The translations under genes and the position numbers were made by a program. The notes beneath the pieces were generated by a model. It was given only the letters and a program-made list of their open reading frames with translations, did not search any database and was not told the origin of the DNA. A DNA stretch of 43,302 nucleotides from Deltaproteobacteria bacterium (lineage in GTDB: Bacteria; Desulfobacterota; Desulfobaccia; Desulfobaccales; 0-14-0-80-60-11): the NCBI GenBank assembly GCA_016875015.1, contig VGSJ01000018.1, positions 1-43,302 of the forward strand, read 5' to 3'. The first letter of the stretch is position 1. Every line of letters begins with the position of its first letter. Of the stretch, positions 1 through 43,302 are shown piece after piece.

Positions 1-220
1 GGATATCCTTCTTTATTCCCTCTCCCCCAATGGGGGAGAGGGTTAGGGTGAGGGGGAATTAATCACTTTCTCCCTGTCGTTGATAAATGCGTTCCCGTAT
101 TTTTTGAAAGCTCGGGTGCTAAGTGAACAGCATTGGACTTAAAACACCCGGTCTTCAAGATATAGCTTGTTTTATACCATACCGATCATGGATCATTACA
201 CTGAGCCTCAGTTTTAAGCA

Positions 221-2539
221 TCACGCCTCTTCGAACTCCATGCCGGCCCCCTGGTCCCTAGCTTCCAGGGGCAGCCGGATGGTAAACGCGGTCCCGCCTC
301 CCCGGGGGCTGTCCGCGGTAATCGTCCCGCCGTGCCGCTGAATCACCCCGTAAACAATGGAGAGCCCCAGGCCCGTGCCTTTGCCCGGGGGTTTGGTGGT
401 AAAAAATGGTTCGAAGATCTTGTCCCGGATCTCCGGGGCAATCCCACCGCCGGTGTCGGTAAAGGTCAAAATGATCCCGTCCCTCTGGGGGGTGGGCTGG
501 CTGGCGATGGTGATCTGCCCCTGCCCATTCATGGCGTCCGCGGCATTGAGGAGCAGGTTGGTAAAGACCTGCTGCAACTGGCCCGGGTCCCCGACGATCT
601 GAGGCAGAAAGGAATCCAGTTGCTGGATGACCGTGATGTTGTGGAAAAAGGCCTGGTGGCTGAGGAGATCCACGCAGCGCTGGATGACGTCATTGGCGTC
701 AAAGAGTTTTTGCTCCCCCAGGGACTGGCGGCTAAAATCCAGCAGCCGGTGCACGATCTGCTGGCACCGCATCGTCTGGGTGATGATCACCTCGACATTT
801 TCCCGGTGGACGGCATCGGCTGCCAGGTCCCGCTGCAAGAGTTCGGCGTAGATCAGGATGCCGGCCAGGGGATTGTTGATTTCATGGGCCACCCCCGCGG
901 ACATCCTTCCCAAGGAGGCGATCTTTTCGCTATGCACCAGTTGCGCCTGGGCCGCCTCCAATTCCCGGTGGACTTTGAGGATTTCCCGCAGGTCGGAAAA
1001 AATGCCCACGCTGGCGACCTCTTCACCCCGCTCCCGGATAATAGTGGCGGAAAAGTTGACCGGCACCTCCTCGCCCTGTTTATTGATAAAGGTCATCCGG
1101 GTGGTGTTCAGCTTGTCCGGCGGCCCGTATTCATCGCTGCGCATCCGCCGCATCATCTCGGCGGCTACCTCGACCGGATAGAACCGGCGGAAGTTCTCCG
1201 CATTGCCGATCATATCCTCAGCCTTGTAGCCCAGAATCCGTTCCGCCCCTTCGTTGAAGATCAGGGGCACCCCCTTGGTGTCCACCACCACGATGCCGTC
1301 CACCGAGTTCCGAATGATGTTGGTGAAAAAGGCGTTGGTCTTCCGGAGCTCCCGTTCGATGAGTATGCGGCTGGTGAGGTCCCGCAGGTACAAACAGGTG
1401 ATGACCTTATCCCCCAGGCGCGATATCGCCATGCAGGTTTCGAAGACCCGGGGGATGTGGAACTCATCATGGGGTTTGTCCAAAATACTGCAGAAGCGGG
1501 ACTCCTGCCGCTGGCCCTGGTCCACCAGTCCCATCAGTTCTTGGGCCATGTGGAGGTGCTGGGAGGTGAGCACCTCCCCGAGGTTCTTGCCGATGAGCTC
1601 CAGCCTGGAGGAGTTCAGGATTTTGGCCATCCGGGAATTGGCGAAGACGATGCGATGGTCCTCATCCGCCATCAAGAGCCCTTCTTCGGTGAGATCAGTG
1701 AGCAGGTCAATCTTTTGTTCAGCCTCCACCACGGGGGTGATGTCGCGCACCGCCTCGAACCCGCCGATGACCCGGCCCTCGTGGTCGGTGATGATGGAGG
1801 CGGAGACGGTCACCTGCACCTTCCGGCCATCCCGAGTCCTTACGACCCGACGAATTCCAGAGATGGCGCGTTTTTGCTCCATGACCTGCTTGAGCACGCA
1901 CTCGCAGGTGCCGCACTGCTCGGTGTTGAGCAGATCCCCGCAGGTCATCCGGCCCACCACTTCGCGCAGGGTGTAACCCGTGAGCTTTTCCATGCGGTCG
2001 TTGAGGTGAGTGACCCTCAAAGACGGGTCCACCAGGAAGAAGGGCATGGGAAAATTTTCCAGGATGCTGGAGAGGATAGCCAACTGCTGCTCCATCACCG
2101 GGTGGGCCAGCAAATCGGCGTGCTCCCGGATGAGGATGAAACAGCCGGCCTTCCGGTTCTCGGCCTCCCGGATGGCAGTGGCGCTGAGGGAGAGGGGGGC
2201 GCCCAGGGGCCAGAGCGGCTTCAGCAGCACGGGGACCTGCCGGTAGCTTTCCCCGGGCTGGGGGCAGGACCAGGACCGGGACGCGTCCTCGCCGATTCCT
2301 TCCACGATGGCGTTTTCCGCACAGAGGGGACAGGGGTCTCCCGGACGCAGGGATTCCCCGAAGAGTTTTTGCGCGGCGCAGTTGAGAAAGATCACCTCCC
2401 GGTCACAGTTGGTGACCACCACCGCATCGGGGAACTTCGCCAGGAGCGGACCCAGAAACTCCACCGGCACGGCGGCGGCCCCGGTCAACGCCGGCGGCGC
2501 CTCAGGTCGGCTCGGGGGGGCGTCGTGCTCTGATTTCAT
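221..2539 (-). CDS. Multi-PAS sensor histidine kinase
   Basis: 772-aa ORF; repeated PAS-like modules, H-box '[25 protein letters not shown]', N/G boxes '[17 protein letters not shown]', '[18 protein letters not shown]'. Confidence 0.95.
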
Positions 2540-2577
2540 GGCCTGTTCCTTCCCGCCGGCATGGAGCGAGAGATAAA

Positions 2578-2607
2578 CTCGTTCCCAAACTTCTGCTTGG
2601 GAACCAG
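2578..2607. repeat. Intergenic inverted repeat GTTCCCAA-acttctgc-TTGGGAAC
   Basis: Perfect 8-bp arms seen directly at 2581-2604, between two minus-strand genes. Confidence 0.7.
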
Positions 2608-2620
2608 AAAAAAGCTCACC

Positions 2621-3676
2621 TCAGCCCCTTGCCGCGGCTGGGGCGCATTCCACCGGGGCCGCAAAGGTGTTCCCCAGGATTACCTGGGCCGCCGCCAGTT
2701 CGTGCTGGCGAATGATCAGCGAGATGGTGGAGATGGTGCAGCTCAGGGCCAACAGGGAGATATGGGCCTGCGCCAGGGCCGTAACCAAGGTGTGGGCGAT
2801 GCCGTAGCGGTCGCCGAAATGGGGCCCATGGAGAAAAATACCCGCCACCGGGGTGAGGCGCATGGGCTGGAGATCAGGCAGGTGGCTTTTCAAAACCCGC
2901 CGGATTTCCTTGCCTTGGTCGGCGCCGCCGGGTTGGCGCCGGGCCGTGGAAAACGACAGGATGAATTCTTGGCCCCCGAGCCCCGGCAGGGCCACCAAGA
3001 ACGGTATGGCCAGGCCTAGTTCGCCCATCTCCATCAGGGCGGCGGCAAAGCCTGCCAGGATGTCGGCGGTGGCGATGTGAATGCCCCAGAGGTCCAGGTC
3101 CGACTGCGGGATAATCCAATACACCTTGGTAACCTTTTCCTGGTAGGTGGCCACCACCTTCTCCAGGTATTCCTTGGGAGGGGCCTGGGCCGAAAAAAAT
3201 TCCTGGGGGGAGGCATAGCCCGGGAAGGTGAAATGCTCGAACAGTTGCTCCACCGCGGGCTTGATGCGGGAAGACGACAGCACCGCGGTGATGGCGGAGG
3301 GGGAACTGGCCAGGCCGTGGATCACCACCCGGGCCCGGGCGAGGCTCCGGATGAACGTGCCGATGACTTCGGGGCGTTTGTCGTGGGGGTAAACGGCCAG
3401 GATCGAAGTGCCCGGCTGCAAGGCCAGCGAGGCGGCGGGGTCGGCCTGGGACTGCAGCAGGGTTAAAGCGGCTTCCCCGTTGTGGCTGGCCGTGCACAAC
3501 ACCTCGCGATCACCGGCCACGTGGGTAAAAAAGGTCAGGTTGAGGCGCTGCTGGGCCAACGGCGCACACACCGACGGCCCTAGACGGTTATCTTCCAACG
3601 GAGAGGAGGACTCCACGCAGGCGCCCTCCTCCAGGACTTTAAGGCCACCTATCCGGATCCGGTCGAATTTTTCCAA
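2621..3676 (-). CDS. ACT-domain-like regulatory protein (aspartate-kinase-type ACT pair without kinase domain)
   Basis: 351-aa ORF; C-terminal 'GIAHTLVTALAQAHISLLALSCTISTISLIIRQHELAAAQVIL' and an N-terminal segment resemble ACT repeats. Confidence 0.55.
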   Translation of the reverse strand: MEKFDRIRIGGLKVLEEGACVESSSPLEDNRLGPSVCAPLAQQRLNLTFFTHVAGDREVLCTASHNGEAALTLLQSQADPAASLALQPGTSILAVYPHDKRPEVIGTFIRSLARARVVIHGLASSPSAITAVLSSSRIKPAVEQLFEHFTFPGYASPQEFFSAQAPPKEYLEKVVATYQEKVTKVYWIIPQSDLDLWGIHIATADILAGFAAALMEMGELGLAIPFLVALPGLGGQEFILSFSTARRQPGGADQGKEIRRVLKSHLPDLQPMRLTPVAGIFLHGPHFGDRYGIAHTLVTALAQAHISLLALSCTISTISLIIRQHELAAAQVILGNTFAAPVECAPAAARG

Positions 3677-3701
3677 AGCTCGTTGGAGTCATGCCCTAGG
3701 G

Positions 3702-4082
3702 TTAAAGTAATCTTTGCACCGCTTCCACCAGAGTGGCCGCATCCACGGGTTTGGGAATAAAATCTTCGGCTTCCACGCTCATCCCATCGGCATGGCTATA
3801 GCTGGTGGTGGGCACGGCCTCGCCCACCGCGGTGAGCAGGATGACGGGGATTTCCTGGGTCCACTTGTTGGATTTCAATTCCTTGCAAAGCTCGTAGCCA
3901 TTCTTTCTGGGCATCATCACGTCCAGAATCAAAACGTCCGGACGGCGCTTTTTGATGGCTTCCTCCCCTTCGATCCCGTCATAAGCCTTCCCCACTTCAA
4001 AGCCCTTGGACTCCAGCATCATGGATACGGTTTCCACCAGATCCGGATCGTCGTCGACGATCAGTATGTACTTTCCAGACAT
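3702..4082 (-). CDS. Response regulator receiver-domain protein
   Basis: 126 aa; 'ILIVDDDPDLVETVSMMLESKGFEV', 'DVLILDVMMPRKNG', 'DFIPKPVDAATL'. Confidence 0.93.
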   Translation of the reverse strand: MSGKYILIVDDDPDLVETVSMMLESKGFEVGKAYDGIEGEEAIKKRRPDVLILDVMMPRKNGYELCKELKSNKWTQEIPVILLTAVGEAVPTTSYSHADGMSVEAEDFIPKPVDAATLVEAVQRLL

Positions 4083-4196
4083 GAGACCTCCCCTTTCATG
4101 ATGATCGTCCTGCCATTATGAACGCAAAATGGATAAATTACAAGGCTCATGAGACCTCTTGTGGATTTGGCGAATTTTTCTGGCTCCCCCCCGGTC

Positions 4197-5132
4197 TTAC
4201 GCCAACTGGGGTCTGGGATAGAGGCCGCCCCGTTCCACGATTTCCTGGACTTTCTCCTCCCACTCGATGGCCATGATGTGGAAACCCCGGACGCCTTCCA
4301 CTTCTTTCAGTTCCTGGATCTGTTCCACTGCCAGGGTGATGCCTTCCTCGGCCTGCTTTTCCTTGGGGACGCCGCCGATGCGCCTGATGATGTCGTCGGG
4401 GACATCCATGCCCGGCACCCGTTTTTGCATGTATTTGGCCATGCCCACGTTCTTCATGGGGGTGATCCCCGCCAGGATGGCCACTTTTTCATGCAACCCC
4501 CGGTCCACCATCAGTTTCATGAACTCTTTGAACTTGTCCAGGTTGTAGATGCACTGGGTCTGGATGAACTGCACCCCGGCCGCCACTTTCTTGGCCAGGC
4601 GCGACACCCGCATGGCCACGTTGGGCCCCGCGAAGGGGTTGGCCGCGGCGCCGATGAACATCTGGGGGCGCACCGCAAATTCGTGGCCGCCCAACAGTTT
4701 GCCCTCATCCCGCATCATCTTCACGGTCTGGATGAGCTGGATGGAATCCAGGTCAAAGACGTTGGCGCACTTGGGGTGGTCCCCGAAGTGCTGGTGGTCC
4801 CCGGTAAGGCAGAGGATGTTGTGGATGCCGAAGGAGGCGGCCCCCAGAATATCGCTCTGGAGGGCGATGCAGTTTCTGTCCCTGGTCACCATCTGGAGAC
4901 ACGGCTCCAGCCCCATGAGCTTGAGGCGGATGCAGCACGCCAGGCTACAGACCCGGCAGACCGACGTCTGGTTGTCCGTGACGTTGATGGCATCGACGTA
5001 ATCCTTGATCAGGTTGCCCTTGTGCTCGATCACGGCGCCATCGGCGCTCCGGGGCGGACCGACCTCGGAAGTAACCGCAAAGTTGCCCGAGGCGATCATC
5101 TTCTGCAGTTTGCTGGGAGTAGTCACACTCAT
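4197..5132 (-). CDS. metF: 5,10-methylenetetrahydrofolate reductase (MetF family)
   Basis: 311-aa ORF; MetF-type 'VTSEVGPPRSAD', 'LCLTGDHQHFGDHP', 'GVQFIQTQCIYNLDKF'; 4-bp overlap with upstream metV-like gene. Confidence 0.88.
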   Translation of the reverse strand: MSVTTPSKLQKMIASGNFAVTSEVGPPRSADGAVIEHKGNLIKDYVDAINVTDNQTSVCRVCSLACCIRLKLMGLEPCLQMVTRDRNCIALQSDILGAASFGIHNILCLTGDHQHFGDHPKCANVFDLDSIQLIQTVKMMRDEGKLLGGHEFAVRPQMFIGAAANPFAGPNVAMRVSRLAKKVAAGVQFIQTQCIYNLDKFKEFMKLMVDRGLHEKVAILAGITPMKNVGMAKYMQKRVPGMDVPDDIIRRIGGVPKEKQAEEGITLAVEQIQELKEVEGVRGFHIMAIEWEEKVQEIVERGGLYPRPQLA

Positions 5133-5797
5133 ATCCGTAAATCCTCTCTGACGATCGTGCGCGGTCCGCCGTCCCGGGAAGTGGTCCAGTCCTTGGGATC
5201 CACGGGTTTCTCAAAGCGGTCCAGCTGTCCCAGGGTTTTTAGCCGCTCGTAGATCAGCTCCCAGCCGCAGGGGACGTCCTTGCTGATTTCGCACTTGCCC
5301 TGGTCGGAGCCGCCGCAGGGGCCGTTGAGCATGCGCTTGGAACATCGGGCGATGGGACAGACCCCGCCGGTTTCGGCCAGGATGCAGCGTCCGCAAGCCT
5401 GGCAGCGCTCGGCGTAGAGCCCCCGCTCCTCGTTGACCCCCAAAAAGCAGGTGTCCACCCCGGGGTAGATGATCTTGTTGTTGTACATCTCCGCCATGTA
5501 CTGGACCCCGCAGCCGCACGCCAGGGAGACCACGGCGTCGTAAGCGTCCATCTTGTCGGAGAGTTGCGCCAGGTATTCCTTTTCGCACTGCCGGGTCAGG
5601 CTGGTTTCGTCAATCTGGGCCTGCTTGCCTGCCTGGGTAAAGTAGAGCCTCAGGGCCGAGGCCAGCACCTTGGCTTCTTTCGAGCCGCCGGCTTCGCACA
5701 CGGTGACGCAACCGTCGCAGCCGACAATCAGCACTTTGGTGAAGTCTTTGACCAGGTCGAGGACTTCTTCCAGGGGTTTGGGCACTGCCTTGATCAT
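5129..5797 (-). CDS. metV: Methylenetetrahydrofolate reductase C-terminal / MetV-like zinc/FeS protein
   Basis: 222 aa; Cys-rich 'GCDGCVTVCEAGGSKEAKVLASAL', 'CQACGRCILAETGGVCPIARCSKRMLNGPCGGSDQGKCE'; overlaps neighbours on both sides. Confidence 0.85.
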   Translation of the reverse strand: MIKAVPKPLEEVLDLVKDFTKVLIVGCDGCVTVCEAGGSKEAKVLASALRLYFTQAGKQAQIDETSLTRQCEKEYLAQLSDKMDAYDAVVSLACGCGVQYMAEMYNNKIIYPGVDTCFLGVNEERGLYAERCQACGRCILAETGGVCPIARCSKRMLNGPCGGSDQGKCEISKDVPCGWELIYERLKTLGQLDRFEKPVDPKDWTTSRDGGPRTIVREDLRI

Positions 5798-6249
5798 GTG
5801 GTTACCTCCGCAATGGGCCTGACGGCCTTTCCTGTCGCAACTCTGATGGGACTGGGACCCAGTTCCATCACTTTTTCGGTGATCTCCCGGATGATCTCGG
5901 CGAACCGCCCGCCCATCCCGGAAGTCAGATTGTACATCGCCAGCCGTTCGCCGCCGACGCCGACTTTGTCCAGGATCTCCTTCACCCGGTTGCCCCGTTT
6001 TTTGGCGTAAAGATTGCCGGCGCCATAGTGGCAGTCCCCCTCCAGGCAGCCCATCACGATGACCCCGTCGGCCCCGTACTCAAAGGCCATCAGCAGGTGC
6101 ATGATGTCCACCTTGCCGGTGCAGGGGACCTCGATAATCCGCACGCTGGGCGGGTACTGCAATCGCATCGAACCTGCCAGGTCCGCGGCGGAATAAGCTC
6201 AGTAGTGGCAGCAAAACCCGACAATCTTCGGCTCAAACGATTCCATCAT
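5794..6249 (-). CDS. mvhD: MvhD-like hydrogenase iron-sulfur subunit, probable selenoprotein (in-frame UGA at 6201..6199)
   Basis: The track starts at 6168, but the frame is open from ATG 6249/6246 except for one TGA: M M E S F E P K I V G F C C H Y [TGA] A Y S A A D L A G S M R L Q Y P P S V R. 'GAGGAG' SD lies just upstream of ATG 6249; TGA occupies a family cysteine position. Confidence 0.85.
6164..6187 (-). promoter_or_regulatory. Candidate bacterial SECIS hairpin downstream of UGA
   Basis: Minus strand: CGC-GGACCU-GGC-AGGUUC-gau-GCG; 6-bp stem plus 3-bp extension across a bulge, small G-starting apical loop beginning 20 nt after the UGA. Confidence 0.6.
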
Positions 6250-6257
6250 CGGACTCC

Positions 6258-9200
6258 TCAATATAAAGTTTTGATCTTGGCGCTGATCTGGTCGTCTTCA
6301 AAATGGGCCACCTGGATGATCTTGGCCGGACATTCCGAGGCGCAGGTGCCGCAGCCCTGGCACAGGGCCTCGTTGATCTCCGAGACGTTGTCCCGGCTGA
6401 TCTGCGGAATACCGTAGGGGCAGGTCCGGACGCACACCAAGCAGGCGGCGCAGCGGTCCGGTTCCACGTGGGCGGTGATCCCGCTGATGGTCTGGTTGAC
6501 GTCCGCCAGGAACGCCCCGGCCCGGGAGGCCGCGGCCATAGCCTGGGCGATGCTCTCATTGATGAGCTTGGGGGAATGCGCCATGCCGCAGAGGAAGATG
6601 CCTTCCGAGGCAAAATCCACCGGCCGCAGCTTGGCGTGGGCCTCGATGAAAAACCCGCCGGCGTTCCGGGGGATTTTCAGGAGCGACGCCAATTCCTCGG
6701 TATCGGCGGCCCGGGCCCCGGCGCTCAACACCACCGCGTCCACGGCCATGTTGATGGGGCGGCCCAGCACGTGGTCCACAAAGGTGACGCTCAACTGACC
6801 GTTGTCGTTATTGACCTGGGGCAACCGGTCCGGCTCGAACCGGGAAAAGAGCACCCCTTTCTCCCGGGCCTCCCGGTAGTAATCCTCCAGGAACCCGTAG
6901 GTGCGCATATCCCGGTAGAGGATCACCACGTCCATGTCGGGGTTGAGGCCCTTGAGCTGCAGGGCGTACTTCACCGCCCCCTGGCAGCAGAGGCGGCTGC
7001 AGTTGGGGCTCTCGTCGTTCCGGGAGCCCACGCACTGCACCATAACCACCCGGTCCCACTTGGCGGCCGAGTCCTTCTCCCGGTGGAGAAAATCGCCCAG
7101 TTCCAGCTGGGTCATGACCCGCTCGTGTTCCCCGTAGAGAAATTCCTTGGGATGGTACTCATGGGCGCCGGTGGCCACCACGGTGATCCCGTGATCGATT
7201 TTCCGCTCGTACATGCCGGGCCCCACCAACACTTCCGTGGTGAAGTTGCCTTTGTAGCCGATGAAACCCACCACCAGGGCGCTCGTGAGCACCTGAATCT
7301 TGTTGTGGGCCTTCACTTGCTCGATGAGCCCGTCCAGGTAGGCCTGGACGTCCAGGCCCTCGATGGTTTTGTGGACCCGGCGGGCGTTGCCGCCCAGTTG
7401 CGGTTCTTTTTCCAGGAGGATGGTCTCAAATCCCTGGTCGCCCAGATTGAGGGCCGCGTTGAGGCCGGCGATGCCGCCGCCGATGACCAGGGCCCGCTGG
7501 TTGATGCTCAGGGGCTTTTCCATCAACGGCTTGAGCAGGGAAGCCCGGGCCACCGCCATCCGGACCAGGTCCTTGGCCTTGTCCGTGGCCTTGTCTTGCT
7601 CCTTCATGTGCACCCAGGAGTCCTGGTTGCGGATGTTGGCCATCTCAAACAGATACTTGTTCAAACCGGCGTCGGTCAACGTCTCCCGGAACAGGGACTC
7701 GTGGGTGATGGGGGTGCAAGCCGCCACCACCACCCGGTTGAGGTTGTGTTCCTCGATGATTTTGGTCATCTGGACCTGGGTGTCCTGGGAACAGGTGAAC
7801 AGGTTTTCTTCCACGTACGCTACATTGGGCAGCGTCTTGACATATTCCGCCAGGTCCGGCACGTTAACGATGCCGCCGATGTTGATGCCGCAGTTGCAGA
7901 CGAACACCCCGATACGGGGGGCGTCTTCCGGCCGGATGGCCTTGGGTTCGGGCGTCTTCTTGAGCCTGGTTTCGGTCCAACGGACATCCCCCAAAGAGGC
8001 GCTCACCGCCCCGGCTGCGGCCGACGCCTGCATGACCGATTCGGGAATATCTTTGGGGCCCTGCATGGCCCCGCTGACATAGATGCCCGGACGGCTTGCC
8101 GACACGGGCGCGAACGGCGAGGTGGCCACAAAATCGTGGGAGTTGGCGTCCACCCCCAGAGTAGAGGACAACTCACGGCTCGCCTGGCTCACCTCCATGC
8201 CCACGGACAGCACGATCAGGTTAAAGGTCTCGATCTTCTCTTCGCCGCTTTCATCCGCATACCGGACCTGCAAATCGCCGTCGGCCAAGGGATCGATGCT
8301 GTGGATGCGGGAACGGACGAACCGCACGCCGTGCTCGTCTTTGGCGCGGTTATAGTAGAGTTCAAAGTCTTTGCCGAAGGTGCGCATGTCCATGAAAAAT
8401 ATGGCGGTATCCAGCGGATAGGAAGCATGCTCCTTGGAGATCACCGCCTCCTTGATGGCGTACATGCAACAGACCGAGGAGCAGTAGGTGTGATATTTAA
8501 CATCCCGGGAGCCCACGCACTGGAGCCAGGCGATCTTCTTGGGCTCGGCGTGGTCCGAGGGCCGGACCAGGTGGCCGCCGAAAGGCCCCGAGGCCGAGAG
8601 AATCCGCTCGAACTCCAGCGAGGTCACGACATTGGGGAAATGGGCGTAATGGTACGTCGGATACTGGCTGGGATCGAAGGTCCTGAAACCCGGGGTCAGG
8701 ATCACCGCGCCCACTTCTAGGTCCCTTACCTGATCCTTTTGTTCCAAGTCCACCGCCCCGGTGGGACAGAACTTTTCGCAGGCCTTGCATTTTCCACCTT
8801 TCTTAAAATAGATGCAGCTGGCCTTATCAATGGCGTATTTAAGGGGCACCGCCTGGGGATACATGACGTAGGCCGACTTGCGGGTGCCCAGTCCCTGGTT
8901 GAATTCGTCCGGCACCTTTTTGGGACATTTCTCGGCGCAGACGCCGCAGCCGATACACTTGGCCAGGTCGATATAGCGAGCCGGTTGGGTTATTTTGACG
9001 GTAAAGTGTCCCGGGACTCCGTTGATGCCCTGCACCGTTGCCGGAGCCAGAATTTCGATGTTCAGGTGGCGGCCGCACTCCACCAGCTTGGGGGAAAGGA
9101 TACACATGGAGCAGTCGTTGGTGGGGAAGGTCTTGTCCAACTGGGCCATAACCCCGCCGATGGCCGGCTTGTTTTCCACCAGATACACATAAAAGCCCGA

Positions 9201-9320
9201 GTTGGCCATATCCAGGGCCGCTTGGATTCCGGCGACGCCGCCACCCACCACCATCACCGCGCCTACATTGCCGGAACGTTGGGCTGATTCTTGAGCCGTC
9301 ACGTCTTTTTCTTGGGGCAT
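6258..9320 (-). CDS. hdrA: HdrA-like FAD/iron-sulfur protein, double module
   Basis: 1020 aa; two FAD motifs ('VMVVGGGVAGIQAALDMANSG' and 'ALVIGGGIAGLNAALNLGDQG'), 'NDCSMCILSPKLVECGRH', ferredoxin clusters 'CIGCGVCAEKCP', 'CAACLVCVRTCP', 'CQGCGTCASECP'. Confidence 0.9.
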   Translation of the reverse strand: MPQEKDVTAQESAQRSGNVGAVMVVGGGVAGIQAALDMANSGFYVYLVENKPAIGGVMAQLDKTFPTNDCSMCILSPKLVECGRHLNIEILAPATVQGINGVPGHFTVKITQPARYIDLAKCIGCGVCAEKCPKKVPDEFNQGLGTRKSAYVMYPQAVPLKYAIDKASCIYFKKGGKCKACEKFCPTGAVDLEQKDQVRDLEVGAVILTPGFRTFDPSQYPTYHYAHFPNVVTSLEFERILSASGPFGGHLVRPSDHAEPKKIAWLQCVGSRDVKYHTYCSSVCCMYAIKEAVISKEHASYPLDTAIFFMDMRTFGKDFELYYNRAKDEHGVRFVRSRIHSIDPLADGDLQVRYADESGEEKIETFNLIVLSVGMEVSQASRELSSTLGVDANSHDFVATSPFAPVSASRPGIYVSGAMQGPKDIPESVMQASAAAGAVSASLGDVRWTETRLKKTPEPKAIRPEDAPRIGVFVCNCGINIGGIVNVPDLAEYVKTLPNVAYVEENLFTCSQDTQVQMTKIIEEHNLNRVVVAACTPITHESLFRETLTDAGLNKYLFEMANIRNQDSWVHMKEQDKATDKAKDLVRMAVARASLLKPLMEKPLSINQRALVIGGGIAGLNAALNLGDQGFETILLEKEPQLGGNARRVHKTIEGLDVQAYLDGLIEQVKAHNKIQVLTSALVVGFIGYKGNFTTEVLVGPGMYERKIDHGITVVATGAHEYHPKEFLYGEHERVMTQLELGDFLHREKDSAAKWDRVVMVQCVGSRNDESPNCSRLCCQGAVKYALQLKGLNPDMDVVILYRDMRTYGFLEDYYREAREKGVLFSRFEPDRLPQVNNDNGQLSVTFVDHVLGRPINMAVDAVVLSAGARAADTEELASLLKIPRNAGGFFIEAHAKLRPVDFASEGIFLCGMAHSPKLINESIAQAMAAASRAGAFLADVNQTISGITAHVEPDRCAACLVCVRTCPYGIPQISRDNVSEINEALCQGCGTCASECPAKIIQVAHFEDDQISAKIKTLY

Positions 9321-9362
9321 AATCCTATCCCTTATAACCCTGATAAAATTCTCTGGAGTCAG

Positions 9363-10235
9363 CTATAAACCGGCCGCCGCCAGGATCGACGGCAGTTTGT
9401 CCTCCCACCCGATGGTGGAAACCAGCACTCCCGGGAACCCCTGCTTTTTTACGGCAGCCACGAATTCTGCGGCGATCTGCACACACTCCCGCACCCGGTC
9501 GGAGCTTTTCTGAATCCGGGTGACGAAAGCCTCCGGGATTTTCATCTCCATGTGGGTGTTGATGTAGCGGGCCATGCCCACACTCTTCAAGAGCATGACC
9601 GTGGGAATGATGGCCGCCGGGCGCTTGCCCACCTGACGCCGGAATTTCTCCAGGACTTCCACGTCGAAAACCGGCTGGGTGGTGAAAAACCTGGCCCCCG
9701 CGGCAATTTTTTTGTCCAGGTCCGCCAGTTCCTGCTTCAGGGCTCCGGCATCGCCGGTCACCTTGACGGTTGCGCCCACCAGGAATTGCGGCGCGCCTTT
9801 GAGATCCACCCCGGCCAGGTCCCGGCCGGTCTTCAGGGTCTGGATGGCCGCGAGCAGTTCCAGGAGATTGAGGTCGTTAACCGCCTTGGCCTGATGATGG
9901 TCGCCGTGGGTGATCTCGTCTCCAGCCACCGCCATGACATTGGGGATGCCCAGGGCCTGCGCCGCCAACAGGTCGCCTTGCAGCGCCAAGCGGTTGCGGT
10001 CCCGGCAGCATACCTGCATCACCGTTTCCAGTCCCTTGGTTTGCAAAAGGAGCGCGCCGCCCAGAGAACTCAACCGCATCACGGCGTTGTTCATCTCCGG
10101 GACCACAAAGGCGTCCACCATCCGCTTGACGCCGGTGGCGCTGGCCACCATACTGGAAACATCCGTGCCTTTGGGCGGTTCCATCTCCGCCAGAATGACG
10201 AATTCGCCGGAAGTCAATTTCTCTTGTAATGGCAT
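9363..10235 (-). CDS. Second MetF-family methylenetetrahydrofolate reductase paralogue
   Basis: 290 aa; 'FVILAEMEPPKGTDVSSM', 'NVMAVAGDEITHGDHHQAKAVNDLNLLELL', 'GARFFTTQPVFDVEVLEKF'. Confidence 0.85.
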   Translation of the reverse strand: MPLQEKLTSGEFVILAEMEPPKGTDVSSMVASATGVKRMVDAFVVPEMNNAVMRLSSLGGALLLQTKGLETVMQVCCRDRNRLALQGDLLAAQALGIPNVMAVAGDEITHGDHHQAKAVNDLNLLELLAAIQTLKTGRDLAGVDLKGAPQFLVGATVKVTGDAGALKQELADLDKKIAAGARFFTTQPVFDVEVLEKFRRQVGKRPAAIIPTVMLLKSVGMARYINTHMEMKIPEAFVTRIQKSSDRVRECVQIAAEFVAAVKKQGFPGVLVSTIGWEDKLPSILAAAGL

Positions 10236-10253
10236 CGCGGTCCCTCTCTCAGG

Positions 10254-10697
10254 TTATTGGGATGATCGCACCATGGCGTTGGAGATGGCTAAGATGAGGT
10301 CATCCATGCCGAAGGAATTGACATGATAGTAAAAAATCCCCTGCTGCCGGATGCGGCTTTCCTGTTCCGGATTGTTTTCATCGGCAGTAATGATGATGGG
10401 GAGCTTGCGGTCCAGTCCTCTGATGATGGAGATGGCCTCATAACCCAAATCTTCCGGCAGGCGGACATCCATGACCAGTACGTTGATCTTTTCATTCTGC
10501 AGGGTCATGAGCAGGGCTTTGATGTTGTCCACGGCTTTGAGCCGGTGCCCTTGTTCGGTGATCCAGAAATCCAGGTTCTGCGACAAGGCCCCGCCGCGTT
10601 CTGCGATCAACAGTGTGCCGCCCTTTTCCGTCATCTTCAGCGCCCCGGATTTCCCGAACCGAGCTACTGCCACGGTGATTGATTCCCAATCCAGCAA
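10254..10697 (-). CDS. Receiver-domain-like protein, atypical (start possibly internal at MTEKGG)
   Basis: 147 aa; 'INVLVMDVRLPEDLGYEAISIIRGLDRKLPIIITAD' receiver-like, but conserved Lys region reads 'YYHVNSFGMDD'. Confidence 0.65.
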   Translation of the reverse strand: MLDWESITVAVARFGKSGALKMTEKGGTLLIAERGGALSQNLDFWITEQGHRLKAVDNIKALLMTLQNEKINVLVMDVRLPEDLGYEAISIIRGLDRKLPIIITADENNPEQESRIRQQGIFYYHVNSFGMDDLILAISNAMVRSSQ

Positions 10698-10830
10698 TGC
10701 AAGGCCTGTGCCTTGAAGTCAACCGGAGGAAAACCCGCGCCCGGGCTCATCCTTAGGAAAAAAAGTTCAAGCTGTCAGGGGAAGCCGCGGGGGGTTTTGG
10801 ACCAGGGGCAAGGCGATTGTCAAGGCATAT

Positions 10831-10856
10831 AATTGTAATTTCAATTCGTTACAATT
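10831..10856. promoter_or_regulatory. Putative operator dyad AATTGTAA-N10-TTACAATT in intergenic region
   Basis: Perfect 8-bp inverted repeat in an AT-rich patch upstream of the C1 operon. Confidence 0.4.
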
Positions 10857-10967
10857 AATGGGTAAAATTGCCACATTTGTTGACATATTGCCACGCGGGC
10901 CAGGAGGCGTAAGTCTAGATTGGGTTTCCGGGAATGGCGCCCCAGCCGGAGTCGCCGCCGTCACCTG

Positions 10968-11070
10968 ATACCAGATTGCAGTCAAAAGGTGGCACAGGCT
11001 TTCCAGCCTGTGCAGGCGCAGGCTAAAGCCTGCGGCTACAGAAAATAGCCTTTTGAGCGCAACTTGGTAT
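10968..11070. repeat. MITE-like element with imperfect terminal inverted repeats enclosing two nested hairpins
   Basis: Left 'ATACCAgaTTGCagTCAAAAGG' matches reverse complement of right 'CCTTTTGAgcGCAAcTTGGTAT'; inside are GCACAGGCTttccAGCCTGTGC and GCAGGCTaaAGCCTGC. Confidence 0.75.
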
Positions 11071-11246
11071 GAGATGGCCTTCAGGCCAACGGGGGCTTGG
11101 GCGTAACCCCGAGCCGCCGGCGCCGGTTGGGAAATCCCGTTTCTGTGATAAAATAAAGTCAGTGGCGTCCGGGGATGCCGGAGCAATGGGCTCACCCCCA
11201 GCCCACCCGGGCGCGTTGACCAGGTCTCCAACCACCAGGAATTCCT

Positions 11247-11717
11247 ATGGATATAACCGCTCGTGAGGTAATGGCTACCCGGTTCTCCACCCTGTCACCC
11301 CGGATGACCATCGGGGAGGCCTGCCGGGTCTTTCAGAAAGCCGGGGAGGAGCACCAACAGATCGTCTTCGGCATGGTGGTCACCGATCAAGCGGGGCAAT
11401 TGCTGGGCATGCTTTCCATGTATGACATCCTGCTGCTCATCCGGCCCAAGCATATTCACATCTGGGGTGAGATCAAGGACGTGGACGTCTCGGGCATCCT
11501 CGATGCAGCCTTGACCCGGGCCAGATCCATGCTGGTTTCGGATATCATGACCACCGACCTCCTCACCATCACCCCTGACATGCACCTGCTGCGGATCATC
11601 GACATTATGATCAAAAAGCATGTCCGCCGGCTGCCGGTCCTGGAAGATGGGAAAATGGTCGGCATGGTGTATCTGTCCCAGGTCTTCCAGCATCTCCTGG
11701 AAAGAGGTTCAGAATGA
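11247..11717 (+). CDS. CBS-domain pair protein
   Basis: 156 aa; 'AREVMATRFSTLSPRMTIGEACRVF', 'VSDIMTTDLLTITPDMHLLRIIDIMIKKHVRRLPVLEDGKMVGMVYLSQV'. Confidence 0.9.
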   Translation: MDITAREVMATRFSTLSPRMTIGEACRVFQKAGEEHQQIVFGMVVTDQAGQLLGMLSMYDILLLIRPKHIHIWGEIKDVDVSGILDAALTRARSMLVSDIMTTDLLTITPDMHLLRIIDIMIKKHVRRLPVLEDGKMVGMVYLSQVFQHLLERGSE

Positions 11718-11745
11718 GGCCGGCGCCGCCGCCTGAGGGAACGCC

Positions 11746-12636
11746 ATGCAGGTCAGTAATCGCCAGAACGTCATGAAGGATTTGACGGTCAAAGAGGCCA
11801 TGCGCCGGTTGATCATTAACCTCGCCGCGGAGGCCACCCTGGAGGAGGCCATCCGTTATGCCATCAAGTATAAGGTGAACGCCATCCTGATTACCGACCC
11901 CAACCAGGTAGCGGTGGGGGTGGTCACCAAAACCGATCTCATGGGGGCCTATTATGCCGGACTCCCCCTTTCTACCCCGGCGGCCTCAATCATGGTGGGG
12001 CCGCCCCTGTTTTGCCACCTGGACGACTCCCTGGACGCGGCCCTGGACCGCATGCGGACCCACAAAATCCACCGGCTCTATGTCCGGGAGGCGGCCGCCC
12101 CGCAGGCCGTGGGCGTCCTGGCCTACCCGGACATCGTGGGTTTGCTCTACCGCTATTGCCATCAGTGCGACAGGAACCTGCGCCGGGATACGGAGGAGGC
12201 GGAGCACCTTTTGGCCGACCGGGTGCGTCTCCGGGAAGTGATGACCCCGGGGGTCTTCGCCCTGGGGGCCGACGACAGCCTGCTCCAGGTAATGGAAGGG
12301 CTGGCGGCCCATAAATTCGGCGCCCTCCTGATTACCGGGGAGGATGGGGCGCCGGCGGGGGTGATCTCCAAGACCGACCTCATCGTCGCCTATTTGCATG
12401 GCGTACCCCCCGAGGCCCCGGCCAAGACCGTGATGACCAAGGAGGTGGCCGCCTGCGATTACCATGACATCCTGATCAACGCCCTGCGCCGGATGATTTT
12501 TTCCGATGTTTCCCGGCTTTTTGTCTTCCGGGACTCTCCCGGGCACATCGTGGGCGTGTTCTCCCTGTCCGACGCCACCCGTTTCCGCTCGGGAACCTGC
12601 CGGGCCTGCGTCAGCAGCCGCATTCGCCCCCACTAG
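11746..12636 (+). CDS. Multi-CBS-domain protein
   Basis: 296 aa; 'VKEAMRRLIINLAAEATLEEAIRYAIKYKVNAILITD', 'LREVMTPGVFALGADDSLLQVMEGLAAHKFGALLITGEDG'. Confidence 0.9.
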   Translation: MQVSNRQNVMKDLTVKEAMRRLIINLAAEATLEEAIRYAIKYKVNAILITDPNQVAVGVVTKTDLMGAYYAGLPLSTPAASIMVGPPLFCHLDDSLDAALDRMRTHKIHRLYVREAAAPQAVGVLAYPDIVGLLYRYCHQCDRNLRRDTEEAEHLLADRVRLREVMTPGVFALGADDSLLQVMEGLAAHKFGALLITGEDGAPAGVISKTDLIVAYLHGVPPEAPAKTVMTKEVAACDYHDILINALRRMIFSDVSRLFVFRDSPGHIVGVFSLSDATRFRSGTCRACVSSRIRPH

Positions 12637-12679
12637 TATTGCGTTTCAGGAAAACCTTTAAAAAGAAAAACTTCTTGTT

Positions 12680-12790
12680 CCCTCCCCCTTGATGGGGGAG
12701 GGTTAGGGTGGGGGTGACAAAACCATGAACAGATACAAAGCCTTATCCCACTCCACCTACCCCCCTTCCACCAGGGGAGGGGGAATTTTA
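12680..12790. repeat. Dispersed-type repeat CCCTCCCCC..GGGGGAGGGTTAGGGTGGGGG and inverted companion
   Basis: Palindromic C/G-run motif, similar to 17-58 at the window start. Confidence 0.6.
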
Positions 12791-12875
12791 AGACCATAAC
12801 TTATTAAAGCTACTTCTGAAACACTACACTAGTGTGACGTTCCACAAGTAATACGGCAATTAAAGAATGGTTTTT

Positions 12876-12960
12876 ACCCCCCCTTTTCTAAAGGGGGGTC
12901 AGGGGGGATTAAATAAGTGCTTAATAATCCCCATAAATCCCCCTTTAAAAAGGGGGACTT
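12876..12960. repeat. Paired hairpins of CCCCCCTTTT..AAAGGGGGG type
   Basis: Two adjacent palindromes; same architecture in opposite orientation at 35770-35860. Confidence 0.65.
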
Positions 12961-13030
12961 TAAAAAGGTGTTAGGGAAATCACAGCAATATATTTGTCAT
13001 ATAAATTACGGAACCTAGCACTAGACTGCC

Positions 13031-13636
13031 CTACTTTTTCTTAGCCTTTTCCCACGCCTCGATTTTTTCTTTGGCCCTTTCCCTCAGATACAACGCGTCC
13101 AGTTTCTCCTGCTTGCTGAGGAGCGCAATGGAATACGAACTGAGCTCTCCGGTTCGATCAATGTCGCTGAATTTCAAATACATTCTCGTTTTAATCCCGT
13201 TATAGTAAAAATCCTGGGCATTTAATTGTTCCAAGACTTTTGACCTTTGTCCCGGACCAAACCTGGCAAAAACATACTCTTTTAAGATTTGGAATTGGTT
13301 GTGACCTCTTACTTTAATTATGACTCCGGAAAACTTGCCGTTCCAGAACTCGTAGGTGATATCGTCGAGTTTGACCGTCACGAGATATAAGTCTTCCTGT
13401 TTTTTCTTATAATAGGTAAATGGCCCGAGTATCTCAATAAGTTCCATAGTGTGCAGCGGGTCCAGGGTGGCGATGTTCGTCTGCCACTTGAGGCCCCTGA
13501 ACCCATCCGGCTCCGAACCGGGCTTGAACGAATAGTCATAGGTGAACATCTTGTCTTGGGCCGGCAGGCTCATGGCCGACAACAGGATCATGGCCCAGGC
13601 GATCATTACCCCCATGAAGACGGTTTTTCTCATCAT
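13031..13636 (-). CDS. Hypothetical exported protein
   Basis: Start chosen at internal MMRKTVFMG (ATG 13636) with purine-rich RBS; signal-peptide-like 'MMRKTVFMGVMIAWAMILLSAMSLPAQ'. Track ORF begins at 13702. Confidence 0.7.
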   Translation of the reverse strand: MMRKTVFMGVMIAWAMILLSAMSLPAQDKMFTYDYSFKPGSEPDGFRGLKWQTNIATLDPLHTMELIEILGPFTYYKKKQEDLYLVTVKLDDITYEFWNGKFSGVIIKVRGHNQFQILKEYVFARFGPGQRSKVLEQLNAQDFYYNGIKTRMYLKFSDIDRTGELSSYSIALLSKQEKLDALYLRERAKEKIEAWEKAKKK

Positions 13637-13911
13637 TATGCCCTTTCCCTCCTGAAATCGACTGATCCTCTCCCAGAAATTCGTCCCGGCAGATGCGGCC
13701 ATCCCGGTGTTTTTTCCAGAGCTTCAGGTGGGGGGAATTGTACCTGATCCCGGGCGCCAAAGCCAGCGAGTTTTTGAGTTGCCCAGGCCCGCCCCGGGAT
13801 AAGGTTGCCTCTACCACCGCCTACGCCCACTTTCCTCTTTACCGTTAAGAGGTTTGACCATATAGTGAAAGTTATCATCGTAATTGTGCCACCGGAAGGA
13901 GAGCCGCACCC

Positions 13912-14718
13912 ATGATTGACCTGAACGCCGTGGATTATTCTCCCCTGGACGTGCCTGAGGTGCTGCTGCGGTTGTTCCACCCCCGTCCCGAATTAAGCTT
14001 AGCCTCCGCCCAGCCCCCCGCCCGGGACCTCCTCGTGCCGGTGGATGACCACGCGGTGGTGGGGGCCCGCTTTCATCCGGCCGCGGCCACCGCCCCCACC
14101 ATCCTCTTCTTCCACGGCAACGGCGAGATCGTGGCCGATTATGACGAGTTGGCGCCCTTCTACCGGCGTCAGGGCGTCAACTTTTTACCGGTGGATTACC
14201 GGGGTTACGGCCGCTCCACCGGCGCCCCCACGGTGAGCGCCATGATGCGGGACTGCCATGCCGTTTTCACCTTCGCCCGGCAGTGGCTGCCGGAGATGGG
14301 CTACCGGGGCCCCTTGATGGTCATGGGCCGGTCCCTGGGAAGCGCCTCGGCCCTGGAACTGGCAGTCGCCTACCCGGGAGAGGTCGCGGCTCTCATCGTG
14401 GAGAGCGGCTTTGCCTATGCCGGACCCCTGTTGCAGCTTTTGGGCGTCAACCTGGCCGCCATCGGGTTTAAGGAAACGGCCGGTTTCCGCAACGTCGACA
14501 AGATCCGGGCCTACCCCGGCCCCACCCTGATCATCCACGCCGAGCACGACCACATCATTCCCGTGAGCGACGGCCAGGCCCTGTATGACGCCGCCGCGGC
14601 CCCGGACAAGACCCTGCTCAAAATCCCCCACGCCAACCACAACGACATCCTCTTCCAGGGCGGCGCGGCGTACATGACGGCCATCCAGGCGCTGGCGGCA
14701 CGGATCAGCCGGGGATAG
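13912..14718 (+). CDS. Alpha/beta hydrolase (BEM46/YfhR-like)
   Basis: 268 aa; 'ILFFHGNGEIVADYDELAPFYRRQGVNFLPVDYRGYGRSTG', 'VMGRSLGSASALELA', 'HAEHDHIIPVSDGQ', 'ANHNDI'. Confidence 0.9.
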   Translation: MIDLNAVDYSPLDVPEVLLRLFHPRPELSLASAQPPARDLLVPVDDHAVVGARFHPAAATAPTILFFHGNGEIVADYDELAPFYRRQGVNFLPVDYRGYGRSTGAPTVSAMMRDCHAVFTFARQWLPEMGYRGPLMVMGRSLGSASALELAVAYPGEVAALIVESGFAYAGPLLQLLGVNLAAIGFKETAGFRNVDKIRAYPGPTLIIHAEHDHIIPVSDGQALYDAAAAPDKTLLKIPHANHNDILFQGGAAYMTAIQALAARISRG

Positions 14719-15003
14719 GAGGCAACCGGACCTTCGCCGCCCTGGCCGGACTCCGGGACCGAACGTTCTGCGCCGCGGGATTACCCTGCGCCAGTTTTTC
14801 TTCAAGACGCCACCCACCATGCGCTTCACTCCATTTTGCACAGCCCGAATCAGGAATTTATCACCCCAGTATTAGGGATTCTCCTATGGTGAACCGGAAT
14901 CTCCTCGTTTAATCTGGGAGAGTCTCTGCAGGTACAACCCGCTGGACCAGGAAGGTCATCTTCTGACGGGCCAAAGGCCGCGCAGCAGAATGGGGGTAGC
15001 CGG

Positions 15004-16503
15004 GTGATACATAAAATACACCAGTTCTTTCGCCGGTCTAAAAAACCGCCACGGCAGTCCGGAAATGGGCAACAGCCCTCCAAACCAGTGGAAGGTCTCA
15101 TGGAAGCACACCAGGCTTGCCGGCCGACCATCGAGGCGCTGCTGGAAAGCGACCAGGATTTCAAGTTACTCTTAAACAATATCCCGGCCGTGGTATTTAA
15201 GGGATATATCGACGGGACCGTGGATTTCTTTGACCATAAAATCGAAGAGATGACCGGATACGCAAGAAAGGATTTCGAATCCAGGCAGCGTAAATGGACT
15301 GAATTAGTTTTTGAAGAAGACGTTGAAGAAGTCAAACTGGCATTTGTCCAGGGACTAAAAACCGACAAGTCATATGTGAGGGAATATAGAATAAGAAACC
15401 GGCAAAATAATTTTATTTGGATTCAGGAAAGAAGCCAGATAGTTTGCGATCAGAGTGGAAAGATTCAATATGTGAGCGGCATATTCTTCGATATTACGTC
15501 GCCAAAACAAGCCGAAGAGGCCCGGCAAGAGGGGGAAAGATTTCTTTCCAGCATTTTTAGCAGTATTCTTGATGGCATTAGCGTCATCGACTTAAATTTT
15601 AATATTGTGCAGGTCAATGCCACCATGGAGAAGTGGTACCAACAGGCGCTCCCTCTGGTTGGGAATAAGTGCTATGAGGTCTATCAGGGCAGGTCCGAAC
15701 CCTGTCAGCCTTGTCCCGCGTATCGCACCATGCTCACCGGTGAACCGCATTTCGACACCATACCCCGTAAAGGCGCCGATGGCCGAAGCGTGGACTGGTC
15801 AGATGTACATGCTTTCCCCTGGATGAGTAAAACCACGGGGAAAATGAGGGGGGTTATCAAGTACATCCGGGATATCACCTGCCGCGTGAACGCCGAGCAA
15901 ACCGTAGAGGAAAGTCTCATAAATTTACAGAAGGCCTTGAACGGGACGGTCAAGGCCCTGGCCAACACTTTGGAATCGAAAGATCCGTATACGGCCGGCC
16001 ACCAAAGGCGGGTGGTGCAACTCGCCTGCGCCCTGGCTCAAGAGTTGGGGGAATCACCCCATTATATCGAGGGGATGCGCGTCATGGGATTTCTCCATGA
16101 CCTGGGGAAGATCGCCGTTCCCGGGGAGATTCTCAGCAAACCGAGCCGATTGAGCGAATACGAATTTGACCTGATAAAAATTCATCCCCAGGCAGGCTAC
16201 GACATCTTAAAGGAAATAGATTTTCCCTGGCCGGTAGCCCTGGCGGTGGTCCAACACCATGAGCGGCTCGATGGCTCAGGTTATCCTTACGGACTTTCAG
16301 GCCATGATATTATCATGGAGGCCAAAATCTTAGCGGTGGCGGATGTTGTCGAAGCCATGGCTTCTCACCGTCCTTATCGCCCGGCCCTGGGTTTGAACCA
16401 AGCCATGGCGGAAATTTCCCAGCAGCAGGGGGTTCTCTACGACCCCGAGGTGGTCAACGCCTGTTTGAGGCTCGTATCTGAAAAAACTTTCACCTTTCAT
16501 TAA
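15004..16503 (+). CDS. PAS-domain HD-GYP cyclic-di-GMP phosphodiesterase-like protein
   Basis: 499 aa; PAS segments then 'HDLGKIAVPGEILSKPSRLSEYEF', 'VVQHHERLDGSGYPYGLSG'; GTG start. Confidence 0.9.
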   Translation: MIHKIHQFFRRSKKPPRQSGNGQQPSKPVEGLMEAHQACRPTIEALLESDQDFKLLLNNIPAVVFKGYIDGTVDFFDHKIEEMTGYARKDFESRQRKWTELVFEEDVEEVKLAFVQGLKTDKSYVREYRIRNRQNNFIWIQERSQIVCDQSGKIQYVSGIFFDITSPKQAEEARQEGERFLSSIFSSILDGISVIDLNFNIVQVNATMEKWYQQALPLVGNKCYEVYQGRSEPCQPCPAYRTMLTGEPHFDTIPRKGADGRSVDWSDVHAFPWMSKTTGKMRGVIKYIRDITCRVNAEQTVEESLINLQKALNGTVKALANTLESKDPYTAGHQRRVVQLACALAQELGESPHYIEGMRVMGFLHDLGKIAVPGEILSKPSRLSEYEFDLIKIHPQAGYDILKEIDFPWPVALAVVQHHERLDGSGYPYGLSGHDIIMEAKILAVADVVEAMASHRPYRPALGLNQAMAEISQQQGVLYDPEVVNACLRLVSEKTFTFH

Positions 16504-16753
16504 GCCAACCCGACCACGGTTGAACCCGGGATCGGAACCGCAGCCGCAGCTCGATCCGGCCCCCGATGCTTGACCTTTCCCTGACGTCATGCGGTCTCCA
16601 TTTTTTCGCCAACCCCGGCTCCCATCTTTAACAATCATTGGTGCATAATTAAATCAGGTAATTCCCTGGCGCACGATATTTCAGCCCGGGAAATTCCCTG
16701 GCCATGGCCGCAAAATTATGGTAAAAAGGCTGATAGTCTTAAAGGAAGGTATC

Positions 16754-18157
16754 ATGTCAGAAGTGCGCACCCGATTTTCCCCCAGTCCCACCGGCGCCCT
16801 CCACCTGGGCGGCGCCCACACGGCGCTGTTCAACTGGCTCATTGCCCGACATTATCAGGGGACTTTCCTTCTCCGGATCGAGGACACCGACCAGGAGCGG
16901 TCCCAGGAGAAGTTCGTCGCCGAAATTCTGGAGGCCATGACCTGGCTGGGCCTGGACTGGGATGAAGGCCCCTATCGCCAGATGGAACGCCTGCCCATAT
17001 ATCAAGACTACATCAACCGCTTGCTGGCGAGCGGCGCGGCCTATAACTGCAACTGCCCGCCCCAGGATGCCAAGGCCCGCCAGGCCGCCCTGGCCCGGGG
17101 TGAGAAGCCCAAATACCACGGCCACTGCCGGGAGATTAACCTCCCGGCCGGGCCTGAAACCGCGGTCCGCTTCAAGACCCACCATACCGGCGTCACCCAC
17201 TGGGATGACCAAATTAAAGGCCCCATCGCCTTTGACAACCAGGAGCTCGACGACCTGGTGCTCCAACGGGCCGACGGCAATCCCACCTATAATTTCGCGG
17301 TGGTGGTGGATGACATCACCATGGCAGTCACCCACGTCATCCGGGGGGAAGACCACATCCCCAACACCCCCCGGCAGCTTCTCATCTATGAGGCCCTTAA
17401 AGTCACCCCGCCCTTCTTCGCCCACATGCCCCTGATGCTGGGCAAAGACCGGGCCAAGCTCTCCAAACGCCACGGCGCCCTGTCCGCCCTGGCCTACCGG
17501 GATCAAGGCTTTCTGCCGCAGTCTCTGGTGAACTACCTGGCCCGGCTGGGCTGGTCCCACGGCGACCAGGAGATCTTTTCCCGGGAGGAACTCGTCAAAT
17601 ATTTCACCCTGAATCATGTGACCAAATCCCCGGGGGTCTATGACGAGGAAAAGCTCCTGTGGCTCAACAGCCATTATCTCAAGGAGATGCCGGCCCCGGA
17701 GTTGGCCAGGGAACTGACCCCCTTTCTGGCCGCCCAGGGGATCACTGACCCGGATCAGGCTTATCTGACCCGGGTGGCGCCCACCCTGAGCGCCCGGTGT
17801 AAAACCCTGGTGGAGATGGCGGCAGCCGCCCGCTTCTATTTCCTGGACCCCCGGCCCTATGAGGTTAAGGCCGCGGAAAAGTTCCTCACCCCGGCCGCCG
17901 TCCCCACGCTGAGGGAGATTGCGGCGCGTCTGGCTATCCTGCCCGATCCCTCGGAAGAGGCCTTGAATCGGTTGTTCTCCGACCTGGCCCAGACCACCGA
18001 GCAGAAGATGGCCAGCCTGGCCCAGCCGGTGCGGGTGGCCTTGACGGGCAAGACCGCCAGCCCCGGCCTCTATGAAATCATCCATATCCTGGGCCGGGAG
18101 GAGGCCTTGCGGCGGATCAGCCGGGCCATTGAGTTTGCCGAACCGGGGACCGCGTAA
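16754..18157 (+). CDS. gltX: Glutamyl-tRNA synthetase
   Basis: 'VRTRFSPSPTGALHLGGAHTALFNWLIAR', 'RIEDTDQERS', 'KLSKRHGA'; start taken at internal MSEVRTRF. Confidence 0.95.
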   Translation: MSEVRTRFSPSPTGALHLGGAHTALFNWLIARHYQGTFLLRIEDTDQERSQEKFVAEILEAMTWLGLDWDEGPYRQMERLPIYQDYINRLLASGAAYNCNCPPQDAKARQAALARGEKPKYHGHCREINLPAGPETAVRFKTHHTGVTHWDDQIKGPIAFDNQELDDLVLQRADGNPTYNFAVVVDDITMAVTHVIRGEDHIPNTPRQLLIYEALKVTPPFFAHMPLMLGKDRAKLSKRHGALSALAYRDQGFLPQSLVNYLARLGWSHGDQEIFSREELVKYFTLNHVTKSPGVYDEEKLLWLNSHYLKEMPAPELARELTPFLAAQGITDPDQAYLTRVAPTLSARCKTLVEMAAAARFYFLDPRPYEVKAAEKFLTPAAVPTLREIAARLAILPDPSEEALNRLFSDLAQTTEQKMASLAQPVRVALTGKTASPGLYEIIHILGREEALRRISRAIEFAEPGTA

Positions 18158-18254
18158 GTGCTGGAGTTAATGCAGGGTGCGCCCTGCGCACCACGTTACT
18201 GAATTGAATTGGCCAACCGGCCGTACTTCTTGCCACTTCTGAAGGAGGTTAGTC

Positions 18255-18446
18255 ATGGCTGAACAGGATCAATCGTATCGAAAAAAGCAGGTTTACCTGG
18301 TGCTCTTGGTGTTTGCCTGCCTAGGACTCGCCATTTGGGGGCAGAGCGCCCCGGTGGCCGTGGTCGCCATCCTGGCGGCCTGCGGCTTCTGCTTCTATGC
18401 CTCCACCCTGGAGCCGGAGAAAAAGCCTGAAGAACACCATCATTAA
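18255..18446 (+). CDS. Small two-TM membrane protein, unknown
   Basis: 63 aa with RBS 'aaggagg'; hydrophobic 'VYLVLLVFACLGLAIWG', 'PVAVVAILAACGFCFYAST'. Confidence 0.7.
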   Translation: MAEQDQSYRKKQVYLVLLVFACLGLAIWGQSAPVAVVAILAACGFCFYASTLEPEKKPEEHHH

Positions 18447-18577
18447 TCAACCGGTTACGGGTGGAGGGGGCGCCCCCTGCCAGGTTCAATAACCGGGGGG
18501 CGGGGGATCGGGGCCAGCGGTAATCCTGTCTTTCTCCGCGCCTCCCCCATCCGCTTCCCAACCAGAAGGAGGGCCTT

Positions 18578-19516
18578 ATGCGTATCGCCTTGATTGGCCA
18601 GGCGGCCTTTGGCGCGGACGTCCTGAAAGGTTTAATCAAGCAGGGGCAAGAGGTCGTGGGCGTCTTCTGCCCCCCGGATCGGGGCGGCAAGACCGACCCC
18701 CTCAAAGACGCGGCCCTGGCCGCGGGAATTCCCGCGTGGCAACCGCCCCGAATGAAGGACCCCCAGGCCTACGATCAGATGGTTTCTCTCAACCCCGACC
18801 TGGCGGTCCTGGCCTTCGTCACCGACATTGTGCCCGGCCAGGTCCTGGGCGTCCCCAAACTGGGGGCCATCTGCTATCACCCCTCCATCCTCCCCAAATA
18901 CCGGGGCGCCTCGGCCATCAACTGGGCGGTGATCAACGGCGAGCGGGAGTCCGGGCTCACCATCTTCTGGGTGGATGAAGGCATCGACACCGGCGACATC
19001 CTCCTCCAGAAGAAGGTGGAGATCGGCCCCAGCGAGACCACCGGGGAGGTTTACTTCAATAAGCTTTATCAGTTGGGAGTGGAAGCCTGTCTGGAGGCGG
19101 TGGCTCTCGTGGCCCAGGGAAAGGCCCCCCGGATTCCCCAAGACCACTCCCTGGGCGCCTACGACCCCCCGTGCGACGAGAAGGTGGCCGCGCTCAACTG
19201 GAACCAGCCGGGCCGCCAGGTTTTCAACTTCATCCGGGGCTGCGACCCCCAGCCCGGCGCCACCACCACCTTCAGGGGGGAGCAGGTAAAGCTCTATAAT
19301 GCCTCCTTCCTCATGGACGACCACATCGCCCCGCCCGGGGAGATACTGGAAGTCACGGACAAGGGGATCAAGGTGGCCGTATCCGGGGCCGCCCTCTTGA
19401 TTACCCGTTTTCGCACCAAGGACCTGGGCAAGGTCAAGGCCCCGGAGTTTATCGAGGCGAAACAACCCCGCCCCGGCGACCGGTTCGGGGCGCCTGCGGT
19501 CATGCGGTGCTGTTGA
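18578..19516 (+). CDS. Formyltransferase-family protein resembling the 10-formyl-THF hydrolase domain of ALDH1L1
   Basis: 312 aa; 'MRIALIGQAAFG', 'VVGVFCPPDRGGKTDPL', 'YHPSILPKYRGASAINWAVINGERESGLTIFWVDEGIDTGDILLQKK'. Confidence 0.85.
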   Translation: MRIALIGQAAFGADVLKGLIKQGQEVVGVFCPPDRGGKTDPLKDAALAAGIPAWQPPRMKDPQAYDQMVSLNPDLAVLAFVTDIVPGQVLGVPKLGAICYHPSILPKYRGASAINWAVINGERESGLTIFWVDEGIDTGDILLQKKVEIGPSETTGEVYFNKLYQLGVEACLEAVALVAQGKAPRIPQDHSLGAYDPPCDEKVAALNWNQPGRQVFNFIRGCDPQPGATTTFRGEQVKLYNASFLMDDHIAPPGEILEVTDKGIKVAVSGAALLITRFRTKDLGKVKAPEFIEAKQPRPGDRFGAPAVMRCC

Positions 19517-19546
19517 TCTAAGACAGCCCCGCCGGGTGATTCAACT

Positions 19547-19575
19547 GTAGGGGCGGGTTTTAAACCCGCCCCTAC
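19547..19575. repeat. 29-bp perfect palindrome GTAGGGGCGGGTTT-t-AAACCCGCCCCTAC
   Basis: Seen directly, just downstream of the formyltransferase gene. Confidence 0.85.
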
Positions 19576-19610
19576 AAAGCGAACCATGACTTATCTCGAC
19601 CCCAGACGAC

Positions 19611-20075
19611 ATGGCAAAAAATTTGAAGCAAGATGTTGCCCTAAAGGCCCGCTACCTGGCGGCCAACTTCATCGGCCTGGCCATGATCGCCGCGGTCTTT
19701 GTCTATGCCGGAGTGGTGGAGGTGATCAAGTGGCAGATGGCGCCCTTCGCCGGGTTCGCCAAACTTCCTCCCCCAAAGGTCAGCCTCCTCAAGTATAGCT
19801 TTCTAGCCCTGGCCGCAGTTCAGTTTGGGATCATCAAGTTACTGCCGAAAATCCTGCCGAACCCTTCGGTGGAGCATTTGTCCCAAGGTGCGATTATCAC
19901 CTTCGCCCTGTGCGAATCCGTGGCGATCCTGGGTTTGGCGCTTTTTCTCCTGGCCGGCAATGCCCTGGATTTCTATGTTTTTATGGTGATTTCCCTGGGA
20001 TTTTTCTACCTGTTTTTCCCCAAATACGAGCAGTGGGAAAAGCGGATTAAATCCAACATTGCAGGCAGGAGATAA
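19611..20075 (+). CDS. Hypothetical multi-TM membrane protein
   Basis: 154 aa; several hydrophobic spans. Confidence 0.75.
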   Translation: MAKNLKQDVALKARYLAANFIGLAMIAAVFVYAGVVEVIKWQMAPFAGFAKLPPPKVSLLKYSFLALAAVQFGIIKLLPKILPNPSVEHLSQGAIITFALCESVAILGLALFLLAGNALDFYVFMVISLGFFYLFFPKYEQWEKRIKSNIAGRR

Positions 20076-20077
20076 TC

Positions 20078-20806
20078 ATGGAAAATTATTTAACTATGTG
20101 GTCAATTTTTCTTGCTGTAGCTTCAACTACGTTAGCTATAGCCGCATTTATATTTAGCTGGGCTTCTTATAGAAACGCCACAAAATTGCAAATTCAAGCG
20201 CAGGAAATTCTTTCTCAAATTTCCCAAAAAGTTTAAGTAGTTGTGGAAAGGACGACTCACCAAATTGATAAAGCTTGGGATTATTTCACTGGATTACCCT
20301 ATGGTTCCTCATCAAAAACCACTGAAGAAAATTTTAAGAAAGAAGAAGAGTTAAAAAGACAGATAATTGAAGAGGCACGAAAAGAGACTACTGAATTAAT
20401 GAAGGATGCAGGATTACAAAAGAAAACATTAAATGAATTAGTTGAAAAGGTTCAAAGTTTAGTAGGAAAAAGCACTGAACGAACTAGACAGTTGTTAGAA
20501 CGTGAAAGGATATCACAAAAATTTATTATCATTGAAGAGGAATTAAGGGGTATAGCAGATGATTTTCAAGTTTTCTTCGCCAAAGGAGTTCATTTATTAG
20601 CAATCATATCGGATTTTAAAAAGTTAGAGCGATTTAAATTTATTAACCCACAGGCTTTAGATAGTATACAAAGATTATTTGGTATTTATAAAGGTAATCC
20701 ATCATATTCTGATGAGGAAATTAAGGAGATATCGCGTGAGCTTGATTCACTCATAGATTATTTAAAATATTTGCGTAGAGGATCAAAGAACATTCAACAT
20801 TTATGA
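20078..20806 (+). pseudogene. Membrane-anchored coiled-coil protein gene interrupted by an in-frame TAA (20234-20236)
   Basis: 20078-20233 encodes MENYLTMWSIFLAVASTTLAIAAFIFSW...EILSQISQKV, then TAA, then the same frame continues VVVERTTHQIDKAWDYFTGLPYG... to 20806. Confidence 0.65.
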
Positions 20807-20901
20807 TAAAAATCGCCATTTACTACCACCCCTCTTTCAGCCGCAAGAGTTACATGACCGGCGACCATCGCCTCCGCGGCATTAGTGGGGCAGTGAAATG
20901 A
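20803..20901 (+). pseudogene. Truncated duplicate of the 5' end of the downstream HDAC-like gene
   Basis: MIKIAIYYHPSFSRKSYMTGDHRLRG vs MKNLGIYYHPSFSRKSYMTVGNRLRD; about 63/78 nt identical by hand count. Confidence 0.8.
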
Positions 20902-21185
20902 ATTGCCAACAAATCATTTTCAGCCAGCACGCCGTGCAACGCATGTTTGAACGCGGTATTCAGACAAACGCCATAAGAGCCGTAATCGAATCAGGAGAAG
21001 TTATTGGGGATTACCCGGACGATCACCCTTTCCCAAGTTGTCTAGCCATTGGTTGGCTGGAAGGGAGACCTATCCATGTGGTAGTCGCCATAGATGCTAT
21101 CAGCCAAACATGTTATATTATCACTGCATACGTTCCAGATTTGGATATTTGGCATCCAGATTTTAGAACCAAGAGGTTGCTATGA
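20898..21185 (+). CDS. DUF4258-like protein (toxin-like partner)
   Basis: 95 aa; 'FSQHAVQRMFERGIQTNAIRAVIESGEVIGDYPDDHPFPSCLAIGWLEGRPIHVVVAID'; overlaps next ORF by 4 bp. Confidence 0.8.
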   Translation: MNCQQIIFSQHAVQRMFERGIQTNAIRAVIESGEVIGDYPDDHPFPSCLAIGWLEGRPIHVVVAIDAISQTCYIITAYVPDLDIWHPDFRTKRLL

Positions 21186-21406
21186 AATGCGTCATTTGTC
21201 GCGAAGGTCAAACCGCGTCGGGCCAGGCTACCGTAACCTTGCAGCGCGGTGAGAGCACCATTATTTTTAAAAACGTACCTGCGCAAGTGTGTTCAAACTG
21301 TGGGGAATATTATCTCTCCGAATCTGTCACCAACCAGTTGTTGACCAGGGCCGAAGCCGCGGTACAAAGCGGAGCCGAATTGGAAATCCTGCGCTTTGCC
21401 GCATAA
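21182..21406 (+). CDS. YgiT/MqsA-type zinc-finger antitoxin-like protein
   Basis: 74 aa; 'CVICREG...VPAQVCSNCGEYYLSESVTNQLL'. Confidence 0.85.
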   Translation: MKCVICREGQTASGQATVTLQRGESTIIFKNVPAQVCSNCGEYYLSESVTNQLLTRAEAAVQSGAELEILRFAA

Positions 21407-21416
21407 AAGAGCGGTC

Positions 21417-22262
21417 ATGAAAAACCTCGGCATCTACTACCACCCCTCCTTCAGCCGCAAGAGCTACATGACCGTGGGCAACCGGCTCCGGGACTTTCCC
21501 GAGGCTTTGGAGCCGCTCCTGGCCCGGCCCAACGTGCGCCTCATTGAGTCGCCCCGGGTGTCCGAGGAGCTCGTCCTCAAGGTCCACGCCCCGGAGATGC
21601 TCACTATGGTAGCGCATGACGGCTTCTGCTCCACCGCGTACGAGTCCGTGGGCGGGGTGGTGGCCGGCATGGCGGATTTGGCCAAAGGCGAAATCGACCG
21701 GGCCTTCTGCTTCATCGGCGCCGGCGGCCACCACGCGGGCTACCGCCAGTTCTGGGGGGCCTGCTGCTTCAACGATGTGGTCATCGCCCTGACTCACACC
21801 CGGGAAATCAGCCCCTGGCGCCGCTTTGCCGTTGTGGACACCGACGCCCACCACGGCGACGGCACCCGCCAGCTGGTGCGGGACGACCCCGAGGTCTTCC
21901 ACCTGTGCTTCTGCGGCCTCAACTTCACCAGCGACGACGGCGCCAAGGTGGATGTCAACGCCTATCGTCTGAATCCGCACGCCGACCCCGATGCCCAGTA
22001 CGTGGACCTAGTGCGCCAAAACCTCCCCTTGATCCCGAAGTTCAAACCGGACCTGCTCATCTGGTATTACGGCTTCGACACCCACCGGGATGACTACGGC
22101 TCCCTGGGGCTCACCGAGGCGGCCTATTTCGCCATCTGCGACCTGATGCTCGCCGCCGCCGCCGAGATGGGTGTCCCCCTGATGGTGGTCCTGGCGGGGG
22201 GCTCCATGTCCCACCTGGCCACCGCCACCATCCCGGAAATCATCCGCCGCCTGGCGGGCTGA
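21417..22262 (+). CDS. Histone deacetylase / acetylpolyamine amidohydrolase family protein
   Basis: 'FIGAGGHHAGYRQFWGACCFNDVVIAL', 'VVDTDAHHGDGTRQLV', 'YYGFDTHRDDYGSLGLT'; start at internal MKNLGIYYHP. Confidence 0.92.
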   Translation: MKNLGIYYHPSFSRKSYMTVGNRLRDFPEALEPLLARPNVRLIESPRVSEELVLKVHAPEMLTMVAHDGFCSTAYESVGGVVAGMADLAKGEIDRAFCFIGAGGHHAGYRQFWGACCFNDVVIALTHTREISPWRRFAVVDTDAHHGDGTRQLVRDDPEVFHLCFCGLNFTSDDGAKVDVNAYRLNPHADPDAQYVDLVRQNLPLIPKFKPDLLIWYYGFDTHRDDYGSLGLTEAAYFAICDLMLAAAAEMGVPLMVVLAGGSMSHLATATIPEIIRRLAG

Positions 22263-22271
22263 GAGAGGCCG

Positions 22272-23180
22272 ATGGACGACATCAGCCCAAATTTCCATGA
22301 GACTCTGCTGGACAATCTGTATGACGGGGTCTATTTCGTTGACCGGGAGAGGCAGATCACTTTTTGGAATAAGGCCGCGGAAAGAATCACCGGGTTCACC
22401 AAAGCGGAAGTGCTGGGCAAACGGTGCGCCGACAACCTGCTGCGCCACGTGGACGACCGGGGTAATCCCCTGTGCGAAGGGGCCTGCCCCCTATCCCATA
22501 CCTTGCGTGATGGTGTGCTCCGGTCAGCCTCGGTCTTTCTCCATCACAAGCAGGGGCACCGGTTGCCCGTAGCCATCGGGGTCTCCCCCATTACCGACAG
22601 CGGACAGAACATTATTGGAGCGGTGGAGATCTTCCGGGACGATTCCGCCACCATCGCCGCCCTGGAGCACCTCAAGGAACTGGAAGACCTGGCCTACCTG
22701 GATGGTCTCACCCGCATCGCCAACCGCGCCTATCTGGAAACCTTTGTGGTCGGCAAATTCAATGAATTGCAGCGCCTGGGCTGGTCCTTTGGGGTTATTT
22801 TCTTAGACGTGGACCGATTTAAACTGGTGAACGACACCTTTGGCCACCAGGCGGGAGATGTAGTCCTGAAAATGGTGGCCAAGACCCTCTTGAAAAATTG
22901 TCGTTCCTTCGACCTGGTAGGCAGGTGGGGTGGAGAAGAATTTGTTTGTGTTGTAAGTAAGTTAAAAGATGCGGACCAGATCATAGACATTGCAGATCGG
23001 TTGCGCGTCCTGGTGGAAAGCGCTTGGGTTTCTCTGGCGGATTCCTCCCTTCACGTGACCATTTCCCTGGGAGCAACCCTGGCCCGGATTCAGGATACCC
23101 CGGAAACTTTGATCCACCGGGCTGATGAGCTGATGTACCAGAGCAAAGCGGCGGGGCGCAACCGCCTCACCTATAAATAA
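22272..23180 (+). CDS. PAS-GGDEF diguanylate cyclase
   Basis: 302 aa; PAS segment then 'FLDVDRFKLVNDTFGHQAGD', 'GRWGGEEFVCVV'. Confidence 0.93.
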   Translation: MDDISPNFHETLLDNLYDGVYFVDRERQITFWNKAAERITGFTKAEVLGKRCADNLLRHVDDRGNPLCEGACPLSHTLRDGVLRSASVFLHHKQGHRLPVAIGVSPITDSGQNIIGAVEIFRDDSATIAALEHLKELEDLAYLDGLTRIANRAYLETFVVGKFNELQRLGWSFGVIFLDVDRFKLVNDTFGHQAGDVVLKMVAKTLLKNCRSFDLVGRWGGEEFVCVVSKLKDADQIIDIADRLRVLVESAWVSLADSSLHVTISLGATLARIQDTPETLIHRADELMYQSKAAGRNRLTYK

Positions 23181-23359
23181 CTTCCGGTTCGGCAAGTTAC
23201 GGCCGGGATAGAGCCGGTGCCGGGCGGAGGGATAACCGCCACGTGCCCTTGCCGGGGGCCAGGCATTAATCTATAATATATTTAAATGCTGAGATAATTT
23301 CCCACCAACTCTAAAACCGCCAGCCGGGGCCCGGCGCCCTGGCGCAATGATATATCCCT

Positions 23360-24427
23360 ATGATTACCGACCGTTTGGAATCCCTGGAAAATCGCTACCA
23401 GGAACTGGAAGACGCCCTGACCGACCCCGCGGTCATCAAGAACCAGGACCTGTACCATAAGTATCGCAAGGAACACGCCGACCTGGCGCCGGTGATCCTG
23501 ATCTTCCGTCGCTATCAGCAGGTGGACAAAGAACTGGCGGAAAACCAGACTCTGGTGAAGGAAGAGACGGACGAGGAATTGAAGGCCTATGCCCGGGAGG
23601 AGATCCATGTCCTCAAAGATCAGGCCGACAATTTGGAAGAAGAACTCCGCATTCTGCTGCTGCCCAAAGACCCCCTGGATGAAAAAAACGTCATCCTGGA
23701 GATCCGGGCCGGCACCGGGGGCGAGGAAGCCGGCCTCTTCGCCGCCGACCTTTTCCGGATGTACACCCGCCTGGCGGAACGCAAAGGCTGGAAGCTGGAA
23801 ATCCTCAGCCACTCCGCCACCGGCATCGGCGGGCTCAAGGAAATCATCGCCTCCATCTCCGGTAACCAGGTGTACAGCCAGCTCAAATACGAAAGCGGCG
23901 TGCACCGGGTCCAGCGGGTCCCGGCAACGGAATCCCAGGGGCGGATCCACACCTCCGCGGTGACGGTGGCGGTCCTGCCGGAGGCCGAAGAGGTGGACGT
24001 CCAGATCAACCCCGAAGAGTTGCGCATCGATGTCTTCCGGTCCTCCGGTCCCGGGGGGCAGAGCGTCAACACCACGGATTCCGCGGTGCGCATCACCCAC
24101 CTGCCCACGGGCCTGGTGGTCTCCTGTCAGGATGAAAAATCCCAGCACAAAAACAAAGCCAAGGGGCTCAAGGTGCTCCGGTCCCGGCTTTTCGACCTGA
24201 AGCAGCAGGAGCAGCAGCAGCAGATCGCCCAGGAGCGCAAGAGCCAGGTGGGCACGGGGGACCGGAGTGAGCGCATCCGCACCTACAATTTCCCCCAGGG
24301 TCGGATCACCGACCACCGTATCGGCTTGACCCTCTACCGGCTGGAGGCCATGCTGGACGGGGATCTGGACGAACTCCTCCAGGGTTTGATCGCCGACCAC
24401 CGGACCCGGGCCCTGGCACCGGCGTAA
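23360..24427 (+). CDS. prfA: Peptide chain release factor 1
   Basis: 355 aa; '[25 protein letters not shown]', '[24 protein letters not shown]'. Confidence 0.97.
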
Positions 24428-25384
24428 ATGTCCGGCCCCCAAGCATCCTGGACCATCCTGGCAACCCTCAGGTGGACCGCCGACTATTTCCGCACCAAAG
24501 GGGTCTCGGAACCCCGGGCCGCAGCCGAAATTCTCCTGGCCCACACCCTGAGCGTCAGCCGCCTGGACCTCTACCTCCGCTACGACCAACCCCTCAACCC
24601 GGAAGAACTGGCCCGCTTCAAGGCCCTGGTGGTCCGGCGCCGGGCCGGGGAACCCGTGGCCTATCTCACCGGACACCGGGAGTTCTGGTCCCTGGATATC
24701 CAGGTGACCCCGGCAGTGCTGATTCCCCGCCCCGAAACCGAGACGCTGGTGGCCGCAGCCCTGGAGGCGGCGCAATTTTATGAGGAAAATGAAGTTGAGA
24801 GAGGAGGCCAGGGGGAAGACCAACCGAAAACCGGAAGCCGAAAACCGAAACCCCCCTCTATTTGGGGATTAGAACTGGGTGTAGGCAGCGGCGCGGTGGT
24901 CATTGCCTTGGCGAAGGAGTTGACCCGGATGGCCTGGGTGGGCCTGGACACTTCCGGGGCCGCCCTGGCGGTGGCCCGGGGCAATGCCCGGCGGCACGGG
25001 GCCCTTGACCGGGTCCACTTCCTTAAGTCCGACCTGCTGACCGCGCTCAAGCCCTATGCGGTTTTTTCCTTGCTCGTGGCCAATCTGCCTTATGTGCCCC
25101 GGGCGGAGTGGGAACGGCTCCCCCGGGAGATCAAGGCGTTCGAACCCCCCGGGGCCTTGTTGGGGGGCGAAGACGGGTTGGACCTGATCCGGCCTTTGAT
25201 CCGGCAGGCGCCGCAGTATGTCAAGGCGGGAGGATGGGTGCTCCTGGAAGTGGGGGACCGGCAGGCGCCGCTGGTTGTGGCGTTATTCCAGCAAACCGGC
25301 GCCTATGACCGGCTGGAGTCGATCAAGGATTTCAGCGGCATGGAGCGGGTGGTCCGAGCCCGGCGCCGTGAGGCAGCCGGCTAA
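24428..25384 (+). CDS. prmC: Release factor glutamine methyltransferase
   Basis: 318 aa; 'YLTGHREFWSLDIQVTPAVLIPRPETETLV', 'LELGVGSGAVVIALAKE', 'LVANLPYVPR'. Confidence 0.95.
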   Translation: MSGPQASWTILATLRWTADYFRTKGVSEPRAAAEILLAHTLSVSRLDLYLRYDQPLNPEELARFKALVVRRRAGEPVAYLTGHREFWSLDIQVTPAVLIPRPETETLVAAALEAAQFYEENEVERGGQGEDQPKTGSRKPKPPSIWGLELGVGSGAVVIALAKELTRMAWVGLDTSGAALAVARGNARRHGALDRVHFLKSDLLTALKPYAVFSLLVANLPYVPRAEWERLPREIKAFEPPGALLGGEDGLDLIRPLIRQAPQYVKAGGWVLLEVGDRQAPLVVALFQQTGAYDRLESIKDFSGMERVVRARRREAAG

Positions 25385-25617
25385 AAGGTCTTTAAACTCT
25401 TCAGCATGATGATCATTTCATCATTGCTTCTGGTTTTGGAATAGGGGTAGCGCGGACGGGCATCGTAGCTTTCCCAGCCTTCCCCGCCGTCGATCTTGAC
25501 CCGCTGCACCTGGCCCCGGCTGTCCTTCTGCTCCATCAGGACGCCAGAGCAGCCTGATACCAGCACCATCGCTGCCAGCACCCACGCCGCCCAATGTTTC
25601 CTGACCTTGGCATTCAA
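25381..25617 (-). CDS. Small putative lipoprotein
   Basis: 78 aa; lipobox 'AAMVLVSGCSG'. Confidence 0.7.
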   Translation of the reverse strand: MNAKVRKHWAAWVLAAMVLVSGCSGVLMEQKDSRGQVQRVKIDGGEGWESYDARPRYPYSKTRSNDEMIIMLKSLKTF

Positions 25618-25775
25618 GCCCGCGCCCTCGCAGAGCTTCAGGATTTACTGCCATTGCTGCTTGAGGGGATAATGGCATAATTTCTCAAGTAAGTCGAGGC
25701 TTTTCTCACCTGATAGCGCGGCTGGCTCCCCGCCGCCCTCGCCCGTCATGCATGCGCCCCGGGCCGGACCTCCCC

Positions 25776-27041
25776 TCACAAGTCTTTGGGACTCATGATG
25801 CGCCCGGCCACCGCGGAGGCCGCGGCTACGGCCGGGCTGGCCAGGTAAACCTTGGATTGCGTATGTCCCATGCGGCCCACAAAATTGCGGTTAGTGGTGG
25901 CAATGGCCGTCTCTCCCGGGGCCAGGATGCCCATGTGCCCGCCCAGGCAGGGCCCGCAGGTGGGCGGACTGATCACCGCCCCGGCGTCCATGAAGATGGC
26001 CATCAGGCCCTCGTCCATGGCCTGGCGATAGACCAGGGGCGTGGCGGGGATGACGATGAGGCGCACGCCTTTGGCCGCCCGGCGGCCTTTGAGGACCTTG
26101 GCGGCCAGACGCAGGTCGTCGATCCGCCCGTTGGTGCAGGAGCCGATGACCGCCTGATCGATGGGTACGTCCCCCACCCGGGAAACCGGCACGACGTTGC
26201 CGGGCGAGGACGGGCAGGCCACCTGGGGCTCGAGGCCGCCGACCGCGTAGGTCTTCTCGAAGAGGTACGGCGCCCCCGGGTCGCTCTCATAGGTGGTGTA
26301 GGGTCTCAAGGTCCGGCCCTTGACATAAGCCAGGGTTATCTCATCCGGGGCCATGATGCCGTTCTTGGCCCCAGCTTCCACGGCCATGTTGGCCATGGAA
26401 AATCGGTCCGCCATGGGGAGCCTGGCGATGGCCTCGCCGGTGAACTCCATGGCCAGGTAACGGGCGCCGTCCACCCCGATATCGCCGATGGTGTGGAGGA
26501 TCAAGTCCTTGCCGGTGAGCCATTCCGGCAGAGCGCCGGTATAAACTAGCCGGATGGACTCCGGCGCCTTGAACCAGCATTCGCCGGTGGCCATGACCGC
26601 GGCCAGGTCGGTGGACCCCACCCCGGTGGCAAAGGCCCCCAGGGCCCCATAGGTGCAGGTGTGGCTGTCGGCGCCGATGATTACGTCCCCGGGACCCACA
26701 ATCCCCTGTTCCGGGAGCAGGGCATGCTCCACCCCCATGTCGCCGCCGTCGTAAAAATGGGTCAGGTCCTGCTCCCGGGCAAAGTTCCGCAATTGCTGGC
26801 ACTGAATGGCCGAAGGGATATCCTTGTTGGGGGCGAAGTGGTCGCAGACCAGCACCACCCGGGACCGGTCAAAGACCTTTTTAGCCCCCACCTTATGAAA
26901 ATCCTGGATGGCCAGGGGCGCGGTGATGTCGTTGCCCAGGGCGATATCCACCCGGGCCATGATGAGTTCGCCGGGTTCGACGTAGTCTTTGCCGCAGTGC
27001 GCCGCCAGGATTTTTTGGGTAATGGTTTGAGGTTTGGGCAT
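25776..27041 (-). CDS. leuC: 3-isopropylmalate dehydratase large subunit (LeuC/HacA family)
   Basis: 'MPKPQTITQKILAAHCGK', 'GADSHTCTYGALGAFATGVGSTDLAAVMATGE', 'VIGSCTNGRIDDLRLAAKVLKG', 'GPCLGGHMGILAPGE'; start at internal MPKPQ. Confidence 0.93.
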   Translation of the reverse strand: MPKPQTITQKILAAHCGKDYVEPGELIMARVDIALGNDITAPLAIQDFHKVGAKKVFDRSRVVLVCDHFAPNKDIPSAIQCQQLRNFAREQDLTHFYDGGDMGVEHALLPEQGIVGPGDVIIGADSHTCTYGALGAFATGVGSTDLAAVMATGECWFKAPESIRLVYTGALPEWLTGKDLILHTIGDIGVDGARYLAMEFTGEAIARLPMADRFSMANMAVEAGAKNGIMAPDEITLAYVKGRTLRPYTTYESDPGAPYLFEKTYAVGGLEPQVACPSSPGNVVPVSRVGDVPIDQAVIGSCTNGRIDDLRLAAKVLKGRRAAKGVRLIVIPATPLVYRQAMDEGLMAIFMDAGAVISPPTCGPCLGGHMGILAPGETAIATTNRNFVGRMGHTQSKVYLASPAVAAASAVAGRIMSPKDL

Positions 27042-27140
27042 TGATCTTATCTCCATGCAAAATGGTAACCAGTTTATAGGACGTGCCGTGCACGCCGTTA
27101 AATGGCGGCCATGGCCCGCCCTATAGCTGAGTGACTCATT

Positions 27141-28697
27141 TTACAGTTCTTCGGGTTTAGGCCCCTTGCCCACCCCCGTCTCCTTCAGGAAGTGGAGGCG
27201 GTTGAGCCCGTTGATAAAGGCCCGGGCGCTGGCGGTGATCACGTCCGGGTCCACCCCCTGGCCGGTGACCACGTGGCCGCCCTCCTCCAGGCGCACCGCC
27301 ACCTCGCCCTGGGCATCGGTGCCGCCGGTGATGGAACTCACCGCAAACTTGAGCAGCGTGCACTTGGACCCGGCCAGGTGGGTGATGGCCTTGTAGGTGG
27401 CGTCTATGGGGCCGTCCCCGAGCACGGAGTAGGGGCCGACCAGGTGGCCGCCCACCTCCATTTTGACGTTGGCCGAGGGCCTGGCCATGGTCCCGGCGAG
27501 CACCACGAGTTCCACCAGCTTGAAGTGTTCCGGCACCGACTTATAGATAACCTCGGTCTCCACCAGGCTGATCAGGTCCTCGTCGAACACGGTCTTTTTG
27601 CGGTCCGCCAGGCTCTTGAAGCGGGTAAAAACCCGGTTCAGCTCTTCATCGTTCAGGTAGTAGCCCATCTCCCGGAGCTTGTCCTTGAAGGCGTGGCGGC
27701 CCGAGAGCTTGCCCAGGGGCAGCGTGCTCTTCTTGATGCCCACGGTGGAGGGGGTCATGATTTCAAAGGTGCTGGCATCCTTGAGCACCCCGTCCTGGTG
27801 AATCCCGGACTCATGGGCAAAGGCGTTGGCCCCCACGATGGCCTTGTTGGGCTGCACCGGCACGCCGGACAGCTTGCTGGTCAGGCGGCTGGTGGGATAG
27901 ATGTACTGGGTGACGATGTCCGTGTAATAGTTCAGCAGGTCGCGCCGGGTGGACAGGGCCATCACCACCTCCTCCAGGGAGGCGTTGCCGGCGCGTTCGC
28001 CCAGGCCGTTAATGGTCACCTCCACCTGGCGCACGCCGTTCATGACCGCGGCCAGAGTGTTGGCCACGGCCAGCCCCAGGTCGTTGTGGCAGTGGACCGA
28101 GAGCGTGGCCCTGTGGAGGTTGGGGATGTGCTCCACCAGGTACTTGATCTTGGCCCCGAACTCCTCGGGGATGGAGTAGCCCACCGTATCCGGGAAATTC
28201 AGGGTGGCGGCCCCCGCGTCGATGACCGCGGCAAAAACCCGGGCCACGTAAGAAAGGTCGCTCCGGGAGGCGTCCATGGCCGAAAACTCCACGTTGGAGG
28301 TGTAGCGGCAGGCGTACTTCACCGCGGCCACCGCCATCTCCAGCACCTCTTCCCGGGACTTGCGCATCTGGTGCTTCAGATGGATGTCTGAGGTGGAGAT
28401 AAAGGTGTGAATCCGGGGATTGGTGGCCTCCTTGACGGCCTCCCAGCAGGCGTCGATGTCTTTCTCAAAAGCCCGGGCCAGCCCGGCGATCTGCGGTCCC
28501 CGGATTTCCCGGGCCACCGCCCGCACCGCCTCAAAATCCCCCTGGGAAGAAAAGGGGAAACCGGCCTCGATGACATCCACGTTGAGGAGTTCCAGGTGCC
28601 GGGCGATCTGCAGTTTTTCGTCCACGTTGAGATTGGCGCCGGGGGTCTGTTCCCCGTCCCTCAGGGTCGTATCGAAGATAAAAATTTTGTGTGCCAT
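27141..28697 (-). CDS. leuA: 2-isopropylmalate synthase
   Basis: 518 aa; '[42 protein letters not shown]', '[18 protein letters not shown]', '[18 protein letters not shown]'. Confidence 0.95.
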
Positions 28698-28757
28698 ATG
28701 TAAACCTTTTTATTTCTTGGAGGGGCGGTTCGCGCCCCGCCCCTACGGTTGGGCAAT

Positions 28758-29876
28758 TTATTCCAGGGTATTATTAATCAACTGGCGGCGCGAAACCAAC
28801 CGGCCCTGGATGAGCCGGCTCATGAACCCGGCCGCCATTGCATGGGCCGCGGCGGTCCAATGACCTTCTTTGTAGTATAAGCGATCGATAGGTTGGCCCG
28901 AGTGGGCCAATAAGGGGGTCAAGGACCACAGCATCATGCCGTTTTCCGCGGCGATATGCTGAATCGCCCGCTCATCCGGAGAGGTTGTCCGGGTCTGGCG
29001 ATACTCGAGCACTTCCTGGGAGACGGGGATATAAAACATCATCAGTTCACCACCGGCATGTTTCACTGCGGCGTTCAATTGCTGTACATAGATCCGGGTT
29101 AATTGCTTATTGGCCGCGGTGGCATTGCCGCTGGCACTCCTGGTATATGAGACCACCAAGCCCTTGGTGGCGTCAGGGTCGGTTTTAGAGGCCCGGTTAA
29201 CGATGAAATCCACCCCGGCCTGCTTTACTAAATTGGCCGCCTGGGACCAGGAAATCAGCCAGTTGTACCCGGGCAGACGGTTAAGCAGGGTTTTTATACC
29301 GCGCGGGTTGCAGTTCAGGGGTTTAACCTGGAGTTCCCCCCGGTTGCCGATACTATAATACTCACCCCGGGCGTTGTCCTGGAAATCGTTGCCAAAAAAG
29401 CCCAGAACCGTGAGGTCGGGGTGAAATTTACGCCCCACCGTTTGGAAAGACTTCAACCCATAATCGGTGCCTTTGCCGGGACAGCCGGCGTTCATCACTT
29501 CCACGGACAAGTGGTCCGCGCTCAAGTATTCCTCTACCCGGGCGGGAAAGGTCTGGTCATCATTGACGCCGAGTCCGTAGGTAAAAGAGTCGCCCAGCAT
29601 CAGCACCCGGTAATCGGTCGGCTTCGCCTCCCGGTATTCCCGGCGGCCTCGCCATCCGAGAGAATTGTTGCTGTACCGGAAAGTAAATACCCCGGGGAAC
29701 CGGCGCTCTCCCTGTTGACCGGGTACGGGAATATCCCCCAGTTCCGGGTGGCAGGCGAATCTCACCGGCCCCACCTCCTGGGGGCTAAAGAACCTCACGG
29801 CCACTTCGGCCACGGCCAGGGCCACCAGAAGACCCAGGAGCACGCCGATAATTATAAAAAGCAGTTGCTTCACCAC
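28758..29876 (-). CDS. SGNH/GDSL-like hydrolase, membrane anchored
   Basis: 372 aa; N-terminal TM, 'RVLMLGDSFTYGLGVNDDQTFPARVEEYL', 'VLGFFGNDFQDN', 'YKEGHWTAAAHAMAA'. Confidence 0.85.
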   Translation of the reverse strand: MVKQLLFIIIGVLLGLLVALAVAEVAVRFFSPQEVGPVRFACHPELGDIPVPGQQGERRFPGVFTFRYSNNSLGWRGRREYREAKPTDYRVLMLGDSFTYGLGVNDDQTFPARVEEYLSADHLSVEVMNAGCPGKGTDYGLKSFQTVGRKFHPDLTVLGFFGNDFQDNARGEYYSIGNRGELQVKPLNCNPRGIKTLLNRLPGYNWLISWSQAANLVKQAGVDFIVNRASKTDPDATKGLVVSYTRSASGNATAANKQLTRIYVQQLNAAVKHAGGELMMFYIPVSQEVLEYRQTRTTSPDERAIQHIAAENGMMLWSLTPLLAHSGQPIDRLYYKEGHWTAAAHAMAAGFMSRLIQGRLVSRRQLINNTLE

Positions 29877-30131
29877 CGCATACCATCAAGACCGATTTGC
29901 CTGCTGGGTCAGCACCCGCGCGCCAGGGAAATAAAATGTAAGGCAGGCGCCCTCGCCTGCCCAAGAACCGCCGGGCGCGGCGGTTGACCCTTAGGCCGCC
30001 GCCCCCCGGTTTTCACCGATCTTCTCAAACCTAGGTGGAAAAACCGTTCTGGGACAGGTAGTGGAGGTGCGGTCAAGCAGGCCGGCTTTCAGGCCTCTCC
30101 CCCGCCCCCCAGGTCCAAACCCTGAGAACCG

Positions 30132-30914
30132 CTAAGCTTCGGGGGCGGGGGTCTCAGTTTCTCCTTTAGGCGCCAACGCGGCCCGGCGATGATAAATAAT
30201 GGTGCTGATGGGCCCCGAGGCCACATAAGCCGCCATGAGCAAAAACCCCATGATGTTTGGGGCGGTGGCCACCACCACAAAGATCAAGACCAGGCCTACC
30301 AGGGTATGGAAGGGGTGCCGCCGGAAGAGTTCCACCTTTTTGAAGCTGATGTACTTGATATTGCTCACCATGAGGAAGGAGAGGACGTACATTATTGCCA
30401 GGATGAACTTGGAGCGTTCCGGCGCGAATTCGCCCAGTTCAGTGTAAAACGCCACTACGCTGGCCACCATCACGGCGGCTGCCGGGATGGGCAAGCCGTT
30501 AAAGTAGCGGGGGTCAATGGAGCCCGTCTGCACATTAAAGCGGGCCAATCGCAGGGCCCCGCAGACCACGAAGAGAAAGGCCGCGGCCCAGCCGAACTGC
30601 TTGAAATCCTTCAAGGCCCAGAGATAGACCAGGATGGCCGGGGCCACCCCAAAGGCCACCAGGTCGGCCAGGGAATCGTACTGCACCCCGAAGCCGGAGG
30701 TGCTCTTGGTCATCCGGGCGACGCGCCCGTCCAACCCATCCAGGATCAATGCTATCAGAATGGCCCAGGCCGCGGCGTAAAACCGGCCGTCCATGGCGGC
30801 CACAATGGCGTAGAACCCGGCGAACAGGCTCCCGGTGGTGATCAAGTTGGGCAGTAGGTAAACGCCCCGAAAGCGGCGCCTGTCCTTCTTTTTACGTCTC
30901 CGGCGGAATCTCAT
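30132..30914 (-). CDS. pssA: CDP-diacylglycerol--serine O-phosphatidyltransferase
   Basis: 260 aa; CDP-alcohol motif 'DGLDGRVARMTKSTSGFGVQYDSLADLVAFG'. Confidence 0.93.
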   Translation of the reverse strand: MRFRRRRKKKDRRRFRGVYLLPNLITTGSLFAGFYAIVAAMDGRFYAAAWAILIALILDGLDGRVARMTKSTSGFGVQYDSLADLVAFGVAPAILVYLWALKDFKQFGWAAAFLFVVCGALRLARFNVQTGSIDPRYFNGLPIPAAAVMVASVVAFYTELGEFAPERSKFILAIMYVLSFLMVSNIKYISFKKVELFRRHPFHTLVGLVLIFVVVATAPNIMGFLLMAAYVASGPISTIIYHRRAALAPKGETETPAPEA

Positions 30915-31566
30915 GCCACCTCCCGATGATGCTGCTCCCGGCTTTCACCCGGTCACCGGTCTTCACCTGAACCTGGCTGTCCCTGGGCAGGTAGATATCC
31001 ACCCGGGAGCCGAAACAGATCAGGCCCAGCCGCTCACCCCGGGCCAGAGGCTGTCCGGGTTTGACCAACGTAATAATGCGCCGGGCCAACAGCCCGGCGA
31101 TCTGGACCACCAGGACCCGCCGCCCCGCTTCATTTTCCAGCATGAGGGCCTGCTGTTCGTTGCGGCTGGCCGCGTCATCCCGGGACGCCGCCTTGTACTC
31201 CCCCGGCCGGTGGCGCATTTCCTTGACCACGGCCGCCACCGGGGACCGGTTCACGTGCACGTCAAAGACATTCATGAAGATGGCCACGTACCGGGCCGGG
31301 CCTTTGAGAAACTCGTTTTCCTGCACCTCGTCCACCCGGACCACCAAACCGTCCGCCGGGGAGACGATTACCCCCGGCTCCGAAGGGATAGCCCTTTCCG
31401 GGTCCCGGAAAAAATAGGCGAAAAACCCGCCGGACACCAGCCCCAAGCCGGTGATCCAGGGCCAGCCCCCCATCACCCCCAGGAGGACCAGGACCACCCC
31501 GGCCAGGATAAAGGGATACCCCTGAGCCGCGATGAATCCCCGGCCTTTGGAGGAAGACGAAGGCAT
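30892..31566 (-). CDS. psd: Phosphatidylserine decarboxylase
   Basis: 224 aa; 'VSPADGLVVRVDEV', 'IFMNVFDVHVNRSPVAAVV', 'ERLGLICFGSRVDIYLP'; overlaps pssA start. Confidence 0.92.
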   Translation of the reverse strand: MPSSSSKGRGFIAAQGYPFILAGVVLVLLGVMGGWPWITGLGLVSGGFFAYFFRDPERAIPSEPGVIVSPADGLVVRVDEVQENEFLKGPARYVAIFMNVFDVHVNRSPVAAVVKEMRHRPGEYKAASRDDAASRNEQQALMLENEAGRRVLVVQIAGLLARRIITLVKPGQPLARGERLGLICFGSRVDIYLPRDSQVQVKTGDRVKAGSSIIGRWHEIPPET

Positions 31567-31602
31567 AGTTAACAGTCGTCCGCCTGAAAGGGGAAAAGAA
31601 TT

Positions 31603-31698
31603 GGGGCGAAAAGGCGAAAAGGCGAAAAGGTTAAAAGGTTAAAGAATCCAGGTTCTCTCATGGTTTTTTTCCCTCTTCGCCTTTTCCCCTTTTCGCCC
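31603..31698. repeat. Tandem GGCGAAAA / TTAAAAGG repeats with inverted counterpart (large potential hairpin) between ilvC and psd
   Basis: 'GGGGCGAAAAGGCGAAAAGGCGAAAAGG' vs downstream 'CTTCGCCTTTTCCCCTTTTCGCCC'. Confidence 0.75.
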
Positions 31699-31704
31699 AG
31701 CTTT

Positions 31705-32694
31705 TTATTTTTTCAACCACCCCATCATGGCCCGGAGCTTCTTCCCCACTTCCTCGATGGGATGCTCCGCCTCCTGGCGCCTTAACGCGTTGAACACCGG
31801 GCGCCGGGCCTGGTTTTCCAGGATCCACTCCTTGGCGAACTCGCCGGTCTGCACCTCATAGAGGATCTGGCGCATCTCGTCCCGGGTCTCCTCGGTGATG
31901 ATGCGCGGCCCCCGGGTGTAGTCGCCGTACTCCGCGGTGTCGGACACGGAATAGCGCATGTATTCGAGGCCGCCCTGATAGAACAGGTCCACGATCAGCT
32001 TCAGTTCATGGAAGCATTCGAAATAAGCGATCTCCGGGGCGTAACCCGCCTCCACCAGGGTGTCGAAGCCGGCCTTGACCAGTTCGGAGACGCCGCCGCA
32101 GAGCACGGCCTGCTCGCCGAAGAGGTCGGTTTCGGTCTCTTCCCTGAAGGTGGTCTCCAGGACCCCGGCCCGGGTGGCCCCGATGCCCTTGGCGTAGGCC
32201 AGGGCGGTGGCCAGGGCCTTACCCGAGGCATCCTGCTCCACCGCCACCAGGCATGGGACGCCGGCGCCTTTCTCGTATTCGCTCCTCACCAGGTGGCCGG
32301 GGCCCTTGGGGGCCACCATGATCACGTCCACCTTGGGGTCCGGCATAATCTGGCCGTAATGAATGTTGAAGCCGTGGGAAAAGAGCAGGGTCTTGCCCGC
32401 GCCCATGTGGGGCCGCAGGTCGTTTTCGTACAGGGTGGCCTGGACGTGGTCCTGGGTCAGGATCTGGACCACCTGGGCCGCGGCCGCGGCCTTGGCGGCG
32501 GAGACCGGCTTGAAGCCGTACTTCACCGCCAGGTCATAATTAGGGGAGCCCGGGACGTCGGACACCAGCACGTCCACGCCGGAATCCCTCAGATTCAGGG
32601 CCTGGGCGTGGCCCTGGGAGCCGAACCCGATGATGGCCACTTTCTTGCCTTTTAACAGACCCAAATCCGCATCCGCATCGTAGTACATTTTCAT
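31705..32694 (-). CDS. ilvC: Ketol-acid reductoisomerase
   Basis: '[42 protein letters not shown]', '[15 protein letters not shown]'; start at internal MKMYY. Confidence 0.96.
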
Positions 32695-32707
32695 GGCTAA
32701 ATTTTTC

Positions 32708-32834
32708 CCCATATCAGGGCGGGCACTGCCCGCCATCAGTAATCTGGAAAACCTAAAACATGGCGGGCAGTGCCCGCCCTACATTTTAAAAGATTACGCA
32801 CCAAGGATGGCGCGTGAGACGCGCCCTACGATCC
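32708..32834. repeat. Cluster of palindromes between ilvN and ilvC (GGGCGGGCACTGCCCGCC, GGCGGGCAGTGCCCGCC, GGCGCGTgaGACGCGCC)
   Basis: Three short near-perfect palindromes seen directly. Confidence 0.75.
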
Positions 32835-32858
32835 ATAGATAAAACATATGAAAACCCA

Positions 32859-32893
32859 AAGCTGAAAGCTGATAGCTGAAAGCTGAAAGCTGC
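32859..32893. repeat. 7-bp tandem repeat (A/T)AGCTGA x5
   Basis: AAGCTGA AAGCTGA TAGCTGA AAGCTGA AAGCTGC, immediately downstream of ilvN stop. Confidence 0.9.
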
Positions 32894-32895
32894 TT

Positions 32896-33396
32896 CTATT
32901 CCTTCTTGCTCCGCTGGATGGCCAGGGTGCCGGTCCGGGCGACTTCCTGGATCCCGTGGTTTTTCAGGAGATCCAGCACCGCCCGGATTTTGTCGTGGTT
33001 GCCGGTGATCTCCAGGGTATAGGTGCTGGCGCTGACGTCCACCACCCGGCAGCGGAAAATATCGGCAATGCGCAGGACCTCGGCCCGGGACTTGTCCTCG
33101 GCCTTCACCCGGACCAGGACCATCTCCCGTTCCACGTGCTCCAATTCACTCAGGTCCACAACCTTGATGATGTTGATAAGCTTGTGGAGCTGTTTGATGA
33201 TCTGCTCGGTGATCTGCTCATCCCCGGTGGACACGATGGTGATCCGGGACACTTCCGGGTCCATGGTTTCGGCTACGCACAGGCTTTCGATATTGAAGCC
33301 CCGGCCGCTGAACAGGCCGGTAACCCGGGAGAGCACCCCGGGAGTATTATCCACCCAAATTGCTATGGTATGTCGCGGCTCCATCTTCGGATCCAT
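32896..33396 (-). CDS. ilvN: Acetolactate synthase small subunit
   Basis: 166 aa; '[36 protein letters not shown]'. Confidence 0.95.
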
Positions 33397-33405
33397 CGTC
33401 TTCTC

Positions 33406-35094
33406 CTACGCCAGTAGCATTTCGTGCATGGCCTTGCCCGCGGGGACCATGGGCATGACGCACTCTTCGGGTTCCACTTTGAAGTCCATGATCACCGGGC
33501 GGCGGGTGTTGAGGGCTTCTCGGATCACCGGTTCCACTTCCTCGGGCTTGGTAGCCCTAAGCCCCACCGCGCCATAGGCTTCGGCCAGCTTGACAAAATC
33601 GGGAGCCGTCATGGGCGTGGCGCTATAGCGCCGATCGTAGAACAACTGCTGCCACTGCCGCACCATGCCCAGGAAGGAGTTGTTCAGGATGGCGATCTTC
33701 ACCGGCAGGTCGTTATCCACCACCGTGATCAACTCCTGGATATTCATCTGGATGCTGCCGTCGCCGGCAATATCGATGACGCAGGCGTCGGGTTTGGCCA
33801 TCTGCACCCCCATGGCCGCGGGAAGACCGTAGCCCATAACCCCCAGCCCCCCGGAGGTCATCAGACGCCGCGGGTGCCTGAACTTGTAGAACTGGGCCGC
33901 CCACATCTGGTTCTGCCCCACCTCGGTGGTGATGTAGGCCTCCCCCTGAGTGAGCTCATAGAGCTTTTCCACCACAAATTGGGGCTTGATGACCTTGTCG
34001 TCCCAGACGTAGGTCAGGGGATGGGTCGCGCTCCAGCCGTTGACGGTGTCGAGCCAGGGCCGGCGCAGTTCCGTCCAATCCCGGACGGGCTTGTCCTTCA
34101 GCAGTTCGTTGAGCTGCCCCAGGGTATCCTTGCAGTCGCCCACGATGGGGATATCCACCTGCACGTTCTTACTGATGGAACTGGGGTCAATGTCGATATG
34201 CACGATCTTGGCGTGGGGGGCGAACTCCGACAGCTTGCCGGTCACCCGGTCGTCGAACCGGGCCCCCACCGCGATCAGGACGTCGGCCTGGGATACGGCC
34301 ATATTGGCGCAGTACGTGCCGTGCATGCCCAACATCCCCATCCACAGGGGGTGGTCGCCGGGGAATCCCCCCAGGCCCATGAGAGTGCTGGTCACCGGGA
34401 TCTGCAAGCTCGTGGCGAACTTGTAGAGATCCTCTGAGCTGTCCGACAGCACGATGCCGCCCCCGGTATATAGCACCGGCCTTTGGGCGCGGAGGATCAT
34501 GTCGAGAGCCCGGGCCACCTGCCGGGGATTGGCATGGTACGTGGGGTTGTAGCTCTTGATCTTAACGACCTCGGGAAACTTGGGCGCCGTGCTGCCCTGG
34601 CTCACATCCTTGGGCAGGTCCACCAGCACCGGCCCCGGCCGCCCGGACCGGGCGATATGAAAGGCCTCGTGTATCGTCCGGGCCAGATCCTTGACGTCCT
34701 TGACCAGATAATTGTGCTTGGTGCAGGGCCGGGTGATGCCCACGATGTCCACTTCCTGAAAGGCATCGTTGCCGATCAGACCGGTGGGCACCTGGCCGGT
34801 GAACACCACGATGGGGATGGAGTCCAGGTAGGCCGAGGCAATGCCCGTCACCGTGTTGGTAGCGCCGGGGCCCGAGGTGACCAGGGCCACCCCCACCTGG
34901 GCAGAGGCCCGGGCATAGCCGTCCGCGGCGTGGACCGCAGCCTGTTCGTGGCGTACCAGGATATGCCTGATGCTGGGGGTGCGGGCCAGTTCGTCATAGA
35001 TATCGAGGACCACCCCGCCGGGGTACCCGAAGATGTGTTTGACTCCCTCCCGCTCCAGACATTTCATTAAAATTTGGGCGCCGGTCAGTTTCAT
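33406..35094 (-). CDS. ilvB: Acetolactate synthase large subunit
   Basis: 562 aa; ThDP enzyme '[14 protein letters not shown]', '[29 protein letters not shown]'. Confidence 0.96.
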
Positions 35095-35327
35095 TGCAGG
35101 TTTTCCTTCTGGCGATGCTGGGCCAGGATCAGTTCAATCCGGTCGCGGCCGACCAGCTTCAATTTTTGCAGCCGTTTCCGCTCGATGGTCTCGGCGGTGG
35201 TCAGGTAAGGCCGGCGGTTGAAGATCTCCAACTGCTTCTCATATTCCCGGTGTTTTTCAACATACAGTTTCAACTCCGGGTCCCGATCCATCAACTGTTC
35301 TATGAGTTCCAGGTCCTGTTTCTCCAT
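35091..35327 (-). CDS. YdcH/DUF465-like small protein
   Basis: 78 aa; '[54 protein letters not shown]'; 4-bp overlap with ilvB. Confidence 0.7.
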
Positions 35328-35504
35328 TTTTCGCCCCTGGCCATATAGTTTAGATTATTAAAGATATTATATTAAAATAGTGTTAGGTATTTGTCAATCT
35401 TTGGGAAAATAAGAACGTGGGGGAACAGCGCAGGATTTTCTCCCGACAACGGTAAACCCCTTTCGCGCCGCAGTTGCGCCTGAGTTTTTGGCTCACCCGA
35501 CATC

Positions 35505-35720
35505 ATGGGCGGCACAGGCTTTCCAGCCTGGGCCGGGACAGCCGGAAGCGGGTGGCCTAGGCCAGCTTCAAGGAACTTTTCAGATCAGTTCCTCATGGGC
35601 CTTCGGTCCACCCGTAAAGCATGAAAAGTCAGGGCGGGCGTCCCCGCCCACCACCTTTTTCTGCACCGCACAGGTTGAAAACCTGTGCCACCGAATTTTA
35701 AGAACTTTTCAAGTCAGCCC
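35505..35720. repeat. Intergenic repeat cluster (GGCACAGGCTTTCCAGCCTG, GGGCGGGCGTCCCCGCCC, GCACAGGTTGAAAACCTGTGC) bounded by direct repeats GAACTTTTCA
   Basis: Palindromes and direct repeat read directly. Confidence 0.7.
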
Positions 35721-35769
35721 CAATGATATAGCGATTGCCAAAAGTTTTTTCCGATAGCGGAATCATTCT

Positions 35770-35860
35770 AATCCCCCCTAACCCCCCTTTAGAAAAGGGG
35801 GGAACTAAATAGAATTGCTGGGAAAGTCCCCCTTTGAAAAAGGGGGATTCAGGGGGATTT
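35770..35860. repeat. Paired CCCCCCTTT..AAAGGGGGG hairpins
   Basis: Same architecture as 12876-12960. Confidence 0.7.
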
Positions 35861-35907
35861 GAGAACCTCCAAGGGGAAGGAATTTATGGCAAACGCTATA
35901 ACTGCTC

Positions 35908-37647
35908 TCAAGCGCTTTGGGGGGAGGAAGGCTGGCGGGGCCCGGAGACGACCACCGGGAACGGCGTCCCCCGGCTGACCTCCCCCGTGATCCAGCAGTG
36001 CTGCTTCTTCATATCCGCCAGGAGTTCCTCGCCCCGCACCAGCAGCTGCCAGACCCGGCGCCGGAAGGAACTGGCCGGGGGGCTCTCTTTGCCCAGCAAT
36101 TTCTTGAAGTAGGGATATTGCAAGATCTGGTCGAAGAGATGGCAGCATTTTTGGAACAGGTCGGGATAGAAATACGGCAGCTGGGGCTGGTTTTCCTCCA
36201 GGAAGGCCACGGCCAGGGCCAAGCGGCGGCTGGGGCCCAGCCCCGGCTGGCGCTTCCCGGGCTGGGCCAGCTTTTCCAGGGGCTGGAGCTGCTGCACCTG
36301 GTTCAGGTAGGCCAGGCGCTGCACCACTTCCCGGTGCAGTTCCCGGTGCTTGGCGAACACCTCCCGGTAGTCCCGCTGGGACAGGTAGCTGTTCAGCAGC
36401 TTCTTCGTGCCGCCGAAGGTCTCCTGGCCATAGGCCCCCAGCCGCCGCTGATTCTTAGCGAGCCAGGCCGACAGGAACTTGAGGCGCTCCTCGTGGGTCT
36501 TGGTGGAGGTGATGAGGTCGCTCCGCCGGTAGGTGATGGAACCGGTGTGCTCACCCCGGACGATATCGGTGAGTTCTTTCAAGGTCCGCTTGGTGTCCTT
36601 CAAGATGTTGAGGTTCGCCTCCCGACCGCCGTGATCCGGGTGGATGATTTCCTGGCGCACGATGGACAGGGCCCGGTCTTCCAGGACATTGTACCGGTGG
36701 TACTTGTGCTGCTGGTAGGTCACCTTGAGGATCACCACCCGCCGCTCGGGGTCCACGTAAAAGCCGCCCTCTTTGAGATGGGGATTCGCTTCCGCCAGAG
36801 ACGGCGACAGCGGGATCAACGCCACCTTTTCCACCAACGGATACCGCTTCTGCTCGAACCCGCAGAGGCTGGTAATGGTCCGGTCCGAAGCGCCCAGCAC
36901 CTTGATGAGATACTGCTCCTTCCCGCGGCTTAACCGCCGGGCGAACAGCGCCCCGGAGGTCCGGCGCTCCGAGGCGATGGGGAACCCGTACAGTTCCATG
37001 AGAAACTGGTAGACGAATTCCCGTTCCCGTTCGTAGGTGGCGCTGTCGAGCTTTTTGAACTTGCCCAGCTTGCGCCCCAGGGCCTTGAGTTCGGTGTCCA
37101 AATCCGAGGGGAAAGAGCCATAGACCCCCAGGAGGCGAAAATCCCCGGCCTCATCCCGGGCCACCACGTGGGCCCGGTCCATGTGGAAGAGAAATTCCAA
37201 CAGTTCCGGGTAGTGCGCCAGGTCGGTGATATCCCGGGCGCCTAATTGCTGCTTGATGGCGGACCTGAGATCCCGGTCCAGGTGTGGGACGATTCTATCC
37301 AAATTTTCCCGGCCGGACTGCCGTTTCCCTTCTTCCGGGGGATGGAGGAGATCGAACTGGAAGATTTCCTCCTGGTAGGAGAGAACGCGGTTGAAGACCA
37401 CCATGCTGAAGCTGGGCAGATGGTTGTATTCCGAGAAATTCTTTTCAAAGGAAGGCAGGATTTCCCGCGGCTCGATGAGGGGATAGGACGCGTCATACGG
37501 GGCCAGCAGCCCCAGGCGGATATGGAGGTATTCCAGAAATTCCTTGAGCAGGTTGCGATCCCGGATGGCGGCCGGGGCTTTCTGGTACGACTCCAGGGGG
37601 AGGCCGTCCAGTTTTACGTCGCTAAAGAATTCCCGGGAACGCGCCAT
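35908..37647 (-). CDS. Uncharacterised 579-aa protein
   Basis: Long ORF in operon context with yjbQ; no confident family recognised. Confidence 0.8.
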   Translation of the reverse strand: MARSREFFSDVKLDGLPLESYQKAPAAIRDRNLLKEFLEYLHIRLGLLAPYDASYPLIEPREILPSFEKNFSEYNHLPSFSMVVFNRVLSYQEEIFQFDLLHPPEEGKRQSGRENLDRIVPHLDRDLRSAIKQQLGARDITDLAHYPELLEFLFHMDRAHVVARDEAGDFRLLGVYGSFPSDLDTELKALGRKLGKFKKLDSATYEREREFVYQFLMELYGFPIASERRTSGALFARRLSRGKEQYLIKVLGASDRTITSLCGFEQKRYPLVEKVALIPLSPSLAEANPHLKEGGFYVDPERRVVILKVTYQQHKYHRYNVLEDRALSIVRQEIIHPDHGGREANLNILKDTKRTLKELTDIVRGEHTGSITYRRSDLITSTKTHEERLKFLSAWLAKNQRRLGAYGQETFGGTKKLLNSYLSQRDYREVFAKHRELHREVVQRLAYLNQVQQLQPLEKLAQPGKRQPGLGPSRRLALAVAFLEENQPQLPYFYPDLFQKCCHLFDQILQYPYFKKLLGKESPPASSFRRRVWQLLVRGEELLADMKKQHCWITGEVSRGTPFPVVVSGPRQPSSPQSA

Positions 37648-38052
37648 TTAGCCTGCCATAATTTTGATGTGCACCTTGCGGGTTCGCGGCCCGTCGAATT
37701 CCGAGAGATAGACCCCCTGCCAGGCGCCCAGGAGCAACCTCCCGTGGCTCACCAGCACGGTGAGCTGCGCCCCCATGAGGGAAGCCTTGATGTGCGCCGG
37801 GGAGTTGCCTTCGAGGTGGCGATAGGCCTCCTGGTCGCTGATGATCCGGTTCAGGACCATGAGGATGTCGGCTTGGACGCTCGGGTCGGCGTTTTCGTTG
37901 ATGGTCAGGCCCGCGGTGGTGTGCGCCGAGAAGATGTGACAGACGCCTTCCGTAACCCCGCTTTGGCGCACCAGTTCCTGGACCTGGCCGGTTATGTCGA
38001 CCATCTCGGTGCGGCGGTTTGTGCCCACGGAGAACGTGTGGATCATGCTCAC
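37648..38052 (-). CDS. YjbQ/UPF0047 family protein
   Basis: 134 aa; 'CHIFSAHTTAGLTINENADPSVQADIL', 'NSPAHIKASLMGAQLTVLVSHGRLLLGAWQGVYLSEFDGPRTRKVHIKIM'. Confidence 0.92.
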   Translation of the reverse strand: MSMIHTFSVGTNRRTEMVDITGQVQELVRQSGVTEGVCHIFSAHTTAGLTINENADPSVQADILMVLNRIISDQEAYRHLEGNSPAHIKASLMGAQLTVLVSHGRLLLGAWQGVYLSEFDGPRTRKVHIKIMAG

Positions 38053-39287
38053 CTCCGGATGAGCCCCGCCTCACCGGGCGGGGCCACCAGGCCGGATGGC
38101 GTTTCGGGTTCCTCGGGTTGCTGAAATTTCCACTCCAGGTACAGGGCATACTGCACCAGGGCTTTCAGAAAAGGGTTTTCCCCGCGGAGGGCGCTCCGGT
38201 CCGGGACGGCCAGGTCATCCGCCGCGGCCCGGGCGGCCCGGGCATCCTCCTCCCTTCCTTCCAGGTGCAGGTAGTAGGCCGTGGTCAGGAGGCGCCGGCG
38301 CCAGTCGGCCCGGCTCTCGATGGGGTAGAGGGCCCGGGTGGCTTCATCCAGCACTCCGTCGGTGCGGATCTGCTTCTGCTGATCCGACAACACCAGGGGA
38401 CTGTCCTCCACCTCCTTAAGTTTAGTAAGCCAGGGGGCAATTTCCTCCGGTCCCGGCGGAAAGGAGTGGAAAAGCCGGTCCAGGGCCAGCTTACGGCAGC
38501 GATCCAAGAGCCGCGGCATCTCCCCCGGGGAGAGGGCCGGCAACTCCCGGTCCAGGTCCGGGGCGGCCGAGGCGCGGCCCCAGTGCCGGAAAATTTTCTC
38601 CCGCAAAGCAACATATTGGGAGGTCCCAGACCCGGCCCCGGGATGCTGCGTGTAGGCCTCCTCGAGCATTCGCACCGCGTAAGCCGGGGGCGGGGAAAGC
38701 CAGTGGTCCACACCCTGCTCCCGGAAACGGTCCCAAACCTCCGCCTGCTGCTGGCGCTTCAGGGACAGGAGCACGCACTCCCGAAAACCCTCCTGATCGC
38801 TGACCCGGGCCACCAGGAAGTTGCCGCCCAGGATCTCCGGGGGGCCTTCCAGGATGACGTAGCTTTCGCCGTTGCCGAAGATGGGGGAGACGAAGACCGT
38901 TGCGGCCCCGGGCCGCGGCGCCCCGAAGCTCGCCTCTTCCCGGGGCAGGAGATCGTCCGAAAATGCCACCCCCCGGGTTTTGAGCCGGTGCAGGGTTTTC
39001 TTCAGGGCCTTGCGCCGGACCTTGTCCCGGGCCTCGCCGAAGAGAGCCACCAGCAGAGGCGGGATGGCCGGATGGCTCATGGCCCCCAAGGCCGCCATGA
39101 GGTGGGCGTCCCAGTCGGGGTCCTGGGGTTCGACCGTGATCTGATCCTGAAGCGCGGCCGGCTCGACTTCCGTCTTTAAAGCCCCAACCACCCCGGCCAC
39201 CTGGCTTTCCAGCCTGGCCCGGGCCTCCGGGGACAGGGGGGCCGGATCCGCGGCGCCTCGGGGCTTGGCCCGTTTCTGCCCCGCCAT
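38049..39287 (-). CDS. Uncharacterised 412-aa protein
   Basis: ORF overlaps yjbQ start by 4 bp and abuts pyrR; no confident family. Confidence 0.8.
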   Translation of the reverse strand: MAGQKRAKPRGAADPAPLSPEARARLESQVAGVVGALKTEVEPAALQDQITVEPQDPDWDAHLMAALGAMSHPAIPPLLVALFGEARDKVRRKALKKTLHRLKTRGVAFSDDLLPREEASFGAPRPGAATVFVSPIFGNGESYVILEGPPEILGGNFLVARVSDQEGFRECVLLSLKRQQQAEVWDRFREQGVDHWLSPPPAYAVRMLEEAYTQHPGAGSGTSQYVALREKIFRHWGRASAAPDLDRELPALSPGEMPRLLDRCRKLALDRLFHSFPPGPEEIAPWLTKLKEVEDSPLVLSDQQKQIRTDGVLDEATRALYPIESRADWRRRLLTTAYYLHLEGREEDARAARAAADDLAVPDRSALRGENPFLKALVQYALYLEWKFQQPEEPETPSGLVAPPGEAGLIRR

Positions 39288-39841
39288 CAGGATCTTGCCG
39301 GGGGACCCAATTCGATGGCCACTTCGTCGGGCCGTCCCATCTCAGTCAGATAGACGTTGACTCTCTGGCCCGGAGGCAACTCCCCGGCCCGCCCGACATA
39401 ATCCGGCTGGATGGGCAACTCCCGGCCGCCCCGGTCCACCAGCACCGCCAATTCGATGCGCCGGGGCCGCCCGTAATCGATGAGGGCGTCCAGGGCCGCC
39501 CGGATGGTGCGGCCGGTGAACAGCACGTCGTCCACCAGCACCACCTCCTGATCGTCAATGGACCCCGGCAGTTCCGTCTTGCCCACCAGGGGCTTGTGGC
39601 TTAGCTGGGTCCAGTCGTCCCGGTAGAGGGTGATGTCCAGCACTCCCACCCGCACCGGCCGGAAAGTCCGCCGGGTGATGTTGGCGGCCAGCCGCTGGGC
39701 CAAAAAGGCGCCGCCGGTCCGGATGCCCACCAGCACCAGTTCGTCCAGGTTCTGATGGTTCGCCATGATGTCATCGGTAAGCCGTTCCAAGGTCTGGTTC
39801 AGTTCGCTGGCGGGCATGGCTATGGTCTTGTTTGGCGTCAT
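39287..39841 (-). CDS. pyrR: PyrR bifunctional regulator/uracil phosphoribosyltransferase
   Basis: 184 aa; '[21 protein letters not shown]', PRPP loop '[22 protein letters not shown]'. Confidence 0.93.
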
Positions 39842-40381
39842 GGAATGGTTACTCTCCCTCTTTCCCGCACCCGGCGCATCGCAGTTGCGGAGCCACAGCC
39901 TCTCCGGGCGGGAGATTCTGGGGCAGGTCCGAATGATGTCCCCCTATGCTCATAATAACCCCGGGGGGTTGCGAGCCTTTTGCCGGTGAACCCCGCTCCC
40001 AGGAAGCCGAGGACCACGGGATCACCCCTGGCGAAAGGCAACTAGGTGAATTATTTTATGTTACCATGATTCTACCGATAAAACAAGGGATGCGCCTGAC
40101 CGCCAACTTAAACCGCACCGCCGGTCCGGCGGCCCTGGGCCACGGGGGCGCGCCGGCCCACCGCGCCATAGCTTGTTTGCCGATGGCTGAATCAAGTATA
40201 TAATCAAGCGAATTTGACTACGGGATCCACAAAGCTATTGGCAGGCGGTTGAAAAACGGCCTGGAATCACCGCGGTCAAGCTGAGCAAACTTTTTAGTAG
40301 AGTGCTACCTTAAGATAGGTCATGCGGTAGATTGCTTCATTTCTCTATCTTTGGGCAACACTCCCAGCACTAGATGATCCG

Positions 40382-40720
40382 ATGCAGGCCCCCAACACCA
40401 TCATGACCCTGGAAGAAGCCCGCGAACTCTTGAGTCTGGGTCTCAAGGCCACCAAGCAGGAGGTCAAGGCGGCCTATCGCCGGGCCGCCCGCCGCTGGCA
40501 TCCGGACCGGGCCCCGGCCGGCGCCGAGGCAAGCTGCCGGGCTCGGATGCAGCAGATTAACGCGGCCTACCAGCTGATAGTCCAATTCATCGAAGACTAT
40601 CGCTACGATCTGGTTTCGCCCGCCGGCTCCGAGGACCTCCAGAAGTGGTGGGCCGACCGCTTTGCCACCGGGGTGTGGGGGCCGCCGCCCCCGAAAGAAC
40701 CGGAAGGCGGAGACGACTGA
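40382..40720 (+). CDS. DnaJ-domain protein
   Basis: 112 aa; 'LGLKATKQEVKAAYRRAARRWHPDRAPAGAEASCRARMQQINAAYQLI'. Confidence 0.85.
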   Translation: MQAPNTIMTLEEARELLSLGLKATKQEVKAAYRRAARRWHPDRAPAGAEASCRARMQQINAAYQLIVQFIEDYRYDLVSPAGSEDLQKWWADRFATGVWGPPPPKEPEGGDD

Positions 40721-41520
40721 TGCCGGTGCGCGTGCTCCTGCTGGTGATTCTTTTGCTCCAACTGGCCCCAGGGCCGCTTCAGGTTGCGGCCGCGGCGGCG
40801 CCGGTCATCCGGGAAGACCTGGAATATCAAATAAGTCTGGGCCCGTGGTCGGATGTGGCCCGGGGTCACCTGGTTCTTAAAGAGTTGGAACCGGGACATT
40901 ACCTGGCGGAGTTTTCCGGCGCGGCCCAGGGGTTGTGGCAGTTGATGAGCCGGTGGCTGCCCGAGCGCTACCAGACCGAGATGGTCTTACGGGAAGGGCG
41001 GCTGTTACCTCTGGTCTACCGGGAAGAGTTTATCAGCAAGGGCCGGCGCATCCTGAAAGAGTACCGCTTTGACCATGAGCGCGGCCGCGTGTCGCTCTGG
41101 CGCCGGGCCGAGGGCGGCGATAAAGTCAAAAAATGGGAAGCGCCGCTGCAAGGCCCGGTTTATGACCTCCTGACCCTGTTTTACAACCTCCGGCTGGGGG
41201 CTTTCGGGCCGTTGCCCGGCGGCAGCACCCTGCGGGTCAATGTCCTGCCCACTCCCGCGCCTCAGGAGATGGTCTTCGTGATCGGTTCCGTCACCGAAAT
41301 GGGCCGCAAGGTGATGTTAGACCACCACCGGCCGGACTCCAAGACGGTGAACCAATATTTTTTCTTTCTCAGTCCGGAGCAGGTGCCCACCCAGGCCTGG
41401 ACCCGGGTGACCTGTTTCGGCAAGCTCGCCGGGCGCTTACTGAACCCCGGCGAGATCAGGAAGGAAGGGCTGCTGACCCCGCCCTCCTCCGCTTCTCCCG
41501 TCCCTGAGGCCCAACCCTGA
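40720..41520 (+). CDS. DUF3108-like exported protein, copy 1
   Basis: Start ATG overlapping DnaJ stop (ATGA); signal peptide 'VRVLLLVILLLQLAPGPLQVAAAAA'; 'YRTEMVLR..'-like segment shared with next ORF. Confidence 0.8.
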   Translation: MPVRVLLLVILLLQLAPGPLQVAAAAAPVIREDLEYQISLGPWSDVARGHLVLKELEPGHYLAEFSGAAQGLWQLMSRWLPERYQTEMVLREGRLLPLVYREEFISKGRRILKEYRFDHERGRVSLWRRAEGGDKVKKWEAPLQGPVYDLLTLFYNLRLGAFGPLPGGSTLRVNVLPTPAPQEMVFVIGSVTEMGRKVMLDHHRPDSKTVNQYFFFLSPEQVPTQAWTRVTCFGKLAGRLLNPGEIRKEGLLTPPSSASPVPEAQP

Positions 41521-41533
41521 GGAGTGCCGCCGC

Positions 41534-42391
41534 TTGAGAACTCGATCCCGCCTGGCCGGCGTCCTCCCCTTCCTGGCCTGGCTGCCGCTGATTGGGCTTT
41601 GGCTATCGGGGCCTCCGGCCATGGCCGCCCCGGCCCTCCTGGAGGAGTTGCACTACCGGCTGGTGGTCCTGTCCTTACAAGATGCGGCCCGGGTCAAGCT
41701 CACCTTGAATCGCCTGGGGCCGGGACGCTTTGTGGCGGAAGTCATCGGCGAACCCCAAGGCCTTATCAAACTCTTGTCCGGAAGGCACCGGGAACGCCTG
41801 CAGACCGAAATGGTCTGGCGCAACCACCGCCTCCTGCCCCTCATTTACCGGGAAGAGTCGTTCCACCGGGGGAAACGCCGCCTGAAGGAATACCGCTTCA
41901 ACTATTCCCAGGTCCGGCTGGAATTGTGGGAGTCGCACGGAGGCAAGGGTTTGTCGAAAAAATGGCAAACCGACCTCTCCGACCAGGTCTATGACCCCTT
42001 GTCCGCCTTCTACAATATCCGCCTGGGGATTATCGGGCCCACCCGGGAGGGGGAGACCGGCGTCATCCAGGGCATTCCCTATCCCCGGCCTGAAGCCATG
42101 GAGGTGCGCCTGGGATCGACGACCGATTCCGGCCTCAAGGCCATGGTTTCCCTGGTCAACCCGGTCTTCCCGGATTCCCGGGGGGAAGTTTTTGCTTACC
42201 TGGATAAGCAGTTGGTGCCGCACCAGGCCTGGACCACGGTCTCCGGCATCACGATCCGGGGGGTGTTGCTGCCGGAAAGCGTCATCATGGGCCCCGGATT
42301 TGCGGCCTTAAACGCGCCGGGGCTGGCGGCCTCCCGCCGGCCCCCGGTGGAATCTCTCCCGGCCACCGCCGCCAAGGGGGAGAACCGGTGA
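41534..42391 (+). CDS. DUF3108-like exported protein, copy 2
   Basis: TTG start; shares 'LQTEMVWRNHRLLPLIYREESFHRGKRRLKEYRFNY' with copy 1. Confidence 0.8.
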   Translation: MRTRSRLAGVLPFLAWLPLIGLWLSGPPAMAAPALLEELHYRLVVLSLQDAARVKLTLNRLGPGRFVAEVIGEPQGLIKLLSGRHRERLQTEMVWRNHRLLPLIYREESFHRGKRRLKEYRFNYSQVRLELWESHGGKGLSKKWQTDLSDQVYDPLSAFYNIRLGIIGPTREGETGVIQGIPYPRPEAMEVRLGSTTDSGLKAMVSLVNPVFPDSRGEVFAYLDKQLVPHQAWTTVSGITIRGVLLPESVIMGPGFAALNAPGLAASRRPPVESLPATAAKGENR

Positions 42392-42600
42392 TCCACCCCC
42401 GGGACTGGTACGTGGAAATCGCCGGCCACCTGCCCCAGGCGGAATTTCACCTCCTCCCCGAGGTTGGCCACGCCCCCCAGGAGGAAGCCCCCGCCGCGGT
42501 GAACAAAATTATCATTGATTTTTGGGGCCGTTCATTAAAGAATGCGTGCAGCGAGACAACCCACCCTTCCACCGAAGGGAATAACCGTGAGGGAGGCTGA
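42388..42600 (+). pseudogene. C-terminal remnant of an alpha/beta hydrolase
   Basis: 'DWYVEIAGHLPQAEFHLLPEVGHAPQEEAPAAVNKIIIDFW' matches the His-containing C-terminal block of the fold; no upstream part present. Confidence 0.6.
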
Positions 42601-42627
42601 CGGGCGCCGCTGCCCGCCACAGACATA

Positions 42628-42855
42628 ATGACGAAAAACATTATTCCTTTTGCCAGGGCCCAACGTTCCGTCAAGGAGGTGGTGGAGAAGTTCTATCAGG
42701 AGTTGGATGACCTCGAAGAGATCGTCATCATCGCCAAAGACCGGGACGGCGAATGGATCTTCGCCAATTCGGAGTTAGAAAACGAGCTGGAGTGGATCGG
42801 CAGCCTCTATAAATTCATCAACAAGGCCATCCTGGAAGACGAGGAGGATTTTTAG
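42628..42855 (+). CDS. Small hypothetical protein
   Basis: 75 aa 'MTKNIIPFARAQRSVKEVVEKFYQELDDLEEIVIIAKDRDGEWIFANSELENELEWIGSLYKFINKAI'. Confidence 0.65.
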   Translation: MTKNIIPFARAQRSVKEVVEKFYQELDDLEEIVIIAKDRDGEWIFANSELENELEWIGSLYKFINKAILEDEEDF

Positions 42856-42870
42856 GGAAAAAATAAAAAA

Positions 42871-42930
42871 GGGACAAACACTATTTTTTATATTTATCGG
42901 ATAGTCTTAGAAGAAAATAGAGTCTGTCCC
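42871..42930. repeat. MITE-like 60-bp element with GGGACAaACaCTATTTT / AAAATAGAGTCTGTCCC inverted ends
   Basis: Imperfect terminal inverted repeat seen directly. Confidence 0.7.
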
Positions 42931-43302
42931 TATTTTCCCCTATTTTCCAAAGCTTGGGGTACAGTTAGGTTCCCATGTTTCTAATGCATTTACGATATTT
43001 CCCATTCGCCCTTTTCATTAAAGTTAACATCCTTCGTCACCCTTAGGGGCCATAACAACTCGAAATCTTGATAATATCTCTGAAAAAGCCCATTATCATC
43101 TGTTTTTTCAACGGAAGTTCCAGCTAAGAAAGGATAAAAAAGTAGGTTATCATATGGAAAACACAAACTAAATAGGATTAGCTGGGTCAATTATTACTGG
43201 GTACGCATACGGCCTCGGGGAGGTTGATGGCCAGGGCCTGCAAAATTTCCGTTTGGGCGGCCGTGGGTTTGGGGAGGCGCCAAATCTGCACCTCGTTGGT
43301 CA

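Follow-up and report, generated by a model that had tools for sequence, protein, structure and literature searches.

A probable selenocysteine at an in-frame UGA of a bacterial mvhD gene lying between hdrA and metVF

The minus strand of the window, that is, the whole stretch of 43,302 nucleotides of deltaproteobacterial DNA analysed here, carries a small gene of the MvhD family crossed by a TGA codon shortly after its start, and the question is whether this codon ends translation or is read as selenocysteine (Sec). Read directly from the window, the in-frame codons around the TGA are TTGAGGAGTCCG-ATGATGGAATCG, and translation confirms this reading, already quoted in the preliminary description: within the open reading frame 6249..5794, TGA occurs only once, at codon 17 (6201..6199), and the frame ends with another TGA, a genuine stop on the minus strand, where the gene overlaps metV by 4 nt. 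With TGA as U, the product has 151 residues (MMESFEPKIVGFCCHYUAYSAADLAGSMRLQYPPSVRIIEVPCTGKVD...) and a CxxU motif formed by C14 and U17. The Shine-Dalgarno-like GAGGAG noted before ATG 6249 was located at 6259..6254, overlapping the hdrA stop codon, and the second ATG (6246) could serve as the start just as well, since many relatives have a single Met there. Without recoding, the frame is reduced to 5794..6168 (124 aa), a start past the TGA that costs 27 residues. The conserved N-terminal Cys segment that had been said to precede this unrecoded start at 6168 proved to be part of the Pfam FlpD domain (PF02662) and to be kept in relatives; the gene scores 162.4 bits against a cut-off of 22.3, covers the profile from 1 to 123 of its 123 positions and has a match that starts before the TGA, at residue 9. 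An AlphaFold2 model of the product, with Sec entered as Cys, has a pLDDT of 81.9 and matches the solved MvhD chains 5odc_D, 5odh_D, 7bkb_F and 8rvu_F with TM-scores of 0.93-0.94 by target length; as modelled, the gene product would be a complete MvhD-fold protein of the FlpD family.

Our analyses indicate that the gene very probably encodes a full-length MvhD in which the UGA of codon 17 is decoded as Sec, an incorporation that we infer from sequence comparisons. A class-wide survey of FlpD genes (159 distinct matches tabulated, the table being a lower bound) found TGA at residue 17 in at least 36 distinct genes, all 36 with TGA and never TAA or TAG at this codon, and all retaining the other five Cys of the family. 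The other FlpD genes of the class have Cys at this residue, except for Asp in one distant paralogue and a few partial matches, in line with the earlier expectation of a Cys where the UGA sits, and the Cys/Sec positions 14, 17, 43, 68 and 73 are nearly invariant in the class table. All relatives retain the protein segment around FEPKIxGFCCxY, upstream of the TGA, and none of the close homologues lacks it. TGA17 also occurs in 39 genes among the best 80 of at least 569 named-locus matches, a set whose frequencies are not population estimates, and in cultured strains (L208, L225, L230, L258). Two Sec17 mvhD genes are present in a single-contig genome of the class (3,282,536 bases), and the genome of the window has a second one, which immediately follows another hdrA on contig C91. 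This recurrence of the TGA together with the upstream protein segment is far beyond chance. In-frame TAA or TAG codons in some paralogues proved to be normal gene ends reached by the alignment, and a stop between two hdrA open reading frames in another genome (G010, L182), considered as a Sec codon, was rejected as its coordinates indicate a frame change. In one genome (G028, L184:3355-4334), a Cys17 and a Sec17 mvhD stand in tandem between hdrA and metV, possibly as a selenium-dependent pair of alternatives.

The sequence GCGGACCTGGCAGGTTCGATG (6186..6166), 12 nt after the UGA, contains a hairpin of 7 bp, CGGACCU-GGC-AGGUUCG (6169..6185, minus strand), which we defined from the comparative data of this analysis. 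It starts 13 nt past the UGA, with 20 nt between UGA and loop, and has the position just downstream of the UGA and the G in the loop expected of a bacterial SECIS. Codons 22-28, which correspond to this 21-mer, are invariant in 36 of 36 Sec17 genes of the class, unlike codons 18-21 and 29-33, where the same genes use two to five synonyms; at codons 22-28 themselves, as many as four synonyms are seen in the Cys paralogues. When the class genes are taken together with the best 80 of at least 569 named-locus matches, the 21-mers encoding ADLAGSM come in only 4 distinct forms in 71 Sec genes versus 34 in 36 Cys genes, a concentration reached by none of 10,000 relabelings, a procedure that ignores relatedness. 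The hairpin is near-identical in Thermodesulfobacteriota and Bacillota (Desulfovirgula L225, Desulfofundulus L230, Desulfotruncus L258), with differing flanking synonymous sites; the clear exceptions among Sec17 genes are L220, with three changes, and L200, with a different sequence. The latter (L200:1908) is a distant Sec17 MvhD from a Chloroflexi metagenome-assembled genome, and its sequence without the common hairpin suggests an independent SECIS or origin.

As the hairpin is invariant in most Sec17 genes, its covariation rests on the comparison with paralogues that carry Sec at residue 68, whose hairpins (AUUACCU-GGA-AGGUAAU or AUUUCCU-GGA-AGGAAAU) start 16 nt after their own UGA. With both sets combined, 95.6% of cells pair, and double changes occur at five of the seven pairs. 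None of 500 shuffles reaches the observed share of paired cells or the observed covariation score, while 74 of 500 reach the bare count of double-changed pairs, and the structure is lost when the alignment is slid by 1-3 columns. A covariance model built on the hairpin found exactly the two Sec17 mvhD genes in the 3.1 Mb genome at E < 1e-4, the next match having an E of 0.29 or worse, and across 29 genomes of the class it matched almost only mvhD genes. Weak matches (L194, L195 and L196, E 0.29 to 2.6) were taken as chance, with no mvhD frame at L194 and L195. An Rfam scan of the gene at a relaxed threshold gave chance matches only, no family matching the hairpin, and a comparison of the hairpin region with plasmids detected no DNA similarity. 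This constraint at the RNA level is, as judged from the sequences compared, the strongest evidence for Sec.

These observations bear on an alternative in which translation ends at the TGA and the protein is made from the later start at 6168, deprived of its first Cys pair. An unrecoded frame does exist there (5794..6168), but such a reading is highly improbable, as the residues encoded ahead of the TGA show protein-level conservation in all relatives and lie inside the Pfam domain, TGA is the only stop found at codon 17 in 36 of 36 genes, and the RNA constraint downstream would be left unexplained.

The genes of the Sec machinery, selA, selB, selC (tRNA-Sec) and selD, whose search had been advised, are all present in the window's own genome (3.1 Mb in 148 contigs, 99.96% complete), with one tRNA-Sec of anticodon TCA confirmed by ARAGORN. 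The selD of this genome (L016, G000:C82) has an in-frame TGA of its own, and is itself a selenoprotein gene, with a hairpin after the UGA unlike that of mvhD. Among the 29 genomes of the class, selA occurs in 27 and tRNA-Sec in 24; those without one or the other are, all but one, many-contig or incomplete drafts, and the single-contig genome is not among them.

Equally improbable, in our opinion, is that the UGA is read as another residue (Trp, or Cys by a near-cognate tRNA) or acts as a programmed pause with regulatory truncation, the hairpin being then a readthrough or regulatory element. The identity of the inserted residue is predicted from sequence, which leaves some room for this explanation, but the Sec system is complete, Cys is the other occupant of position 17, the aligned residue of an archaeal VhuD is non-standard, and FrhD/MvhD is treated as an accepted Sec family in two publications (PMC1794560, PMC13188914). 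Still less credible is a sequencing or assembly error for TGC or TGT, or a pseudogene, in an assembly of 148 contigs, because the same TGA recurs in many independent assemblies, including a single-contig genome and cultured strains, two Sec17 mvhD genes are found in the same genome, and purifying selection acts at both protein and RNA level. The proposal of the preliminary description that the UGA encodes Sec is supported by machinery, recurrence and hairpin alike; a chemical role beside or on the [2Fe-2S] cluster is one that Sec17 may have.

Decoding of UGA as Sec could proceed as follows. The ribosome would start at 6249 or 6246, just past the hdrA stop, and reach the UGA at codon 17, where SelB on the hairpin 14-30 nt downstream would bring the Sec-tRNA; the terminal UGA of mvhD, without such a hairpin, would terminate. 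The 21-mer occurs once in the window, and since neither the terminal UGA nor the UGA stop of hdrA is accompanied by the hairpin, it is plausibly the hairpin that decides how a UGA is read. A [2Fe-2S] cluster has been described for MvhD/ElpC (PMC12350162), and Sec17 of the CxxU motif would be located at or next to this cluster.

In many related MvhD genes the UGA stands at residue 68 rather than 17 and has its own hairpin (L061-L075 and L142-L167 in the class; L208, L222, L232, L243 and L248 among the named loci). The class genes comprise 36 with Sec17, 35 with Sec68 and none with both (Fisher p 1e-5, in a test that ignores relatedness and on a table that is a lower bound), and the double form is likewise absent from the best 80 of at least 569 named-locus matches. 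On a tree of 119 columns and 234 rows with many unresolved forks, no more than 3 changes are required for each label if it is set against the other one. At the same five named loci (L208, L222, L232, L243, L248), a Sec68 MvhD lies about 4 kb upstream of a Sec17 MvhD, with hdrA between them. Several Cys68 paralogues (L126, L118, L131, L134) have a nearly complete hairpin of the Sec68 type after the Cys codon, possibly a fossil SECIS left by a Sec-to-Cys change. We propose tentatively, as an idea that is quite possible though somewhat short of probable, that bacterial MvhD, unlike the archaeal VhuD with both, uses either residue 17 or residue 68 as its Sec site, the two sites excluding each other within a protein and each being served by a separate SECIS in the coding region, with the apical motif CCU-GG-N-AGG in common; that the Sec68 and Sec17 MvhD flanking a shared HdrA at the five loci may tune two arms of one bifurcating complex; and that the Sec17 form marks a selenium-dependent HdrA-MvhD-MetVF methylene-tetrahydrofolate (methylene-THF) reductase.

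The neighbourhood of the gene, entirely on the minus strand, comprises in order a response regulator (10254..10697), a second metF-family gene upstream of hdrA (9363..10235), hdrA (6258..9320), mvhD(Sec) (5794..6249), metV (5129..5797; Pfam DUF5981, methylene-THF reductase C-terminal), metF (methylenetetrahydrofolate reductase, 4197..5132), another response regulator (3702..4082), an ACT-domain protein (2621..3676) and a PAS histidine kinase (221..2539). The assignments come from Pfam, and the order, including that of mvhD-metV-metF and of the regulatory neighbours, is conserved in the relatives inspected. Profile search shows that hdrA codes for a protein of 1020 aa with two HdrA-type flavin modules and Fer4 domains. 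The arrangement hdrA-mvhD-metV-metF recurs in nearly all named loci whose contig reaches far enough (among the best 80 of at least 569 matches). No HdrB- or HdrC-type protein was detected among the genes scanned on either side of mvhD, and because hdrB and hdrC are not adjacent we do not class the system as an HdrCBA-MvhD-MetVF complex, only as one that may work like it. The window HdrA (6258-9320, diverging at 8714-9055) is devoid of a GltD-like insert of about 460 aa (Fer4_20 + Pyr_redox_2), which is present in its closest relatives (L197, of 1484 aa, L198 and L199) and in the other HdrA that this genome encodes (L178); the insert-less form may draw its electrons from another donor, or else recombination or misassembly may have affected this part of the sequence.

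Sec-containing bacterial MvhD/FrhD proteins have already been published, and the gene studied here belongs to that known class. We found no description in the open-access literature, within an incomplete coverage of it, of Sec in a MetVF-linked MvhD, of the non-co-occurrence of Sec17 and Sec68, or of a near-frozen Sec17 SECIS across two phyla. Standard annotation truncates the members of this family, with loss of Sec and of the conserved Cys that precedes it. The near-identical SECIS in Thermodesulfobacteriota and Bacillota and the two separate Sec sites offer clean tests of SelB recognition and of the role of selenium in the vicinity of a [2Fe-2S] cluster from which a bifurcating flavin is supplied.

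Among solved structures, the best sequence match is the archaeal VhuD-type MvhD (PDB 9sfi_K, 9t1s; E 4e-39). At the position that aligns with U17, chain 9sfi_K has a non-standard residue (X) that is very likely Sec, and it has a second one where the MvhD described here has Cys68. The archaeal SECIS lies outside the coding frame, unlike the bacterial one found here. We do not name our protein VhuD because its score with the NCBIfam model (NF045873) is 155.7 bits, below the cut-off of 215. For bacteria, earlier work records Sec-containing FrhD/MvhD in Deltaproteobacteria, in Syntrophobacter fumaroxidans and others, with 19 bacterial cases by 2006 and hdrA-frhD operons (PMC1794560); Desulfobacterium autotrophicum is credited with four Sec mvhD (mvhD1, 2, 3 and 5; PMC2702500), and a 2026 review includes PF02662 in its list of Sec families with the motif CxxU (PMC13188914). 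Our gene resembles those of the deltaproteobacterial proteins in its PF02662 domain, its Sec encoded by UGA with bacterial machinery and its adjoining hdrA, but the operon metF-hdrA-mvhD-metV-metF differs from their hdrA-frhD-frhG-frhA arrangement. The Moorella thermoacetica/Sporomusa ovata system differs in that its clusters have the hdrB and hdrC genes that are not adjacent here; the HdrA without GltD-like insert is a further difference, and the Moorella loci (L210, L212) have the same gene order but Cys at residue 17. The HdrCBA-MvhD-MetVF system (PMC9430772) has in common with the window the hdrA-mvhD-metV-metF order and a closely related MvhD, and the complex type has experimental support in S. 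ovata, where pull-downs tie MvhD to HdrA, HdrB and MetF, in a set at the membrane. From the operon order and this parallel, MvhD(Sec) would most likely pass electrons between HdrA and MetVF within a putative HdrA-MvhD-MetVF complex of the Moorella/Sporomusa type; MetVF is the methylene-THF reductase in the methyl branch of the Wood-Ljungdahl pathway, and the complex would reduce methylene-THF or run the reaction backwards.
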